A stretch of DNA of 64,000 nucleotides from Tabrizicola sp. TH137 (GTDB lineage: Bacteria; Pseudomonadota; Alphaproteobacteria; Rhodobacterales; Rhodobacteraceae): positions 62,001 to 126,000 of the forward strand of contig NZ_PKRQ01000002.1 of the NCBI RefSeq assembly GCF_002855575.1, in the 5' to 3' direction. Of this stretch, positions 1-64,000 are shown piece by piece. The stretch's first letter is position 1. Every line of letters starts with the position of its first letter. The notes beneath the pieces were generated by a model. The model was not told where the DNA came from and made no database searches. It saw nothing but the letters and a program-made list of their open reading frames with translations. Both the position numbers and the translations under genes were made by a program.

Positions 1-124
1 TCCGTGAATGGGCAACCCTAGGTGGGTGCCGGTGCAAAGGTCGCTTTGCCCGGGCGGTGGCGGCTGTTCTGCGCGGTGCGTCGGCAGGCTGGGGCAGGGC
101 TTCGGTGGTGAGGGAGGATATGGA
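1..124. other. Leader / upstream region of the first gene
   Basis: No convincing gene is seen here. The frame of the following gene stays open upstream but shows low-complexity Gly/Arg composition unlike a protein. A GGAGG ribosome binding site at about 112-116 precedes the ATG at 125. A promoter may lie here or outside the window. Confidence 0.5.
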
Positions 125-1192
125 ATGAGAGCGGTTCGTTTCCACGGGGCCAGGGACATCAGGGTCGAGGACGTTGCCGAACCGTCTGATCGTCTTGCGC
201 CGGATGAGGTGCTGATTGCGCCCGCCGTCTCGGGCATCTGCGGCACCGATCTGCACGAATTCATCGCCGGGCCGATCGTCACGCCACAGGCGCCGCATGT
301 TTTCACGGGGGCCAGCAATCCGCAAATCCTGGGTCATGAGTTTTCGGCCCGCGTTCTGGCGGTGGGCGGCGCGGTCGGTCATGTGAAAGCGGGGGATCGC
401 ATCTCGATCCAGCCTCTGCTGTCGCCACGGAACGACTATTACGGCAAGCGCGGCCTGTATCATCTGTCACCGCAGATGGGTTGCGTCGGGCTGAGTTGGG
501 CTTGGGGCGGGATGGCCGAGAAGGCGGTGATCAAGGATTACAATGCCCAGCCCGTGCCGGACGGCATCACGGACGAGCAGGCGGCGATGATCGAGCCCGC
601 CGCAGTCGCGCTTTACGGCGTGGACCGCGGGGGGATCGCGGCGGGGTCGACGGTGCTTGTATCGGGTGCGGGTCCGATTGGGGCCTTGACCATTCTGGCG
701 GCCAAGGCGGCCGGGGCCGCGACCATCATCGTGTCGGAGCCGAACCCGAACCGTCGTCGCATCGTGACCGAGATTGCGCCCTATGCCCATGTCGTGGATC
801 CGCGCGACGGCACGCTGGCGCAGGTCGTGGGCGACCTGACGGAGGAAGGCGTCGGTGTCGATGTGGCGCTGGAATGCGTCGGGCTGGAGACTTCGCTGAA
901 TGCCTGTGTCCAGGCCGTTCGGCGCCAGGGCAAGGTGGTGCAGGTCGGGCTGCACATGAAGCCTGCCAGCATCGACGCGATGCTCTGGGCCTTGAAGGAC
1001 ATCACGGTCGAGGCGACGTGGTGCTACCCGACGCAAATTTGGCCCCGCATCGCCCGGATGATCGCCGCGGGCATCTTCCCGGTGGAGAAGGTGATCACCG
1101 CGCGGATTGACGCCCGGGACGTGGTCGCCAAGGGCTTTGAAGCCCTACTCGATCCGTCGGGCGAGCATCTGAAGATTCTGGTCACGACGTGA
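125..1192 (+). CDS. Zinc-dependent medium-chain alcohol dehydrogenase, 2,3-butanediol/sorbitol dehydrogenase-like
   Basis: 355 aa cytosolic NAD(P)-dependent oxidoreductase of the MDR superfamily. The N-terminal GroES-like domain has the catalytic zinc motif GICGTDLHE (Cys39) and GHE (His71-Glu72). The Rossmann domain has GAGPIGAL near residue 180. The start is the ATG at 125, behind a GGAGG box. The start MRAVRFHGARDIRVED is typical of 2,3-butanediol dehydrogenases. Oddity: the four-Cys structural zinc lobe normally following residue about 95 is missing; that stretch (about 95-125) has a single Cys. It opens a long same-strand gene set, and the next gene starts within about 30 bp. Substrate is probably a secondary alcohol or polyol, unproven. 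Confidence 0.85.
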   Translation: MRAVRFHGARDIRVEDVAEPSDRLAPDEVLIAPAVSGICGTDLHEFIAGPIVTPQAPHVFTGASNPQILGHEFSARVLAVGGAVGHVKAGDRISIQPLLSPRNDYYGKRGLYHLSPQMGCVGLSWAWGGMAEKAVIKDYNAQPVPDGITDEQAAMIEPAAVALYGVDRGGIAAGSTVLVSGAGPIGALTILAAKAAGAATIIVSEPNPNRRRIVTEIAPYAHVVDPRDGTLAQVVGDLTEEGVGVDVALECVGLETSLNACVQAVRRQGKVVQVGLHMKPASIDAMLWALKDITVEATWCYPTQIWPRIARMIAAGIFPVEKVITARIDARDVVAKGFEALLDPSGEHLKILVTT

Positions 1193-1224
1193 CCTCGGAC
1201 CCCAAAAGCAGGAAGACGGGAAAA

Positions 1225-2295
1225 ATGGCTGCAAAAAACGTCGCTCTCATTGTCGGGGCCACGGGTCTGTCCGGCAGTTACGCCGGAAGGCTTCTGAAGG
1301 ACGAGGGCTGGACGGTTGTGACGCTGTCACGCGGGGCGGCTGATCTGGAGTTTTCCGATAGGCATGTTGCTGTCGATCTGTCGGATCCGGCGGCGACGGT
1401 GGCCGCTTTGCGGGCCGCGTCGGATGTGACCCATGTGTTCTTCTGCACCTGGTCGCGCCAGGCGAACGAAGCGGAGAATGTCCGCGTCAATGCCGGGATG
1501 ATCCGCAACCTGTTCGACGGGCTGTCTGCCGCGCCAATCCGGCACGCGGCACTGGTGACGGGGCTGAAGCACTATCTGGGTTCCTTCGACGATTACGCCA
1601 AGGTCAAACCCTACACCCCGTTTCTTGAAGGCAGCCCGCGCCTGCCGGGGCTCAACTTCTACTACGCACAGGAAGACGTGCTGTTCGAGATGGCTGAGAA
1701 GCGCGGCTTCACATGGTCCGTGCATCGGCCGCATACGATGATCGGCTTCGTCATCGGAAACGCGATGAACATGGCGGTGACGCTGGCCGTCTATGCCTCG
1801 ATCTGCAAGCATACCGGGCGGCCCTTCGTCTATCCGGGATCGCCCGAGCAGTTGAATGCCGTCACCGACGTGACCGATGCGCGCCTTCTGGCCAAGCAGT
1901 TGCACTGGGCGGCGACGACTCCCGCAGCGGCAAACATGCCGTTCAACACAGCGAATGGGGACCTGTTCCGCTGGACATGGCTCTGGCAGCAGATAGCCGA
2001 CTACTTCGGCATCGCGGCTGCGCCCTATCCGGGGCATCCGACGCCCCTCGAGGCACAGATGACCGATGCACAGGCCGTCTGGTCCGAGATCGTGGCCAAG
2101 CATGGCCTTCAGGACATTCCGGTGAACAAGCTTGCCTCCTGGTGGCACAGCGATGCCGATCTGGGGCGCACGCTGGAGTGCTTCACCGACATGACCAACA
2201 GCCGGACGCTGGGCTTCGATGCCTATCAATCCACGCGCAGCAGCTTCACCGACGTCTTCGATGAACTGCGCGCCCGTCGCATCATCCCGGCCTGA
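1225..2295 (+). CDS. PRISE-family SDR (progesterone 5-beta-reductase / iridoid synthase-like)
   Basis: 356 aa atypical short-chain dehydrogenase. It has the N-terminal VGATGLSGSYAGRLL nucleotide-binding motif. It also carries PRISE-type signatures: TGLKHYLGSF, FYYAQEDVLFE with the family Tyr, and WSVHRPHTMIGF followed by GNAMN. Known family members reduce or isomerise activated enones using NADPH. I use the ATG at 1225, preceded by GGAAG at 1211-1215, rather than a GTG at 1189 that overlaps the previous stop. In this operon it could reduce an enone or dicarbonyl intermediate; that is inference. Confidence 0.8.
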   Translation: MAAKNVALIVGATGLSGSYAGRLLKDEGWTVVTLSRGAADLEFSDRHVAVDLSDPAATVAALRAASDVTHVFFCTWSRQANEAENVRVNAGMIRNLFDGLSAAPIRHAALVTGLKHYLGSFDDYAKVKPYTPFLEGSPRLPGLNFYYAQEDVLFEMAEKRGFTWSVHRPHTMIGFVIGNAMNMAVTLAVYASICKHTGRPFVYPGSPEQLNAVTDVTDARLLAKQLHWAATTPAAANMPFNTANGDLFRWTWLWQQIADYFGIAAAPYPGHPTPLEAQMTDAQAVWSEIVAKHGLQDIPVNKLASWWHSDADLGRTLECFTDMTNSRTLGFDAYQSTRSSFTDVFDELRARRIIPA

Positions 2296-2305
2296 GGATA
2301 CAGCC

Positions 2306-2590
2306 ATGCATTATGTCGTTCATTGCCTGGACCATGACGGAGCCGTCGAAAAGCGTCTGGCCAATTACGAAGCGCACAAGTCCTATCTGGCGCAGGCCCC
2401 GGTGAAGACCGTGATCTCCGGCCCGCTGCTGGCGGATGACGAAAAGACGATGATCGGCAGTTGCTTCGTGCTGGAGGCGGACAGCCTTGCCGCAGTCGAG
2501 GAGTTCAATCGCAACGATCCTTTTGCACGGGTCGGGCTGTGGAAGACCGTGTCGATCCGGCCCTTTGCCAAGCGCGTGGACAACCGCTGA
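2306..2590 (+). CDS. YciI-like protein
   Basis: 94 aa small ferredoxin-like alpha+beta protein. It has the YciI-family layout: N-terminal strand MHYVVHCLDHDG, a helix with RLANYEAHKSYL, a central VISGPLL, then FVLEADS and a helix with FNRNDPFARVGLW. The His in the EAHKSYL stretch and Asp in the NDPF motif are the conserved pair expected in the family. YciI proteins often sit beside catabolic enzymes and some have hydrolase/dehydrochlorinase activity, but the function here is unknown. It lies 10 bp after the PRISE gene and its stop overlaps the next start. Confidence 0.75.
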   Translation: MHYVVHCLDHDGAVEKRLANYEAHKSYLAQAPVKTVISGPLLADDEKTMIGSCFVLEADSLAAVEEFNRNDPFARVGLWKTVSIRPFAKRVDNR

Positions 2591-3594
2591 TGGCTGGCCC
2601 GGTCAAGATCGCCCTCGTGGGCATGGGGTGGTGGGGGCAGAAGATGCTGTCCGTCCTGCAATCCGCCCCGGAGGATATTCGCGTCATCCGCGCGGTGGAG
2701 CCGAACCTGGACAGTGTGCGCGCACTTTGCGCCGGGCACGGTATCGCCCTGTCTGCGGATTATGCCGACGCATTGACCGATCCCGAAGTCGAGGCGGTGG
2801 TTCTGGCCACGCCCCATGCGCTGCATACGGCGCAGATCGCTGCGGCTGCGGCGGCAGGCAAGCACATCTTCTGCGAAAAGCCGCTGGCCCTGACCAAGGT
2901 CGAGGCGGAGCGGTCCGTGGCGCTGTGCCGTGAGGCCGGGCTTGTTCTGGGCATGGGGCATGAACGGCGGTTCGAGCCGCCGGTGGCCGAGATGCTGGCC
3001 ATGGCGGATGCCGGCACATTGGGGCGCATCCAGCAGATCGAGGCGAATTTCAGCCATGACAAGTTCCTTTCGCTTGCCCGTGACAATTGGCGGCTGAAGG
3101 CGGATCAGGCCCCGGCCGGCGGCATGACAGCCACGGGCATCCACCTTCTGGACCTGTCGGTGCGCCTTCTGGGCGCGGCGGAGAGCGTGCTTTGCATCTG
3201 CGAGCAATTGTCTTCGGACCTGCCGCAGGGCGACACGGTGGCGGCCTTCGTGAAGTTCAGGGGCGGCGGCACCTCCTATGTTTCGGCCTCGCTTGCCAAT
3301 CCCTTCATCTCGCGCTTCGCGGTCTTCGGGTCAAAGGGCTGGGTCGATATCCGCGACAAGGCGCATGTGGAAGCCCCCGATGGCTGGATCGTCACATCGG
3401 CCATGGCCGGCGGGCCGATCACCACCCGCGAAATCGGCAAGGCCGAACCTGTGAAGGACAATCTGGTTGCCTTCGCCCGTGCCGTGCGCGGCGGCGACTA
3501 TCCGATCACTGCGGACCATCTAATCAACAACATCGCTCTGCTGGAGGCGGTTTTTGCATCGGCCAAGAGCGGCCGCATCGAAACCGTGGCCTGA
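2590..3594 (+). CDS. Gfo/Idh/MocA-family oxidoreductase
   Basis: 334 aa NAD(P)-dependent oxidoreductase of the glucose-fructose oxidoreductase / inositol dehydrogenase family. The N-terminal Rossmann fold begins KIALVGMGWWGQKM. The catalytic EKP motif is present in HIFCEKPLALT (about residue 97). The alpha/beta C-terminal domain includes GGMTATGIHLLDL, where the family's active-site His is expected. The start ATG overlaps the yciI-like stop as TGATG, so the two are translationally coupled. The next gene starts about 25 bp downstream. Substrates in this family are sugars, cyclitols and their derivatives; the exact one cannot be told. Confidence 0.85.
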   Translation: MAGPVKIALVGMGWWGQKMLSVLQSAPEDIRVIRAVEPNLDSVRALCAGHGIALSADYADALTDPEVEAVVLATPHALHTAQIAAAAAAGKHIFCEKPLALTKVEAERSVALCREAGLVLGMGHERRFEPPVAEMLAMADAGTLGRIQQIEANFSHDKFLSLARDNWRLKADQAPAGGMTATGIHLLDLSVRLLGAAESVLCICEQLSSDLPQGDTVAAFVKFRGGGTSYVSASLANPFISRFAVFGSKGWVDIRDKAHVEAPDGWIVTSAMAGGPITTREIGKAEPVKDNLVAFARAVRGGDYPITADHLINNIALLEAVFASAKSGRIETVA

Positions 3595-3619
3595 GCTGCC
3601 CAACCTGATGGAGACACCG

Positions 3620-4600
3620 ATGAAAGCCCTGATCTTCGATCAACCGAACAAGCCCGTGGTCGCCGACATCCAGATGCCGACCATCGGCGACAACGAGGTG
3701 ATGGTGCGGTCGCGCCGCGTGGGCATCTGCCATTCGGATTACGAACTGCTTTCGGGAAACTACATCATCCCGATCTCCTATCCCGTCACTCCGGGCCATG
3801 AATGGGTGGGCGAGGTTGTGGAGGTGGGGCGCAACGTCAAGGGGCTGCGGCCCGGCGACCGTGTGGTCGGCGAATGCGTGATCCGCACCCCCGAGCGCAT
3901 TCATCACTTTGGCTTTTCGATGGATGGCGCGAACCGTGAGTTCTTTGCGGCGCGGCCGGAATGGCTGCACAAGCTGCCGGACGGGGTAGATGATGCAAAA
4001 GGCGCGCTGATCGAACCCTTCACCTGCGGCTATTACGCGGTGCTGCGGCATGGCAGGGTGGATGCCTCGCAGACCGTGGTGGTATCGGGCGGCGGGACGA
4101 TCGGCCTTGTCTCGGCAGCGGCGGCCATCGGGATGGGCGCGCAGGTCATTGTCGTCGATCCGGTGCCGCTGCGGCGGCAAATCGCGATGAAGCTGGGCGC
4201 GGTGGGGACGGTGGACCCTGCGGCGGGGAATGCCGTCGAGGCGGTCACCGAGATGACGAGGGGCGGCGCCGATCTGGTGATCGAGGCGGCGGGTCATCCG
4301 GCCTCGCTTGCAAATGTCTTCGATTATGCGCGGCCCGAAGGCTTCGTTTCGATGGTGGGGATCAGCATCGGGCAGAAGATCCCGGTCGAGCTGGGCAAGA
4401 TCCAGATCAAGGATCTGACGGTGCGCGGCTGCATCGGGTCGCCCGGCGTCTGGCCTGCCGCCATCCGGTTTCTGGAACGCACGGGCATCGACCTGTCGCC
4501 GATCCAGACCCACAGCTTTGCGCTGGATGACGCGATCGAGGCCTTCAGTCTTGGGAAGGACCCGTCGAAGGCCGTGAAGATCACGCTGGAAATCGCCTGA
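3620..4600 (+). CDS. Zinc-dependent alcohol dehydrogenase (MDR, second copy)
   Basis: 326 aa MDR oxidoreductase with VGICHSDYELLSG (Cys37 catalytic zinc), PGHEW (His60-Glu61) and a VVSGGGTIGLVSAA Rossmann motif. Like the first dehydrogenase of this operon it lacks the four-cysteine structural zinc loop; only one Cys occurs in the GECVIRTPERI segment. ATG at 3620 is preferred; another ATG at 3608 is possible. It is followed after 36 bp by the ABC transporter genes. A sugar-acid or polyol substrate is plausible from the neighbouring ribose-type importer, which is inference. Confidence 0.8.
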   Translation: MKALIFDQPNKPVVADIQMPTIGDNEVMVRSRRVGICHSDYELLSGNYIIPISYPVTPGHEWVGEVVEVGRNVKGLRPGDRVVGECVIRTPERIHHFGFSMDGANREFFAARPEWLHKLPDGVDDAKGALIEPFTCGYYAVLRHGRVDASQTVVVSGGGTIGLVSAAAAIGMGAQVIVVDPVPLRRQIAMKLGAVGTVDPAAGNAVEAVTEMTRGGADLVIEAAGHPASLANVFDYARPEGFVSMVGISIGQKIPVELGKIQIKDLTVRGCIGSPGVWPAAIRFLERTGIDLSPIQTHSFALDDAIEAFSLGKDPSKAVKITLEIA

Positions 4601-4636
4601 CGCCAAAAGGCGCGGCGCAAGGGGGGAGGAGGGAGC

Positions 4637-5668
4637 ATGGCACAATACCATCAGGCGGCGGGCCAGGATGCGCCGGGCCTTGATCTGCGGTCCCTCAAGC
4701 CAGCGCGCGGCTTCGTGACGGTCGTCATCTCGACTCTTGCGCTGATCGTCGTCTGTGCGGTCTTCGCCCCTTCGGCCATCTCGGCGGGTGGTCTTGCCGG
4801 CAGTCTGCCCTTTGCGGCCATCATCGCAATCGTGGGTCTCGGGCAGATGCTGGTCGTGCAGCAGGGCGGGTTCGACCTGTCCCTTGCAGGGGGCGTGTCG
4901 CTGGCGGTGGTGATCACCACCCATATGTCGGGCGGCGATGATGCGCAGCTTTTCACCTCCATCGCCTTTGCCTTCGGCTGCGCGGTGGTCGCCGGGGTGG
5001 TGAACGGCCTTCTGGTTGGTGTGCTGCGGCTGAACGCGATCGTGGCGACCATCGGGATGAATGCGCTGCTGTATGGTGCGGTCTTCGCGGTGTCGGGGGG
5101 CGTTCCGCGGATCACCACGCCGCTGATGGCCGAGATCGCGGGTGGCAAGACCCTGGGCATCCCGCATTCCGTTCTCTTTGCGCTGGGGATCATGCTGCTG
5201 GTGGCCTTCGTCCTGAAGAAGACGGTGATCGGGCGGCGGTTCGAAGCGATTGGCGCAAATCCCGCCGCCGCCCATGCGGCCGGGTTGAAGGTGCAACTCT
5301 ATCAGGCGATGGCCTATGTCTTTGCCCAGTTGCACTACTGCGTGGCAGGCATCCTGATTTCGGGCATCACGCGGGAACCCACGGCCTTTCAGGGCGACAG
5401 CCTGCTGCTGCCGTCGGTCGCGGTGGTCGTGCTGGCGGGGACGTCCCTTCTGGGCGGGCGCGGCTTTCCGATCTCGACCGTCATCGCGGCCTTCTTCCTG
5501 AACCAGTTGAGCCAGTTCGCGCTGGCGGTCGGCGTGCCCTTCTCGGCCCAGACCATCATCCAGGCCTTGGCCCTGGTCTTCGGGATCGGCGTCTATTCGC
5601 TGCGCTGGAAACAGGCGGCAACGAAACGTGCACTCAAGTCCAAAATGGAGGAAACGGACAATGCTTAA
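4637..5668 (+). CDS. Sugar ABC transporter permease, ribose/RbsC type (CUT2)
   Basis: 343 aa inner-membrane permease with many hydrophobic segments. It carries the BPD_transp_2 signatures GLGQMLVVQQGGFDLSLAGG near residues 70-90 and VVVLAGTSLLGGRGFPIST near 260. A strong GGAGGAGGGAG ribosome binding site precedes the ATG. Its last 8 bp overlap the start of the binding-protein gene. It would pair with the permease domain fused to the ATPase encoded downstream, giving a heterodimeric membrane part. Confidence 0.88.
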   Translation: MAQYHQAAGQDAPGLDLRSLKPARGFVTVVISTLALIVVCAVFAPSAISAGGLAGSLPFAAIIAIVGLGQMLVVQQGGFDLSLAGGVSLAVVITTHMSGGDDAQLFTSIAFAFGCAVVAGVVNGLLVGVLRLNAIVATIGMNALLYGAVFAVSGGVPRITTPLMAEIAGGKTLGIPHSVLFALGIMLLVAFVLKKTVIGRRFEAIGANPAAAHAAGLKVQLYQAMAYVFAQLHYCVAGILISGITREPTAFQGDSLLLPSVAVVVLAGTSLLGGRGFPISTVIAAFFLNQLSQFALAVGVPFSAQTIIQALALVFGIGVYSLRWKQAATKRALKSKMEETDNA

Positions 5669-6722
5669 GGAAAAGATGATGACCGCCGCTTGTGCGGCGG
5701 CGGCCCTGACCATGGGCCTTGCCGCATCGACGGCACTTGCCGAAACGCCGTCCTGGTGCGGGCCCAATGAGGCTTCGCTGGCGCTGCTGGACGGGTTCGG
5801 CGGCAATAGCTGGCGGCTTGTCACGACGGCCTCGGGTGCGGAGGAAGCCGCGAAATGCCCCAGCATCACGCAGTATGAATATGCCGACGGGCAGGGCGAC
5901 ACCCAGAAGGCCATTTCGGACATCAATTCCATGGCGGCGCGCGGCATCAACGCGATGGTGGTCTTCGGGGATGCGGGGCCTGCGGTCCTGCCCGCGCTGA
6001 CCAACGCCCATCGCGCCGGAACCATCGTCGTGCCCTACCGCGTGAATGTCGGTGGCGAGGAAGGCGTGAACTACGCCAAATTCATCGGATCGTCCTTCTT
6101 CGAGGATGGCGTGAGCTGGGGCAACTGGATCAAGGAGATCCTGCCCGAAGGTGGGAACCTGCTGTTCCTCAGCGGACCGGCCGGCAACAGCCAGGGCATT
6201 GACGAGCTTGCCGGCATGAAATCCGTGCTGGATGACAAATACGTTTTCATCAACCCGGAGCCCTTCGCCGTCACCAACTGGGACCCGTCGCTGACGCAGC
6301 AGGTGCTTTCTGCCGAGATTGCCAAGAATGACAAGATTGACGTGATCGTGTCGGACTTCGGCCCGTCGCTGGTTGGCGCGCTGCCTGTCTTTGCGGAGTT
6401 CGGCCGGTCCATCCCGGCGCTGGCGACGTCGGACGGCAATTCGCTGTCCTGCTTCTGGGAGCAGAACAAGGAGGCGAACCCGGACTTCAAGCTGTTTACC
6501 GTCGCCACGGGGAACGACAATGTCCGCCTTGCAGTGCAATGGGCCGTGGCCCTTGCCACCGGGGGCACCCCGCCTGCGGAAGAAATCTTCAAGGCGCCGG
6601 TCTTCGAGAACTCGGTCACAGGCGAGCCGAACCCCGTGACCTGCCGCCCCGATCTGCCCGGCTCCATCTATCTGTCGGCGGAAATGGCCGATGATGCGCA
6701 GGCGAAAGCCGTCGGCCAGTGA
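5661..6722 (+). CDS. Periplasmic sugar-binding protein of the ABC importer
   Basis: 353 aa. An N-terminal signal peptide (basic start, hydrophobic stretch, ALA-E cleavage at about residue 25) precedes a type I periplasmic-binding fold of the ribose-binding class. Visible pieces are LLDGFGGNSWRL, DTQKAISDINSMAARGINAM and VSDFGPSLVGAL. The ATG at 5661 has GGAGG at 5647-5651. It overlaps the permease gene and is followed by the ATPase-permease gene, so all three importer parts are co-transcribed. Ligand unknown. Confidence 0.88.
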   Translation: MLKEKMMTAACAAAALTMGLAASTALAETPSWCGPNEASLALLDGFGGNSWRLVTTASGAEEAAKCPSITQYEYADGQGDTQKAISDINSMAARGINAMVVFGDAGPAVLPALTNAHRAGTIVVPYRVNVGGEEGVNYAKFIGSSFFEDGVSWGNWIKEILPEGGNLLFLSGPAGNSQGIDELAGMKSVLDDKYVFINPEPFAVTNWDPSLTQQVLSAEIAKNDKIDVIVSDFGPSLVGALPVFAEFGRSIPALATSDGNSLSCFWEQNKEANPDFKLFTVATGNDNVRLAVQWAVALATGGTPPAEEIFKAPVFENSVTGEPNPVTCRPDLPGSIYLSAEMADDAQAKAVGQ

Positions 6723-6798
6723 GCATGGTCGCGGCCCCGGGTGGGAGGAGCCCGGGGCCGCGCCCTTCGTAACAGCCGCAGTTGAGGCAAGACGCGAG

Positions 6799-9330
6799 AT
6801 GCCCGAGGTCGCAGCGATGAAGCGCATGGAAACGGAAGAGTTGACCGTTGCGGTCACGGCCAGGCCGGCTGTCCGGCTGTCCAACATCACCAAGCTGTTC
6901 TCTGGCGTCGTGGCCTTGTCGGATGTGTCGGTGGAGATTCATCCCGGCGAAGTCCATGCCATACTTGGCGAGAACGGCGCGGGCAAATCCACGCTGATGA
7001 ACATCATCTCGGGCGTGCTTCAGCCGGATATCGGCGTGATCGAATTCAACGGCGAGGTCATCTCGCCGATGACGCCAGAGCGCGCCGCCGCGCTGGGCGT
7101 ATCCATATCGTATCAGCATCCGGCTGTGCTGGATGATCTGTCGGTGCTTGAAAATCTGCGCGTGGCCTTGCCCGATCGCGTCTTCGACGGCGATGACCCG
7201 GCCATCATCGCCCGCCGGATGCTGGATGACGTGGGGCTGCATGTGCCGCTGACTGCGCGGGCAGATGGCCTGACGGTGGCGCAGAAACATCTGCTGGAGA
7301 TTGCCAAGGCGCTGGCGACACGCCCCCCGGTTCTGATCCTCGACGAGCCTACGGCGGCTTTGGATCAGGATGCGACCGAGATGCTTTTCGCCCGCATCCG
7401 GACTGTCGTGGCGCAGGGGACGGCGGTCATCTACATCACCCACAGACTGGCCGAACTGCGCCAGATCGCCCAGCGCGTGACCGTGCTGCGCGACGGCCAT
7501 CATGCGGGCAGCGCTCTGGTCCGCGATGTGACGGATGATGATCTTCTTGCCATGATCGTCGGGCGCAGTCTTGCATCCGCCTTTCCGCCCAAGTCGGCGG
7601 AGGCAGCGCCGGAGACCAATTTCATTGTCAGGAACCTCACGGGCCGATCCTTCCGCGATGTCAGCTTTGAGGTCGGACGTGGCCAGATAATCGGGATTGC
7701 AGGCGTCGAGGGCAACGGCCAGTCCGGCGTCATGCGTGCCCTCGCCGGGCTGGAAGCCTGGAAGGGCGACGTGACCCTGAACGGCATCTCGCTCTCTTCG
7801 GCGGAGGTGAAGGAAAAGTCGGCCTATATGCCGTCGGACCGCCATGAAGAGGGGATCATTGCCGACCTGACGGTGCGGGAGAACGCGACCTTTTCGGCGC
7901 TGGACCAGTTCAGCACGCTCGGCATCCTGAGCCGCCGCCGGGAACTGGGCGAAGTGCGGCAGGTGTTCGGTTCTCTTGCCGTGAAGGCGCCGGGGCTGGA
8001 TGCGGGCATCCTGTCCCTTTCGGGCGGCAACCAGCAGAAGGTGGTGATGGCGCGGGCGCTGATGTCGCAGCCGGGCTTCATTCTGGCCGATGAACCGACA
8101 CAGGGCGTGGATGTCGGCGCGCGGTTCGAGATCTATCGCATCCTGCGCGAGGTTTCGCAGGCCGGGACGCCTGTCATCGTGAATTCTTCGGACGCGGCAG
8201 AGCTTGAAGGGCTGTGCGACGTCGTGATCGTGATGTCGCGCGGGCGCGTTGCGGAAACCCTGCGGGGCGACGAGGTGACGGAAAGCCGCATCATCGCGGC
8301 GGCGGTCAAGGCGCAGTCGCATGTCGCGGGACTCGAGGCGGCAACGAAGGCGACGCAATCCGCCGGTCGCGGGCTGCGCCAGTTCATCCAGAGCGACAAT
8401 GCCACCGTGGCGCCGCTTGCCGCCGTCGTGGTGCTGCTGGGGCTCTATGTCTTCGGGCAGAACGAGAATTTTCTGTCGGCCTTCAACATCTCGAACATCC
8501 TGCTTCTGGCGACCGCGCTCGGCTTTATCGCGATTGGCCAGACCATTGCCCTGCTGATGGGCGGGATCGACCTTTCGGTGGGTCCACTGGCCGGTTTCCT
8601 TGTGGTCGTGGCCTCTTTCTTCATCAATGACGGACAGTCGCCGCAGACGATCGCATTGGGTTTCGCATTGATGTTCCTGGCCGCGCTGGTGGTCGGAGCG
8701 ATCAACGGCTGCCTGATCCGCTTTGCCAATTTCACGCCGATTGCCGCGACGCTGGCCATGTATATCGGCTTGCAGGGACTGAGCTTCGTGCTGCGCGACG
8801 GGCCGGGGGGATATATCAACTTTGCGGTGATGGATGCGATCGGCTGGAAGCTCGGGCCCTTGCCCTTGGCCTTCATCGTTCTGGTCCTGGTGGCGCTGCT
8901 GGCCGAATACATGCTGCGCAGGCGCCGCCTTGGATGGCAGTTGCGGGCCGTCGGGTCGCATGAGGAATCGGCGCGGCGGATGGGCATCCGGGTGAACCGG
9001 GTGGTCATTGGCGGATATATCGCCGTGGCGCTGTTCACGGCGCTGGGGGCCGTCATGCTCATGGTGCAGATCGGCGTGGGCGATCCGGCGCAGGGCGTGA
9101 ACTATACGCTGGCCAGCATCACCGCCGTCGTTCTGGGCGGAACCAGCCTGCGTGGCGGGCGAGGCACGTTCGTCGGCACTGTCATGGGTGCCGTTCTGCT
9201 GACCGAAGTGCTGAATGCCGTGGCCTTCCTGGGGCTGTCGCAGACCTATCAATACCTGTTCCAGGGGGCGCTGATCCTTGCTGCCGCTCTGATCTATTCG
9301 ACGGCACGGCGGCAGGCGGGTCACGGCTGA
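6799..9330 (+). CDS. Fused sugar ABC transporter: double ATPase plus permease
   Basis: About 843 aa. Residues about 25-265: first ATPase, Walker A GENGAGKSTLMN, degenerate signature LTVAQKHLLEIAKAL, Walker B ILDEPTAALD. Residues about 270-500: second ATPase with degenerate Walker A GVEGNGQSGVMRAL, canonical LSGGNQQKVVMARAL and ADEPTQGVDVGAR. Residues about 535-843: a complete ribose-type permease with ALGFIAIGQTIALLMGGIDL and VLGGTSLRGGRGTF. In RbsA/RbsC systems these are separate proteins. I see no frameshift or stop at the junction. Start uncertain: ATG at 6799, or ATG at 6817 with a GAGG box at 6805-6808. Confidence 0.88.
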   Translation: MPEVAAMKRMETEELTVAVTARPAVRLSNITKLFSGVVALSDVSVEIHPGEVHAILGENGAGKSTLMNIISGVLQPDIGVIEFNGEVISPMTPERAAALGVSISYQHPAVLDDLSVLENLRVALPDRVFDGDDPAIIARRMLDDVGLHVPLTARADGLTVAQKHLLEIAKALATRPPVLILDEPTAALDQDATEMLFARIRTVVAQGTAVIYITHRLAELRQIAQRVTVLRDGHHAGSALVRDVTDDDLLAMIVGRSLASAFPPKSAEAAPETNFIVRNLTGRSFRDVSFEVGRGQIIGIAGVEGNGQSGVMRALAGLEAWKGDVTLNGISLSSAEVKEKSAYMPSDRHEEGIIADLTVRENATFSALDQFSTLGILSRRRELGEVRQVFGSLAVKAPGLDAGILSLSGGNQQKVVMARALMSQPGFILADEPTQGVDVGARFEIYRILREVSQAGTPVIVNSSDAAELEGLCDVVIVMSRGRVAETLRGDEVTESRIIAAAVKAQSHVAGLEAATKATQSAGRGLRQFIQSDNATVAPLAAVVVLLGLYVFGQNENFLSAFNISNILLLATALGFIAIGQTIALLMGGIDLSVGPLAGFLVVVASFFINDGQSPQTIALGFALMFLAALVVGAINGCLIRFANFTPIAATLAMYIGLQGLSFVLRDGPGGYINFAVMDAIGWKLGPLPLAFIVLVLVALLAEYMLRRRRLGWQLRAVGSHEESARRMGIRVNRVVIGGYIAVALFTALGAVMLMVQIGVGDPAQGVNYTLASITAVVLGGTSLRGGRGTFVGTVMGAVLLTEVLNAVAFLGLSQTYQYLFQGALILAAALIYSTARRQAGHG

Positions 9331-9458
9331 TGCGGCGGGGGCTGACCGGACATGCCTGCCGGTGCGGTTCGGTTCAGGGGCCTTGCCCCGTGCCGCCCCC
9401 GGGATGGGCGGAGACTGCGCCCTGACCCCTGCGATGCCATGCGAGAGAGGACAAGAGG

Positions 9459-10322
9459 ATGACTGCACAAGGCGCCATTGAGTATTTTACCGAAAGCCAT
9501 TCAGTGGAGGCCGTGAATGGCCGCGTTGGCAAGGGGACCGATCCGCGATTTGCGCATGTGATGGCGCGGCTGGCGACGCATCTGCATGCCTTCATCAAGG
9601 ATGTCGAACTCACACAGCCGGAATGGGCTGCGGCGATAGACTTCCTCACGCGCACTGGCCAGACCTGCGATGGCAACCGGCAGGAATTCATCCTGCTGTC
9701 GGATGTGCTGGGCGTCTCCATGCTGGTGGATGCGATCAACAATCGCCGTCCGGCAGGGGCGACCGAAAACACCGTCCTGGGGCCTTTTCACGTCGGGGGC
9801 GTGCCGGAATATCCGATGGGCGCCAACATTTCGCTTGCCGGAGGCCGGGAGACCTGCCTCTTCGAGGGCAGGGTGACCGACCTTGACGGCAATCCGCTGG
9901 CGGGCGCACGGATCGACGTCTGGTCGGACAACGAGGATGGTTTCTACGACGTCCAGCAACCTGATCTTCAGCCGCGGCACAACAATCGTGGGGTTTTCGT
10001 CACGGGGGCGGATGGACGCTACTGGTTCCGCGGGATCAAGCCCGTCTCCTATCCGATACCGGATGATGGCCCGGTGGGGCAGATGTTGGGCCATCTGGGC
10101 CGCCATCCCTTCCGACCGGCCCATATGCATTTCATCGTCAGCGCAGAGGGTTTCGAGACCGTCATCACCCATACTTTCGTGAAAGGTGACGACTACTTGC
10201 AGTCGGATGCCGTCTTCGGGGTCAAGGACTCGCTGATCGCTCCTTTTGAACCTCGCATCGGCGGCGACACGAAATGGGTGTCTTCGTTCGATTTCGTTCT
10301 GACACGCCAGGCGGCGGCCTGA
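9459..10322 (+). CDS. Intradiol ring-cleavage dioxygenase (catechol/hydroxyquinol 1,2-dioxygenase-like)
   Basis: 287 aa, the usual length of catechol and hydroxyquinol 1,2-dioxygenases. The helical N-terminal linker domain precedes a beta-sandwich catalytic domain starting near LFEGRVTDLDGNPLAGA. The expected Fe(III) ligands are present at the expected spacing: Tyr163 (GFYDVQ), Tyr198 (VSYPIPDDGPVG), His222 and His224 (RPAHMHF). It would cleave a catechol-type ring between the hydroxyls to a muconate or maleylacetate product. No muconate cycloisomerase or maleylacetate reductase is visible nearby, so the true substrate may be unusual. The 128 bp before it hold no gene. Confidence 0.87.
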   Translation: MTAQGAIEYFTESHSVEAVNGRVGKGTDPRFAHVMARLATHLHAFIKDVELTQPEWAAAIDFLTRTGQTCDGNRQEFILLSDVLGVSMLVDAINNRRPAGATENTVLGPFHVGGVPEYPMGANISLAGGRETCLFEGRVTDLDGNPLAGARIDVWSDNEDGFYDVQQPDLQPRHNNRGVFVTGADGRYWFRGIKPVSYPIPDDGPVGQMLGHLGRHPFRPAHMHFIVSAEGFETVITHTFVKGDDYLQSDAVFGVKDSLIAPFEPRIGGDTKWVSSFDFVLTRQAAA

Positions 10323-10340
10323 GCTTCAAGGGAGGATGGG

Positions 10341-11126
10341 ATGATGGGCGCAGATACTGGAGGAGTGGTCGTTACAGGGGGCGCTCGGGGCATCGGCCTT
10401 GCGATCGCGCGCAATCTGGCCAGTTCGGGCCATGGCGTCGTCATCGCGGATCTGGACGAGGCGGCGGGGCAGGCGGCCGCAAGCGACATCAAGTCCGAAG
10501 GCGGCAGGGCGGTCTTCTGCCGGGTCGATGTCGCAGACCGGGCCATGGTGGCCGCAGCGGTCGCGACCTGCCAGGAAGCCTTTGGCCACATCCACGCCAT
10601 CGTCAACAATGCAGGTTTCAACAAGCCCCAGAACTTCCTGGAAACCACGGAAGACAACTGGAACCGGATCATGAAGGTCAACGGGCTGGGTGTGCTGATC
10701 GGCATCCAGGAGGCCGCCAAGGCGATGATCGCGGCCGGACATGGGGGCAGTATCGTCAACACCGCCTCCATCGCCGGGCGTAGCGGAGATGGGCAATGGG
10801 CCCCCTATTGCGCCAGCAAGGCCGCGGTGATCAGCCTGACGCAGGCCGCAGCCCGCGCGCTTGCGCCCCATGGGATCACGGTGAATGCCTTTGCTCCGGG
10901 CGTGGTTGAAACCGATCTCTGGACGCAGCTTGACCTTGACCTGATCGCGCTTGGCGCGGCATCGCGCCCGGGGGAGGCGATGGAGAATTTTTCCCGGAAC
11001 ATTCCACTTGGGCGGACGTCCAGGCCGGAAGACATTGTCGGGACCGTCGCCTTCCTGATCTCGCCCGCTTCGGCCTACATGACCGGCCAATGCCTGATGA
11101 TCGACGGCGGGATGGTGATGCAATGA
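10341..11126 (+). CDS. SDR-family NAD(P)-dependent oxidoreductase
   Basis: 261 aa classical short-chain dehydrogenase. It has VVTGGARGIGLAIA (cofactor binding), VNNAGFNK, and the catalytic triad Ser143, Tyr156 and Lys160 in NTASIAG and YCASK. The C-terminal LISPASAYMTGQCLMIDGG is typical of this family. An acidic ADLDE segment after beta-2 suggests NAD preference. It lies 18 bp after the dioxygenase gene, with a GGGAGG box before the ATG, and overlaps the next gene by 4 bp. Confidence 0.87.
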   Translation: MMGADTGGVVVTGGARGIGLAIARNLASSGHGVVIADLDEAAGQAAASDIKSEGGRAVFCRVDVADRAMVAAAVATCQEAFGHIHAIVNNAGFNKPQNFLETTEDNWNRIMKVNGLGVLIGIQEAAKAMIAAGHGGSIVNTASIAGRSGDGQWAPYCASKAAVISLTQAAARALAPHGITVNAFAPGVVETDLWTQLDLDLIALGAASRPGEAMENFSRNIPLGRTSRPEDIVGTVAFLISPASAYMTGQCLMIDGGMVMQ

Positions 11127-12160
11127 CCGGACCCCGCATCGCCTTTCTTGGAACCGGCGCACAGGGAGCCTCTATCGCGGCCGACTTTGCGCTTGCCGGG
11201 CTGGACGTCACTTTCATCGACCAGTGGCCTGCCCATATCGAGGCGATCCGCGCAAATGGCATTACGGTGAACCTGCCCGCGAGGCAGATCAACGTGCGCG
11301 TCCCGGCGCTGCATCTGTGCCAGGTGGCCGAGGTCCGGCAGCCCTTCGATCTGATCTTTCTCGTGGTCAAGGCCTATGACACGAGCTGGGCCACCCAGTT
11401 GATCAAGCCGGTCCTCGCCGAGGATGGTTTCGTGATCGGCCTTCAGAACGGGATGACGCATGAAGAGATTGCCGCCATCGTGGGGCGTCACCGCACCATC
11501 GGCGCGGTGATCGAGATTGCCTCGAACATGTGGGTGCCGGGCGTGACGAACCGGCAGAACGATCATGACGAGTCCTGGTTCGCGCTGGGCGCGCTCGACC
11601 CCGCGCAGCAGCACCGGGTCGAGGATGTGGCCGTTCTTTTGCGCCATTCGGGGCGGGTCGAGGTCGTGGATGACATCCGGTCCGCCAAATGGATGAAGCT
11701 GGTGGTGAATGCGGCGGAGCTGATCCCTTCCGCCATCATCGACACGGCCTTGAACGATGCGGCCCGTGCGCCCGGCATGCTCGAAGTGATGCGAGCCGCA
11801 GGCTATGAGGCGATGCAGGCTGCGCTGGTGGATGGGGCCACGATCATGCCGATCATCGGAATGCCACCAAGCATGAGCAATGACCCGGAACGCTATGTCG
11901 ATGAGATCTTCGAGGAAGTGCTGCGGACCTTCTCGCGCGAGGATACCTTGACCACGTCCCTTCAGGATTGGCGCAAGGGACGACGGGCCGAAGTGGCAGA
12001 GGTGAATGGCTGGGTGGTGCAGACCCTGGCTCGGCATGGCCGCAGCGCGCCGGTCAATCAGCGCGTGGTCGAGATTGCCTTTCAGATCGAGGCGGGAACG
12101 CTTCGCCCGCAGCCCGAGAATATCCGCCTGCTGACCGCCGATCGGACATCGGACCCGTGA
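11123..12160 (+). CDS. Ketopantoate reductase-like (ApbA/PanE family) oxidoreductase
   Basis: 345 aa. The N-terminal Rossmann motif is IAFLGTGAQGASIAADFA. It also has FLVVKAYDT and GLQNGMTHEE, the pattern of the NADP-binding domain of ApbA/PanE proteins. The C-terminal half contains KWMKLVVNAAELIP, matching the catalytic Lys/Asn region. Coupled to the SDR gene through an ATGA overlap. In a catabolic operon it more likely reduces another 2-oxo acid than ketopantoate; the substrate is unknown. Confidence 0.78.
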   Translation: MTGPRIAFLGTGAQGASIAADFALAGLDVTFIDQWPAHIEAIRANGITVNLPARQINVRVPALHLCQVAEVRQPFDLIFLVVKAYDTSWATQLIKPVLAEDGFVIGLQNGMTHEEIAAIVGRHRTIGAVIEIASNMWVPGVTNRQNDHDESWFALGALDPAQQHRVEDVAVLLRHSGRVEVVDDIRSAKWMKLVVNAAELIPSAIIDTALNDAARAPGMLEVMRAAGYEAMQAALVDGATIMPIIGMPPSMSNDPERYVDEIFEEVLRTFSREDTLTTSLQDWRKGRRAEVAEVNGWVVQTLARHGRSAPVNQRVVEIAFQIEAGTLRPQPENIRLLTADRTSDP

Positions 12161-12215
12161 CCGCGGGTGGCGAGGCGCAGGATGACCAGCGACCCGGGCA
12201 AGGGCAGGGGCCAAG

Positions 12216-12548
12216 ATGCCGAATGTGAAAATCTATGTCGATGAAGCGATCTATCCCGCCTGCCGCGAAGGGCTGCCCGCTGCGCTTGGCCCGATCCTCG
12301 ACATGTTATGCGAGGATCTTGTCGTGGACCGGCCTGCCTGCCAGATCGCCGTGATTCCGGTGCTCGCCTTGCCTGACCTTCCCCCGGTCAATGTGGAATT
12401 GCAGATCATGCCGCGCCCGGAGCGCACCCGCGCGGCGCTGCTGGCCCTTTGTGCGAAGCTGCGCGACGTGGTGGGCGCAGCAACCGGAGGCCATGTCGCC
12501 GTCCGGATTTCGACGCTCGATCCCGCAACCTATGTTGCCCTGAAATAG
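12216..12548 (+). CDS. Small tautomerase-like protein (possible 4-oxalocrotonate tautomerase superfamily)
   Basis: 110 aa. It begins MPNVKIYVDE: removal of the initiator Met would leave an N-terminal proline followed by a beta strand, the layout of 4-oxalocrotonate tautomerases, whose Pro-1 is the catalytic base. A second beta strand NVELQIMPRPERT precedes a helix LLALCAKLRDVV. This beta-alpha-beta order fits the superfamily, but I cannot confirm it. Position after a ring-cleavage dioxygenase makes an enol-keto tautomerase role sensible. Confidence 0.5.
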   Translation: MPNVKIYVDEAIYPACREGLPAALGPILDMLCEDLVVDRPACQIAVIPVLALPDLPPVNVELQIMPRPERTRAALLALCAKLRDVVGAATGGHVAVRISTLDPATYVALK

Positions 12549-12746
12549 CGGGGGGCGGATGGCAGATATCCTAGCCTGTCCCGAGGAACTTCTCGCCGTT
12601 CGGATTGTCGGAACGGCGGTGGCGAGCCGCTTCACTTGCATGGATGGACGGCAGGCTGCCACTCCCGCCCCTTCCTGGGTGAGAGACGGGCCGGCTGCAA
12701 AAGCAAAGATCAGGATCAAGCCGCAGTAACCAGGAGGAGAAACATC

Positions 12747-13265
12747 ATGGCGGAACGGGTCTATGGCATGCACCATATCGGCATCACAGTGCCCGACATC
12801 GAAGAGGGCATCCGCTTCTTCAAGGCCGTCTTCGGGGCGGTTGAGGTCTTTCGCACAGGCGCGTTCGACGTGGACGAGTCCTTCATGGAGCGCAGGCTTG
12901 GCACGCCCGCGCATACACGCATCCGCGATCTGGTGTTCTTGCGTTGCGGTGCCGGGACGAATGTGGAGCTGTTCGAATACAGTGGCGAAGACAGTTCTGC
13001 CCGCCCCCGCCGCAACTCCGAGGTCGGTGGCACGCATCTCTGTTTCGAGGTGGAGGATGTCTTCGCTTCGGTCGAGCGGCTGCGCGCAGAGGGGATCGAC
13101 TTCCTTGAGGGGCCGAACACCGTGACCGAAGGGCCTTTGGCAGGCTTCAACTGGATCTATTTCAATGCTCCCTGGGGGCAGTCGCTTGAAATCGCAAGCT
13201 TCACCTCCCTCGGCTATGAGAAAGATACGGAGGAGAGGATCTGGCGGGCCAAGCCTTCGGAGTGA
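12747..13265 (+). CDS. VOC-family (glyoxalase/dioxygenase fold) protein
   Basis: 172 aa, one vicinal-oxygen-chelate module pair. It opens MHHIGITVPDIEEGIRFF (metal His), continues with NVELFEYSG (Glu) and GGTHLCFEVEDV (His), and ends near WGQSLEIASF (Glu), consistent with two His and two Glu metal ligands. A strong AGGAGG at 12732-12737 sets the start. Likely a lyase, isomerase or extradiol-type enzyme acting on an intermediate of the operon. The preceding 198 bp (12549-12746) hold no recognisable gene. Confidence 0.75.
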   Translation: MAERVYGMHHIGITVPDIEEGIRFFKAVFGAVEVFRTGAFDVDESFMERRLGTPAHTRIRDLVFLRCGAGTNVELFEYSGEDSSARPRRNSEVGGTHLCFEVEDVFASVERLRAEGIDFLEGPNTVTEGPLAGFNWIYFNAPWGQSLEIASFTSLGYEKDTEERIWRAKPSE

Positions 13266-13612
13266 TCGGGCAAGGGGGCGTCCGGCGCTGTCGGCGACCC
13301 GCGCGCCGTCCGGCTGGGGCGAAGTCGTGTCAATCGGCAGGGCCGCCGTTGACTTCACGCATTCCAACAAGAACCTGGACGTCACGGTCCGGCAGGGCGC
13401 AGTCTGCGGCGAGTTCCATGCGCGCCTTGAGGGCCTGTTTCATCCTCTGCGTGAGCATGGTCCGGACCACGCCTGCTTTGGCCCCCGCTGAACACGGGTG
13501 ATGCCAAAGACTATTCTCTATCGGCTGGCCGCACTTGGGCAGAATCCCGGGCCGAGGAGTCGGGGCGCGGGGTTTTCCCCGCGCCCGTTGTCATGGCCCT
13601 TCCGGGCAAGCG
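13266..13612. other. Intergenic region between convergent transcription units
   Basis: About 350 bp separates the + strand catabolic operon from the - strand aldehyde dehydrogenase. No confident gene is seen. A minus-strand open stretch around 13340-13470 encodes a short basic peptide, but it has no clear ribosome binding site or recognisable family. It may be a decayed remnant. A strong GC hairpin lies at its right end. Confidence 0.5.
13563..13586 (-). terminator. GC-rich hairpin downstream of the aldehyde dehydrogenase
   Basis: Perfect inverted repeat GGGCGCGGGG / CCCCGCGCCC with a TTTT loop. It sits 26 bp beyond the stop of the minus-strand aldehyde dehydrogenase gene. No T-run follows on either strand, so it may act as an mRNA 3' stabiliser or weak terminator. 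Confidence 0.55.
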
Positions 13613-15133
13613 TCAGAAGAAGCCCAGCTTGTTCGGATTGTAGCTGACCAGCATGTTCTTGGTCTGCTGATAGTGGTCGAGCATCATCTTGTGCGTCTCG
13701 CGCCCGATCCCGGATTGCTTGTAGCCGCCGAAGGCCGCATGGGCAGGATAGGCATGGTAGTTGTTCACCCAGACGCGGCCCGCCTCGATGTTTCGGCCAA
13801 AGCGGTAGGCGCGGGTTCCGTCGCGCGTCCAGACGCCGGCGCCGAGGCCATACATCGTGTCATTGGCGATCTGGAGCGCCTCGGCTTCGTCCTTGAAAGT
13901 GGTGACAGAGACGACGGGCCCGAAGATTTCCTCCTGGAAGACCCGCATCTTGTTGTGGCCCTTCAGGATCGTGGGCTGGATGTAGAACCCCTGCGCGAGA
14001 TCGCCGTTGAACCGCGCGGCGTCGCCGCCAACCAGCACCTCTGCGCCCTCTTCGCGGCCGATGGTGAAGTAGGACATGATCTTGTCATGCTGCTGGCGGG
14101 AGGCCTGCGCCCCGACCATGGTCGCCATGTCACGCGGATCGCCCTGCTTGATCGCCTTCACCCGGGCGATGCAGCGTTCCATGAAGGCGTCATAGATGTC
14201 TTCCTGGATCAATGCGCGCGAAGGGCAGGTGCAGACCTCGCCCTGGTTGAAGGCAAAGAGGACGAAGCCTTCGACGGCCTTGTCGAGGAAGGCGTCATCG
14301 GCGGCCATCACGTCGGAGAAGAAGATGTTGGGGGACTTGCCGCCCAGTTCCAGCGTGAAGGGGATGAGGCTGGCCACCGCGCCTTCGGCCACCTTGCGGC
14401 CGGTGGCGGTGGAGCCGGTGAAGGCGATCTTGGCGATGCGGCCAGAACGGACCAGCGCGTCGCCCGCTTCGGCGCCATAGCCGTTGACGATGTTCAGGAC
14501 GCCGGGGGGCAGAAGGTCGGCGATGAGTTCCACCAATACCATGATCGCCGCGGGGGTCTGTTCCGCAGGCTTCATCACGATGCAATTGCCGGCGGCCAGG
14601 GCGGGGGCCAGTTTCCAGGCCGCCATCAGGATCGAGAAGTTCCAGGGGATGATCTGGCCGACCACGCCCAGCGGTTCGTGGAAGTGATAGGCAACGGTGT
14701 CATGGTCGATCTCGGACATCGTGCCTTCCTGGCTGCGGAGGACGCCCGCAAAATAGCGGAAATGATCCACCGAAAGCGGGATGTCGGCATTCACCGTTTC
14801 GCGGATCGGCTTGCCGTTGTCCCAGGTTTCCGCCGTGGCGATGAGTTCGAGATTCGCTTCGATCCGGTCGGCGATCTGGAGCAGGATGTTGGAACGATGC
14901 GCGGCGCTGGTCTTGCCCCAGGCATCCTTGGCGGCATGGGCAGCATCCAGCGCCAGCGCGATATCGGCGGCGTCGGAACGGGCGATCTCGCATATCTTTG
15001 CGCCGGTGATCGGGGTGATGTTGTCGAAGTAGCGCCCGTTCACCGGCGGCAGGAAGCGGCCTCCGATGAAATTGTCATAGCGGGTCTTGAAGGGCGATCC
15101 GGCAAGGCCGGTTTCCTTGGTCATCACGTTCAT
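13613..15133 (-). CDS. exaC: NAD-dependent acetaldehyde dehydrogenase, ExaC/AcoD type
   Basis: 506 aa aldehyde dehydrogenase, full length for the ExaC/AcoD subfamily. Subfamily marks recalled from known members include YGNYIGG-like YDNFIGGRF at the start, [28 protein letters not shown], the C-terminal [19 protein letters not shown] and the terminal LGFF. Active-site Glu262 (LELGGKSPN) and Cys301 ([12 protein letters not shown]) are present. It oxidises acetaldehyde or other short aldehydes to acids. A GAF-Fis regulator gene lies upstream on the same strand and a perfect palindrome lies in its promoter region. Confidence 0.85.
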
Positions 15134-15237
15134 GGGTCAACTCCTCCTGACGGGGCCGCCTCCACGCGGCCTGACAGAGAGACTGCGCAGCCTTGCCGAG
15201 TCGGTCATCCGGGGGGGAGAGGATGGGGGAGGGCGGT

Positions 15238-15255
15238 TGTCGCAGAACTGCGACA
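15238..15255. promoter_or_regulatory. Perfect 18-bp palindrome, probable operator of the aldehyde dehydrogenase gene
   Basis: TGTCGCAG-AA-CTGCGACA is a perfect inverted repeat about 105 bp upstream of the exaC-like start and just past the regulator stop. Its TGTCGCA/TGCGACA arms resemble operator sites of Fis-type AcoR-like activators. The adjacent GAF-Fis regulator is the obvious candidate to bind it. No good sigma-54 -24/-12 element is seen between it and the gene. Confidence 0.65.
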
Positions 15256-15275
15256 GGTGGGAGCGGGAATGTGGG

Positions 15276-16217
15276 TCAGCCGCGGTCGAGCTTGCGGTGC
15301 AGCGTCGCCCGGCTCAGCCCGAGGGCGCGCGCCGCTGCCGAGATATTGCCGGACGAGCGGACCAGCGCGCGGGTAAGGACGCCCCTTTCGGCCTTGTCCA
15401 TCGTGTCATGGCTGTCGAGACCCAGGAGATCGGACAGCAGGCGCGGTGCGGTGGCGAGATCGCCTGTCACGCCCAGATGCTGACGCGCGGCGCGGGTGGC
15501 CCCGATCACCAGATCATCGGCATCAACGGCGAGGAGCGCGCCAAGCCCCCGGTCCAGCCCGGGCACCAGCACCACCCTTGCGCGAGGGAACTCCAGATGG
15601 AAGAGGTCGGCTTCGACCTTGCGGGCCACCTCGGCAACCGTGCTGCCGATCAGCCCGGCGACAGCATCGCCAAGATCGGTGCGCGCGGTCGAGACGTCGA
15701 TCACGGCGGCCAGCCGCCCGTCTGGCCCATGCACCGGAGCCGAGGAACAGCTGAGCCCGATGTTGCGGGCAAGGAAATGCTGGTCGCGGTGGATCGTCAC
15801 CGCCCGTCCCTCGGCCAGGCAGGTGCCGATCCCGTTGGTACCGACATCCGCCTCTGACCAAATCGTTCCGGTCCACAGGCCCGATTGCTCGAAGCTGCGA
15901 TCATCCCCCGGCGCCCCCCGCCGATCCACGACCACGCCCCGGGAATCGGCCAGAACGATGCAAGCCCCAAGACCGCTGACGATCTGGAACAGCCGGTCGA
16001 GATGCGGGGCCGCTGTCGGCAGCAGCGGTCCGAGTTGATCCCGGGCAAGGGCAAGCTCGCTGGCCGTGATCCTGCTGTCGCCGGATCGCGAGGCGGGGTC
16101 GAGGCGGTAAAGCTGCGCCGATCGGACCCACGAGGCCGCGACGCTGGATTTTGCAGCCAAGCCGCCTGAAATGGCCGCTTCGATGCGGGTGATGTGGGCT
16201 GTCGTAGGTGTCGGCAT
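15276..16217 (-). CDS. GAF-Fis transcriptional regulator (AcoR-like, lacking the AAA+ domain)
   Basis: 313 aa from the ATG at 16217 (AAGGG box upstream; a TTG at 16271 is less likely). The N-terminal half has the AcoR-type region VAASWVRSAQLYRLDP and a GAF domain with VVVDRRGAPGDD and DVGTNGIGTCLAEGRAVTIH. The C-terminus is a Fis helix-turn-helix, GNISAAARALGLSRATLHRKL. The central sigma-54-interacting AAA+ module with its GAFTGA loop, usual in AcoR, is absent; GAF and Fis are joined by only about 70 residues. It should sense a small molecule and regulate the aldehyde dehydrogenase without sigma-54. Confidence 0.8.
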   Translation of the reverse strand: MPTPTTAHITRIEAAISGGLAAKSSVAASWVRSAQLYRLDPASRSGDSRITASELALARDQLGPLLPTAAPHLDRLFQIVSGLGACIVLADSRGVVVDRRGAPGDDRSFEQSGLWTGTIWSEADVGTNGIGTCLAEGRAVTIHRDQHFLARNIGLSCSSAPVHGPDGRLAAVIDVSTARTDLGDAVAGLIGSTVAEVARKVEADLFHLEFPRARVVLVPGLDRGLGALLAVDADDLVIGATRAARQHLGVTGDLATAPRLLSDLLGLDSHDTMDKAERGVLTRALVRSSGNISAAARALGLSRATLHRKLDRG

Positions 16218-16489
16218 GGATCGCCCTTTCAAGCTTCCCGTTCTGCCCCGGCTGCGCCCGTCGTCACGCAAGGGTGACGGCAGCGGTCATCAGCAACCGC
16301 GACAGTGAACACCCGAAGACGCATGGGTGCAACGCGACATTAGGCCTATGCCGATTTCCCCCGGCGCCCTTGCGCCGCAAGATGACGGGAACAGCGGCCT
16401 GTCCTTGGGCCGGTCGGCCAGACTGATGGGGTCTTGCCTGCAAACTGCGGCTGGGGAACACTTCGGTGATGCTGAGAAAGGCCTGCGCC

Positions 16490-16855
16490 ATGACCATCCT
16501 GCGCCTGAGGATTGTATTCGACGATGCGATGCTGGGTCCCGGCAAGGCCGAGCTTCTGGAACGGATCGGAAAGACCGGTTCCATCGCGGCGGCAGGCCGG
16601 GACATGGGGATGAGTTACAAGCGCGCCTGGATGCTGGTGGAAGAGATGAACCGGGCGTTCCGGGAACCGCTGGTGATCAGCACGCGGGGCGGGCCTGGCG
16701 GAGGCGGTGCGCAACTGACCGAAAGCGGTGCGAGGGTGCTTGAACTGTATCACGACATCGTCGCCAAGGCTGAGAACGCCGCTGCGGCCCGGATCGGAAC
16801 GTTGGAAGCGATGCTGCGTCCTGCCCAGCCGGGGGATATTTCCGACCGAAAATAA
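16490..16855 (+). CDS. ModE-like molybdenum-responsive regulator, DNA-binding domain only
   Basis: 121 aa winged helix protein of the ModE N-terminal type. It has GKAELLERIGKTGSIAAAG, DMGMSYKRAWMLVEEMN, and RGGPGGGGAQLTESG for the wing. Canonical ModE carries two C-terminal Mop/TOBE molybdate-binding domains of about 140 residues; here the protein ends shortly after the helical dimer segment. Start at 16490 (AAAGG box); upstream GTG/ATG at 16466/16469 are possible. The modA gene and a probable Mo-box follow immediately. Confidence 0.8.
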   Translation: MTILRLRIVFDDAMLGPGKAELLERIGKTGSIAAAGRDMGMSYKRAWMLVEEMNRAFREPLVISTRGGPGGGGAQLTESGARVLELYHDIVAKAENAAAARIGTLEAMLRPAQPGDISDRK

Positions 16856-16882
16856 CGCTTGCAGCAATACTGGCCTCGCGCT

Positions 16883-16904
16883 GATATGTTTTTCAGAACA
16901 TATC
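16883..16904. promoter_or_regulatory. Probable Mo-box (ModE operator) upstream of modA
   Basis: Inverted repeat GATATGTT-TTTCAG-AACATATC, two 8-bp arms with a 6-bp spacer, 13 bp before the modA start. It resembles known ModE boxes, which are TATA-rich 8-bp arms around N6. It would let molybdate-loaded ModE repress modA. Confidence 0.7.
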
Positions 16905-16917
16905 GACTGGAGGAATC

Positions 16918-17676
16918 ATGTCACGCCCTGCTGCCCTCGCATCCGCTTTTGCCTTTCTCTTCGCGTCGCCCGGCTTTGCGGAAGAAGTGGTGGTCTTCGC
17001 CGCGGCCTCGTTGAAGACCGCGCTGGACGAACTCGCCGCCGAGTTCGAGGTTGCCACCGGCCATGAGGTTACGATCAGCTATGGCGGTTCGAACGCCCTG
17101 GCCAAGCAGATCATCGAAGGGGCACCGGCCGACATTTTCCTTTCCGCTGCCGTCAACTGGATGGACGAGGTGGAGAAGGCGGGGATGGTGGTCGATGGCA
17201 CGCGCAGGGATCTGCTGGGCAACCGGCTCGTGCTGATCGCCCATGGCAAGGAGGCGGCGTCGGTTGATGTCGGTCCCGGTTTTGATCTGGCGGGTCTTCT
17301 GGGGGATGGGCGCCTTTCGATGGCGATGGTCGATGCCGTGCCCGCAGGTCAATATGGCAAGGCCGCGCTGGAGAGCCTCGGGGTCTGGTCTCAGGTCGAG
17401 GCTTCCGTTGCGCAATCGGAGAATGTTCGTGCGGCGCTGACGCTCGTATCCACGGGCGAGGCGCCTTACGGGATCGTCTATGCGACGGATGCGGCGGCAG
17501 ATGACAATGTTTCTGTCGTCGGCACCTTCCCGGCAGACAGCCATCCGCCGATCCTTTATCCCGGCGCGCTGCTGGCCGGGGCTGGCGATGCGGCTGACTC
17601 GGCGTTTTTCGAGGCGCTGGCCTCGGAACAGGGCGACGCGATCTTTTCGGCGCAGGGCTTTCTGATCCTGAACTGA
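16918..17676 (+). CDS. modA: Molybdate ABC transporter periplasmic binding protein
   Basis: 252 aa. A signal peptide (about residues 1-20, FASPGFA-EE cleavage) precedes a type II periplasmic binding protein. ModA marks: VVVFAAASLKTALDELA, ISYGGSNALAKQIIEGAPADIFLSA (split over residues 55-80), MDEVEKAG, NRLVLIA, DAVPAGQYGKAALESLG, and Tyr in GEAPYGIVYATDA. GGAGG lies 5 bp before the ATG. No modB or modC follows in this window, so it stands apart from its membrane partners or serves a remote transporter. Confidence 0.9.
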   Translation: MSRPAALASAFAFLFASPGFAEEVVVFAAASLKTALDELAAEFEVATGHEVTISYGGSNALAKQIIEGAPADIFLSAAVNWMDEVEKAGMVVDGTRRDLLGNRLVLIAHGKEAASVDVGPGFDLAGLLGDGRLSMAMVDAVPAGQYGKAALESLGVWSQVEASVAQSENVRAALTLVSTGEAPYGIVYATDAAADDNVSVVGTFPADSHPPILYPGALLAGAGDAADSAFFEALASEQGDAIFSAQGFLILN

Positions 17677-17743
17677 CGGCATTCCGCTGGCGTGAAAGAG
17701 GCAGCCACGCGACTGATAAGGGCGCGCCGGGTCGGCCCCGTTG

Positions 17744-17814
17744 TTGAAATTTCAAGTTTGAAGTTTCGGTTGACAGACTCATGTTTGCGGTGAAATCTTA
17801 ACTTCACAGTTAAG
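17744..17814 (+). promoter_or_regulatory. AT-rich promoter/operator region before the NicX-like operon
   Basis: A perfect palindrome TTGAAATTTCAA lies at 17744-17755. A TTGACA -35 hexamer is at 17770-17775, with a weak -10 (AAATCT) 17 bp downstream. An inverted repeat CTTAACT-TCAC-AGTTAAG at 17797-17814 overlaps the -10/start region. The AT-richness stands out against the GC-rich surroundings. A repressor site at the -10 fits control by the TetR protein encoded in this operon, which is inference. Confidence 0.6.
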
Positions 17815-17855
17815 AAATTCGCGCCAATGCGAATCGTCACAACAGGGATGGTGCG

Positions 17856-18905
17856 ATGCTTCAGGAACGCATCGAAGGCAAATGGCTTGCCGCCTTTCGG
17901 CGTGTCTTTGCGCTGAACGGAATCGGGCAGGGGACCCGGATCGCGATCCTTTCGGAGACGCAGTCGCGCCCCGTGCTGGTGCAGCTTTGCGAACTGGCCG
18001 CCTATGACCTTGGCGCTGAATTCTGCATGATCCAGATGCCCACGCCGCCACAATCGGCCCCTGTGCCTGTGAAATCCACCGGCACGAGCTGGGCGATCCA
18101 GGGCAATCGCGCGGTGATCGAGGCGCTGAAGCTGGTGGATGTGATCGTGGATTGCACGGTCGAGGGGCTGATCCACGCCCCGGAATGGCCGGAGATCGAA
18201 GAGGCCGGCCGGACGCGGCTTCTCGTCATCACCAATGAACATCCCGAGATCCTGGAACGGACGGAGCCGAAGGCGGAAGACAATGTAAAGCTGCAACTGG
18301 GTATCCAGATGCTGCGCGAGGCGTCGGAAATGCGCGTCACGTCGAAGGCAGGCACGGACCTGACCGTCGATCTGCGCGGCGCGCCCTGTGGCGGGACGGC
18401 GGGTTTCGGCACCTCGCCGGGGGCTGTGGCGCATTGGCCGGGCGGGCTCTGCCTCGCCTTTCCGGGGAAACAGGCGGTGAATGGCCGCATCGTGATGGAC
18501 GTCGGCGACATGAACCTGACGTTCAAGACCTTTCTCACCAGCCGGATCGACTTCACCATCGAGAATGACTTCGTCACCCGCATTGATGGCGATGGCATAG
18601 ATGCCCTGCATTTCCGCGAATACATGGAGGCCTGGGGCGACAGGAACGCCTATGGCCTGAGCCATGTCGGCTGGGGGATGAACCACGGCGCGAAATGGGT
18701 GTCGGCCGCGATGTATGACAAGCGCGACATGCAGGCCGTGGAGTTCCGCGCGATTGCCGGTTCGTTTCTGTGGTCCACCGGCGCGAACCAATATGCCGGG
18801 CGCTACACGCTGGGCCATTTCGACCTTCCGATGAGGAATTGCACCATCGCCCTCGACGGGCGCGTCGTCGTGCGTGACGGCGTTTTGCAGGGAGAGCTTG
18901 CCTGA
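17856..18905 (+). CDS. NicX-like Fe(II) ring-cleavage dioxygenase (2,5-dihydroxypyridine 5,6-dioxygenase family)
   Basis: 349 aa, the length of NicX. The family shares the fold of M29 leucyl aminopeptidases. NicX-like segments: MDVGDMNLTFK, SHVGWGM, AGSFLWSTGAN and GHFDLPMRNC. His270, His321 and Asp323 sit where I recall the Fe(II) ligands of P. putida NicX (His, then His-X-Asp). NicX opens 2,5-dihydroxypyridine to N-formylmaleamate. It heads a tightly coupled operon (stop overlaps next start as TGATG) that also holds an alpha/beta hydrolase, the enzyme type (NicD) acting next. Divergence from NicX elsewhere means a related hydroxylated N-heterocycle is equally possible. Confidence 0.7.
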   Translation: MLQERIEGKWLAAFRRVFALNGIGQGTRIAILSETQSRPVLVQLCELAAYDLGAEFCMIQMPTPPQSAPVPVKSTGTSWAIQGNRAVIEALKLVDVIVDCTVEGLIHAPEWPEIEEAGRTRLLVITNEHPEILERTEPKAEDNVKLQLGIQMLREASEMRVTSKAGTDLTVDLRGAPCGGTAGFGTSPGAVAHWPGGLCLAFPGKQAVNGRIVMDVGDMNLTFKTFLTSRIDFTIENDFVTRIDGDGIDALHFREYMEAWGDRNAYGLSHVGWGMNHGAKWVSAAMYDKRDMQAVEFRAIAGSFLWSTGANQYAGRYTLGHFDLPMRNCTIALDGRVVVRDGVLQGELA

Positions 18906-20248
18906 TGACCGAACAGCGCCCCATCGCCGCCGCGATGCCGATGAGCCATCCCGGCGATTACTATGACCTGTCGCGCATCCGCCCCGAGGTGCTGCGCATG
19001 CTGGAGCGGATCAATGCGCTTGGCCCGGTCTTTGCGGCCCGCGCGAAGGCCGTGGATGACGAGGCGTCGTTCCCGACGGAGAACTATCGCGATCTGGCCG
19101 AGGAAGGGTTCCTGACGCTCTGCATCCCCGAGGAATATGGCGGCATGGGCTTTTCCATGTGGGAATACGCCATGGTCGGGGCCGAGATAGCGAAGTATTG
19201 CGGCGCCACCGCGCTGACCTTCAACATGCATAACTCGTCGATGGCATGGTCGCGCTTCATGTTCGAGATGCCGAACCTGACGCCCGAAGAGAAGGCCGCC
19301 TTCGCCCCGCTGCGCGAACGACAGTTCAAGCGCGCCATTGCAGAGCGGGCCATCTATTCGCAGCCGATCTCCGAAGGGGGGCAGAACTGGACGTCAAAAC
19401 CGAACCAGACGCAGTGTCGGGCTGTCGAGGGCGGCTGGAAGATCAACGGGTTCAAGAAGTTTGCCTCCCTCGCGGGCTATTGCGATTACTACACCATCGT
19501 CTGCACCGAGGTCTTCGAGGGCATGGAGCCGCGCCACGAGGACACGATGCTTTTCGTCGTTCACAAGGATGCCCCAGGGTTGACGGTCAAGGGGGACTGG
19601 GACCCGTTGGGGATGCGCGGCACCAACAGCCGTGACCTGATCCTGAAAGATGTCTTCGTCACCGCCGAAGACATGCTGATGCCGCGGGGCATCTTCGGGA
19701 AGACGCTGCCCAACTGGCCGCACATGATGGCGACGCTCTCACCCACCTATATGGGCGTGGCGCAGGGGGCCTTTGATTTCACCGTGGCCTATCTGAAGGG
19801 GCAGGTGCCGGGCCAGCCGCCCATCGACCGCCGCATGTATGCGACGAAGCGGATCGCGGTGGGCAAGATGTATGCGCGTCTGGCCAATATGCGGGCGCTG
19901 TGGTGGCAGGCCTTTTCCGAGGCGAAGGGTTTCCCCACCAAGGCCGAAGTGATGCGGATGTATGCGGCGCAGTACAACGTGATGGAAGGTGCAGCCGAGA
20001 TGACGAGCATGGCCATCCGCACCTGCGGCGGTCAGTCGATGCTGCGGTCATTGCCGCTGGAGCGGATGTATCGCGACAGCCGCTGCGGCGCGCTCATGCT
20101 GCCCTACACATCTGAAATCATGGAGGATTATCTGTCGATCCTGACGCTTTATGAGATGGACGAGATCGACGATGCCCCCGGCGACGAGGGCGGGGCGCGC
20201 AACTCGCTCTGGCGCGGGGATGCGGGTTCGCTCAAGGGGCTGCGTTAG
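18905..20248 (+). CDS. Acyl-CoA dehydrogenase-fold flavoprotein, catalytic Glu missing
   Basis: 447 aa with the acyl-CoA dehydrogenase layout: N-terminal helical domain with LCIPEEYGGMGFS, a beta domain with DWDPLGMRGTNSRDL, and a C-terminal helical domain. The dehydrogenase catalytic Glu (in YEGT before a SEI motif) is not found: the aligned stretch reads LMLPYTSEIMED, placing Pro400 there. This argues against plain acyl-CoA dehydrogenation. Group D flavin monooxygenases share this fold and need a separate flavin reductase, and one is encoded three genes downstream (after the hydrolase, TetR and GS-like genes). A monooxygenase role on a ring substrate is therefore plausible but unproven. Confidence 0.7.
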   Translation: MTEQRPIAAAMPMSHPGDYYDLSRIRPEVLRMLERINALGPVFAARAKAVDDEASFPTENYRDLAEEGFLTLCIPEEYGGMGFSMWEYAMVGAEIAKYCGATALTFNMHNSSMAWSRFMFEMPNLTPEEKAAFAPLRERQFKRAIAERAIYSQPISEGGQNWTSKPNQTQCRAVEGGWKINGFKKFASLAGYCDYYTIVCTEVFEGMEPRHEDTMLFVVHKDAPGLTVKGDWDPLGMRGTNSRDLILKDVFVTAEDMLMPRGIFGKTLPNWPHMMATLSPTYMGVAQGAFDFTVAYLKGQVPGQPPIDRRMYATKRIAVGKMYARLANMRALWWQAFSEAKGFPTKAEVMRMYAAQYNVMEGAAEMTSMAIRTCGGQSMLRSLPLERMYRDSRCGALMLPYTSEIMEDYLSILTLYEMDEIDDAPGDEGGARNSLWRGDAGSLKGLR

Positions 20249-20252
20249 GGCG

Positions 20253-21542
20253 ATGCCGCGCGAGGGGGTCCATGTCCACGGCCATGTTCCGGCCGATGCG
20301 GCGGCGGTCTGGGCCGTGCTGCGGGATTTCGGCGGGGGCTGGCATCCCTGGATCGACCGGATCAACGTGGAGCGGGATCCGCGCGGCAGCCTGATCCGGG
20401 TCTTCACGGTGAAGGGGGAGGATGGGCTTTACCGCGAGCAGCGCACCTATCTTTCCGACAGCGACCGGGTGCTGGCCTATACCCATCTGGAAGGGATCGC
20501 AGGTTGCGAGTCCTATGACGCGCGGGTGACGGTAACGCCGTCGGAGGCGGGTGGTTGCACGGTGACATGGACGGCGCAGGTCAGCGCGCCGATGCCCCGT
20601 CTGAGCGCGATCTGCGATGGCACGCGGGCGGTGTTCGAGGCCGGCATCGCGGCGCTGGCCAAGGTTGGCGGGACAACGCCGGTGATGGAGCCGGCGGAGC
20701 CTGCGCCCCTGCGCCTGACGGAGCGGACCATCGACGCCCTGCCGCGCCTTGCCCTGACGGAGACGCCGGACCGGGGCGACGGACGGCTGTGCCTGTTCCT
20801 CCACGGGATTGGCGGCGGGCGGCAGAACTGGCGTGCCCAACTGGGCGCGGCGGGGCATCGCATCCGCTGCGCTGCGCTGGACCTGCGCGGTTATGGCGAC
20901 AGCACGCTGGGGCCGCGGCAATCGACTGTTGATGACTATTGCGCCGACATTCTGCGCGTGGCCGAGGTTCTGGGGGCGCGGCGGCTGGTTCTGGTCGGGC
21001 TGTCTTACGGGTCCTGGATCGCCACGTCCTTTGCGATGCGGCATCCCGAGATGCTGGACGGGCTGGTTCTGTCCGGGGGCTGCACCGGCATGTCCGAGGC
21101 AGGGCCGGAGGAACGCGAAGCCTTCCGACTCAGCCGTGAAGTGCCCTTGAACGCGGGCCAAGTGCCGGCCGATTTCGCCCCGGCCGTTGTGAAGGTTCTG
21201 GCGGGTCCCGATGCCCCCGAAGCGGTGCGCGCCGAACTCCTCGCCTCCATGTCGGCCATAGCTGCGCCGACGTATCGCGATGCGCTGGTCTGCTTTACCA
21301 ATCCACGCGAACGGTTTGATTTTTCACGTCTTTCCATGCCAGTCCTGATGATGACCGGCGAACATGACCGGCTTGCGCCCTCGTCGGAAATCCGCGGGAT
21401 CGCAGGCCGCATCTGGGACAGCGCGAAGCGGCCCGATGTCCGCTTCGAGGTGATCGCAGGGGCGGGACATGTCTGCAATCTGGAACAGCCGGAGACCTAT
21501 AACCGCCACCTTGCCGATTTCCTTGCAGGATTGCCGGCATGA
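20253..21542 (+). CDS. SRPBCC (START-like) domain fused to an alpha/beta hydrolase
   Basis: 429 aa. Residues 1-140 resemble a polyketide-cyclase/SRPBCC domain (VPADAAAVWAVLRDFGG, WIDRINVE, YREQRTYLSD, VTVTPSEAGGCTVTWTAQV). Residues about 165-429 form an alpha/beta hydrolase with oxyanion segment FLHGIGGGRQNW, nucleophile Ser251 (GLSYGSW), Asp372 (TGEHDRL) and His406 (GAGHVCN). The hydrolase half is like PcaD or the N-formylmaleamate deformylase NicD. Starts 5 bp after the previous stop and overlaps the TetR gene by ATGA. It may hydrolyse the ring-opened product; the SRPBCC part could bind the hydrophobic substrate. Confidence 0.75.
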   Translation: MPREGVHVHGHVPADAAAVWAVLRDFGGGWHPWIDRINVERDPRGSLIRVFTVKGEDGLYREQRTYLSDSDRVLAYTHLEGIAGCESYDARVTVTPSEAGGCTVTWTAQVSAPMPRLSAICDGTRAVFEAGIAALAKVGGTTPVMEPAEPAPLRLTERTIDALPRLALTETPDRGDGRLCLFLHGIGGGRQNWRAQLGAAGHRIRCAALDLRGYGDSTLGPRQSTVDDYCADILRVAEVLGARRLVLVGLSYGSWIATSFAMRHPEMLDGLVLSGGCTGMSEAGPEEREAFRLSREVPLNAGQVPADFAPAVVKVLAGPDAPEAVRAELLASMSAIAAPTYRDALVCFTNPRERFDFSRLSMPVLMMTGEHDRLAPSSEIRGIAGRIWDSAKRPDVRFEVIAGAGHVCNLEQPETYNRHLADFLAGLPA

Positions 21543-22219
21543 CCGCCTTGTCACGCCGCGCCCAGAACCGGATCGAACGGACGCAGCGCATCCTGGACGG
21601 CGCGCTGCGCGTCTTTGCCGAGGCAGGCTATTCCGGCACCACGATGGATGCCGTCGCGGCGGCTGTCGGGCTGTCGAAGCCCACGCTTTACCAGTATTTC
21701 GACAGCAAGGAGACCCTCTTCCAGGCCATGATGCTGGGCCAGCGGGACCGGATGATGACGGTCTTCGAACACCCCTCCGAGGCGGGGATGGTGCATGACC
21801 TGCATGCCTTTGCCTGGGATTACGCGGATGGGGTGATGCGGCCCGAAATGCTGTCGCTGGCGCGGCTCATCATCGGCGAGGTGCAGCGCTTTCCAGAGAT
21901 CGGGCGGGCCTATCAGGCCAGCGGACCAGACCGCCTGCTGGCCGGGATCATCGGCTATGTTTCGGCGCAGCGCGATGCCGGGCGGCTTGCCTTCGAGGAT
22001 GCGGAACTCGCCGCGCAAGACCTGTGGGGCCTGATCCTTTCCGCGCCTCGCACCCAGGCGCTCTACCGCCCGGATGCTGTGCCGGGACGGGCCGAACTTG
22101 CGCGGTACATCCTGAATGGTCTGCGCGTCTTCCTGCGCGCCTATTCCACCGATCCGGCACGCGATCTTGAACAGCTAGAGGCGCTTGCAAGCGCCCGAAC
22201 GACAGGGACAGGAACATGA
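21539..22219 (+). CDS. TetR/AcrR-family transcriptional regulator
   Basis: 226 aa. Residues about 8-60 are a TetR helix-turn-helix: RTQRILDGALRVFAEAGYSG, TTMDAVAAAVGLSKPTLYQYF and DSKETLFQAM. The C-terminal half resembles the AefR-like ligand-binding domain. It overlaps both neighbours by 4 bp (ATGA), so it sits inside the operon it probably controls. The palindromes at 17744-17814 are candidate operators. Confidence 0.85.
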   Translation: MTALSRRAQNRIERTQRILDGALRVFAEAGYSGTTMDAVAAAVGLSKPTLYQYFDSKETLFQAMMLGQRDRMMTVFEHPSEAGMVHDLHAFAWDYADGVMRPEMLSLARLIIGEVQRFPEIGRAYQASGPDRLLAGIIGYVSAQRDAGRLAFEDAELAAQDLWGLILSAPRTQALYRPDAVPGRAELARYILNGLRVFLRAYSTDPARDLEQLEALASARTTGTGT

Positions 22220-23556
22220 CACTGGACGATTACATCGCCGATCCGGCGAGCCGCTTTGCTACCGTGGCGATGGCGGATACCAACGGCCTCCTGCGCGGGC
22301 AGATGGTTTCGGTCAACAGCCTGAAGGGCATCGCGAAGAACGGGATGGGCATGGCCCCGGCGCAGCTTTCACTCGATCCGACCGACGTGTTGCTGACGAT
22401 CCCCGGCGTGAATGACGAAACCGGGGATTTCCATGACGATCCCCTGAAGCTCGACCCGGCGACGGTGCGGCGCCTGCCCTGGTCGAAGCCGGGGCATGAC
22501 TTGCTGGTGCTGTCGAACTTCACCGGCGAGTCTGCGAAGATGTGCCCCCGTTCGATCCTGTCCGCCGTGTTGGCGCGGGCGGCGAAGGCGGGCTTCGTGC
22601 CGAAATACGGGATGGAACTGGAATACACGCTTTTCGACGAGACCCCGGAGAGTGCACGCGCGAAGGGCTATCGCAACCTGAAGCCCGCGACCCAGCATGC
22701 CAGCCATGACCTGACGATCTATCAGGCGCTTCAGACCGAGTGGTATGAAAGCATCGCCGCGATGTGCGAGCCGTTGCGGATCGACCTTGCCAAGATGCAT
22801 GAAGAGATCGGCGCGGGCTTCATGGAAGCCTGCATCGGGGCGGGCGAGGGGCTGGAACCGGCGGATCAGCTTGTATTGCTGAAGAACTTTATCCGGGCGC
22901 TGGCGTTGCGGCAGGGCAAATCGGTGACCTTCATGCCGCGCTGGAACGAACAGGCGGACAGCCAGTCGATCCACCTGCATGTGAGCCTGAAGGACAGGGC
23001 GGGCAAGCCGCTGTTCCATGATCCTTCGGGCAAGAACGGGGTGAGCCAGACCTTCCTGCACTTCCTTGGCGGATTGCAGAAATACATCGGTGACATGACC
23101 CTGATCTTCCAGCCGACGGTGAACAGCTATCGGCGCTTTGCCCCCGGCACCTTTGCGCCGCCCGGCCTGACCTGGGGCTACGAGAACCGCACGACCTGTT
23201 TTCGCATTGTCGGCCATGATGCGGGCAGCCTGCGCGTGGAGAACCGGCTGCCGGGTGCAGATACCAACCCCTATCTCACCGCTGCCGCAACCATAGCGGC
23301 GGGCGTGGCAGGGGTGATCGAGGGGGTGGAGCCGGACCCGGAAACCATCGGTTCCGGTTATGCCCAGACCCCGCCGCGCGATTTCGCGCGGTCCATGCCA
23401 GAGGCCATCGCCCGGCTGCGGGGATCGGATTTCGCCAAAGTCTGGCTGGGAGAGCGTTTCGTGGAAGCCTTCACCGCCACTCGCGAAGGGCAGCATGATG
23501 AATTCCGGCGCAAGGTTCCCGATGTGGAACTGGAACGCTTCTTCGATCTGGGGTGA
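22216..23556 (+). CDS. Glutamine synthetase-like gamma-glutamyl amide ligase
   Basis: 446 aa, with the glutamine synthetase catalytic domain: GMELEYTLF metal-binding Glu motif near residue 133, the EIGAGFMEACIG segment, SIHLHVSL (His motif), NSYRRFAPGTFAPPGLTWG and NRTTCFRIVG. This divergent subgroup includes PuuA (gamma-glutamylputrescine), IpuC and gamma-glutamylanilide synthases, which join glutamate to amines. Within this operon it could trap an amine released from an N-heterocycle or activate an amino-substituted ring. The substrate is not determinable from sequence. Start coupled to the TetR gene by ATGA. Confidence 0.8.
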   Translation: MTLDDYIADPASRFATVAMADTNGLLRGQMVSVNSLKGIAKNGMGMAPAQLSLDPTDVLLTIPGVNDETGDFHDDPLKLDPATVRRLPWSKPGHDLLVLSNFTGESAKMCPRSILSAVLARAAKAGFVPKYGMELEYTLFDETPESARAKGYRNLKPATQHASHDLTIYQALQTEWYESIAAMCEPLRIDLAKMHEEIGAGFMEACIGAGEGLEPADQLVLLKNFIRALALRQGKSVTFMPRWNEQADSQSIHLHVSLKDRAGKPLFHDPSGKNGVSQTFLHFLGGLQKYIGDMTLIFQPTVNSYRRFAPGTFAPPGLTWGYENRTTCFRIVGHDAGSLRVENRLPGADTNPYLTAAATIAAGVAGVIEGVEPDPETIGSGYAQTPPRDFARSMPEAIARLRGSDFAKVWLGERFVEAFTATREGQHDEFRRKVPDVELERFFDLG

Positions 23557-23560
23557 CGGG

Positions 23561-24073
23561 ATGGACGATTTGCGCGCCCATTTTCTGGAAGGCATGAGCC
23601 GCGCGGCGACCTTCGTCGCGGTGGCCACCACCGATGGCGATGGGGGAAGGGCGGGCGTGACCATCTCCTCCCTGACCTCGGTCTCGGCGGATGGCGACCA
23701 GCCTTCGCTTCTTGCCTGCATCCATCACCAGAGCCCTGCCGCCGCCGCGATCCTGCGGAACCGTGCCTTCTGCGCCAATCTTCTGGCGGAGGATCAGCAA
23801 GGGGTTTCGGACCTGTTCGCCGGTCGGGCGGGCAGCGATCACGCCGCGCGCTTTGACCGGGCCGAATGGGAAGCGGGCGCTTTGGGTCAGCCGGTGCTGG
23901 CGGGCGCAACGGCGGTATTCGAATGCCGCCTCGCCACGGCCCTTCTGTGGGAGACGCATCACATCATCGTCGGACGGGTCCATTCCGTCCGGTTGTCAGA
24001 TCACCCGGCAGCGCTGCTCTATGGCCAGCGTGCCTATCGGCGGGCGGTTCATCTGCCCGGACGGGAGGTCTGA
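23561..24073 (+). CDS. Flavin reductase (HpaC/DIM6-NTAB family)
   Basis: 170 aa flavin reductase-like domain. Features are FVAVATTDGDGGRAGVTISS, SLTSVSADGDQPSLLACI, FCANLLAEDQQGVSDLFAG and a C-terminal HHIIVGRVHSVRL. Such proteins supply reduced FMN/FAD to two-component monooxygenases. It sits 4 bp after the GS-like gene. The natural partner in this operon is the acyl-CoA-dehydrogenase-fold flavoprotein. Confidence 0.8.
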   Translation: MDDLRAHFLEGMSRAATFVAVATTDGDGGRAGVTISSLTSVSADGDQPSLLACIHHQSPAAAAILRNRAFCANLLAEDQQGVSDLFAGRAGSDHAARFDRAEWEAGALGQPVLAGATAVFECRLATALLWETHHIIVGRVHSVRLSDHPAALLYGQRAYRRAVHLPGREV

Positions 24074-24163
24074 CGCAAAGCCATCCACTGGCACGCGAGA
24101 TGCCGGGGAGAACCGGGGCACCTGGCACAAAGACCGGGGCCCGCAACCAACATGGAGTAACGA

Positions 24164-25615
24164 ATGGGACACGACACAGGGAACGGGGCGAACCAGCTTC
24201 GCCGGAACTCGCTGGGCTTGCTTGCGGTCACCTTCATGGTGATCTCGGCTGCGGCCCCGCTTACGGGGGTGGCGGGGGCCGTCCCCATCGCCTTCCTCAT
24301 CGGCAATGGAACGGGGGTGCCTGCGACCTTCCTGTTCATGACGCTGGTCATGCTCGCCTTCGCGGTGGGCTATGTGGCCATGTCGCGGCATGTGAAGAAT
24401 GCGGGTGCCTTCTACGCCTATGCCGCGCGCGGCCTTGGCGGGCGCTGGGCGGGGGCCACGGCCTTTACCGCGCTGGCGGCCTATAACGCGATGCAGTTCG
24501 GGCTGATCGGCCTTCTGGGCGGGATATCGGCCGGCGTCTTCGGCAGTTTCGGCATCATCCTGCCCTGGTGGGCCTGGAGCCTCATCGCCATCCTGCTGGT
24601 TGGCATCCTCGGCTATCGGCAGGTGGATCTGTCGGCGAAGGTGCTGATCGTGCTGGTCGCCCTGGAATATCTGATCGTGCTGATCGTGGATTTCGCCATC
24701 CTTGCCCAGGGCGGGGCGGCGGATGCGGGGGGGCTGTCGGTCAATCTCTTCGATGCCAATGCCATCTTCTCGGGCTCCCTGACGGCGGCGATCCTGTTCT
24801 GTCTCGGCTCCTTCATCGGGTTCGAGGCGACGACGATCTATGCCGAAGAGGCCCGCGATCCGGATCGGACCATCCCGCGCGCGACCTATCTTTCGGTGTT
24901 GATGATCGGCCTGTTCTTCGTCTTCACCACCTGGCTGATGATTGCCGGTGTCGGTGCCGAGAACCTTATCCCCACCATCGGCGGGCTGGCCGATCCGACC
25001 GAATACTTCTTCATGCTGGCCGACATGTATGTCGGAGGCCCGGTTCCGCCCATCGCGGGCATCCTGCTGGTCTCCAGCCTCTTCGCCGCGCTGTCGGCCT
25101 TCCACAACTACATCGCCCGCTACAGCTATGTCGCCGGGCGCGAGGGGCTGTTGCCCGCTGCCTTCGGCCGCACGCATGATACCCATTCCAGCCCGCATGT
25201 CGGGTCGGTGGTGCAGTCGCTGGGGGCACTGGTTGTCCTTGCTGTCTTTGCCGGGCTCGGGCTCGATCCGGTGCTGAACATGTTCACCTGGATCAGCCAG
25301 GTCGGCACGCTCGGGGTGCTGGGGATGATGGTCGTGACCTCGCTTGCGGTGATCGTCTTCTTTCGCCGTCAGGGGGGCGAGGCTCCCGTCATGTCCACCC
25401 TGGTGCTTCCGGCGGTGTCGGGGGCAATCATGGCGGCGCTCTTCCTCTACATCTTCGCCAATTTCGGCGATCTGACAGGAACGGCAGGCGGCGGGCTGAG
25501 CTGGATTCTTCCCGGCCTCATCCCGGTGGCGGCGCTTGTGGGCTGGCTGGCGGCAGTGCGGCTGGAGAAGGCCGATCCGGCCGGATTTGCCCGCATGGGC
25601 GAGAATCGCGCCTGA
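24164..25615 (+). CDS. APC-family amino acid/amine permease
   Basis: 483 aa inner-membrane protein with about 12 hydrophobic segments. The start region LLAVTFMVISAAAPLTGVAG and GAFYAYAARGLGGRW are typical of APC permeases, as is FIGFEATTIYAEEARDPDRT near residue 215. It lies 90 bp after the flavin reductase gene on the same strand and probably imports the nitrogenous substrate of the adjacent pathway. Substrate specificity cannot be told. Confidence 0.85.
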   Translation: MGHDTGNGANQLRRNSLGLLAVTFMVISAAAPLTGVAGAVPIAFLIGNGTGVPATFLFMTLVMLAFAVGYVAMSRHVKNAGAFYAYAARGLGGRWAGATAFTALAAYNAMQFGLIGLLGGISAGVFGSFGIILPWWAWSLIAILLVGILGYRQVDLSAKVLIVLVALEYLIVLIVDFAILAQGGAADAGGLSVNLFDANAIFSGSLTAAILFCLGSFIGFEATTIYAEEARDPDRTIPRATYLSVLMIGLFFVFTTWLMIAGVGAENLIPTIGGLADPTEYFFMLADMYVGGPVPPIAGILLVSSLFAALSAFHNYIARYSYVAGREGLLPAAFGRTHDTHSSPHVGSVVQSLGALVVLAVFAGLGLDPVLNMFTWISQVGTLGVLGMMVVTSLAVIVFFRRQGGEAPVMSTLVLPAVSGAIMAALFLYIFANFGDLTGTAGGGLSWILPGLIPVAALVGWLAAVRLEKADPAGFARMGENRA

Positions 25616-25672
25616 TGGCCGGGCCGGGGCGCGGCAAGACCGCGCCCCGCTCTTGATCCGAGAGGTTTTCCG

Positions 25673-27310
25673 ATGACCCAGATTTCGCTCGGCCCCTCGG
25701 GCCATGAAGACTGCTTTACCCGCGACAATCTTCCTGCCGCGGAGACATGGCCTGACCTGCGACTTGATGGTTTCGACTATCCCGAATGGCTGAACGCTGC
25801 GGTGGAACTGACCGACCGCATGGTCGATCGCGGCTTCGCCGATCATGTCGCGCTGATCGGAAATGGCCGAACCCGCACCTACAAGGAACTGACCGACTGG
25901 TCGAACCGCATCGCCCATGCGCTCGTCGCGGATTACGGGGTCCGGCCGGGAAACCGCGTTCTGATCCGTTCGGCCAACAATCCGGCGATGGTGGCCTGTT
26001 GGCTGGCTGCCACGAAGGCCGGGGCAGTGGTGGTAAACACCATGCCGATGCTGCGGGCGGGGGAACTGACGGCGATCGTTGACAAGGCGCAGATCACCCA
26101 TGCGCTCTGCGACACCCGCCTGATGGAAGAGCTGGTCACCTGCCAGAAATCCTCGGGCGTGCTGCATACGGTCATCGGGTTCGACGGGACGGCCAACCAT
26201 GATGCAGAGCTTGACCGCATCGCCCTGAAGAAGCCTGTTCGCTTCACCCCGCCGCCGACGGGCCGCGATGATGTTGCGCTTCTGGGGTTCACTTCGGGAA
26301 CCACGGGGGAACCCAAGGCCACGATGCATTTCCACCGCGACCTTCTCATCATCGCGGATGGCTATGCGAAGGAGGTGCTTTCCGTCACCCCCGAGGATGT
26401 CTTTGTCGGCTCGCCGCCGCTGGCCTTTACCTTCGGGCTTGGTGGCCTTGCCATCTTCCCGCTGCGCTTTGGCGCGGCTGCGGCACTTCTCGAACAGGCC
26501 AGCCCGCCCAACATGGTGCAGATCATTCAGGAGCATCGGGCTACAGTCTGTTTCACCGCTCCGACCGCCTATCGCGTGATGCTCAAGGCGATGGACGAAG
26601 GGGCGGATCTGTCGTCCCTAAGGGCCGCCGTCAGCGCGGGCGAGACCCTGCCCGCGCCCGTCTATGAAGAGTGGATGGCCAGGACTGGCAAGCCGATGCT
26701 TGACGGCATCGGCGCGACCGAGATGCTGCATATCTTCATCACCAATCGTTTCGATGACCATCGTCCCGGCTGCACCGGACGGCCGGTGACAGGATACGAG
26801 GCGCGGATCGTGGGGCCGGATATGGCGGAACTGCCTCGGGGAGAGATCGGACGGCTGGCGGTGCGCGGCCCGACCGGATGCCGCTACATGGCCGATGCAC
26901 GACAGAAGGCCTATGTCCGCGACGGCTGGAACCTGACGGGAGACAGTTTCTGGCAGGATGAGGACGGGCGCTTCCACTTCGCTGCACGATCCGACGACAT
27001 GATCATTTCTGCCGGTTACAACATCGCGGGACCAGAGGTGGAAGCGGCGCTGCTGTCCCATCCCGCCGTGCTGGAATGCGCGGTGGTGGGGGCAGCGGAT
27101 GAAGAGCGTGGCCAGATCGTGGAGGCGCATGTCGTTCTGGCCTCCGGGCAGACCGGCGACGCGCTGCTGGTCAAGACCTTGCAAGACCATGTGAAATCCG
27201 TGATCGCCCCGTACAAGTATCCCCGCCGCGTCATCTTCGTGGAGGCCTTGCCGAAGACGCAGACGGGAAAGATCCAGAGGTTCCGGCTCCGCACTGATCG
27301 GACAGGCTGA
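25673..27310 (+). CDS. Aryl-CoA ligase, benzoate/2-aminobenzoate-CoA ligase-like
   Basis: 545 aa ATP-dependent acyl-CoA synthetase (ANL superfamily). P-loop A3 motif LGFTSGTTGEPKATMHF; A5 region DGIGATEMLHIF; A7 TGDSF; A8 ARSDDMIISAGYNI; C-terminal Lys in PKTQTGKIQRF. The N-terminal CFTRDNLPAAETWPDLRLDG and GFDYPEWLNAAVELTDRMV resemble proteins annotated as 2-aminobenzoate-CoA ligases. It forms an aryl-CoA thioester with AMP release. It may feed the GntR/RuBisCO-like region or belong to an aromatic acid route; no ring hydroxylase for it is visible here. Confidence 0.82.
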   Translation: MTQISLGPSGHEDCFTRDNLPAAETWPDLRLDGFDYPEWLNAAVELTDRMVDRGFADHVALIGNGRTRTYKELTDWSNRIAHALVADYGVRPGNRVLIRSANNPAMVACWLAATKAGAVVVNTMPMLRAGELTAIVDKAQITHALCDTRLMEELVTCQKSSGVLHTVIGFDGTANHDAELDRIALKKPVRFTPPPTGRDDVALLGFTSGTTGEPKATMHFHRDLLIIADGYAKEVLSVTPEDVFVGSPPLAFTFGLGGLAIFPLRFGAAAALLEQASPPNMVQIIQEHRATVCFTAPTAYRVMLKAMDEGADLSSLRAAVSAGETLPAPVYEEWMARTGKPMLDGIGATEMLHIFITNRFDDHRPGCTGRPVTGYEARIVGPDMAELPRGEIGRLAVRGPTGCRYMADARQKAYVRDGWNLTGDSFWQDEDGRFHFAARSDDMIISAGYNIAGPEVEAALLSHPAVLECAVVGAADEERGQIVEAHVVLASGQTGDALLVKTLQDHVKSVIAPYKYPRRVIFVEALPKTQTGKIQRFRLRTDRTG

Positions 27311-27469
27311 TCCGGCGGAACGCTGGGCGGTGCCACCCGTGGGGGGAAGCAGTGGCCGCCCGGCGCCGGGCCGCGATCCTGCCGCCCTATCCGGGCGGGG
27401 GGCGCGAGTTTCGTTGCAAGGGACGATCATGCGCTATACTTGCGTCTCACATGGGGAAGGGGACGCCTG

Positions 27470-28201
27470 ATGTCTTTTCTGCTTGGGTCCGCAGGGAAAT
27501 CCGAACGGATCGTGCGCCGGAAACTTTCCGATCAGGTTCTGGAGCGGCTGCGCGAGATGATCCGCAGCGGCGAGTTGAAACCGGGGGATGCGATGCCGTC
27601 GGAACGCGTGCTGATGGCGCGGTTCGGGGTGGGGCGGCCTGCGATACGTGAGGCGCTGCAATCGCTTCACCAGACGGGACTGGTCTCGATCACGCATGGC
27701 GAAAGGACGCGCGTCAACGCCATTGATGCGGAGACCTTCTTCCAGCAAAGCGACGACATTGCCCGGCTTCTGCTGAATGTTGCACCTGCGACTCTGCAAC
27801 ATCTGAAGGAAGTTCGCACCATGTTCGAACTGGGCGTCGTGCGGGTGGCGGCGGAACGGGCGACGGCGACGGATATCGCCGATCTGCGCGCAGCCGTGGA
27901 CCTGCAACGGTCGCGGCTCGGCGGCGATCCCTTGCCCTTCATCGAGGCCGACATGCAGTTTCACGTCCGCATCGCCGCCATCAGTGCCAATCCGATCATC
28001 ACGGCGGCATCCCAGGCGATGCTGCGCTGGCTGTTTGAATATCACACGTCGCTCCTCCATTGGTCCGGAAAGGAGGAGGTCACTCTCGGTGAGCATGCCG
28101 ATATCGTAGATCAGATCGCCGCCCATGCTCCGGATGCCGCAGTTGCCGTCATGCGGGCCCATCTCGACCGATCCCGCGAGATGTATGTTCGTGCCGACTG
28201 A
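27470..28201 (+). CDS. GntR-family (FadR subfamily) regulator, NanR-like
   Basis: 243 aa. Winged helix at residues about 12-75: RKLSDQVLERLREMI, GDAMPSERVLMARFGVGRPAIREAL and GLVSITHGERTRV. The FCD ligand domain follows: RTMFELGVVRVAAERAT, DMQFHVRIAAISANPI and HADIVDQIAAHAPDAAVAVM, with metal-coordinating Asp/His residues expected of FCD. The 159 bp before it has no gene. A FadR-type half-palindrome lies 85 bp downstream, before the RuBisCO-like gene. Confidence 0.85.
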   Translation: MSFLLGSAGKSERIVRRKLSDQVLERLREMIRSGELKPGDAMPSERVLMARFGVGRPAIREALQSLHQTGLVSITHGERTRVNAIDAETFFQQSDDIARLLLNVAPATLQHLKEVRTMFELGVVRVAAERATATDIADLRAAVDLQRSRLGGDPLPFIEADMQFHVRIAAISANPIITAASQAMLRWLFEYHTSLLHWSGKEEVTLGEHADIVDQIAAHAPDAAVAVMRAHLDRSREMYVRAD

Positions 28202-28285
28202 GTGCAGGACGCATCGCGTCGGTTGAACAGCGGTGCAAGTCCGGGGCAGGGGGCAGGGCATCCGGCTTGACCCTGACTTGTGATG

Positions 28286-28296
28286 AGGTCATACCA
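28286..28296. promoter_or_regulatory. Possible FadR/GntR operator upstream of the RuBisCO-like gene
   Basis: AGGTCATACCA differs by one base from the FadR-family operator form TGGT-N3-ACCA. It lies between the GntR gene and the RuBisCO-like gene, about 190 bp before the latter. The rest of the 285-bp gap holds no recognisable gene. Confidence 0.4.
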
Positions 28297-28486
28297 GTTG
28301 CTGATCGACGCCCTGCAACATGGCGATCCAGTCCGGTTTCCTGATCCTTGCGAAAGGGTCGTTGCGGTGCGTCTTCAGTCGGGACGCAGACACCGAAAGC
28401 ATCGGGTGGCTCTCATTGTTGCACGCGGCAGGAAGATAGCCGCCTTGCGACCAGCAATCGCCTGGCGGCTGCGGAGGGAATGGACC

Positions 28487-29734
28487 ATGTCTGCACGGTT
28501 TGAAGCCGACTACATTCTTGAGACGGCGCTGCCTTTCGAGAAGGCAGCCGCGACAATTGCTGGGGAGCAATCCTCGGGCACCTTCATGGCAGTTCCCGGC
28601 GAGACGGAGGCGTTGAAGGCCCGCTCTGCCGCCAGGGTCGAGCGGATCGCGGATCTGGGTGCCCTGGCCGGCCCGGCCCTGCCGGGGGCCGCCGCCCGGG
28701 ACAAGTCGCATCGGCGTGCCCGGATCACCATTTCGTGGCCGCTGGCGAATACCGGGCCTAGCCTGCCCAATATCCTGGCCACAGTGGCGGGCAATCTTTT
28801 CGAGTTGAACTGCGTGGCAGGGCTTCGGCTGACCGATCTGCGCCTCCCGCCGGAACTCGTGGCGGCATCGCCGCGTCCCTCCTTCGGGGTGGACGGAACC
28901 CGCAGGCTTTCGGGGGTGGAAGGGCGGCCCATGATCGGCACGATCATCAAGCCTTCCATCGGTCTTAGCCCGGAAGAAACCGCTGCCATGGTGGACATGC
29001 TCTGCACGGCCGGGATCGACTTCATCAAGGATGACGAATTGCAGGCCGATGGGGCGGTCTGCCCCTTCGAGGCGCGGGTGCGGGCCGTGATGCCCGTGAT
29101 CCGGCGCCATGCCGAGCGGACCGGGCGAAAGGTCATGTATGCCTTCAACCTGACCGGAGAGGTGGACGAGATGCGGGCGCGCCACGATCTCGTGCTGTCG
29201 GAAGGCGGCACCTGCATCATGGCCAGCGCGAATTCGATCGGGCTTACGGGGATGCTGGCGCTGCGCCGCCATGCGCAATTGCCGATCCATCTGCATCGAA
29301 ACGGCTGGGGTTATCTGTCCCGGCATCCCGCGCTGGGTTTCGACTATCCGGCCTGGTCAAAGTTGTGGCGGCTGGCCGGAGCCGATCACATGCATGTCAA
29401 CGGCCTGAACAACAAGTTCTGCGAGTCGGACGAAAGCGTCATCGCGTCGGCGCGGTCACTGCTGACGCCGATGACGTCGGAAAATCCCGCGATCACCATG
29501 CCGGTCTTTTCCTCGGGCCAGACGGCGCTTCAGGCCTTCGGCACATGGCAGGTCTTGCGGCGCGCGGACCTGATCTTTGCGGCAGGTGGCGGCATCATGG
29601 CCCATCCCGACGGGCCGGCGGCAGGGGTGCGGTCGATACAGGATGCCTGGGCCGCCGCCATGGCGGGGCTGACGCTGGAGCAGGCGGTGGGCGATAGTCC
29701 GGCCCTTGCAGCGGCGCTGCGCACCTTTGGCTGA
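28487..29734 (+). CDS. RuBisCO-like protein (form IV)
   Basis: 415 aa RuBisCO large-chain homologue; the ATG at 28487 has a GGAGGGAA box. Retained active-site equivalents: Lys155 (GTIIKPSIGL, RuBisCO K175), carbamylated-Lys position Lys181 with Asp183-Glu184 (FIKDDE), His270-Arg271 and Lys310. Changed: the second Lys of KPK is Ser157, and the SGG phosphate loop reads SSGQT. These changes rule out bona fide CO2 fixation. RuBisCO-like proteins act as enolases, isomerases or, in apiose catabolism, transcarboxylase/decarboxylases; which applies here is unknown. Confidence 0.85.
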   Translation: MSARFEADYILETALPFEKAAATIAGEQSSGTFMAVPGETEALKARSAARVERIADLGALAGPALPGAAARDKSHRRARITISWPLANTGPSLPNILATVAGNLFELNCVAGLRLTDLRLPPELVAASPRPSFGVDGTRRLSGVEGRPMIGTIIKPSIGLSPEETAAMVDMLCTAGIDFIKDDELQADGAVCPFEARVRAVMPVIRRHAERTGRKVMYAFNLTGEVDEMRARHDLVLSEGGTCIMASANSIGLTGMLALRRHAQLPIHLHRNGWGYLSRHPALGFDYPAWSKLWRLAGADHMHVNGLNNKFCESDESVIASARSLLTPMTSENPAITMPVFSSGQTALQAFGTWQVLRRADLIFAAGGGIMAHPDGPAAGVRSIQDAWAAAMAGLTLEQAVGDSPALAAALRTFG

Positions 29735-29785
29735 CGCCGGCCGGCGCTTCCGGCTGCGCCCCGGCGTCTGCGACGGCTTCGACCG

Positions 29786-31450
29786 CTAGTCCTCGGCCGA
29801 GAAGAGCAGGAAGCCCCGAAGTGTTTCCAACGCCTGGCCGTTCCTGTCGCGCAGGATGCTGTCGCGCGGGTGCCAGTCGCCACCTTCCTGCCGAAGCAGG
29901 GACCCATCCTCGCCCAGCATCAGGCCGACGATGGTGTCAGCGATGATCCGGCTGGCCGTCGGGCCGACCCTTGCACCGCGCTCGAGGGCCTTTGACTCAC
30001 ACAGCATGTATAGCCAGGCGGGCATTTCTTCCAGCATACCCAGCGCCTCGGCGGCGGCGAGGGGCGAGGGGAAATCCCCGCTGGGTGACACGTGACGCGG
30101 CAAGGCAGCGCGGAGCTGGTCGCGGTCCAGGACCGGCACGCCGCAGGCTTCGGCCAGCTTCTGGCCAAAGGGAATGCGGCGGTGGAAACCGCGCAGAAGG
30201 TTGCGAAACAGGATCGAGCCATGTTCGGCCACCGTCGCATCGCCCGCGACATTCAGCATGTCTGGCGCGAAGCTCAGGTCGATCCGCTCCGCCCCCCCAT
30301 GACCGGAGCGTCGCCCGAGGTTGCGCCCTGACGTCATCCGATCCCAGTCTATCACCCAATGGTCGGGCACCTGTCGCGCGGGGCCGTCGAGATGGCCCAT
30401 GTTCTGGGCCGAGGTGAAGCGGAACAATTCGGTCAGCGACGCCGCACGCGCAATCCGCCCACCGACGCCGAAATTCGCATTGAAGTCATAGGCCCGGCCC
30501 ACCATCGAATGGCCGAAACGGAAAGCCGCGGTGGTGAATTCCATTGGCACGGCGCGGGAAGCGCCCCCCCGAGGCTGCCATTCGGACAACGGGCGCCTCA
30601 GGACCGAGCGGGACAGAAGGCGTGGCAGGAAATCGTTCAGGATCAGCCAGTGATAATGCCAGGTCACCAACTGCCGCGCGGCGCGGAAACAGGCCGGGCC
30701 GCGCCCCAGCTTTGGTTGAAGTGCCGCGACGGCCCGGTTGTGGACGCGCAGGAAGGCGAGGTGAAGCTGCGAGAGGATCAGGTTCCCGTCATTGCGCCGG
30801 TCTGCAATCAGCGCGGCGCGTCCCCGGCGGGGCAGATCGGGTGCGCCCGTCGCATGGATGATCGTCTCCGGGTCGAGGTCGATGTCGGAAAACTCCTGCT
30901 TTGATGGCACCGCCGTCCGCGCAAGGCGGAAGCGCATCCCGTCAGCCTTGTAGAGGGCGGCAATGTCGGGATCGTCGGTATCGGGCCAGTCGCCATAGAG
31001 ACTGGCCAGCATCAGCGGGTTACCCTGTTCGTTCAGGATGCGCGCAAGGATGGTGGCGCGATCCGCGCGCCAGGTCTTGCCCAGGCCGGGCGGGTCGGCT
31101 GTTCCGATGACGCCTGCGGGCGGTATCGCCTCCGGATCTTCCACGATGCCGCCGATGGGGGCCGAAATGTCATGATTCAGGAACTGGCCGAAATAGGTGT
31201 AGGCGGCAGGCAGGCGCATGAGCAGTGCCGCAGGTGGCGTGAGGGGCAGGCGGGTTGCCTCTTCGAACTCCTTCAGGCGGGCGATGGTTCCGGCCTCGTC
31301 CGTCCCTGCAAAGCACCCTGCCATGGGATCATCGGCAAGGTCGGGAAAAAGATAGCGATACTGCGACCTCAATCTGGGCGGTCCGGCCACCGGGGGCGGC
31401 GTGAAGGATGCCGACTCGCTCAGGTCGTGCGCGCTGCGAATCAAGACCAT
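29786..31450 (-). CDS. Animal-type heme peroxidase (peroxidase-cyclooxygenase superfamily)
   Basis: 554 aa from the ATG at 31450 (an ATG at 31501 would overlap the YcaO stop). Family marks: distal His in YFGQFLNHDIS, catalytic Arg region LHLAFLRVHNRAV followed by QLVTWHYHWLILNDFLPRLL, and proximal His in TAAFRFGHSMVGR. In myeloperoxidase the residue before the distal His is an Asp that bonds covalently to heme; here it is Asn, so heme attachment should differ. No signal peptide is seen, so it is probably cytosolic. It lies 16 bp after the YcaO gene and would be co-transcribed, suggesting an oxidative tailoring or defence role. Confidence 0.85.
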   Translation of the reverse strand: MVLIRSAHDLSESASFTPPPVAGPPRLRSQYRYLFPDLADDPMAGCFAGTDEAGTIARLKEFEEATRLPLTPPAALLMRLPAAYTYFGQFLNHDISAPIGGIVEDPEAIPPAGVIGTADPPGLGKTWRADRATILARILNEQGNPLMLASLYGDWPDTDDPDIAALYKADGMRFRLARTAVPSKQEFSDIDLDPETIIHATGAPDLPRRGRAALIADRRNDGNLILSQLHLAFLRVHNRAVAALQPKLGRGPACFRAARQLVTWHYHWLILNDFLPRLLSRSVLRRPLSEWQPRGGASRAVPMEFTTAAFRFGHSMVGRAYDFNANFGVGGRIARAASLTELFRFTSAQNMGHLDGPARQVPDHWVIDWDRMTSGRNLGRRSGHGGAERIDLSFAPDMLNVAGDATVAEHGSILFRNLLRGFHRRIPFGQKLAEACGVPVLDRDQLRAALPRHVSPSGDFPSPLAAAEALGMLEEMPAWLYMLCESKALERGARVGPTASRIIADTIVGLMLGEDGSLLRQEGGDWHPRDSILRDRNGQALETLRGFLLFSAED

Positions 31451-31466
31451 CGGGATATGTCCGCTG

Positions 31467-32534
31467 TCAGAAGGGTTCGGGAAAATGCGGATGCGCCGCA
31501 TCGGGGCAGAGCCTGCGGAAACGGTCCGTCCCGATCCGACCGCCCATAGCGCAGAGGCCGGGGACCAGCACCCTGAGGCTGGGCAACGGGTCTTCGGGCA
31601 GGGTCAGGTCGAAGGTCAGAACGCGGTGACCCATGGCCCCGAGGCGTTCCAGCAGATCGCCTCCGTGCAGATGGCCCGCGGCGGCCTTTTCTCCAACCGG
31701 TTGGAATGCAGGCTGGCTGATCCGCCCCTGGGCTGCCCAAGCCACCGCCTCTGGGTCGGATTGAGCCAGAGCCTCTTCGAGGCTGACTTCGGTTTGCACC
31801 AGTTCCGTCACGGCAGCGAGGGCGGCATCCGCCAGATGGGGGCGTGATGCGGTCCCCATGGCCACACGGCCGCCATCGGCGTCACAGGATACGGCCGCCA
31901 CGACGGGAAGGCCGATATCGCTCGTCAGATCGAGGAACCGCGTGCGCCGCATCCGCTGTTCCAGCCACCATCCCAGTCGGGGATGATGGGCGTCGATGAT
32001 ATCCTGCGGCAGGGTCCCGGGTGGCAGACCGCCATGCCACCACAGGGCCACAGCGTCACGTTCGATGCATTCCCATAGCGCGAGATCCGCCGCTTCGGCG
32101 CGCGTCGGCGCGACGGCGCAGCCGGTGGAATTGGCATCGTTGACCAGCCGTTCGCCCAGGACCACCGCACAGTCCAGAAAGACGTCCTGAGCGGGCACCT
32201 GCACTTCTTCACCCGTCGCCAGATCCGTGCAGGTCACGACGGCAAGGTCAGCGATCCGGGGGCATTGCCCGAGCATGGCCCGATGCGACTGCGCGAGGCT
32301 GGCCCGCAGTTCGATCGCCTCCGCCCCCGCGGACAGCATCGCCTGTTGCAACGTCAGGCCCCGCCCGGCAGGCAGACGCGGTTTCAGCCCCGTCACCCCT
32401 TCCGCCGTGGGCCAGGCCACGGCCAGAAAGACCGGCGTGTCGGGCGTGTACATCGGCATCAGCCGGAAGTCCGTGGCAAGCGCCCGGTTGAGCAGGGTGA
32501 TCATGTCGTCATGCTTCATCATCATGGTCCGCAT
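31467..32534 (-). CDS. YcaO-domain ATP-dependent cyclodehydratase-like enzyme
   Basis: About 355 aa. All three YcaO ATP-binding motifs are readable: SxxxExxE (SAGAEAIE, residues 68-75), the NSTGCAVAP segment with EAADLALWECIERDA (135-161), and ExxQ (TELVQ, 243-247). The C-terminus HPHFPEPF resembles the proline-rich tail of azoline-forming YcaOs. YcaO enzymes phosphorylate a peptide amide to install azolines, thioamides or amidines in RiPPs. No fused or adjacent E1/ocin-ThiF or TfuA partner is visible. Start uncertain: ATGs at 32579, 32534 and 32525-32519; 32534 keeps the SARP-like repeats in the promoter. Divergent from the NHLP-like gene. Confidence 0.85.
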   Translation of the reverse strand: MRTMMMKHDDMITLLNRALATDFRLMPMYTPDTPVFLAVAWPTAEGVTGLKPRLPAGRGLTLQQAMLSAGAEAIELRASLAQSHRAMLGQCPRIADLAVVTCTDLATGEEVQVPAQDVFLDCAVVLGERLVNDANSTGCAVAPTRAEAADLALWECIERDAVALWWHGGLPPGTLPQDIIDAHHPRLGWWLEQRMRRTRFLDLTSDIGLPVVAAVSCDADGGRVAMGTASRPHLADAALAAVTELVQTEVSLEEALAQSDPEAVAWAAQGRISQPAFQPVGEKAAAGHLHGGDLLERLGAMGHRVLTFDLTLPEDPLPSLRVLVPGLCAMGGRIGTDRFRRLCPDAAHPHFPEPF

Positions 32535-32589
32535 TGGACGACTGTCCCGAAGTCCGATCAAGCCGCCATTGCGGACCATCGCAGCCGGT

Positions 32590-32608
32590 TTCACGCTGGC
32601 TTCACGCA
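32590..32608. promoter_or_regulatory. Direct repeats TTCACGC at 11-bp spacing (probable SARP operator)
   Basis: Two heptamers TTCACGC at 32590-32596 and 32601-32607 are exactly 11 bp apart, in the gap between the divergent YcaO and NHLP-like genes. SARP regulators bind heptameric direct repeats 11 or 22 bp apart near the -10 element. The same heptamer recurs upstream of the small secreted protein and the SARP gene itself. Confidence 0.7.
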
Positions 32609-32686
32609 AGCCCCGCTCTGATGGCCACAAGGGCGCAGGATGGACCCGTCGCAACGATACCCGCAACCGGACAGGAAGGATGAAGC

Positions 32687-33067
32687 ATGGTCGGTTTCTT
32701 CAATCTCAAGAGCGGCAACCTTGCCGATCAGCGCAAGACGGGCGAGGCGATCATGCGCCTCAGCCAGAGCGTCTTTCAGGATGGGCCGGAGTCGGAATGG
32801 GCCGCCTTCAGCGCAGACCCGCGCAAATGGTTGCACAAGGTCGGCTATCGCTATGACGGGCCCGGGGCGGGCGCAAATGGCCAGATTCCGGCCTCGGTGA
32901 CCATCGTCCCGGTCTATGACACGCCGACCATCATGCATGTCCGCATCCCGTGGAAGGGGTTGCTGGAAAATCCGCCTGCCGTGCAGGACGAACCCACCTA
33001 TGGCGGCGATCCGGCGAAACGGTTTCCGGTCCTGCTTGCCCGCTACTTCATGCGGCACTGCCGCTGA
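32687..33067 (+). CDS. Small protein resembling NHLP (nitrile-hydratase-like leader) RiPP precursors
   Basis: 126 aa. A helical N-terminal part ends in SADPRKWLHKVGY (residues 42-54), like the ADPxxxLxxxGY segment of nitrile hydratase alpha and NHLP leaders. Residues 76-88 read VYDTPTIMHVRIP, matching the NHLP strand DTPxxxHxxxP. A Gly/Ala-rich insert separates the two. A Gly-Gly pair at 106-107 is followed by a basic 19-residue tail (108-126) with one Cys. GGAAGGA precedes the ATG. It is divergent from YcaO/peroxidase and flanked by a SARP gene, so I propose it as the substrate peptide. A leader-like accessory protein is the alternative. Confidence 0.6.
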   Translation: MVGFFNLKSGNLADQRKTGEAIMRLSQSVFQDGPESEWAAFSADPRKWLHKVGYRYDGPGAGANGQIPASVTIVPVYDTPTIMHVRIPWKGLLENPPAVQDEPTYGGDPAKRFPVLLARYFMRHCR

Positions 33068-33080
33068 AGCTTGTGCCGCG

Positions 33081-35096
33081 TCAGCCTTGCCCGGCCATCC
33101 GCCGGGCGAGGCGCAGACCGCTGAGCAACCTGTCGCGTCCCGGACCCCAGGCGATCGGAAGGGTCGTCATCACCCACCCCTCGATGGCATCGTCCGATGC
33201 CGGGCCCTCGCCATGCCATGCCGCCGCTACCAGATCCCGGAACATGGCATAGGACCGGCCTGCTTCGTCGCTGCGCCCCAGATGCGCCCAGGCGGCCGAA
33301 GCCCAGACGCCCAGATCGGGAAAACCGTCATGGCATTTCTCGACCGCAGCGAGGGTCGCCTCGTAATCTGCTGCCATGAAATGGATGCCTGCCATATAGA
33401 CCGAGTAGTATTCGGGAAAGATGGGGTTCAGCCGCACCGCCTGCCGCGCGTAATCCAGCGCGTCATCCGTATGGCCCAGGAAGCCAAGGCCGCTTGCGGC
33501 GGCGATCAAGGTCTCGGAATCATGGGGGTTCAGGTCCACCGCCATGCGGAAATGGGTATTCGCCCGTTCCGGCGACCGCGCGATCAACCAGTTCCATGCC
33601 ATGCTGACATGACAGCGCGGATCGAACGGATCAAGCGCGAGAGCGTCCCGCGCATGGGCAAAGGCACGGGTCCGGTCCTCCTCGGCCCTCCTGTAGCCTG
33701 GGCGGACCATGCCGCGCGTGGACAGGATTTGCGCAAGGCTCGCATGGCTGCCGGCAAGGCCGGGATCAAGCGCGATGGCACGCAGGAACAACGCCTCTGC
33801 CTCGTCATCCGCTTCGGCTGACCACAGTCGCGAAAGCTGATGCCCGCGCAGCCAGAGGTCATAGGCCGCCGGGTCGCTGGCCGAACTGCGGGCATGGCGC
33901 AGGAGGGTGATGTGATTGACCTGCGAGGCGAGGTTGGCGGCCACGGCACCCGCAACCGAGGAGGAGGTCGCCTGCAACTCATCCTCTGCGGTCGGGAACA
34001 GGCCGGACCAGACTTCGCTGCCATTGCGGCAATCAATCAGGGCGACGAAAAGCTTGCCCGTCGGTGATCGCCAGTCCAGCACGCAATCCACGGCAAAATC
34101 CGCGTCGATGGCACGGCCGATGGCCGTGAAATCCACCACGCTGTCGGACTCGAACCCGATCGAGGGCCAGGGAATGACGATCCAGCAACGGAAGCGGGAC
34201 AGACAGGTCTTGGCAAGGAAGGCGAAGCCCTCGCTGAGATAGTCCTTGCTGTCATCGTGATATCTCGTCAGCGGTGGCCGGATCGTCAGGCGGGGCGGTC
34301 CACCGCGTCTCGGATTGGTTTCCGCCGCGGCAGGAGCCGGGGCCGCAGAGCGTTGTAGCGCAACCTGCCCGGACTTGATCGCCACCAGCAGCTCATTCGT
34401 CGCCTCGCTCGGCTCGCTGTCCAATTCGTCGGCCAGGGCCTGTTCCAGAAGCGAATACTGTCGCAAGGCTGCCGACTGGTCCCCCCGCAGGGCATGGAAC
34501 CGCATCAGGAACTGATGGGCCAGTTCATGGCTGGGCTCGATCCGGACCAGTTCATCCGCGATCCTTGTATCGCCGAAGGCATTGGCCGTGATCAGATGTC
34601 CGACATGATCCGTCAGCGCCATCGTGAGGGCCGAGCGGAGTTGCGACCGTTCGATTTGCAGCCAGGCCTCGAACACCGGCGCGCTGGGTTGGGAGGCGCC
34701 GAACAACTCCCCCCGCCACAGCCCCGCAGCCGTCAGAAGCGCGGCTTGGTCCGCCGCTTCGTCGCTGATCAGGGCGCGCAGGCGCAGCACATCGACAGAA
34801 AAGGCTTCGCCCCGCAGGCCGACGGTAAAGCGATCGGTGTCGATCAGCTCCGCATCGGGCTCCAGCACATCGCGGAGTTCCTTGAGGGCCTGCCGCAGGC
34901 TGCTGCGGGCCAAGGCCTCCGGCGCCGGGTCCCAGAGCAGCGAAGCCAGTTGTTCGCGGTTCAGCCGGTAACCCGGACTCAGCAGCAGAAGGCCAAGAAG
35001 ACAGCGCGCCTTGCGGGTGCGGAAGGCGATCTCCTGACCTGTCGATACCCGTACGGCGCGGACGCCGCCTAGGAGATCGACTTGAAATCGCACCAT
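33081..35096 (-). CDS. SARP-type transcriptional regulator with BTAD and C-terminal TPR domains
   Basis: 671 aa. Residues about 1-90: OmpR-like DNA-binding domain (FRTRKARCLLGLLLLSPG, LNREQLASLLW, SSLRQALKELRDVLEP). Residues 95-245: bacterial transcriptional activation domain. The middle region (VDFTAIGRAIDADFAVDC, LIDCRNGSEVWS) resembles the TolB-like part of CadC/adenylate-cyclase-type sensors. The C-terminal third is tetratricopeptide repeats (ALFLRAIALDPGLAGSHASL, HARDALALDPFDPR, FRMAVDLNPHDSETL, YARQAVRLNPIFPEYY). ATG at 35096 has a GAGG box. It converges with the NHLP-like gene (13-bp gap). Probable activator of the YcaO locus through the TTCACGC repeats. Confidence 0.85.
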   Translation of the reverse strand: MVRFQVDLLGGVRAVRVSTGQEIAFRTRKARCLLGLLLLSPGYRLNREQLASLLWDPAPEALARSSLRQALKELRDVLEPDAELIDTDRFTVGLRGEAFSVDVLRLRALISDEAADQAALLTAAGLWRGELFGASQPSAPVFEAWLQIERSQLRSALTMALTDHVGHLITANAFGDTRIADELVRIEPSHELAHQFLMRFHALRGDQSAALRQYSLLEQALADELDSEPSEATNELLVAIKSGQVALQRSAAPAPAAAETNPRRGGPPRLTIRPPLTRYHDDSKDYLSEGFAFLAKTCLSRFRCWIVIPWPSIGFESDSVVDFTAIGRAIDADFAVDCVLDWRSPTGKLFVALIDCRNGSEVWSGLFPTAEDELQATSSSVAGAVAANLASQVNHITLLRHARSSASDPAAYDLWLRGHQLSRLWSAEADDEAEALFLRAIALDPGLAGSHASLAQILSTRGMVRPGYRRAEEDRTRAFAHARDALALDPFDPRCHVSMAWNWLIARSPERANTHFRMAVDLNPHDSETLIAAASGLGFLGHTDDALDYARQAVRLNPIFPEYYSVYMAGIHFMAADYEATLAAVEKCHDGFPDLGVWASAAWAHLGRSDEAGRSYAMFRDLVAAAWHGEGPASDDAIEGWVMTTLPIAWGPGRDRLLSGLRLARRMAGQG

Positions 35097-35246
35097 GATC
35101 GGCGGCCTCGAAAACATTACCTAACGTCAAGTTGCACGTTCGGCAGGTTCCTTTCAACAAGCGATCACCAAACCGCAACGGGACGGCTCGTCCGGACGCG
35201 CGCAATCGGCTGCCGTGAAGTCTTGTCCCGCATTTCATGCCCCGGC

Positions 35247-35288
35247 TTCACGCTGCGATTACCGTTCGCTTCACGCAGCCATCACGCA
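35247..35288. promoter_or_regulatory. Array of (T)TCACGC direct repeats between the SARP gene and the secreted protein gene
   Basis: TCACGC cores start at 35248, 35271 and 35282 (spacings 23 and 11 bp), each followed by (A/T)G. A weaker TTACCG at 35259 would fill the array at about 11-bp steps. The last copy is about 67 bp before the secreted-protein start. Same heptamer as at 32590-32607. Confidence 0.65.
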
Positions 35289-35354
35289 GGCGGGGGCAAG
35301 CTGTCTTGATCCAGCCGATCACAGCATTGGCGGAGCAACAGTGGAGAGCAACTT

Positions 35355-35660
35355 ATGAAGACCAAATTCCTTTGGACGAGCATTGTCCTTGCCTGTCTTG
35401 CCGGCCCCGCGCTTGCCGATGGTGCCGTGATCGACCCCTTGTCGCAATGCCCGCTGACCGGTCCGGCCGTCGGGCAAAGCGAGGCCTGCCAGGCGCTGCG
35501 CGTGACCTTTCGTGACGGTGTCGATAGCTGCATGCAGCAACTGAAGGTCAAGGCATCGGTGAGCACCGATGACCAGTTCACACACAACTCCCACACGAAC
35601 CGGGCGCGGATGCTGATATGCGATCGGGAAGTGCGGGAAAGAATGGGTCTCGCCGACTGA
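35355..35660 (+). CDS. Small secreted four-cysteine protein, unknown function
   Basis: 101 aa. A clear signal peptide (MKTKFLW..., hydrophobic core, ALA-D cleavage at about residue 22) leaves a mature protein of about 80 residues with four cysteines: in LSQC, EAC, DSC and MLIC. Four cysteines in an exported protein suggest two disulphides. GGAG lies 9 bp before the ATG. I do not recognise the family. It shares its promoter region, including TTCACGC repeats, with the divergent SARP gene, so it is probably in the same regulon. Confidence 0.7.
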   Translation: MKTKFLWTSIVLACLAGPALADGAVIDPLSQCPLTGPAVGQSEACQALRVTFRDGVDSCMQQLKVKASVSTDDQFTHNSHTNRARMLICDREVRERMGLAD

Positions 35661-35764
35661 CCCATTCTTGCGGACGGGCCCGTATGCTCGCTCCCTCGCG
35701 GGCCCGTCCATCTTTTCTCGACCAAGGCGAGAAACGCCGTTCCCTTCCTTCCGGGATGGCTGCC

Positions 35765-37231
35765 TCAGCGCATCACGAAAGGGTCCGGGATCGGATCATC
35801 GGAGGTGCGCAGCCAGACGGTCTTGCTGCGTGTATAGTCCAGAGCGGCGGCAAGCCCGCCTTCGCGCCCGTGGCCCGAAAGTCCATGACCGCCGAAAGGT
35901 GCAATCGGCGAAACGGCCCGATATGTATTGACCCAGACCACACCTGCCCGAATTCCCCGGATCATCCTGTGCGCCCGGGTCAGCGACCGGGTGAAGACAC
36001 CGGATGCCAGGCCATAGGCAGTGGCATTGGCCTTCTCCAATGCCTCCTCTTCGGTCCTGAAGGTATCGACGGCAAGCACGGGGCCAAAGAATTCTTCGGC
36101 CAAGGCCGGGGCGTCGGGAGAGGCGGAACAATCAAGAATGGTTGGCGGAAAGTAGAATCCGGGGCCGGGCAGGGGACTTCCACCCGTCACCAGCCGCGCC
36201 CCTTGGGCGAGCGAGGCAGCAATCACCTCCGTTATGTGGTCGCGTTGGCGGGCGGTGCAGAGCGGGCCGACCTCTGTCGTCATCGCATCGGGGGCTGCGA
36301 TGCGGATCGCCTCTGCCTTGGTCCTGAGACGCGCGAGGAAGGCATCTTTGACGGTATCCTGCACCAGAAGGCGCGAGCCTGCCACGCAGCTTTGCCCTGT
36401 TGCGGCAAAGATCCCCGAGACCTGCGCATTGGCGGCACTTTCAAGGTCGGCATCGTCGAAAACGAGGAAGGGCGACTTGCCGCCAAGTTCCAGCGAGGTG
36501 GACGCCAGGTTCTCGGCCGAGTTCCGCACCACGGCACGGGCCGTGCCGGGGCCCCCGGTAAAGGCGATATGGGCAACCTTGGGATGGCTGGTCAGCACCT
36601 GCCCGCAGTCCGGGCCAAAGCCGGTGAGGATATTCACCACGCCGGGGGGGAAACCCGCCGCATGCACAAGGCGGGCGAAGTGCAACAGCGGTGCCGGGCC
36701 ATCCTCCGAAGCCTTGAGAACCACAGTGCAGCCCGCAGCCAGTGCTGGGCCAAGCTTCACAGCCGATAGAAACAGTTGCGAATTCCAGGGCACGATGGCG
36801 GCGACCACCCCGACAGGCTCGCGGCGCAGCCAGACTTCCATGTCGGGTTTGTCGATGGGCAGATGCGCGCCTTCGATCTTGTCGGCGAGGCCCGCGTAAT
36901 ACCGGTAGTAGTCCGCCACATAGGCGATCTGCGCAGAGGTTTCGCGGATGATCTTGCCCGTGTCGCGGGTTTCCAGCCGCGCCAGATCAGGCGCGGCCTC
37001 GGCCACCAGATCGGCGAGCCGCATCAGCAGCTTGCCGCGCTGACTGGCGGTCAGCTTCGGCCAGGGGCCGGAGAGGAAGGCGCGATGGGCGGCAGCGACG
37101 GCACGGTCCACCTCGGCGGCACGGGCCTCGGGCATCTCGGCCCATGCTGTGCCGGTCGCGGGATCGAGGCTGGGAAAGCGGGCCGCGCCATCCTCGAAGG
37201 CCCCGTCGATATAGAGTTGGAAACGGTCCAT
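35765..37231 (-). CDS. NAD(P)-dependent aldehyde dehydrogenase
   Basis: 488 aa ALDH-superfamily enzyme with VAAIVPWNSQ, FTGGPGTARAVV, catalytic Glu248 ([10 protein letters not shown]) and Cys282 (ATGQSCVAGS), and near the C-terminus IAPFGGHGLSGHGREGG. Last gene of the minus-strand operon 35765-40605; the luciferase-like monooxygenase gene ends 9 bp upstream. It would oxidise a semialdehyde produced by the monooxygenase/hydrolase steps; analogous dehydrogenases (TgnC/TgnE) act in trigonelline degradation. Confidence 0.87.
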   Translation of the reverse strand: MDRFQLYIDGAFEDGAARFPSLDPATGTAWAEMPEARAAEVDRAVAAAHRAFLSGPWPKLTASQRGKLLMRLADLVAEAAPDLARLETRDTGKIIRETSAQIAYVADYYRYYAGLADKIEGAHLPIDKPDMEVWLRREPVGVVAAIVPWNSQLFLSAVKLGPALAAGCTVVLKASEDGPAPLLHFARLVHAAGFPPGVVNILTGFGPDCGQVLTSHPKVAHIAFTGGPGTARAVVRNSAENLASTSLELGGKSPFLVFDDADLESAANAQVSGIFAATGQSCVAGSRLLVQDTVKDAFLARLRTKAEAIRIAAPDAMTTEVGPLCTARQRDHITEVIAASLAQGARLVTGGSPLPGPGFYFPPTILDCSASPDAPALAEEFFGPVLAVDTFRTEEEALEKANATAYGLASGVFTRSLTRAHRMIRGIRAGVVWVNTYRAVSPIAPFGGHGLSGHGREGGLAAALDYTRSKTVWLRTSDDPIPDPFVMR

Positions 37232-37240
37232 CGGGGGATC

Positions 37241-38278
37241 CTACTGGAAGGCGGGCATCACGTCTTCGATGAAGCGTTTCAGGCTCGCGCGCTTGCGTTC
37301 AAAGCTTTGCCCGCTGTCGATCCAGAGCGAGAATTCATCATATCCCAAGGCCTTTACGCGGTGGAGCCGGTCAATCACTTCGGGCACGTCGCCGATCAGT
37401 AGGTTGTCGCGCATGACCTGTGGGGAATAAAAGGGGTGGGCGGCGATTTCCTCTTCCGTCAGGGGGGCGATCAGGCCCTGCCGGATCGGCCGCTTGTTCA
37501 GGAACCACGCCCCGAAATAGTTGTAGAAATGGTTGAGTTCCTGCGCCGCCATCTCGGCATCGGCTCGGTCCTTCGCGACAAAGCCATGTTGCAGCACCAT
37601 GATCTTCGGCCGCGGCACTTCGGGGTTCTTGGCGCAGGCATCGTTGAAGCGCTGCATCAGGCTTTCGACTTCGGAAAAGGGGTTGTGCAGGGGGGTGCAT
37701 TGCACGTGGCAGCCGTTCGCGACGGCAAATTCATGGCTGTTCGGATCCCGTGCCGCGACCCAGATCGGGGGATGCGGCTGTTGCAGTGGCTGGGGGGCCG
37801 AGGTGGTGGCGGGGAACTGCCAGTATTGCCCGTCATGGACATAGTCCCCGGCCCAAAGCCCCTTGATCGCGGGGATGAGTTCGCGCATTCGCCCACCTGC
37901 GTTCCATGCGTCAAGGCCGGGCAGGATGCGTTCATATTCAAAGCTGTAGGCCCCTCGCGCGATGCCAAGGTCAAGGCGGCCGTCCATGATGATGTCGGCC
38001 ATGGCGGCCTCGCCCGCCAGCTTGATCGGGTGCCAGAAGGGGGCGATCACCGTGCCGGTGCCGAGGCGGACATTCTTTGTCCGCCGTGCCAGATCGACAA
38101 GGTTCAACAGCGGGTTCGGTGCGATGGTGAAGGACATGCCATGATGTTCGCCCGTCCAGATCGCGCACATGCCGCCTTCATCGGCCATGTGGCAAAGCTC
38201 CAGCATTTCCTGATAAAGGCGTGGCTCGGGATCGTTGGGGCTGACACGTTCCATATGCACGAACAGCGAAAACTTCAT
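37241..38278 (-). CDS. Luciferase-like (LLM class) flavin-dependent monooxygenase
   Basis: 345 aa TIM-barrel protein of the bacterial luciferase family. It has KFSLFVHMERVSPNDPEP, CAIWTGEHHGMSF with the family's His-His, RLGTGTVIAPFWHPIKLA, DGRLDLGIARGAYSFEYERI and PIWVAARDPNSHEFA. It uses reduced FMN from a partner reductase, encoded by the immediately upstream gene with a TGATG overlap. In TgnA and pyridine monooxygenases this fold performs oxidative ring opening; a similar role here is inferred from the gene set. Confidence 0.87.
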   Translation of the reverse strand: MKFSLFVHMERVSPNDPEPRLYQEMLELCHMADEGGMCAIWTGEHHGMSFTIAPNPLLNLVDLARRTKNVRLGTGTVIAPFWHPIKLAGEAAMADIIMDGRLDLGIARGAYSFEYERILPGLDAWNAGGRMRELIPAIKGLWAGDYVHDGQYWQFPATTSAPQPLQQPHPPIWVAARDPNSHEFAVANGCHVQCTPLHNPFSEVESLMQRFNDACAKNPEVPRPKIMVLQHGFVAKDRADAEMAAQELNHFYNYFGAWFLNKRPIRQGLIAPLTEEEIAAHPFYSPQVMRDNLLIGDVPEVIDRLHRVKALGYDEFSLWIDSGQSFERKRASLKRFIEDVMPAFQ

Positions 38279-39204
38279 CACGTGGTCTCCCCGGTGACCA
38301 GCGCGACCTGGCCTCTGTCCTGATTTCCGAAGTAGATGCCGAAATTGCCCATCCGCGATTCCTCGGCCAGGCGTTCCAGCATCACGCGAAGCGCCTGATC
38401 GGTAACCTCGGCAAAGCTGTCGGGCGCGAGATCGACGAAGGCACCCCGGGCAGGTTGCCCGGCGGTGCAGGGACAACGGAAGGCAATGTGCTGCTGGGCG
38501 CGCGCCACGTCTTCATAGACGGAGTAGAGCGGCCCCGCGGCGGCGGTCAGCCCGGACTGCCCGATGAGCGCGGCAAGAGCGGCGCCGGTTCCATCGCGCC
38601 CGACGCGGGCGGTGGGAAGGGTCAATCCGCCGAAGCCGTCATCGACAAGCAGAACCTGCCCCGCCTTTTCAAGGATGGCCGAAACGATGATATCCGGACC
38701 GGTGGGAATGCTGGCCTGGGTCGCGACGGGGGTGAAATAGGTGCCACGGTAATAGCCCAGGCCCGGCGCGTTCGTGGCATGGAAGGCCTCGACCTTGCCG
38801 ATCAGGATGGCGTGATCCCCTGCTTCCACCACCTGGAACAGGGTGCAGTCGAACCAGGCCGCGACAGCGGGCAGGATGGGGCTGCCGACCGGGCCGATCT
38901 GCCAGTCGATCCCGGCAAAGCGGTCGGCCACGGGGCGGGCGAAGGTCGAGGAAATGTCCTTCTGTCCTTCGGCCAGGATGTTCACCGCGAAGTGCTGGCT
39001 GGTGGTAAAATTTACGTAATTTACGGAATTCCGTGCAATCTGAACCAGCAGCAGGGGCGGGTCGAGCGAGACGGAGGCGAAGCTGTTCGCCGTGAATCCA
39101 AGCGGGTTCCTGCTTCCGTCCAGGGTGGTTACCACCGTGACACCCGTCATGAAGGTGCCGAAAGCATCGCGCAGGGCGCGGCGTGCATCGCCCGTGTCTG
39201 TCAT
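38278..39204 (-). CDS. Flavin reductase fused to a Nudix-like C-terminal domain
   Basis: 308 aa. Residues about 1-165: flavin reductase (RDAFGTFMTGVTVVTTLDG, SRNPLGFTANSFASVSLDPP, YVNFTTSQHFAVNILAEGQ, GDHAILIGKVEAF). Residues about 175-308 read like a Nudix fold (VSAILEKAGQVLLVDDG, LTLPTARVGRDGTGAALAAL) but the GX5EX7REUXEEXGU Nudix box is not intact, so it is probably non-catalytic, perhaps a ligand-sensing or docking module. Start at 39204 overlaps the hydrolase stop. It supplies FMNH2 to the monooxygenase encoded next. Confidence 0.8.
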   Translation of the reverse strand: MTDTGDARRALRDAFGTFMTGVTVVTTLDGSRNPLGFTANSFASVSLDPPLLLVQIARNSVNYVNFTTSQHFAVNILAEGQKDISSTFARPVADRFAGIDWQIGPVGSPILPAVAAWFDCTLFQVVEAGDHAILIGKVEAFHATNAPGLGYYRGTYFTPVATQASIPTGPDIIVSAILEKAGQVLLVDDGFGGLTLPTARVGRDGTGAALAALIGQSGLTAAAGPLYSVYEDVARAQQHIAFRCPCTAGQPARGAFVDLAPDSFAEVTDQALRVMLERLAEESRMGNFGIYFGNQDRGQVALVTGETT

Positions 39205-40031
39205 GCCCGCAATCTTTCCGGTTCCGCCATCAGCGGCGTGTTGAGCCAGTCGCGCAAGGCGGCGGTGACGCGGTCCGGGGCAGTAAGATTGACCATGTGG
39301 CGATGCCCTTCGATCACCACGGCGCGACCGCAAGGGGCGGTGGCCGCCATGAGGCGCGTCATTTCGGGTGTGGAATTGGGGTCGCCATCCCCCGTAAGGA
39401 CGAGCGCCGGGCAACAGATCGCCTCCCAACGATCGGCATAGACATCATCGCCTTCGGCGAAGGCACGGTAGGCGGCGGCATAACCCTGCGGGTTCACCTC
39501 ATTCAGCCAGCGTGCCACCTGTGCGCGAGGGGCCGCATCGGCAGAGGCCCTGCTGAACCAGCGGTCCAGCGGGGCTTCCGGGTCGAAATCACCGATCACG
39601 AGCGCGTTGGCACGGGCGATGACGGCGGCGCGGGCCTCTGGCGTGCGGCGATGGACGGCGTTCAGCACCGCGACGCGGCGGACAAGTTCCGGATAGTCGG
39701 CGGCAAGGCCAGTGGCGATCAGCGCGCCCATGGAATGGCCTGCCACATTCACCGCTCCGACATTCAATGCAAGGATGGTGCGAGCGGCCCAGGTGACGAA
39801 GTCGGGCAGACGCGCGCCCGCGGGCAGGGGGGAGGAAGCGCCATGTCCCGGCATGTCGAGAGCAAAGACCCGGTGGCTTGCGGCCAGCGCCGCGATCTGC
39901 GGGGCCCAGGCACGGGCATTCAGGCCGACACCGTGGATCAGGACCAGCGGTTCCCCTGCGCGGTCCTTGGGGCCGACTTCAATCAGCCCGACAGAGAGGC
40001 CGTCAGACAGCCGCAGGGTTCGTGACTTCAT
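39201..40031 (-). CDS. Alpha/beta hydrolase
   Basis: 276 aa. Oxyanion segment LVLIHGVGLNARAW, nucleophile elbow GHSMGA, acid in VLTGDGDPNSTPEM and catalytic His in GHRHMVNLTAP. It overlaps the flavin reductase start by 4 bp and the DUF1185 stop by about 29 bp, so it is firmly in the operon. It probably hydrolyses an ester, lactone or formamide formed after oxidative cleavage. Exact bond unknown. Confidence 0.83.
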   Translation of the reverse strand: MKSRTLRLSDGLSVGLIEVGPKDRAGEPLVLIHGVGLNARAWAPQIAALAASHRVFALDMPGHGASSPLPAGARLPDFVTWAARTILALNVGAVNVAGHSMGALIATGLAADYPELVRRVAVLNAVHRRTPEARAAVIARANALVIGDFDPEAPLDRWFSRASADAAPRAQVARWLNEVNPQGYAAAYRAFAEGDDVYADRWEAICCPALVLTGDGDPNSTPEMTRLMAATAPCGRAVVIEGHRHMVNLTAPDRVTAALRDWLNTPLMAEPERLRA

Positions 40032-40605
40032 GGCCCAGATCCTTCAGATCCTGATAGCGGTCGCCGATGCGGTGATGCGGACGCCCGCCGATCGAGGCGC
40101 CAAGCGCGACGACGATCTCATCCTCGGCCGGCGCGTCGGGGATGGAGAAATGGACAGTCAGGTAATGCGACCGGCGCCCTTCGTCATGCTTGTCCATCAG
40201 GGGGATCATCACCGGCGTATTGGCCCCACCCCGGATGTTGGTGAAGGCTAGATAGGTCTTCGCCCCGACCGCCTGCCGATAGTGATTGCCAAAGCGCAGC
40301 GTGTGGATCAGCGCCGAGGCATGTTCTACCTCTCCCGCCAGGCCGCAAATGGCGGCCTTGCCATAGGCTTCGACCTTGTCGCCACCGCCTGCCGCCTCCA
40401 GAACCATGGCGGTCAGGGTCTCGCCAAGCTCCGGCGCCACGTCATGGATGGCGGGCTTCAGATCCTCGACAAAGCCCAGTCCCGCCCAAGGGTTCCGCAG
40501 CACCGCCGCCGCCCCGATCAGCTTGAGCGGGCGGGGCGCGGCGCGTCCGCCTTCGATCAGCGTCGTCTCGACATGCAGGAGTGTCTTTCGGATCAGGGCG
40601 GGCAT
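40003..40605 (-). CDS. DUF1185 'amino acid synthesis' family protein
   Basis: 200 aa. Family marks include RKTLLHVETTLIEGG, AAVLRNPWAG, EAYGKAAICGLAGEVEHASAL, IPLMDKHDEGRRSHYLTVH and VVALGASIGGRPHHRIGDRY. The name is historical; the activity is not established. It is the first gene of the minus-strand operon and overlaps the hydrolase gene by 29 bp. It is often found beside luciferase-type monooxygenase genes, which fits a catabolic function such as isomerisation. Confidence 0.75.
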   Translation of the reverse strand: MPALIRKTLLHVETTLIEGGRAAPRPLKLIGAAAVLRNPWAGLGFVEDLKPAIHDVAPELGETLTAMVLEAAGGGDKVEAYGKAAICGLAGEVEHASALIHTLRFGNHYRQAVGAKTYLAFTNIRGGANTPVMIPLMDKHDEGRRSHYLTVHFSIPDAPAEDEIVVALGASIGGRPHHRIGDRYQDLKDLGHEVTNPAAV

Positions 40606-40627
40606 GGGAAACCTCGGGCTTTCGATA

Positions 40628-40654
40628 TGTCATATGCTGGTATACCATACGACA
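40628..40654. promoter_or_regulatory. Operator between the DUF1185 operon and the GntR gene
   Basis: A perfect palindrome TGGTATACCA (40638-40647), matching FadR/GntR-type half-sites, is nested in a longer imperfect repeat: TGTCATATG (40628-40636) and CATACGACA (40646-40654), 8 of 9 bases complementary. It sits in the gap between divergent transcription units and should bind the GntR protein encoded at 40699. Confidence 0.75.
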
Positions 40655-40698
40655 GAATGTCAATGAGTCGTTTGCCGCGGCAGCCGAAGGGGTTGGGG

Positions 40699-41379
40699 AT
40701 GGAACATCTGGCACCAGACGAATTGCGGATCGACCGTCCGCCGCAGACGCTGCGCGGCATCGCGCTGGACAGGCTGCGCGCCGCAATCATCGCCGGCCGC
40801 TTCCCGGGGGGCACGCGGCTGGTGGAACGCACGCTCTGCGATCAGCTCGGCGTCAGCCGTTCGGTGGTGCGCGAGGTGATCCGGGTGCTGGAAACGGAAG
40901 GTCTTGTCGAGACGCTGCCGAACCGGGGGCCGGTGGTGGCGCGGCTTGACTGGCCGCAGGCCCGGCAGGTCTATGACATCAGGCGGCAGCTTGAAGGCAG
41001 CGCGGCAGAGGCCTGCGCGCTGGTCGCCGATGCGGCTGTTGATGCCGCGCTAGCCGATGCGCTGGAGACGATCCGCACAGGTGGCCGCGCCGGTGGGGAA
41101 GATCGGGTTTTCGCGGCGACGACCCGCTTCTATGCGGAAATCTTCGCCGCTGCCGGGCATCACATCGCGTGGGAGATCGTGCAGCGCCTGAATGGACGGA
41201 TCAGCCGCCTGCGGGCGCTGACCCTCGCCGCGCGGGACCGTGCCGTGCCGGGGCCGGAACGGATGGCCCGCATTGCCGCTGCCATCGCCGCACGCGACGG
41301 CAAGGCTGCGCGGCAGGCGGTCGAAGATCACCTGACCGAGGCCGCCGCTCTGGCGCAGAAGGCCTTGGAGGCGGAGTGA
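40699..41379 (+). CDS. GntR-family (FadR/FCD) regulator of the monooxygenase operon
   Basis: 226 aa from the ATG at 40699 with an AAGGGG box; an ATG at 40663 is nearer the operator and less likely. Winged helix: GIALDRLRAAIIAGRFPGG, TLCDQLGVSRSVVREVIRVL and GLVETLPNRGPVVA. FCD ligand domain follows with VYDIRRQLEGSAAEACAL. Divergent from the DUF1185-hydrolase-reductase-monooxygenase-ALDH operon, across a TGGTATACCA operator, so it is very likely its substrate-responsive regulator. Confidence 0.85.
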   Translation: MEHLAPDELRIDRPPQTLRGIALDRLRAAIIAGRFPGGTRLVERTLCDQLGVSRSVVREVIRVLETEGLVETLPNRGPVVARLDWPQARQVYDIRRQLEGSAAEACALVADAAVDAALADALETIRTGGRAGGEDRVFAATTRFYAEIFAAAGHHIAWEIVQRLNGRISRLRALTLAARDRAVPGPERMARIAAAIAARDGKAARQAVEDHLTEAAALAQKALEAE

Positions 41380-41663
41380 TGGCCGCCTATTGGATCGCGC
41401 ATGTCACGGTGACGGACCCGGAGGCCTATCGGGGCTATCAGGCACTGGCACCTGCGGCCTTCGCCCGCTTCGGGGCAAGGTTCCTCGCCCGTGGCGGCGA
41501 GGCCGAGGTGCTGGAGGGCCCGCCGGCAGAGCGGCATGTGGTGATCGAGTTCCCCGATCTGGCGGCGGCGCGGGCCTGCTATCATTCCGAGGAATACGCC
41601 ACTGCCCGCGCAGCGCGGGCGACCGCAGCAACGGTGGCGGTGGTCATCGTCGAAGGCCTGTAA
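41379..41663 (+). CDS. DUF1330 protein
   Basis: 94 aa dimeric alpha+beta barrel-like protein: YWIAHVTVTDPEAYRGYQ, RFGARFLARGGEAEVLEG, HVVIEFPDLAAARACYHS and EEYATARAAR are classic DUF1330. Its start overlaps the GntR stop as TGATG. Function unknown; by position it may assist the divergent catabolic operon. Confidence 0.82.
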   Translation: MAAYWIAHVTVTDPEAYRGYQALAPAAFARFGARFLARGGEAEVLEGPPAERHVVIEFPDLAAARACYHSEEYATARAARATAATVAVVIVEGL

Positions 41664-41694
41664 TGCGCGGCCCGCAAGGGGCCGCGATCACGGG

Positions 41695-44600
41695 TCAATG
41701 CGTGGCGACCGGGTCTTCCACCGGCTTTGCCAGTTCCTTGCGCGAGATCAGCGTGTAGAACGCAGGCACCACGAAAAGGGTGAAGATCGTTCCGATCGTG
41801 ATGCCCGAGAAGATCACCAGACCCACCGAATAGCGCGCCGCAGCACCTGCGCCATCAGCGATGATCAGCGGGATCACCCCCAGCGCCATCGCCGCAGTGG
41901 TCATCAGGATCGGGCGCAACCGCACCTTGGCAGCGGCGACGATCCCTTCCCGCGCGGTGAGGCCCCGCTCTCGCCGGGCCTGATTGGCGAATTCCACCAG
42001 CAGGATCCCGTGCTTCGTGATCAAGCCGATCAACGTGATCAGCCCCACCTGCGTATAGATGTTCAGCGTTCCCAGACCGAGGTTGAGGGGCACGATGGCC
42101 CCGAAGATCGACAGCGGAACCGACATCAGGATGATCAGCGGGTCGCGGAAGCTTTCGAACTGTGCGGCCAGTACCAGGTAGATGACAACGATGGCCAGCC
42201 CGAAGGCGAGAAGGATGGTGTTGCCTTCCGTGACCTCCAGCCGCGACTGGCCGGAATAATCAATGAAGAACCCGTCTGGCATCACCTTGCGCGCCTCGTC
42301 CACGATGACCTGCAAGGCATCGCCTGTCGAGACACCGGGGATCGGCAGCGCCGAGATGGTGGTGGAGTTCAACTGGTTGAACTGCTCGATGGCTGTCGGT
42401 GCCACTTCGGTATCCACCGTCACCACCGCCGAAAGCGGAACCATCTGCCCGGTGGCCGAACGGATGTAGAATTCCGTCAGCTTTTCCGGGTTGTTCCGAT
42501 ACTCCGCCGGAACCTGCATGATCACGTCATAGCTGTTCGAATCCCGGTCGAACTGCGCAATCGCCCCGCCGCCGACCAGAAGACCCAGCGTCGTGCCGAT
42601 GTCGCGTGCAGGCAGGTTCAGCGCGGCTGCGCGGTCGCGGTCGATCCTTAGAACGACCTGCGCCGAGTTGTAGGACAGCGAGTTCTGGACCACGATGAAC
42701 CGGCCCGAGGCCATGGCTGCGGCCTTCACCTCTTCGGCCACTTCGAAGATGCGGTCCGAGGGGCCTGTCGATTGCAGCACCACGCTGATCGGCAATCCAC
42801 CACCCGCGCCGGGGAGTGAGGGCGGCGCAAAGACAAAGGCCTCCACGCCCGCGACGCCACTGATCTTGGCCTGCAATTCCTGCTGGATTTCGGCTTGTGA
42901 ACGGTCGCGCTCCGACCAGTCCTTGAAGGCCCACAGAGCGATGGCCGTATTCGTGCCCCCGCCAAAGCCCGTGATCGAGAAATTGGCCGAAAGCTCGGGC
43001 AGATCCTCTGTCAGTTCCCTCATCTGATCCACATAGGTCCGCGTGTAATCGGACGTCGCGTAGGGCGGCGCGTTCACGAAGGAAAACAGGGCGCCGGAAT
43101 CTTCTTCCGGTGCCAGTTCCGTGGAGGTCTTGGTGAAGAGATACCCGGTAAGCCCGGCCAGCACGACCACCATGAGGATCGTGACAGGCCGATAGTCGAG
43201 AGACGAGGAAACGCGGCGTTCGTACCAGTTCGCAAGCCGGTCGAAGGCGCGGTCCACCACGATCTGAAAGCGGGAATGGCCCCCTTTCTGAAGCAGGCGG
43301 GCCGACATCATCGGGGTGATGGTGACAGCCACGATCCCCGAGATGATGACGGACCCTGCAAGCGTCACGGCGAATTCGCGGAACAATGCCCCGGTCAGAC
43401 CGCCGGTGAAGGCCAGCGGCGCAAAGACCGCAGCCAGCGTGATGGTCATGGCGACGACCGCGCCGAAAATCTCCTTCATCCCGATGAAGGCGGCCTGGAT
43501 CGGACGGAAACCCTCTTCGATATGCCTGTGGACGTTCTCTACCACGACGATGGCGTCATCGACGACAAGGCCGATGGCCAGCACCATCGCCAGAAGCGAC
43601 AGGAGGTTGATCGAATAGCCGAAGAGATAGAGCACGAACAGGACGCCCATCAGCGACAAGGGGATTGTCACCACCGGCATCAGGACAGACCGGAACGAGC
43701 CGAGGAAGAGAAGGATGATGACGATGACGATGGCGACGGCTTCGGCGATGGTCTTGAACACCTCGTTGATCGAGGCGCTGATCTGCTCGGTCGCGTCATA
43801 CATCAGCGTCAGGGTCATGCCTTCCGGCAGGCTGTTCTGAATCAAGGGCAGTTCCGCCAGAACGGCGGCAGACATGTCCAGAGGGTTGGCCCCCGGGGTC
43901 GGAAAGACCCCGATGAAGGTGCCGGGCTCTCCGTTGAAGTTCACGATGGTATCGGTTGATTCTGCGGCAAGTTCTACGCGCGCAACGTCTGACAGGCGCA
44001 CGACATCTGCCCCATTGCCCTTGATCGGGAGGGCGCCGAAGGCTTCCGGCGTCTGAAGGGTCGTTTCCATCGTGATCGGATAGGAGACAAGGTCCCCGCG
44101 CGTGCTGCCCGGAGCGGCAAGGAAGTTCGAGGCGTTGATCGCCGCCAAAACTTCGGCTGCCGTCACGTTGCGGCCTGCAAGGCGAACCGGGTCGATCCAG
44201 ACCCGCATCGCATAGACCTGTCCACCCAGAACCTGAATCTCCGCCACGCCGGGAATGGTGGACATGCGCGGACGGATGACCCGTTCGATGTATTCGGTCA
44301 CCTGTTCGGACGTCATGTTGGGGTTCTGCAACGCCAGATACATCGTGGCGAAGGTCATCCCCGTCCCCTTGACGATGGTCGGATCCTCCGCCTCGGATGG
44401 CAGGCGCGAGCGGACTTGCTGCACCTTCGACATGACCTCTGTGAGCGCGACGTCGGGATCGGCGCCCAAACGCATGTTCACCGTAACGGTCGAGGCGGAG
44501 GGGCGCGAGGAGGATGTGATGTAATCGACATTCTCCGTCGTCGCCACGGCGGCGGCGATGGGCGAGGTGATGAAGCCCTGGATCAGGTCCGGGGATGCGC

Positions 44601-44757
44601 CGGGATAGACCGTGGTGATGGTCACGACGGTCTCGTCCACTTCCGGATATTCACGGACCTGCAAGTTGAAGAACCCTTGCAGGCCCAGAAGCATGATCAG
44701 AAGGCCAAGAACGGTGGAAAGGACCGGCCGCTTGATGAAGATGTCTGAGGGGCTCAT
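41695..44757 (-). CDS. RND efflux pump inner-membrane permease (HAE1-like)
   Basis: 1020 aa, full length for AcrB/MdtB-like permeases. N-terminal IFIKRPVLSTVLGLLIMLLG, periplasmic VYPGASPDLIQGFITSPIA, and the transmembrane proton-relay segment GLVVDDAIVVVENVHRHIE with its two Asp residues. Twelve TM segments in two halves, the second ending GLITLIGLITKHGILLVEF. It exports drugs or other small molecules with an adaptor and a TolC-type channel; the adaptor gene overlaps by 4 bp upstream, no channel gene is visible. Confidence 0.92.
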   Translation of the reverse strand: MSPSDIFIKRPVLSTVLGLLIMLLGLQGFFNLQVREYPEVDETVVTITTVYPGASPDLIQGFITSPIAAAVATTENVDYITSSSRPSASTVTVNMRLGADPDVALTEVMSKVQQVRSRLPSEAEDPTIVKGTGMTFATMYLALQNPNMTSEQVTEYIERVIRPRMSTIPGVAEIQVLGGQVYAMRVWIDPVRLAGRNVTAAEVLAAINASNFLAAPGSTRGDLVSYPITMETTLQTPEAFGALPIKGNGADVVRLSDVARVELAAESTDTIVNFNGEPGTFIGVFPTPGANPLDMSAAVLAELPLIQNSLPEGMTLTLMYDATEQISASINEVFKTIAEAVAIVIVIILLFLGSFRSVLMPVVTIPLSLMGVLFVLYLFGYSINLLSLLAMVLAIGLVVDDAIVVVENVHRHIEEGFRPIQAAFIGMKEIFGAVVAMTITLAAVFAPLAFTGGLTGALFREFAVTLAGSVIISGIVAVTITPMMSARLLQKGGHSRFQIVVDRAFDRLANWYERRVSSSLDYRPVTILMVVVLAGLTGYLFTKTSTELAPEEDSGALFSFVNAPPYATSDYTRTYVDQMRELTEDLPELSANFSITGFGGGTNTAIALWAFKDWSERDRSQAEIQQELQAKISGVAGVEAFVFAPPSLPGAGGGLPISVVLQSTGPSDRIFEVAEEVKAAAMASGRFIVVQNSLSYNSAQVVLRIDRDRAAALNLPARDIGTTLGLLVGGGAIAQFDRDSNSYDVIMQVPAEYRNNPEKLTEFYIRSATGQMVPLSAVVTVDTEVAPTAIEQFNQLNSTTISALPIPGVSTGDALQVIVDEARKVMPDGFFIDYSGQSRLEVTEGNTILLAFGLAIVVIYLVLAAQFESFRDPLIILMSVPLSIFGAIVPLNLGLGTLNIYTQVGLITLIGLITKHGILLVEFANQARRERGLTAREGIVAAAKVRLRPILMTTAAMALGVIPLIIADGAGAAARYSVGLVIFSGITIGTIFTLFVVPAFYTLISRKELAKPVEDPVATH

Positions 44758-45893
44758 TGGTCACCCCCAGAGACAGCCCCAGAAACAGCATCGCCGGTGG
44801 CGGTCGCGGCCGGATTGACGCTGTTGTCGATGGTGGCGGGTTGCCCGTTCGACAGACGGTTCTGCCCTGCGGTGACGACCTGATCTCCGGGGCTGACCCC
44901 TTCGACAATCTCGATCACGCCGCCCGAGCGCCGCCCAAGCTGCACGAAGACCTGCCGCAGTTCCAGTTGCTCTGCATCGGCCTCGGACGGACGGACAACA
45001 TAGACATAGTCGCCATAGAGGCTGGTCGAAACGGTGGTTTGCGGCAGCGCGATCACGCCGCTTTCGCTGGGCAGGACGACGCGGATACGGACGAACTGCC
45101 CCGGGGTCAGCTTGCCCTGTGCATTGTCGATGGAGCCGCGCAGGGCGACAAGGCGGGACGCAGGATCGACCCGCGGGTCGATGCCGGTCAGGGCGCCCGG
45201 GAAGGTTTCATCCAGCCCTTCGATCCTCACCTCGATCTTCTGTCCGATGGAGAGGTTGGGAAGCTCCTGCTCCGGCAGGCTGAAATCCACCCGCATGGTC
45301 GAAATGTCCTGGAGTGTCGCGACGATGGTTCCGGGGGCCACATACTGGCCAAGGTCCACGCGCGGCAGGCCGACTGTTCCTGCGAAAGGGGCCGTCAATT
45401 GCCGCTGTTCCAGCACCGCGATGGCGCGGGCCAATTGCGCCTCTGCGGCCTGCGCGGCCGCCTGCGTCTGATCAAGAGAGACATTGGTGGTCACACCGCG
45501 CCGCGTCAGGTCTTGCGCGCGCAGCAGGTTCGACCGTTCCAGTTCCGCCGTCGTGCGGGCTGCTTCCACATCCGCCTTCTGCACCACATCATCCAGCCGA
45601 AGCAGAACTTCGCCCGCCGCCACCTCGGTATTCGGCTCGAAGGCGATCTCCTTCACCACCCCGGCCGTTTCGACCGTCAGGTCAACGCCTTGGGCCGCAT
45701 TCACCGTGCCGATGGCGTCGATCGTCGGGGTCCAGTCCACCGGCTTCGCCTCGATGGTGGACACGGTCGCGGGCTGGCGCGGCATGTTGGCGAAGATCTG
45801 CGTGATCATGTTGTCACGGAACAGATTGAAGCCGACAAGCCCACCGCCGACGAGACCAAGCAGCAGAATGGCAAGGATGAAGCGTTTGACCAT
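44754..45893 (-). CDS. RND periplasmic adaptor (membrane fusion protein)
   Basis: 379 aa from MVKRFILAILLLG at 45893; a start at 45950 would add 19 residues. An N-terminal membrane anchor, then IDAIGTVNAAQGVDLTVETA (lipoyl-type barrel), a coiled-coil hairpin rich in Glu/Ala/Gln (residues about 95-155), APFAGTVGLPRVDLGQYV and the beta-barrel with FVRIRVVLPSE. It bridges the permease to an outer-membrane channel. First gene of the pump operon. Confidence 0.88.
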   Translation of the reverse strand: MVKRFILAILLLGLVGGGLVGFNLFRDNMITQIFANMPRQPATVSTIEAKPVDWTPTIDAIGTVNAAQGVDLTVETAGVVKEIAFEPNTEVAAGEVLLRLDDVVQKADVEAARTTAELERSNLLRAQDLTRRGVTTNVSLDQTQAAAQAAEAQLARAIAVLEQRQLTAPFAGTVGLPRVDLGQYVAPGTIVATLQDISTMRVDFSLPEQELPNLSIGQKIEVRIEGLDETFPGALTGIDPRVDPASRLVALRGSIDNAQGKLTPGQFVRIRVVLPSESGVIALPQTTVSTSLYGDYVYVVRPSEADAEQLELRQVFVQLGRRSGGVIEIVEGVSPGDQVVTAGQNRLSNGQPATIDNSVNPAATATGDAVSGAVSGGDQ

Positions 45894-46087
45894 GGGAAGG
45901 ACTTTCAGGTGGAGGGGACGACGTCCGCTGAAAATTGCTGAACCCTGCATTTACCTTAGCCACCGGAATGTCAAGAAATCGGGCGGCTTGAACCCGGCTT
46001 CGGGCCGTTCCCTTGGTGGCCGGAGGCGGCATAGTGCAAGACGAGGTTGATTGCGGCAAGCGCTTCTGCCACAGGCAGGTAACAGAC

Positions 46088-46783
46088 ATGCAAAGGAAGG
46101 GCATCGTGCGTATCGTTCCCGAACTCGCCGTCAGGGACCGCGAGGCTGCGGCTGGGCTGCTGGCCCGCGTGTTCGGCTTCGCGCCGCTTTCGGGACACGA
46201 GGATATGCTGTCCCTCGGGGATCAGTGGATCGCCCTTGTTCCTGCCGGCCCATCGCCTGAACATGGGGTGATCGACCATCTGGCGCTGGCGGTTGACGAT
46301 CTGGATGCTGCCCTTCGATTGGCGCGGGAACGAGGTGCCGTGCTGGAGGCGACAACGCCGGATGGCCCGCGCGAAATCGCGGAATTCTGGGGCAGCGGCG
46401 TGCGCTATGTCTTTCTCGAGGGGCCGGAAGGCGCGCGGATCGAACTCTGCGCCCGGCTCGGCGGCCCGCCGCGATCCGGCCTGCCCGGGCATGATCATAT
46501 CGGTATTCCCTGCACCGATCTTGCTGCGACCGAGGCTTTCTTCCTCAGTCTTGGCTTGACGCAGGTTGCCGCGGTTGATCTGGACCGCGCCGATGGCGTG
46601 ACCAGGGTCCGCTTCCTGACCTCGGGGACCGATATGGTGGAACTCTACGAGCCTCCCGCCCTGCGCGGCCGGCGTCTCGCCCCGAGGGGCGGAGGTCTGT
46701 GGCACGGCCTGCGTCTGTTCGGTGCCGCGATGGGCACGGGCCTGCGCACAGGCCCGGACGGGCTGCGCGTCACGCTGGTATGA
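46088..46783 (+). CDS. Two-module VOC-family protein
   Basis: 231 aa with two glyoxalase-like halves: residues about 1-120 (VIDHLALAVDDLDAALRL, YVFLEGPEGARIELCARLG) and 130-205 (GHDHIGIPCTDLAATEAFF, TDMVELYEPP). Similar to glyoxalase-like or 4-hydroxyphenylpyruvate dioxygenase-related proteins of unknown substrate. Its last 14 bp overlap the convergent phosphatase gene. The 137 bp before it hold only the divergent promoter with the pump operon. Confidence 0.75.
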   Translation: MQRKGIVRIVPELAVRDREAAAGLLARVFGFAPLSGHEDMLSLGDQWIALVPAGPSPEHGVIDHLALAVDDLDAALRLARERGAVLEATTPDGPREIAEFWGSGVRYVFLEGPEGARIELCARLGGPPRSGLPGHDHIGIPCTDLAATEAFFLSLGLTQVAAVDLDRADGVTRVRFLTSGTDMVELYEPPALRGRRLAPRGGGLWHGLRLFGAAMGTGLRTGPDGLRVTLV

Positions 46784-47420
46784 CGCTGCGAACCAGATCG
46801 GGAAAGGCGGCCCAATCGGCGAAGGCGGCCCGGTGCGGCAATTCTGCGACCGGCGTCTTGCAATAGCCTTCGGTAAAGAGAAGAAGCGGCACGCCCGCCC
46901 GCTCTGCCGTTTCGGCATCCACCTCGCTGTCACCGACGAAAAGAACCGGCCCTCCGCCCAGAAGGGAGATGCCATGCAGCAAGGGGGCAGGATCGGGCTT
47001 GCGCACCGGCAACGTGTCGCCAGCGACGATGACGCTGAAAAGACCGCTCCAGCCAAGTTGCGCAAGCAGCGCGCGGGTCGGGCCTTCCGGCTTGTTCGTG
47101 CAAAGCGCAAGCGGCCGGTCAAGCGCGGCCAGGGCGGCCTCGACCCCGGCATAGGGGCGTGTCAGCCCACCCGGATCACGCTCGTATCTTTCGATGAACC
47201 GGGCGCAGAGGGTTGCATGACGCTGCGGATCGTCCTCCATGCCCGTTGCCCGCATCACGCGGCTGATCAGGATCGGCACGCCCCCGCCGATGAAGCCGCG
47301 CACCACGGCGAAGGGCAGTGGGGCGATCCCCTCCTGTTCCAGAAGTTGATTGACGCCGGCATGAATATCCGGGGCGCTGTCCACCAGCGTGCCATCCAGA
47401 TCGAAGATGAGTGCCGTCAT
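46770..47420 (-). CDS. HAD-family phosphatase, phosphoglycolate phosphatase-like
   Basis: 216 aa. HAD motif I ALIFDLDGTLVDSAPDIH, motif II LALCTNKPEG, motif III Lys in RKPDPAPLLHG and motif IV VLFVGDSEVDAETA. Cap domain between motifs I and II as in Gph. It would dephosphorylate 2-phosphoglycolate or a related phosphate. Start overlaps the oxidase stop by ATGA. Confidence 0.83.
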   Translation of the reverse strand: MTALIFDLDGTLVDSAPDIHAGVNQLLEQEGIAPLPFAVVRGFIGGGVPILISRVMRATGMEDDPQRHATLCARFIERYERDPGGLTRPYAGVEAALAALDRPLALCTNKPEGPTRALLAQLGWSGLFSVIVAGDTLPVRKPDPAPLLHGISLLGGGPVLFVGDSEVDAETAERAGVPLLLFTEGYCKTPVAELPHRAAFADWAAFPDLVRSVIPA

Positions 47421-48802
47421 CAGCGCCCCGTCAGCCAGTTGCCGAATTTGGCAAGCCGCGACGGCGGGCCTTGCCTTGCGGTCTCGCGCCGGTCGGCCAT
47501 GCCGTAAAGCCCATACATCCCATGCACGCCCAGCCAGCGCAGCGGTTCGGGTTCCCATTTCCGCACCCGGCGGTTGACCCAGGGCAGGCGGGTAAGGTCC
47601 GTTTTCCGGTCCAGCGTCAGGTCGGCCAGCGTGCGGCCCGAAAGGTTGGAGGTCGAAACGCCCACCCCCACATAGCCGCCGGCCCAACCGATGCGGGTGA
47701 CGGGATCAAGGCCCGCCGTCGCGCACCAGTCGCGGGGCACGCCGATCACCCCGCACCAGGCATGGTCGATGCGGTAGGGGCGGGCGGCGGGAAAATGGCG
47801 GTGCAGGATATCGGTCAGCCGCCGGATGGTTTCCGGATCGGGGATGCCCGAAGAGTCGATGGCGGAGCCAAAGCGATAGGGCACACCGCGCGCGCCCACA
47901 GTGATGCGCCCCTCGCGGGTGCGCTGGCAATAGCAATAGGCATTGGCGAAATCGCCAAGGATTTCATGGCCCTGCCAGCCGATCTGCGCCCAGACCTCGG
48001 GCGGCAGCGGTTCGGTCGCGATCTGGGCGGAGTTGAGCGGCAGCCATTCCCGTTTCAGCCCCGGCAGGGTCGCCGTAAAGCCTTCGGTGCAGCGCAGGAT
48101 GGTGTGTGCGCTTATTGTGCCGCAAACTGTGGCCACACGTCCGGGCGAAATGGCGGTGACCTCGGTCCCTTCGTGGATGGTGACCCCCATCGCCTCGACC
48201 ACCTGCGCGAGCCCGCGGACCAGTTTCGCCGGCTGGATGCGGGCGACGCCTTCCACCACCATCGCGCCCAGGACACCGGGGATGTTCACCCGGCTGGCGG
48301 TCTGGCCTGCGCCGATCATGTGGACGCGGTCCTCGCCCCAGTGGCGGCGATGGGCGGTCTCGGCCTCGCATCGGGCCAACTGGGCGGGGGTGGTCGCGAC
48401 CATCAATTCATCCGTGCGCAGGATGTCGGCCTCGATCCCTTCGACGCCCGCCACGCGGATGATTTCGTCCACCGTGCCGTTCATCGCCTGCACCATGGCG
48501 CGCACACCCGCCTCGTCCGATGTGGCGAGATAGCGGTCATGGTTCCAGGCGAAGCCGCCGGTCAGCCAGCCGCCATTGCGGCCCGAGGCGCCGAAGCCCG
48601 CGAATTCCTTTTCGCAGATGATGATCCGAAGGCCGGGATCAGCCTTCTTCAGGTAATAGGCCGACCAGAGGCCCGTATAGCCTGCACCGATGATGCAGAT
48701 ATCCGCGGTGGTGTCGCCGGGAAGCGGGGGGCGGCGGGTCTGCGGCAGGCCGATATCGGCATACCAGAAAGAGACATCGCCGATGCGGGCAGGGGCGGTC
48801 AT
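47420..48802 (-). CDS. FAD-dependent amine/amino acid oxidase, gamma-glutamylputrescine oxidase-like
   Basis: 460 aa DAO-family flavoenzyme. N-terminal FWYADIG, then ADICIIGAGYTGLWSAYYL (FAD binding) and EFAGFGASGRNGGWLTGGF, the PuuB/OrdL signature. C-terminal WAGGYVGVGVSTSNLSG closes the FAD site. It probably oxidises a gamma-glutamylated amine made by the GS-like ligase encoded 9 bp upstream; together they resemble the first two Puu steps. Confidence 0.83.
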   Translation of the reverse strand: MTAPARIGDVSFWYADIGLPQTRRPPLPGDTTADICIIGAGYTGLWSAYYLKKADPGLRIIICEKEFAGFGASGRNGGWLTGGFAWNHDRYLATSDEAGVRAMVQAMNGTVDEIIRVAGVEGIEADILRTDELMVATTPAQLARCEAETAHRRHWGEDRVHMIGAGQTASRVNIPGVLGAMVVEGVARIQPAKLVRGLAQVVEAMGVTIHEGTEVTAISPGRVATVCGTISAHTILRCTEGFTATLPGLKREWLPLNSAQIATEPLPPEVWAQIGWQGHEILGDFANAYCYCQRTREGRITVGARGVPYRFGSAIDSSGIPDPETIRRLTDILHRHFPAARPYRIDHAWCGVIGVPRDWCATAGLDPVTRIGWAGGYVGVGVSTSNLSGRTLADLTLDRKTDLTRLPWVNRRVRKWEPEPLRWLGVHGMYGLYGMADRRETARQGPPSRLAKFGNWLTGR

Positions 48803-48811
48803 CGCATCACC

Positions 48812-50173
48812 TCAGAGATACCAGTCATATTCGCGGGGCAGCACATCGGCCATGAAGGCTTCGAACTCCGCCCGCTTGATGGTTGCATAGGCGGCGGGGT
48901 AGCGCGGGCCGAGGTATTCTGCCATCAGCGCCGAGCCCTCCAGCCGATCCAGCGCAGTCCACAGCTTCAGCGGCATGTCAGGATCCGCCTCTTCGCCTGC
49001 ATTGCCGGTGGAGGGGGGCGTGGGGGCAAGACGCTGCGACAGCCCGTGATGGATGCCAGCAAGGACGGCGGCCATGACGAGGTAAGGGTTCGCTTCCGCC
49101 CCTGCGATGCGATGTTCGATCCGCCGCGCCGCGCCGCCGCCTGCCGGGATGCGGAAACTGACCGACCGGTTGTTGGTGCCCCAGGAGGTGTTGACGGGGA
49201 CGAACTGGTTGGGCGCGAAGCGGCGATAGGCGTTCAGATTGGGGGCGAAGATGGCCATGGCGTCATGGGTGGTGGCCTGCAAGCCCGCAATGGCATGGCC
49301 GAGCATGGCGTCACCCATGGGCAGGCGGTCGTCGAAGATGTTGCGCCCTTCGGCATCCAGAACGCTGAGATGGATGTGCAGGCCCGAGCCGGACTGATCG
49401 GCAAAGGGCTTTGACATGAAGGTCGCGTCCAGCCCATGCCGGTTGGCCACGCCCTTCACGATCCGACGCAGCATCAGCGCATGGTCTGCGGCGCGGACCG
49501 GATCGGGCAGGTGACCGAGATTCACCTCGAACTGCGCGCCGCCATATTCTGCGGTGGCCGCCCCGGCGGGGACACCCTGGGCGATGCAGGCCGCGTCGAT
49601 CTCGGCCAGGATGTCCGCCCATTCATCCAGCTTGTCGAAGGCCAGCACGCGCGGGGCTTCCGGCGCACGGCCCGACCGGGCGGGACGGGCCGGGGCGATG
49701 CGACCTGCCGCATCGCGGGCAGGATCGACGAGGTAGAATTCCAGTTCGCAGGCCGTGACCGGGGTAAGGCCCAGATCGGCGAAGCGGGCCACGACACCTG
49801 CAAGGATGCTGCGCGGATCGAACCACCATTGTGCCATCCCTTCCGGCGGGGCAGGGGCGATGAGAACCTGTGCGGTATCGGCCTGCCAGGGCACCTCGGC
49901 CACGGTGCCGGGGATCGGGTAGGAGATCGCGTCGGGATCGCCATCGGAAAAGCCGATCCCTTCGACATCCCAGCAGGCCCCGAGCGCGTCGAGCGTGGTG
50001 ATCCCGGCGCAGAAGGCCACGCCCGAGGTCCAGACCTTCGCCGCATCGCGGATCGGGTATCGCTTGCCGATGGCCGTGCCGCAAAGATCGAACATCACCG
50101 CATCGAGGAAGCGGGTGCCGGGATGCGCGGCGAGATAGGCGTCGAGTTCGGGGGGCAGGGTCGCATGTGTCAT
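48812..50173 (-). CDS. Glutamine synthetase-like ligase, gamma-glutamylpolyamine synthetase-like (PuuA type)
   Basis: 453 aa. Residues include RFLDAVMFDLCGTAIGKRYP in the N-terminal beta-grasp, metal Glu in ACELEFYLVD, the SGLHIHLSVLD His motif, NLNAYRRFAPNQFVPV and SVSFRIPAGG. ATP-dependent glutamylation of an amine (polyamine in PuuA) would create the substrate of the neighbouring PuuB-like oxidase. The start codon at 50173 has no strong ribosome binding site. Confidence 0.85.
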   Translation of the reverse strand: MTHATLPPELDAYLAAHPGTRFLDAVMFDLCGTAIGKRYPIRDAAKVWTSGVAFCAGITTLDALGACWDVEGIGFSDGDPDAISYPIPGTVAEVPWQADTAQVLIAPAPPEGMAQWWFDPRSILAGVVARFADLGLTPVTACELEFYLVDPARDAAGRIAPARPARSGRAPEAPRVLAFDKLDEWADILAEIDAACIAQGVPAGAATAEYGGAQFEVNLGHLPDPVRAADHALMLRRIVKGVANRHGLDATFMSKPFADQSGSGLHIHLSVLDAEGRNIFDDRLPMGDAMLGHAIAGLQATTHDAMAIFAPNLNAYRRFAPNQFVPVNTSWGTNNRSVSFRIPAGGGAARRIEHRIAGAEANPYLVMAAVLAGIHHGLSQRLAPTPPSTGNAGEEADPDMPLKLWTALDRLEGSALMAEYLGPRYPAAYATIKRAEFEAFMADVLPREYDWYL

Positions 50174-50253
50174 GAAACCGAGCGTAGCGGGCAAAACCGC
50201 CCTGTCATCCCCGAAAACGACCGGGACGCGCCTGGAATGTCGTGCAGGGAAAG

Positions 50254-50357
50254 GCCGAAAACTCTTTGCAAAGAATTTTCGGCCCGACTCTCGCAAAACT
50301 CTTCGGGAAGAGTTTTGCGGTGTTTGTCTGGAAAACTCTTCTGGAAGAGTTTTCCAG
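50254..50357. repeat. Three tandem near-identical hairpins (AAAACTCTTC/GAAGAGTTTT)
   Basis: Hairpin 1 at 50254-50283 (arms GCCGAAAACTCTTT / AAAGAATTTTCGGC, one mismatch), hairpin 2 at 50292-50319 (CGCAAAACTCTTC / GAAGAGTTTTGCG, perfect, GG loop) and hairpin 3 at 50328-50357 (CTGGAAAACTCTTC / GAAGAGTTTTCCAG, perfect, TG loop). The A/T-rich core is conserved while the outer GC pairs differ but stay complementary. They lie just after the gcdH stop on the minus strand, so one role may be termination; three in a row suggests a dispersed repeat element. Confidence 0.85.
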
Positions 50358-50370
50358 CCGTGGCGCAGGT

Positions 50371-51594
50371 TCAGAAGAAGGCCTGAACACCCGTGATCGC
50401 CCGGCCGAGGATCAGGGCATGGATGTCATGCGTGCCCTCATAGGTGTTCACCGTTTCAAGGTTCACCATGTGCCGCATGATCTGGAAATCTTCCTGGATG
50501 CCGTTGCCGCCATGCATGTCGCGCGCCCAGCGGGCCGCCTCCAGCGCCTTGCCGCAATTGTTGCGCTTGATGATCGAGATCATCTCGGGCGCGGCATTGG
50601 CCTCGTCCATCAGCCGCCCGACGCGGAGCGAGGCCTGTAGGCCCAGCGAAATCTCGGTCATCATGTTGGCCAGCTTCAACTGAAAGAGCTGCGTGCCAGC
50701 GATGGGCTTGCCGAACTGCTTGCGGTCAAGGCCATATTGGCGGGCGGCATGCATGCAGAACTCTGCCGCGCCCATCACGCCCCAGGAAATGCCATAGCGC
50801 GCGCGATTCAGGCAGCCGAAGGGGCCTTTCAGGCCTTCGACATTGGGCAGCAACGCCTCTTCGCCGACTTCGACGTCCTTCATCACGATCTCGCCCGTGA
50901 TGGAGGCGCGCAAGCTGAGCTTGCCGCCCACCTTGGGGGCCGACAGGCCCTTCATGCCCTTGTCCAGCACGAAACCCTTGATCTTGCCGCCATGCGCCTC
51001 GGACTTGGCCCAGACGACGAAGACATCCGCGATGGGCGCGTTGGAAATCCACATCTTCGCGCCATTCAGGACATAGCCATTCGCCGTCTTCTTCGCGACC
51101 GTCTTCATCCCCGCAGGATCGGACCCGGCATCCGGTTCGGTAAGCCCGAAGCAGCCGATCCATTCCCCGCTTGCCAGTTTGGGCAGGTATTTCGCCCGCT
51201 GCGCCTCGGTCCCATAGGCATAGATCGGATACATCACCAGCGAGCTTTGCACCGACATCATCGACCGATAGCCGCTGTCCACCCGCTCCACCTCGCGGGC
51301 GACAAGGCCGTAGGCCACGTAAGAGGCCCCCAGCCCGCCGTATTCCTCCGGGATCGTGACGCCCAGCAGGCCCATCTCGCCCATTTCGCGGAAGATCGAG
51401 GGATCGGTCGTCTCTTCGCGATAGGCGGCGATCACGCGGGGTTGCAGTTTCTCCTGCGCATAGGCCCGCGCCGCATCGCGCAACATGCGCTCTTCTTCCG
51501 TGAGCTGATCGTTCAGACGGAAGGGATCTTCCCAGTCGAAGCGGGCCAGATCCGGAGCGTCCTTGGCTTTCAGTTTGGGGGCGTCAAGGCTCAT
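50371..51594 (-). CDS. gcdH: Glutaryl-CoA dehydrogenase
   Basis: 407 aa, the usual GcdH length. [19 protein letters not shown] at the N-terminus, [33 protein letters not shown] (FAD/substrate), [17 protein letters not shown], and the catalytic Glu in [20 protein letters not shown], the glutaryl-CoA dehydrogenase end. It converts glutaryl-CoA to crotonyl-CoA and CO2 in lysine/tryptophan breakdown. GGAGG precedes the ATG. Divergent from a LysR regulator gene. Confidence 0.9.
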
Positions 51595-51681
51595 GTCGGT
51601 TCCTCCGAAAGGTGCGATGCAGTCTGCCAGCGGGCCGCGAGTCGCGCCATGCCGGGATGCATCTTCTATGGCAGCGATGAT

Positions 51682-51730
51682 TGTGCAAGAATAGCGAAAC
51701 TTAATCGCAATATTTTGAGGAAATTGCACA
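51682..51730. promoter_or_regulatory. Divergent promoter/operator between gcdH and its LysR regulator
   Basis: An inverted repeat TGTGCAA (51682-51688) / TTGCACA (51724-51730) brackets a strikingly AT-rich stretch in the 135-bp gap. The second arm touches the lysR start. LysR proteins bind such separated dyads; autoregulation plus gcdH activation is likely. Confidence 0.6.
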
Positions 51731-52629
51731 TGCTTCCCTCCCGCAGGCATCTGCCCGCGCTGTCCGGCCTTCTGGCGCTGGAAGCGGTGGAACGTCTGGG
51801 CACCACCACGGCCGCGGCCCGCGAACTGAACCTGACGCCGGGCGCGATCAGCCGCGCGCTTCAGGAGGTAGAGGCGCAACTGGGCGTGCCGCTTCTCATC
51901 CGCGACCGGCAGCGTCTGCGCCCGACGGCGGCGGCGCGTGACTATGTAGCGCAGGCCCGTCGGGCGCTGGACCTGCTCGGACAGGCTTCGCTGCGGCTGC
52001 GCACGGGCGGGGGCGGGGCGGTCCTGTCGCTTGCCATCCTGCCGGCCTTCGGGATGCATTGGCTCGCCCCCCGGCTCCGGGCCTTTCGCCAGCGGAACCC
52101 GGATGTGACCTTGACCCTCAGCACGCGCCTTCGTCCCTTCGACCTGCGGGCCGAAGGGGTGGATGCGGCGATCCATTATGGGCGGGCCGACTGGCCGGAG
52201 GCCGAACATCTCTTGCTGATGGAAGAGGAGGTTCAGGCGGTTGCCGCGCCGGATCTGGCGATCGAGAGGGTCACGGGTCCGGGTGACCTGCTGTCGCTGC
52301 CGCTCTTGCAGATCGAAAGCCGCAAGGGCGATTGGGGACGATGGTTCGCGGCGCATGGTCTGCCGGGGCAACGTCCGGCGGGCATGGTCTTTGACCAGTT
52401 CGCCACGATGCAGCAGGCGGCGATCCATGGGCTGGGCGTGGCGCTCCTCCCCCGGTTCCTGATTGAAGAGGATCTTGCGACGGGGCGCCTTGTTCCGGTC
52501 TGGGGCGGGGCCGTGCGGGCGGCGGGCAGCTACTGGCTGGTCTGGCCGCAAACGGGGGCCGAGTCTCCGGCCCTGTCTGCCTTCCGTGACTGGATCGCAG
52601 CCGAGGCTGCGGGCAGTCGCGCAGCCTGA
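51730..52629 (+). CDS. LysR-family regulator (GcvA-like), probable gcdH activator
   Basis: 299 aa. Helix-turn-helix at residues about 8-65: [56 protein letters not shown]. The C-terminal effector domain resembles the GcvA group: [39 protein letters not shown] and [13 protein letters not shown]. Divergent from gcdH with a shared dyad; likely senses glutarate or a related acid. Confidence 0.85.
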
Positions 52630-52702
52630 TCCGCCGCATGGCCTAACAGTTTCGTGATCCTGAACGTCTTATTGTCGCAGTGTGACCTATTTGGAGACGG
52701 AA

Positions 52703-54448
52703 ATGTTGGCAGGCGAAGGGCAAGACCTTGATCCGGTCTTCGGCGGGGCGTCGGCGCGTGAGGCTCTGGGAATTCTTTCCAGCCCGATTATGCTGGCGGA
52801 CAACGACATGGTGATCCGCTTCGTGAACGAGGCGGCCTACAAGATGTTCGAAGCCATCGAGGCAGACATCCAGACCGACCTGCCGCATTTCCGCGCGCGT
52901 GAGGTTGTGGGGAAACCCATCGACGTCTTCCACAAGAACCCGATCTATCAGCGCCGTCTCATGGCCAGCCTGTCCAAGCCGCATGACGGCAAGTTCAGCA
53001 TCGGCGGCAGGGACCTGGAATTCCGCGCCACGCCGAAATTCGGGCCGGGTGGCGCCTTGCAATCGGTCTGGGTCGAATGGAAGGACATGACCGCTGCCGT
53101 CGAGGGCAAGCGTCAGATCGAGACGATCATCGGCGAGATCCGCGACATGGCCGTTGCCCATGCCGAAGGGCGCATCTCCGTCTGCCTCGATCCGTCCAAG
53201 TATCGCGAAGACCTGGCCGACCTTGCGTCGCGGGTCAACGAGATGGTGCAGAACCATATCGCGACCAAGAAGAAGATCATCGCCTGCGCGAAGGCCTATG
53301 CCGAAGGCGACTTCAGCTATGAAATGGAGCGGTTCGACGGGGATCGGGCCTTCATCAATCAGGCGATGGATGCCGTCCGCGACAGCTTCCGCAAGGTTGT
53401 GGGCGAAATCAAGGGTCTGTCACGGGCCATCGTGGATGGGCATCTGGATCGGGCCATCGACCCCGGCGCCTTCTCGGGCGAGTTCCGCGAAATCATCGAA
53501 GCCTTCTCCGAGGCCTATGCCAGCCTGAACAGCGCCTTCGCGACCATCTCGGCGCAGATCGAACAGATCGCCGACACGGTCGGGCAGGTGTCGGAAAGCA
53601 GCCTCGATCTGGCAAAGAGCTCGCAGATCACCTCGGCCTCGGTCGATGAGGTTTCCTCCTCTTCGGAAGAGACCGACATGCAGGTCAAGGCCAATGCCTC
53701 GGCTGCCGATAGCGCGAAGGAACTGATCATCTCGGCCTCGCGTGCCGCCGATGACGGCCATCAGAAGATCGGCGAAATGGTCGGCGCGATGGAGGGCATC
53801 CGCTCGTCCAGCGAGGATATCGCGAAGATCATCAAGGTGATCGACGAGATCGCCTTCCAGACCAACCTCCTCGCGCTCAATGCCGCGGTGGAGGCGGCAC
53901 GGGCCGGGCAGCATGGCCGCGGTTTCGCCGTCGTCGCGCAGGAGGTCCGCAACCTTGCCGGCCGGTCGGCCCGCGCGGCCCGCGAGACATCGGACCTGAT
54001 CGAGGATGCAACCGTCCGCGTCCAGTCGGGCGTCAAGATTTCCAGCGAGGCGCAGGCGGCCTTCTCTGTCATCGCCCGCGACGTGAAGAAGTCGGAAACG
54101 CTCGTCTCCTCCATCGCGACCGCCAGTCTGGAACAGGCGCGGGGCGTGGCGCAGATCAACATCGCGATTGGCGAAGTGGCCAAGGCGGCGATGTCCACGT
54201 CGAGCCAGGCGGACCAGCTTGCAGCCTCTTCGGCGGAGATGCGCAGCGCGCTCGACTCCGTCCGCGCGGCGGTCGGACGTTTCAAGCTGGCCGAGCGCAA
54301 GGGGGGCAATACGCTGTCCCTCGACGGGTTGCCGCCGGAACTGTTCTCGCAGATCCAGGCGATGGTCGCCAATCGCGGGGCGCCCGCGAAATCCGACCTC
54401 AAGCTGGTGTCGAGCGACCGGGATCGTCGCGGCTTCGCGTCCTTCTGA
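52703..54448 (+). CDS. Soluble methyl-accepting chemotaxis protein with PAS domain
   Basis: 581 aa with no transmembrane segment, so cytoplasmic. Residues about 25-130: PAS domain (SSPIMLADNDMVIRFVNEAA). Residues about 150-310: HAMP-like repeats (EIRDMAVAHAEGRISVCLD, KAYAEGDFSYEME, LSRAIVDGHLDRAID). Residues about 320-545: MCP signalling coiled coil with the hairpin tip IDEIAFQTNLLALNAAVEAA and GRGFAVVAQEVRNLAGRSA. Start at ATG 52703 (GGAG box); a GTG at 52682 is possible. No che genes are adjacent; it would join a chemoreceptor cluster and sense an internal or redox signal through PAS. Confidence 0.9.
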   Translation: MLAGEGQDLDPVFGGASAREALGILSSPIMLADNDMVIRFVNEAAYKMFEAIEADIQTDLPHFRAREVVGKPIDVFHKNPIYQRRLMASLSKPHDGKFSIGGRDLEFRATPKFGPGGALQSVWVEWKDMTAAVEGKRQIETIIGEIRDMAVAHAEGRISVCLDPSKYREDLADLASRVNEMVQNHIATKKKIIACAKAYAEGDFSYEMERFDGDRAFINQAMDAVRDSFRKVVGEIKGLSRAIVDGHLDRAIDPGAFSGEFREIIEAFSEAYASLNSAFATISAQIEQIADTVGQVSESSLDLAKSSQITSASVDEVSSSSEETDMQVKANASAADSAKELIISASRAADDGHQKIGEMVGAMEGIRSSSEDIAKIIKVIDEIAFQTNLLALNAAVEAARAGQHGRGFAVVAQEVRNLAGRSARAARETSDLIEDATVRVQSGVKISSEAQAAFSVIARDVKKSETLVSSIATASLEQARGVAQINIAIGEVAKAAMSTSSQADQLAASSAEMRSALDSVRAAVGRFKLAERKGGNTLSLDGLPPELFSQIQAMVANRGAPAKSDLKLVSSDRDRRGFASF

Positions 54449-54468
54449 CGTCAAGAACCAGAGGTTTG

Positions 54469-54496
54469 ACAGGCCGGGTGTGACAGCCCGGCCTGT
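54469..54496 (+). terminator. Hairpin terminator after the chemoreceptor gene
   Basis: Perfect stem ACAGGCCGGG / CCCGGCCTGT with an 8-base loop, followed by a T-rich run (TTGCATTT). It is 21 bp past the chemoreceptor stop. Confidence 0.75.
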
Positions 54497-54571
54497 TTGC
54501 ATTTGGCAGGACCTGCGGGCTGGGCCGGCCGCATCGCCGCCTGCGTCAGGGATGGTGTTCGGGAAATCATG

Positions 54572-54644
54572 TAGGGCCGGAGGGACTCGAACCCCCAACC
54601 AAGGCGTTATGAGCGCCCGGCTCTAACCATTGAGCTACAGCCCC
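54572..54644 (-). tRNA. tRNA with CAT anticodon (tRNA-Ile2 or elongator tRNA-Met)
   Basis: A 73-nt cloverleaf folds on the minus strand: 7-bp acceptor stem (first pair G-T), D stem GCTC/GAGC, anticodon loop CTCATAA, and a 5-bp T stem with TTCGAGT loop. CCA is not encoded. The variable region TTGGT resembles that of E. coli tRNA-Ile2 (lysidine-modified CAU) more than elongator Met, so Ile2 is favoured. Confidence 0.9.
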
Positions 54645-54716
54645 ATGGGCGAAGGGGGTAAGGCTTCGCCGTTCCCCGGTCAAGAGGAGGCGCAGGCCAG
54701 AGGTCCGCTTGGCCGG

Positions 54717-54908
54717 TCAGGCAGTGCCCCCCGCTGTCAATCGTCGCATCACGGCCCAGGAGACGGGCACACCCAAAGCCATGCCCAGGGCCGCCGCCGC
54801 GAGGATGGGTTTCAGCGTCACCAGCCCGGCCGAGAGCACGATGATGACGCCCGCACCGGCGAGCGAGGGCCCGATCAGGGCGAAGAGAAGCATGAACAGC
54901 CGCGACAT
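54717..54908 (-). CDS. Small two-helix membrane protein
   Basis: 63 aa with two hydrophobic helices ([20 protein letters not shown] and [19 protein letters not shown]) and a basic C-terminal end. GGAGG precedes the ATG. Homologues in this bacterial family are, as I recall, sometimes labelled 'CTP synthetase', which the sequence does not support. Function unknown. Confidence 0.75.
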
Positions 54909-55061
54909 GGCATATCCTCCTTTACGCGCGTCCTGGCCTTGCCATGCCATGAAACGGCCTTTCCGGCCTTGATCCGCATCAAGGCGCGGCATCCGGCGTT
55001 GCGGCGCGGGCAGGGGTGGTATATGCCGCGCCGCAATGCGGGACAGCGGCGGAGCGGTGCG

Positions 55062-56099
55062 ATGACGAACGGCCTTACCTATGCGCAGGCGGGGGTGGAT
55101 ATCGACGCAGGCAACGAACTGGTCGAACGGATCAAACCCGCGGCAAAGCGCACCACCCGCCCCGGCACCATGTCCGGTCTTGGCGGTTTCGGCGCGCTGT
55201 TCGACCTGAAGGCGGCCGGATACAGTGACCCTATCCTGGTGGCCGCGACCGACGGGGTGGGAACGAAGCTGCGCATCGCCATCGACACCGGAAATGTCGA
55301 TACGATCGGCATCGACCTTGTCGCGATGTGCGTGAACGATCTGGTCTGCCAGGGGGCGGAACCGCTGCTGTTCCTGGACTATTTCGCCACCGGCAAGCTG
55401 GAGGTCGATCAGGCCGCCCGCATCATCGAAGGCATCGCCGAGGGCTGCGCCGCCTCCGGCTGCGCCCTGATCGGGGGCGAGACGGCAGAGATGCCGGGCA
55501 TGTATCACAAGGGCGATTTCGACCTTGCCGGTTTTGCCGTCGGCGCGATGGAGCGGGGGCAGGATCTGCCCGCCGGCGTGCAGGCGGGTGACGTGCTGCT
55601 CGGCCTGGCCTCCAACGGGGTGCATTCCAACGGCTACAGCTTCGTGCGCAAGGTGGTGGAGCTTTCGGGTCTGACCTGGGACGCGCCTTCGCCCTTCTCG
55701 GACGGAAATCTCGGTGCGGCGCTGCTTGCCCCGACGCGGCTTTATGTCAAGCAAGCCTTGGCCGCGATCCGGGCGGGCGGGGTGCATGGCCTTGCCCATA
55801 TCACCGGGGGCGGGCTGACCGAGAATCCGCCGCGTGTCCTGCCCGACGGCCTGGCCTGCGAGATCGACCTTGGCGCCTGGACCCTGCCGCCGGTCTTTCG
55901 CTGGCTCGCCACCACGGCGAATATGGCGGAACCGGAACTGCTCAAGACCTTCAACTGCGGGATCGGGATGATCCTTGTCGTGGCCGAGGACCGGGCCGAG
56001 GCGCTGTCTGCACTGCTGGCCGAGGCGGGGGAAACCGTCACGCGGCTTGGCCGCGTGGTGGAAGGGCAGGGGGTCATCTACCGGGGCCGCCTTCTGTGA
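55062..56099 (+). CDS. purM: Phosphoribosylformylglycinamidine cyclo-ligase (AIR synthetase)
   Basis: 345 aa. [20 protein letters not shown] at the start, [65 protein letters not shown] and [18 protein letters not shown] are textbook PurM motifs. It makes aminoimidazole ribotide from FGAM with ATP, the fifth step of purine synthesis. The stop overlaps the GTG start of purN. Confidence 0.95.
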
Positions 56100-56689
56100 C
56101 GAAACGGGTCGCCATCCTGATTTCCGGTGGCGGCTCCAACATGCTGGCCCTGTTGCGCGACATGGCCAGCGGCGACCATCCGGCCAGCCCCGTGCTTGTT
56201 GCCTCCAACGACCCGGCGGCGGCAGGGCTTGCCAAGGCGGCTGACTTTGGCGTTCCGGTCGCTGCCGTGGATCATCGCCCCTTCGGCGGCGACCGCGCGG
56301 CCTTTGAAGCGGCGCTGCTGGAGCCGCTGCTTGCGGTCCGGCCAGACATCCTCTGCCTTGCAGGTTTCATGCGTGTGCTGACGCCGGGCTTCGTGGACCG
56401 GTTTGCCGGGCGGATGCTGAACATTCACCCGTCGCTCCTGCCGCTTTATCCCGGGCTGCACACCCATCAGCGTGCGCTGGAGGCTGGTGATGCCGAGGCG
56501 GGCTGCACCGTGCATGAGGTCACGCCGGTTCTGGATGACGGCCCGATCCTTGGCCAGGCGCGGGTGCCGGTGTTGCCGGGGGATACGGCAGATACGCTTG
56601 CGGCGCGCGTTCTGGTGCAGGAGCACCGGCTTTATCCGGCCGTGCTGCGCCGCTTTGCGGCCGGGGACCGGACACCGCTTTTCCTGTGA
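56096..56689 (+). CDS. purN: Phosphoribosylglycinamide formyltransferase
   Basis: 197 aa. [20 protein letters not shown] (GAR phosphate loop), [14 protein letters not shown] and [20 protein letters not shown] (catalytic Asn-His), plus [18 protein letters not shown] with catalytic Asp. It formylates GAR with 10-formyl-THF. It starts with GTG inside the purM stop (GTGA overlap), indicating translational coupling. Confidence 0.95.
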
Positions 56690-56807
56690 TCCATGCCCGC
56701 GCCGGAAGGCGCCGCGGTTTCGGGTGGTCTCTTTCCATTTCCCGCGCCCTTGCCTATAGCGGATTTGCGGGATGAACCCGTGCCCCTCTGGCAGGATGGA
56801 TCGCAAG

Positions 56808-57965
56808 ATGCGCACGATTACCACGACTGACGACCTCGCCGCCTTCTGCGACGCCGCCAAATCCCAGCCCTATGTCACCATCGACACCGAATTCCTGCGG
56901 GAACGGACCTATTGGTCGAAGCTCTGCCTGATCCAGATGGCCCTGCCCGGAAAGAGCGGCCAGGCCGTCCTGGTGGACCCGATCGAAGGCGAGGACATGA
57001 GCCTGGAACCGCTTTACGACCTGTTTCGCCACAAGGCGACGGTGAAGGTCTTTCACGCGGCGCGGCAGGATCTGGAAATCTTCTTTGTCGAGGGAAAGGT
57101 CTTCCCCGAGCCGCTGTTCGACACCCAGGTTGCCGCAATGGTCTGCGGCTTTGGCGAGCAGGTCGGATACGAGACGCTGGTGAAGAAGATCGCGAAGCAG
57201 AACCTCGACAAGACCTCGCGCTTCACGGATTGGTCGCGCCGGCCGCTTTCGGCGGCGCAGCAGGAATATGCACTGGCCGATGTCACGCATCTGCGGGTGA
57301 TCTATGAATGGCTGGCGGCGCAGCTTGAAAAGAACGGCCGCACGAAATGGGTGGAAGAGGAACTGTCCATCCTGACCGATCCCCAGACCTATACCGTGCA
57401 TCCCGAAGAGGCCTGGCTGCGGGTCAAGACTCGCACGACATCGGGGCGTTTCCTTGCCATCGTGAAGGAACTGGCCCGGTTCCGCGAGGATTACGCACAG
57501 CGGCAGAACGTTCCCCGGTCGCGGGTGATGAAGGATGACGCGCTGCTTGAACTGGCCTCGACCCGCCCCGCCTCGATGGAGGAACTGGGCCGCTCCCGCC
57601 TGCTTCTGCGCGAGGGTCGCAAGCCGGAGATCGCGGAAGGCATCCTTGCCGCCATCAAGGCAGGGCTGGAGATGCGGCCCGATGACCTGCCCAAGCCCGA
57701 TCTGTCGCGCGACCAGATCCAGGTCAACCCGGCGCTGGCCGATCTTCTGCGCGTGCTGCTGAAGGCGAAATCGGAACAGTTGGGCGTCGCGTCCAAGCTG
57801 ATCGCCTCGGCGGCCGATCTGGATGCCATCGCTGCCGGCGAGCGGGAGGTCGAGGCGCTGTCGGGCTGGCGGTTCGAAGCCTTTGGCGAAGACGCGCTTC
57901 GGCTCTGCCGGGGTGAGATCGCCCTGTCGGCTAAGGGCAACGAGGTGCGCGTCGTCCGCCTGTGA
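56808..57965 (+). CDS. rnd: Ribonuclease D
   Basis: 385 aa. DEDDy exonuclease motifs: TIDTEFLRERTYW (ExoI Asp/Glu), VFHAARQDLEIFF (ExoII) and YALADVTHLRVIY (ExoIII Tyr/Asp). HRDC-type helical domain around VKTRTTSGRFLAIVKELARF, and a second C-terminal helical domain. Trims 3' ends of tRNA and other RNAs. ATG at 56808 is chosen; 56772 or 56796 are less likely. Confidence 0.92.
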   Translation: MRTITTTDDLAAFCDAAKSQPYVTIDTEFLRERTYWSKLCLIQMALPGKSGQAVLVDPIEGEDMSLEPLYDLFRHKATVKVFHAARQDLEIFFVEGKVFPEPLFDTQVAAMVCGFGEQVGYETLVKKIAKQNLDKTSRFTDWSRRPLSAAQQEYALADVTHLRVIYEWLAAQLEKNGRTKWVEEELSILTDPQTYTVHPEEAWLRVKTRTTSGRFLAIVKELARFREDYAQRQNVPRSRVMKDDALLELASTRPASMEELGRSRLLLREGRKPEIAEGILAAIKAGLEMRPDDLPKPDLSRDQIQVNPALADLLRVLLKAKSEQLGVASKLIASAADLDAIAAGEREVEALSGWRFEAFGEDALRLCRGEIALSAKGNEVRVVRL

Positions 57966-57969
57966 CCGT

Positions 57970-58428
57970 TCAGCGGCGCGAGGACAGCGCGTTGTTGGCG
58001 CCCTGCACCACGATTTCGCGCACCTGTTCAAGCCGTACGGTGGACAGGGAGGAGGCCACCGTGATCTCACGCGAACGCGGCGTTCCGGATGGGGTGTTCG
58101 TCAGCGGCGGGAAGACCCGGAAGTCATAGACGAGGACGCCGTTCTCGTCGATCGGGCGGGCCACGAGTTCGGCATCCCACCAGCCCTGGGTCGGGGCGAT
58201 GCCGGTCGCGCGGACGATGGCGCCACTGGAATAAGGATCAACGGAGAGTTTTGTGACGTCACTGACCAGCAGGCGCTGGTCACGGGCGGCTTCGGCCGTG
58301 GTTTCCACGCGCTGGCGGCGGCGGGCGCCCCCGAACCAGTTGAACGGGTTCAGCCGCGAGTCACGCACCGCGCCGCAGCCCGTCACCAGGAAAGCCGCGC
58401 CCAAAGCCAGAACCACCCGTCGTTTCAT
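57970..58428 (-). CDS. DUF3576 lipoprotein
   Basis: 152 aa. A lipoprotein signal LGAAFLVTGCG places the lipid on Cys18. The mature part has LNPFNWFGG, SSGAIVRATGIAPTQGWWDA and YDFRVFPPLTNTPSG, typical of alphaproteobacterial DUF3576 proteins. Probably anchored in the outer membrane; role unknown. Convergent with rnd, 4 bp apart. Confidence 0.78.
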   Translation of the reverse strand: MKRRVVLALGAAFLVTGCGAVRDSRLNPFNWFGGARRRQRVETTAEAARDQRLLVSDVTKLSVDPYSSGAIVRATGIAPTQGWWDAELVARPIDENGVLVYDFRVFPPLTNTPSGTPRSREITVASSLSTVRLEQVREIVVQGANNALSSRR

Positions 58429-58551
58429 TCGGTCCCCCGTCTGTTGCCCCTTGGGTAGCCGATGGCGCGGGCTTTGAAAAGCACCCCGCCGCGCGGGGTG
58501 GACCTTTTCCCGCCAAGGCCCTAGGTCATGGCCACAGCATCGGAGAGCGTG

Positions 58552-58962
58552 ATGGCCACCCCCGCCTTTGAAGAGATCGCCGAAACCTTCGACTTCCTCG
58601 ATGATTGGGAAGACCGCTATCGGCATGTGATCGAGCTTGGCAAGGCCCTGCCTCCGATGGACGAGGCCTTCAAGGTGCCCGCGACCAAGGTTCAGGGGTG
58701 CGCGAGCCAGGTCTGGCTACAGCCGGTCATCACCGAAGGCCGCTTCGATTTTCAGGGCGACAGCGACGCGATGATCGTGAAGGGGCTGATCGCGGTGCTT
58801 CATGCCCTTTACGCAGGCCTGCCCCTGGCCGAGGTCGGCAAGGTGGATGCCCCCGCCGAACTGGCGCGGCTGGGGTTGAATGAACACCTCTCCTCGCAGC
58901 GGTCAAACGGCCTGCGCGCGATGGTGGAGCGTATCCGCGCGGTGGCGGCGGCGGCCGCCTAG
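58552..58962 (+). CDS. sufE: Cysteine desulfuration protein SufE
   Basis: 136 aa. FDFLDDWEDRYRHVIELGKA, then the sulfur-accepting Cys in VQGCASQVWLQP, and IVKGLIAVLHALYAG. It takes persulfide from SufS for Fe-S cluster assembly. ATG at 58552 has a GGAG box; 58528 is an alternative adding eight residues. Its last 4 bp overlap the convergent DUF427 gene. Confidence 0.9.
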   Translation: MATPAFEEIAETFDFLDDWEDRYRHVIELGKALPPMDEAFKVPATKVQGCASQVWLQPVITEGRFDFQGDSDAMIVKGLIAVLHALYAGLPLAEVGKVDAPAELARLGLNEHLSSQRSNGLRAMVERIRAVAAAAA

Positions 58963-59300
58963 CGCGGCTCCACCCGCACCTTTTCCTGATAGAAGGCCAG
59001 ATGGCCCGCGATGGCCTCGGCCCCTGCGATGGGGCGTTCATAGGACCAGACGGCGTTTTCCAGCCGCGCCTCGGGCGTGACGACGCTGTAATACCTCGCC
59101 TCGCCCTTGTGCGGGCAGGTGGATTGGCGGTCGGTCGGGTCGAGCAGGGCCATCGCCACATCCTCGCGCGGGACGTAGATCACGGGCGGGCGTGCGCCTT
59201 CGACCAGTTCCACCGCGCGTTCCGTCTCGCCGATGATGGTGCCACTTGCTCGCACGATGTAGCGGCCCGGCACGGGCCGGATTTCCAGGGTAAGTGTCAT
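58959..59300 (-). CDS. DUF427 protein
   Basis: 113 aa beta-rich protein: IVRASGTIIGETERAVELVE, PPVIYVPREDVAMALLD, STCPHKGEARYYSV and NAVWSYERPI are DUF427 signatures. GGAGG precedes the ATG. Function unknown; common single-copy gene in this group of bacteria. Confidence 0.83.
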   Translation of the reverse strand: MTLTLEIRPVPGRYIVRASGTIIGETERAVELVEGARPPVIYVPREDVAMALLDPTDRQSTCPHKGEARYYSVVTPEARLENAVWSYERPIAGAEAIAGHLAFYQEKVRVEPR

Positions 59301-59426
59301 GTCAGCCTCCCTTGCCAAGGCACCAGAATGCGCCCGAGTTGACCTTGCGGCAAGCCTGTGGGCTGGGGTCGGCGCTGACTTGCCGGTCACGGCGCCGTGA
59401 TCGGCGGCAAGCAGCCCAAGGATGCA

Positions 59427-61223
59427 TCAGATCGGCGCACAGGCTGCCTTCAGCCAGGCCCCGGCCTCGGCGCTCAGGCGTGGTGACAGCTTGGCCAGCA
59501 CCTCGGCGTGATAGGCGTTCAGCCAGGCCCGCTCATCCTCCGACAGCCGCGCGGCCAGAATCAGGCGGCGGTCGAAAGGGGCGAAGGTCAGCGTTTCGAA
59601 GCAAAGCTGGTCGCGCTTGTCGCCCAGGCTGGGCGCTTCCTGCACCACGATCAGGTTTTCCAGCCGGATGCCGAAAGCCCCTTCGCGGTAATAACCCGGC
59701 TCATTCGACAGGATCATCCCCGGTTCCAGCGGCACCTCCGACGCGCGTGACAGGCGCTGTGGCCCTTCATGCACCGACAGGAAGGCCCCGACGCCATGCC
59801 CGGTGCCATGGTCGAAATCCATCCCCGCCACCCAGAGCTGGAAGCGCGCCAGCGCATCGAGATCGCGCCCCGCGATGCCGCGCGGCCAGCGGGCGCGGGA
59901 AATGGCGATGAGGCCCTGTAGGACGCGGGTATAGCAATCCCGCGCCTCTTCTCCGGGATCGCCGATGGCGATGGTGCGCGTGATATCGGTCGTGCCATCC
60001 GCATATTGCGCGCCACTGTCCACCAGGAGCAATTCGTTGCTTCCGACGGCACGGTTCGTCTCGCGCGTGACGCGGTAATGCATGATCGCGCCATTCGGCC
60101 CCGCGCCGCAGATCGTGTCAAAGCTGATGTCATGCAGCACATTGGTCGCGCGGCGATAGCCTTCCAGCGCGGTGACGACGTCGATCTCGGTCAGCCCGCC
60201 CTTGGGGGTGGTGGCGTCCAGCCAGGCCAGGAATTCGACCACCGCCGCGCCGTCGCGCAGATGCGCCTCGCGCATGCCTGCCACTTCGGCTTCGTTCTTG
60301 GCGGCCTTGGGCAGGCGGCAGGGATCATCGCCCCAGACCACGGTCCCACCCGCGCCTTCGATCAGGCGGGACACGGCAAGGGGCGCGGTGGCACGGTCCA
60401 CCCGGATGCTGCCGGTCAGCGATTTCAGCTTGGTTTCAAAGGCTTCTGCCGGGTGCAGCCGCACCCCCGCATCGAGTGCGGCCAGCACGCCCGGGCCAAG
60501 CTTGGCGGGCGCGGCGAAGACATCCACCGTCGCATCCGCCCGCAGGATGGCAAAGCCGTGCAGGATCGGGTTGCGCGGTACATCCGCGCCCCGCAGGTTC
60601 AGCAGCCAGCAGAGCGAATCCGGCAGGGTGATCACCGCCGCCGCCTGCCCGGCCTTGCGCAGGGTGTCGGCCAGTCTTGCGCGCTTGGCCTCGGACGTCT
60701 CACCCGCCAGCGTGACGGGATGGGGAAAGGCCGCGCCCATGGGCGGGGGCGGCTGGTCCGGCCAGATCGCATCGACGGCATTGGCCACGGCGCGGAGGGT
60801 GACGGGTGACCCCTTCAGCGCCTCTTCCAGGCGGCCCACCTCATCCGCCGTGTGCAGCCAGGGGTCGAAGCCGAGGATGCCTTCGGCCAGATGCTCCCTG
60901 ATCCATGGCCCCGGCTTCACCTCGGGCCAGGGAACGGGGGTGAAAACAGAGAGATCGACCTGATGCTTCACCTGCACCCGATAGCGCCCGTCGATGAAGA
61001 CGCCCGCCGTTTCGGGCAGCACGATGGCAAAGCCCGCCGATCCGGTGAAGCCCGTCAGCCATTGCAGCCGTTCATCCCGTGCGGCGACATATTCGCCCTG
61101 ATGGACGTCGGCGCGCGGGATCAGGAACCCGGCCAGCCCTTCGGCCCGCAGATGATCGCGCAGGCGGGCCAGACGGCCCGGACCGGCGGAAGGATCGGCG
61201 GTGGTCTCGAAGCTCTGGAACAT
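59427..61223 (-). CDS. pepP: Xaa-Pro aminopeptidase (aminopeptidase P, M24B)
   Basis: 598 aa, the long three-domain form. Two creatinase-like N-terminal domains (LRAEGLAGFLIPRADVHQGE, LQWLTGFTGSAGFAIV) precede the pita-bread catalytic domain. Metal ligands: Asp in LVDSGAQYADGTTDITRTI (two), His in GTGHGVGAFL, Glu in SNEPGYYREGAFG and GIRLENLIVV. It releases N-terminal residues before proline, using two metal ions, in the cytosol. Confidence 0.92.
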   Translation of the reverse strand: MFQSFETTADPSAGPGRLARLRDHLRAEGLAGFLIPRADVHQGEYVAARDERLQWLTGFTGSAGFAIVLPETAGVFIDGRYRVQVKHQVDLSVFTPVPWPEVKPGPWIREHLAEGILGFDPWLHTADEVGRLEEALKGSPVTLRAVANAVDAIWPDQPPPPMGAAFPHPVTLAGETSEAKRARLADTLRKAGQAAAVITLPDSLCWLLNLRGADVPRNPILHGFAILRADATVDVFAAPAKLGPGVLAALDAGVRLHPAEAFETKLKSLTGSIRVDRATAPLAVSRLIEGAGGTVVWGDDPCRLPKAAKNEAEVAGMREAHLRDGAAVVEFLAWLDATTPKGGLTEIDVVTALEGYRRATNVLHDISFDTICGAGPNGAIMHYRVTRETNRAVGSNELLLVDSGAQYADGTTDITRTIAIGDPGEEARDCYTRVLQGLIAISRARWPRGIAGRDLDALARFQLWVAGMDFDHGTGHGVGAFLSVHEGPQRLSRASEVPLEPGMILSNEPGYYREGAFGIRLENLIVVQEAPSLGDKRDQLCFETLTFAPFDRRLILAARLSEDERAWLNAYHAEVLAKLSPRLSAEAGAWLKAACAPI

Positions 61224-61262
61224 GCGTCTTCCCCGTTCTGCCGCCGTCGCCGGACCAGCCCC

Positions 61263-63131
61263 TTATCCCGCCCGCCGCAGGCCGGCCTTGGCCCGTTTCT
61301 TCGGGTCGCTTTCGAAGAGACCGGCAAGCTGTTCGGTCATGGCCCCCGCCAATTGTTCCACATCCGTGATGGTGACCGCGCGCTGGTAATAGCGGGTCAC
61401 GTCATGCCCGATGCCGATGGCGATGAGTTCCACCTGCCGCCGCCGTTCCACCATGGCGATCACGTCGCGCAGGTGTTTTTCCAGGAAATTCGCGGGGTTG
61501 ACGGACAAAGTTGAATCGTCCACCGGCGCGCCGTCGGAAATCACCATCAGGATCTTGCGCGCTTCGGGCCGGGCCATCATGCGGCGATGCGCCCATTCCA
61601 GCGCCTCGCCGTCGATGTTTTCCTTCAAGAGCCCTTCCTTCATCATCAGCCCGAGGTTCGGCCGCGCCCGCCGCCAGGGCGCATCGGCGCCCTTGTAGAT
61701 GATGTGGCGCAGGTCGTTCAGGCGACCGGGGCCCTGCGGGCGGCCCTGGGCGAGCCAGCGTTCGCGCGACTGCCCGCCCTTCCAGGCGCGGGTGGTGAAG
61801 CCGAGGATTTCCACCTTGACCGAGCAGCGTTCCAGCGTGCGCGCCAGCACATCCGCGCAGATCGCGGCGATGGAGATGGGGCGGCCCCGCATGGACCCGG
61901 AATTGTCCAGAAGCAGCGTCACGCAAGTGTCGCGGAATTCGGTGTCCTTCTCCTGCTTGAAGGAGAGGGGCGTGGTGGGGTTCGCCACCACCCGCGCCAG
62001 GCGGCCCGCATCCAGCGTGCCTTCCTCCAGATCGAACAGCCAGGACCGGTTCTGCTGCGCCTGAAGGCGGCGCTGCAACTTGTTCGCCAGCCGCGATACG
62101 GCGCCTTTCAGGGGTTCAAGCTGCTGGTCCAGATAGGCCCGCAGCCGTTCCAGTTCGGCCGCCTCGGCCAGATCCTCGGCGCGGATTTCTTCATCGAAAT
62201 CGGTGGTATAGACGGTGTAGTTCGGGTCGGCGTCGGAATAGGGGGCCGGGGGCGGCGGTTCCAGCGGGGCCTCGCCTTCCGGCAGTTCGGCCTCGTCGCC
62301 CTGTTCCATATCGGCGCTGTCTTCCATCGTGACCTGCGCTTGGGATTGGTCCTGCTGTTCCTCCTGGCTGCGTTCGGGCGCGGCTTCGGAGTCGTCGCTC
62401 TCCTGTTCCTCGTCGCCCGCGCTGTCGGGGCTGTCCTGATCCTCTTCGGCCTCGCCTTCCTGATCGTCGGGTTCGTCCTGATCCGGGTCGTCGCCAAGCT
62501 GATCGCCATAGCCGAGGTCGGAAATGACCTTGCGGGCCAGACGCGCGAAGGCGGCCTGATCTTCCAGCACATGGTCGATGTTTTCCAGCGTGCCGCCGGC
62601 CTGTTCCTCGATGAAGCCGCGCCAGAGGTCCATCACATTGCCCGCGCCTTTCGGCATGTCGCGGCCCGTGGCGAGGTGGCGGACAAGGTAGCCGGCCGCA
62701 ACCGAGAGGGGCGCGTCCTGCATGCTGGTGATCTGGGAATATCCCTTGCGTTCCGCCTCATGCGCGATCTTGGCGTCGATGTTGACCGCCGTGCCGGGCA
62801 TGGCGCGGGCGCCCACCGCCTCGCATCTTGCGGTTTCCATCGCCTCGTAGATCTCGCGGGCAAGGTTGCCTTGCGGGGCATAGCGGGCGGCGACGCCGTC
62901 ATCGTGGAACTTGCGGCGCAGCGCGAAGGCATCGGCGGTGCCGCGCGCCAGCATCACCTCATCCCGCGTCATGCGGCGGGACACCTGCGGCAGACGCACC
63001 CCCTCGCGGTTCATGCCGGGGGGATCTACCGAATATTGTACCGTCATGTCCGGGTCATCGGCCATGGTGCGGGTGGCTTCGGCCAGCGCCTTCTTGAAGG
63101 GATCGGCGGGGTTGTCGTTCGGTTTGGTCAT
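61263..63131 (-). CDS. cobT: Cobaltochelatase subunit CobT
   Basis: 622 aa. N-terminal domain with [20 protein letters not shown] and [12 protein letters not shown] long acidic Asp/Glu/Gln-rich linker spans residues about 210-300, with the metal-ion-dependent adhesion site in [15 protein letters not shown] (DxSxS) and a C-terminal VWA domain. With CobN and CobS it inserts cobalt into hydrogenobyrinic acid diamide in aerobic B12 synthesis. cobS is not in this window. Confidence 0.92.
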
Positions 63132-63359
63132 CGCTTCGGGCATCCGGGCGCGCGTTGCAGGGTGCCGCGCGTGTCTGGGGCAGATTTGCACTTGGGGCGG
63201 ACAGGGGCAAGGGCGGGCTTGGCCTTTCGGCTGCGGCAGGGGGAAAAGGTGCATGGGCGCACAGGTCCCTTGCGTCCGCGCCGAATTGTTCGAAGGGCGG
63301 CAGGGGTCCATCTGTTGCGGACAGAATTCACAGCCTCCTCTAGGGAACGGAACAACGCC

Positions 63360-63944
63360 ATGAGCAACCCCAAGATCGCCCTCATCATCGGTTCGACCCG
63401 CGACTCGCGCTTTGCCGACATCCCGGCACAGTGGATGCTCGCCCAGGCCAAGGCGCGCACGGATATGGACGTGGAACTGGTCGATCTGCGCGACTTTGAC
63501 CTGCCGCTGTTCAACGAAGTGGCCTCCAACGCCTGGGCCCCGTCGCAATCGGCGGCTGCCGTCAAGTGGCAGAAGAAGATTGCAGAATTCGACGGTTACA
63601 TCTTCGTGGTGGCCGAATACAACCGGTCGATCACCGGCGCCTTGAAGAACGCGCTGGATCAGGCCTATGTGGAATGGGCGAAGAAGCCGATGACGGCGAT
63701 GGCCTATGGCTCGGTCGGCGGCACCCGCGCGCTGGAGCATCTGCGCAATATCGCTGTGGAGTTGCAGATGGTTCCCACGCGGAATGCCGTGCATCTGGGG
63801 ATGGGGGATTTCTTCAAGGTCCATCCGGGCATGGGCGGGTCGGGCAATATGGCCGATGTCGAAGCGAACCTGCTGCCCGCCGCCACCGCCTCGCTGGATG
63901 ATCTGGTGTGGTGGGCCAAGGCGACCAAGGCCGCGCGCGGCTGA
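63360..63944 (+). CDS. NAD(P)H-dependent FMN reductase
   Basis: 194 aa flavodoxin-fold protein. [20 protein letters not shown] (FMN phosphate loop), [34 protein letters not shown] and [16 protein letters not shown] are typical of the FMN_red family with ArsH/ChrR-like members. Cytosolic quinone or flavin reductase. Divergent from cobT over a 228-bp gap that shows no other gene; a terminator follows. Confidence 0.85.
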
Positions 63945-63968
63945 TCTGACCGGCATCTCTCTGTCGGG

Positions 63969-64000
63969 AAGGGGTGGCGTTTCGCCGCCCCTTTTTCTTT
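63969..64000 (+). terminator. Rho-independent terminator
   Basis: Stem AAGGGGTGGCG / CGCCGCCCCTT with one G-T pair and a TTT loop, ending in TTTTTCTTT at the window edge. It follows the FMN reductase gene by 24 bp. Confidence 0.85.

What the first reader, a model, noticed from the sequence alone, without database searches (positions are those of the whole stretch)
29786..35660. Candidate SARP-controlled RiPP locus: YcaO + heme peroxidase + NHLP-like precursor
Seen: a YcaO gene with all three ATP motifs and a proline-rich tail, 16 bp before an animal-type heme peroxidase gene; divergent from them a 126-aa protein with an NHLP-like leader; then a SARP/BTAD-TPR regulator and a secreted four-Cys protein. 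Known: YcaO enzymes modify RiPP peptides, NHLP proteins are RiPP leaders, SARPs control secondary metabolism. Inferred: these form one biosynthetic locus. I know of no described system that pairs a YcaO with an animal-type peroxidase.
Basis: partly seen in the sequence, partly recalled or inferred. Interest (0 to 1): 0.85.

Follow-up and report, generated by a model that had tools for sequence, protein, structure and literature searches.

The report
YcaO–peroxidase system marking C-terminal cysteines
A compact bacterial gene cassette pairs a YcaO enzyme with an animal-type heme peroxidase and a small carrier protein that nearly always has a cysteine next to its last residue, which points to an undescribed way of chemically modifying the end of a protein.

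Summary
The window's heme peroxidase, YcaO, 126-aa protein and SARP regulator recur in the same order in 15 of 15 named loci (two of them seeded the query). A looser peroxidase+YcaO+SARP set occurs in 28 more divergent loci of the class. Each has a small protein, beside (once fused to) the peroxidase in 26, with Cys in its last four residues; Cys is penultimate in 25. A tail motif written before fetching matched only 5 of 9 new triads (0 of 11 others), but penultimate Cys held in 9 of 9. The 126-aa protein matches true NHLP leaders by profile, above shuffles; no curated NHLP model hits. The YcaO/126-aa promoter has a CGTGA-N6-CGTGA repeat (11-bp period, as in SARP operators) in 16 of 16 loci. 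The secreted four-Cys gene is optional (5 of 15) but usually has that box. Best reading: YcaO cyclises, and the peroxidase oxidises, the C-terminal Cys of a folded NHLP-like carrier. The chemistry is inferred. My searches found no published YcaO–heme-peroxidase pair.

The parts
29786..31450 (-). animal-type heme peroxidase (PXD), 554 aa from the likely ATG; distal Gln/His, catalytic Arg and proximal His positions kept (roles recalled)
   Evidence: Pfam An_peroxidase E 1.1e-13; PDB phmmer to eosinophil/myeloperoxidase; in 15 of 15 loci
31467..32534 (-). stand-alone YcaO, about 350 aa (true start may be a later ATG of the cluster just inside 32534); no second Pfam domain
   Evidence: Pfam YcaO E 5.5e-37; PDB profile hits TruD/LynD; 15 of 15 loci
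32556..32562 (-). CTTGATC, -35-like element; CTTGA[AT]C lies 32-33 bp after the start of the second half-site in all 16 loci
32589..32606 (-). SARP-type box CGTGAAGCCAGCGTGAAA (direct repeat, 11-bp period) in the YcaO/126-aa divergent promoter
   Evidence: 16 of 16 loci; 0 in 100 shuffles; CGTGA-N6-CGTGAAA has this one match in the 4.66-Mb genome
32687..33067 (+). 126-aa NHLP-like substrate/carrier protein
   Evidence: 74 and 67% identical in two other genera, 54-75% to 15 loci; hhalign to NHLP Prob 87; AF2 pLDDT 77
33029..33064 (+). C-terminal tail VLLARYFMRHCR; Cys125 (codon 33059-33061) is the only Cys of the protein
   Evidence: ARYFMRxCR in 16 of 16; tail compared in 20 substrates
33081..35117 (-). 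SARP: OmpR-type DNA-binding + BTAD + TPR regulator, 678 aa
   Evidence: Pfam; 15 of 15 loci
35271..35286 (-). second box CGTGATGGCTGCGTGA, between SARP and the secreted gene
   Evidence: only other exact CGTGA-N6-CGTGA in the window; boxes also precede the secreted gene in L054, L059, L062, L063
35355..35660 (+). secreted four-Cys protein, 101 aa; optional, probable regulon member
   Evidence: 5 of 15 loci; box upstream in the window and 4 of those 5

Best explanation
The cassette is a SARP-controlled post-translational modification system. Under a SARP/BTAD-TPR activator, the cell makes a folded NHLP-like carrier protein (126 aa here) whose tail ends in -Cys-X. The stand-alone YcaO, which shows no second Pfam domain and has no RRE/E1-like partner among the neighbours scanned, engages the carrier directly, activates the peptide bond just before the near-terminal Cys with ATP, and closes a thiazoline. 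The adjacent heme peroxidase (no signal peptide seen, so probably cytoplasmic) then oxidises that ring or the Cys/Tyr tail, probably to a thiazole, doing the job a flavin oxidase does in MprC/MprD-type systems. The modified tail is either released as a small molecule or stays as a C-terminal group. Shown by sequence: co-conservation, the shared tail, near-terminal Cys in 28 of 28 divergent loci, one peroxidase-carrier fusion, the SARP-type box, and remote NHLP similarity. Inferred: the site and chemistry of both enzymes, the order of steps, box binding, and the fate of the product. My confidence is about 0.8 that YcaO and peroxidase both act on the Cys tail, and about 0.4 for thiazoline then thiazole.
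For: Four-gene cassette in 15 of 15 named loci, 13 of them not part of the query. Peroxidase+YcaO+SARP in 9 of 18 distant family loci, a Mesorhizobium plasmid, 5 of 40 class loci, 4 of 20 peroxidase-first loci and 9 of 20 later loci: 28 in all. Cys in the last four residues of a small protein of the set in 28 of 28; at -2 in 16 of 19 (background 24 of 955; p 2e-23 if loci were independent) and in 9 of 9 later ones. Tail regex in 0 of 813 ORFs of non-triad loci. L041 fuses peroxidase and carrier. NHLP profile match above 60 shuffles for the window family and for L102/L105. SARP-type box in 16 of 16, unique in the genome; in 19 distant triads 12 of 18 boxes lie in the 5.7% of sequence upstream of triad genes (p 1.6e-11), while each of 14 other spacers gave 0 or 1 there.
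Against: No biochemistry. No curated RiPP-precursor model matches any substrate scanned. Five other substrate sets show no detectable NHLP similarity. The 'core' is not variable within the clade, unlike most RiPPs. No protease or transporter among the four conserved genes. Triad peroxidases are not one lineage; those of the window clade sit among solo peroxidases (quick tree). L102/L105 YcaOs fall beside solo YcaOs, and their carrier lies between SARP and YcaO, not beside the peroxidase. The motif written before fetching matched only 5 of 9 new triads. L187 has YcaO, SARP and a Cys-tailed protein but no detectable peroxidase. L178 and L188 have similar YcaOs without peroxidase in the stretch fetched. 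The box was found in only 5 of 19 distant triads. The fusion model was too poor (pLDDT 62, tail 33-48) to place the tail.
Confidence: 0.65

Rival explanations
1. The carrier is never cut: the modified C-terminal Cys is a permanent, protein-bound prosthetic group (redox, metal- or heme-binding), so this is protein maturation, not a RiPP pathway.
For: Whole-length conservation of the 126-aa protein, with the tail most conserved; no hypervariable core, no GG site, no protease among the four conserved genes; carrier fused to the peroxidase in L041.
Against: Carrier bodies differ widely between subfamilies while the tail persists, which suits a scaffold for a tail-derived product; EamA/DMT-type transporter genes lie beside SARP or peroxidase in L054, L062, L063, L065 and L067.
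Confidence: 0.3
2. YcaO or peroxidase does other chemistry on the tail: YcaO makes a thioamide or amidine, and/or the peroxidase makes a Tyr-Cys cross-link or halogenates the tyrosine.
For: Tyr five residues before Cys in 12 of 20 tails; YcaO-TfuA pairs make thioamides (start of abstract of PMC8120280).
Against: Tyr at that place is absent in 8 of 20 tails, Cys in none; no TfuA among the eight window proteins scanned.
Confidence: 0.25
3. The peroxidase has an independent redox job and the cassette is a stress regulon; the small protein is an accessory subunit and its Cys only a disulphide or regulatory thiol.
For: Related peroxidases occur without YcaO or SARP in 16 of 20 loci; one YcaO/SARP/Cys-tail locus, L187, lacks it.
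Against: Peroxidase present in 28 divergent YcaO/SARP loci; triad YcaOs cluster (1 change against 26 of 35 class-level solo YcaOs, shuffled mean 16; 2 changes against 9 of those plus 6 family ones, shuffled mean 12); fusion in L041.
Confidence: 0.1

Closest known systems
NHLP (proteusin-type) azoline RiPPs, e.g. MprE/MprC/MprD (PMC12455567)
   Same: Folded nitrile-hydratase-like leader protein as substrate of a YcaO; an oxidase partner; YcaO engages a folded leader by protein/protein contact
   Different: Heme peroxidase in place of the flavin oxidase; YcaO shows no second domain in Pfam, whereas MprC keeps an RRE; no GG site or long variable core; one near-terminal Cys; SARP control
TOMM / linear azol(in)e peptides of the SagD type
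   Same: YcaO scores best with SagD-like TIGR03604 (below its cut-off) and with TruD/LynD; short C-terminal PEP tail
   Different: No E1-like partner or flavin dehydrogenase among the neighbours scanned; substrate is a protein of about 126-248 aa, not a Cys/Ser/Thr-rich core
TfuA-YcaO thioamide RiPPs (PMC8120280, one passage and start of abstract seen)
   Same: YcaO plus accessory redox enzymes in Proteobacteria; a heme-oxygenase-like dehydrogenating enzyme is mentioned there
   Different: No TfuA among the proteins scanned here; animal-type peroxidase is a different fold (recalled)
Pearlins (3-thiaglutamate; recalled)
   Same: A scaffold protein whose C-terminal Cys is the site of chemistry
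   Different: Cys is encoded, not added by a ligase; enzymes are unrelated (recalled)
Streptomyces SARP operators such as PimR (PMC5930380, passages seen)
   Same: Direct repeats in 11-bp register in a promoter; SARP regulator
   Different: Half-site CGTGA instead of CGGCAAG; alphaproteobacterial hosts; TPR C-terminus

Membership tests
NHLP/proteusin precursors | match to a curated NHLP leader model | tested here: not met
   no NHLP hit for the 16 clade members in NCBIfam or Pfam or for 10 other family substrates in NCBIfam; only weak unrelated hits
NHLP/proteusin precursors | sequence homology to NHLP leaders by profile | tested here: met
   local hhalign Prob 87, score 37.5 vs shuffle maximum 22.2; global Prob 20; shown only for the window family and L102/L105
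NHLP/proteusin precursors | hypervariable core after the leader (PMC4603692 passage) | tested here: not met
   C-terminal ARYFMRxCR invariant in 16 of 16
NHLP/proteusin precursors | leader fold as in a solved structure | tested here: inconclusive
   AF2 pLDDT 77; Foldseek 1 match with E 9.2; VIA none at Z>=2 among 10 chains
TOMM/LAP biosynthesis | YcaO cyclodehydratase | tested here: met
   Pfam YcaO E 5.5e-37
TOMM/LAP biosynthesis | leader-binding E1-like/RRE partner | tested here: inconclusive
   none among the eight window proteins scanned and no second domain in YcaO; RRE models not run, unlinked partner not excluded
TOMM/LAP biosynthesis | azoline or azole product | not testable with these tools
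   needs mass spectrometry
Animal heme peroxidase superfamily | domain match and catalytic residues | tested here: met
   PF03098 above cut-off in the window, in 5 of 6 distant ones scanned (L041 24.3 vs 25 bits) and L182; Q89, H93, R311, H314 invariant and R219 near-invariant in 13 sequences; roles recalled
Animal heme peroxidase superfamily | Asp and Glu that form covalent heme esters in mammalian members (recalled) | tested here: not met
   LNHD and RNDG at those places in the window
SARP regulators | OmpR-type DNA-binding domain plus BTAD | tested here: met
   Trans_reg_C 27.2 bits (cut-off 26.2), BTAD 57.1 bits
SARP regulators | direct-repeat operator with 11-bp period | tested here: met
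   16 of 16 promoters; binding itself not tested

The most novel reading that the evidence does not exclude
A new class of YcaO-dependent modification: a YcaO and an animal-type heme peroxidase act together on an encoded cysteine within four residues of the C-terminus of a folded carrier protein. They make a C-terminal heterocycle (or cross-link) that is conserved like a cofactor rather than diversified like an antibiotic, under alphaproteobacterial SARP control.
Probability: 0.5. Interest if true: 0.9.

Novelty: new variant of a known kind. Interest (0 to 1): 0.8.

Why it matters
It would add a heme peroxidase to the oxidases that work with YcaO enzymes, and a substrate type in which a folded carrier presents one conserved C-terminal Cys. 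The tail gives a direct test (Cys125 mutant, -18/-20 Da) and a search handle for further family members. It also suggests that SARP regulators outside Actinobacteria keep an 11-bp direct-repeat operator, with a readable CGTGA half-site.

Tried and rejected
Curated family searches for the 126-aa protein (Pfam, NCBIfam, PDB by sequence) gave nothing of use. Foldseek and VIA gave no credible match. A structure of the natural peroxidase-carrier fusion was tried to see whether the tail enters the heme pocket; pLDDT 62 with tail 33-48 does not allow that reading, although the fold search ranks myelo- and lactoperoxidase first (none at E <= 0.001). Peroxidase hits on plasmids of Paracoccus yeei, Palleronia and Rhizobium sophoriradicis have no YcaO in the stretch shown; 4 of 32 hit records were opened and 1 had the set, that one chosen because the YcaO search had also hit it. 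An EamA/DMT transporter as a core part was rejected: matched in 7 of 34 triad loci (1 of 51 others) and not in the window. Exact 6-mer repeats with 11-bp period were absent from the stretch upstream of YcaO in 13 of 17 distant loci examined; the CGTGA box was within 250 bp upstream of a triad gene in 5 of 19. Literature: no paper pairing YcaO with a heme peroxidase in the listings of searches (PMC open-licence papers; longer result lists were seen in part; subscription papers not covered).
Full report
WHAT IS THERE. The finding's five ORFs exist at the stated places. Pfam gives An_peroxidase for 29786-31501(-) (E 1.1e-13), YcaO for 31467-32666(-) (E 5.5e-37), and BTAD, Trans_reg_C and TPR for 33081-35117(-). 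It gives nothing for the 126-aa protein (32687-33067,+) or the 101-aa secreted protein (35355-35660,+). The likely peroxidase start is 31450, 16 bp after the YcaO stop. The genome has one match to this YcaO. The one same-genus genome in the family sample has none.

CO-CONSERVATION. The 126-aa protein was found in 3 of 394 family genomes, the window's own included. A pattern search of one genome for each of 84,980 species with the three-member YcaO alignment gave 59 candidate stretches and 15 confirmed loci (Rhodobacter, Tabrizicola, Pseudorhodobacter and MAGs). All 15 carry SARP, 126-aa, YcaO and peroxidase in the same order and orientation. Two of them (L052, L063) are the contigs whose YcaOs helped make the query, so 13 are independent of it. 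In L054 the SARP, and in L065 the YcaO, is split into two matches; in L057 the SARP is cut by the contig end. Flanks differ: 10 of the 16 loci share a wider neighbourhood (Opp-type transporter genes, integrase, CorC); the window and five others, three of them on short contigs, do not show it. The secreted four-Cys gene is in 5 of 15.

A BROADER SET. 18 more distant YcaO loci of the family were fetched; six further matches with 648-789-aa frames were left out. Nine of 18 have peroxidase and SARP near YcaO. A Mesorhizobium huakuii plasmid has the same set; its regulator shows only sub-threshold TPR and DNA-binding matches. Of 40 class-level YcaO loci fetched (of 58 listed matches in 385 genomes; some cut by contig ends), 5 are full sets and 35 have no peroxidase. 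Starting from the peroxidase (398 genomes; 20 of 36 listed matches fetched), 4 of 20 are full sets and 16 have neither partner. With the 9 below, that makes 28 divergent loci besides the window clade; a few are close kin (L170 and L179 are one genus, L183 and L184 another). Pfam confirms the peroxidase in 5 of 6 distant ones scanned, L041 lying just under the cut-off.

THE SUBSTRATE TAIL. In the first nine distant loci the gap next to the peroxidase was printed without any Cys filter. Eight held a 167-248-aa ORF ending in Cys-X; in the ninth (L041) the peroxidase ORF itself runs into such a domain (...SRVGDYTIAQCK). Later loci were partly read through a Cys filter. In 26 of the 28 the small protein lies beside the peroxidase (fusion included); in L102 and L105 it lies between SARP and YcaO. 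Over 19 divergent substrates Cys is at -2 in 16, at -3 in L114, and at -4 and -1 in L102 and L105. The background is 24 of 955 ORFs for -2 and 59 of 955 for the last four (this set includes triad loci and may include spurious ORFs). Aligned on the Cys, all 20 tails (window included) have L/V/I/F at -8, A or G at -7, and Y/I/H/F at -5. A regex of this pattern, with ILMTFY at -3, matched 0 of 813 non-overlapping ORFs of at least 100 aa, and 0 of 3022 six-frame ORFs, in non-triad loci, against 21 of 565 in triad loci. It was made from the positives, so this shows specificity only, and it misses L118 (Val at -3).

TEST WRITTEN BEFOREHAND. Before fetching, I noted the prediction that new YcaO loci with a peroxidase would show the regex and others would not. 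Of 20 new loci (of 62 matches listed; fetched), 9 are full sets. The regex was met in 5 of 9 and in 0 of the 11 others. All 9 have an ORF beside the peroxidase with Cys at -2; L180 misses the regex by one residue (Val at -3), and L182, L183 and L184 deviate more. So the Cys generalises and the exact motif only partly. One of the 11 others, L187, has YcaO, SARP and a Cys-tailed 137-aa protein (...ARIGDYSVSHCQ), but a 589-aa protein with no Pfam or PDB hit where the peroxidase would be. L178 (no SARP match) and L188 also have similar YcaOs without peroxidase. Totals: near-terminal Cys 28 of 28, at -2 in 25 of 28.

IS IT NHLP-LIKE? Curated models say no. I collected seven NHLP leaders from alphaproteobacterial genomes through their match to nitrile hydratase alpha. 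The 126-aa profile aligns locally with theirs over 43 columns (ADPR...IPASVTIVPVYDTPTIMHVRIP) at Prob 87, score 37.5; the best of 60 column-shuffles scored 22.2. The L102/L105 subfamily gives Prob 85, score 36.4 over 74 columns (best shuffle 15.9). Forced global alignment gives lower values (Prob 20 and 58). Five other sets score 12-16, which is shuffle level; own shuffles were run only for one of these five. So the leader claim holds for the window protein by remote homology; the tail, not the leader, unites the family. The AF2 model (pLDDT 77) has no credible PDB match.

REGULATION. The YcaO/126-aa intergenic region has CGTGA-N6-CGTGAAA in 16 of 16 loci, with CTTGA[TA]C 32-33 bp after the second half-site's start. 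In the window it lies at 32589-32606 (0 in 100 shuffles), and CGTGA-N6-CGTGAAA is unique in the genome. The only other exact CGTGA-N6-CGTGA in the window is at 35271-35286, 69 bp before the secreted gene. Boxes also precede that gene in L054, L059, L062 and L063 but not in L065. In the 19 distant triads, 12 of 18 boxes lie within 250 bp upstream of a triad gene (5.7% of the sequence, p 1.6e-11), in 5 of 19 loci (L042, L104, L118, L169, L170); each of the other spacers from 1 to 15 gave 0 or 1 there. By the coordinates, boxes within 250 bp upstream of YcaO or peroxidase recur in L179, L185 and L191 of the 9 later triads. Classical SARP sites have an 11-bp period (PMC5930380, passages seen).

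EVOLUTION. In a careful YcaO tree, 22 triad YcaOs are separated from 26 of the 35 solo class-level ones by one supported branch (96/88). A quick tree with 9 of those solos and 6 family YcaOs without peroxidase needs two changes, because L102/L105 fall beside solo YcaOs. In the peroxidase tree (quick only; the careful search was not finished) supported branches force at least three changes and the window clade sits among solo peroxidases. So the YcaO lineage is steadier than its peroxidase partner.

HOW IT PROBABLY WORKS. YcaO and a near-terminal Cys suggest thiazoline formation; the neighbouring peroxidase suggests oxidation in place of the flavin enzyme used by MprC/MprD (PMC12455567, abstract and part 1 of 3 of the text read). 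No E1-like, flavin dehydrogenase, protease or TfuA match was seen among the eight window proteins scanned. Whether the tail is released is open. PMC4603692 (passages) has no occurrence of 'peroxidase' in its main text on TOMM groups; PMC8120280 (one passage) mentions a heme-oxygenase-like enzyme in thioamide clusters, not a peroxidase.

LIMITS. All evidence is comparative. Samples were drawn evenly by the tool, not exhaustively, and fetched regions were chosen mostly by score.

Noticed in passing
L041:12521-14512: Peroxidase fused in one ORF to a carrier-like C-terminal domain ending RVGDYTIAQCK, a natural link between the two proteins.
   Followed up: yes
L187:12512-14281: A 589-aa protein with a signal-peptide-like start and no Pfam or PDB match sits where the peroxidase would be, beside YcaO, SARP and a Cys-tailed 137-aa protein; possible replacement enzyme.
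   Followed up: partly
window 29786-31450: Residues that form covalent heme esters in mammalian peroxidases (recalled) are Asn and Gly here, so heme is probably bound non-covalently.
   Followed up: partly
L054, L062, L063, L065, L067: An EamA/DMT-type transporter gene lies beside SARP or peroxidase in these loci; possible exporter.
   Followed up: partly
L169:7295-9034 and 13091-14857: Two peroxidase genes flank one YcaO/SARP/carrier set; the second groups with solo peroxidases.
   Followed up: partly
window 28280-29734: RuBisCO-like protein nearest to OiaX (NF042437, 449 bits, cut-off 700) next to a GntR/NanR-type regulator: probably unrelated catabolism beside the cassette.
   Followed up: no
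L038:5678-6661: A transposase-like ORF (read by eye) lies between carrier and SARP, hinting at mobility of the cassette.
   Followed up: no
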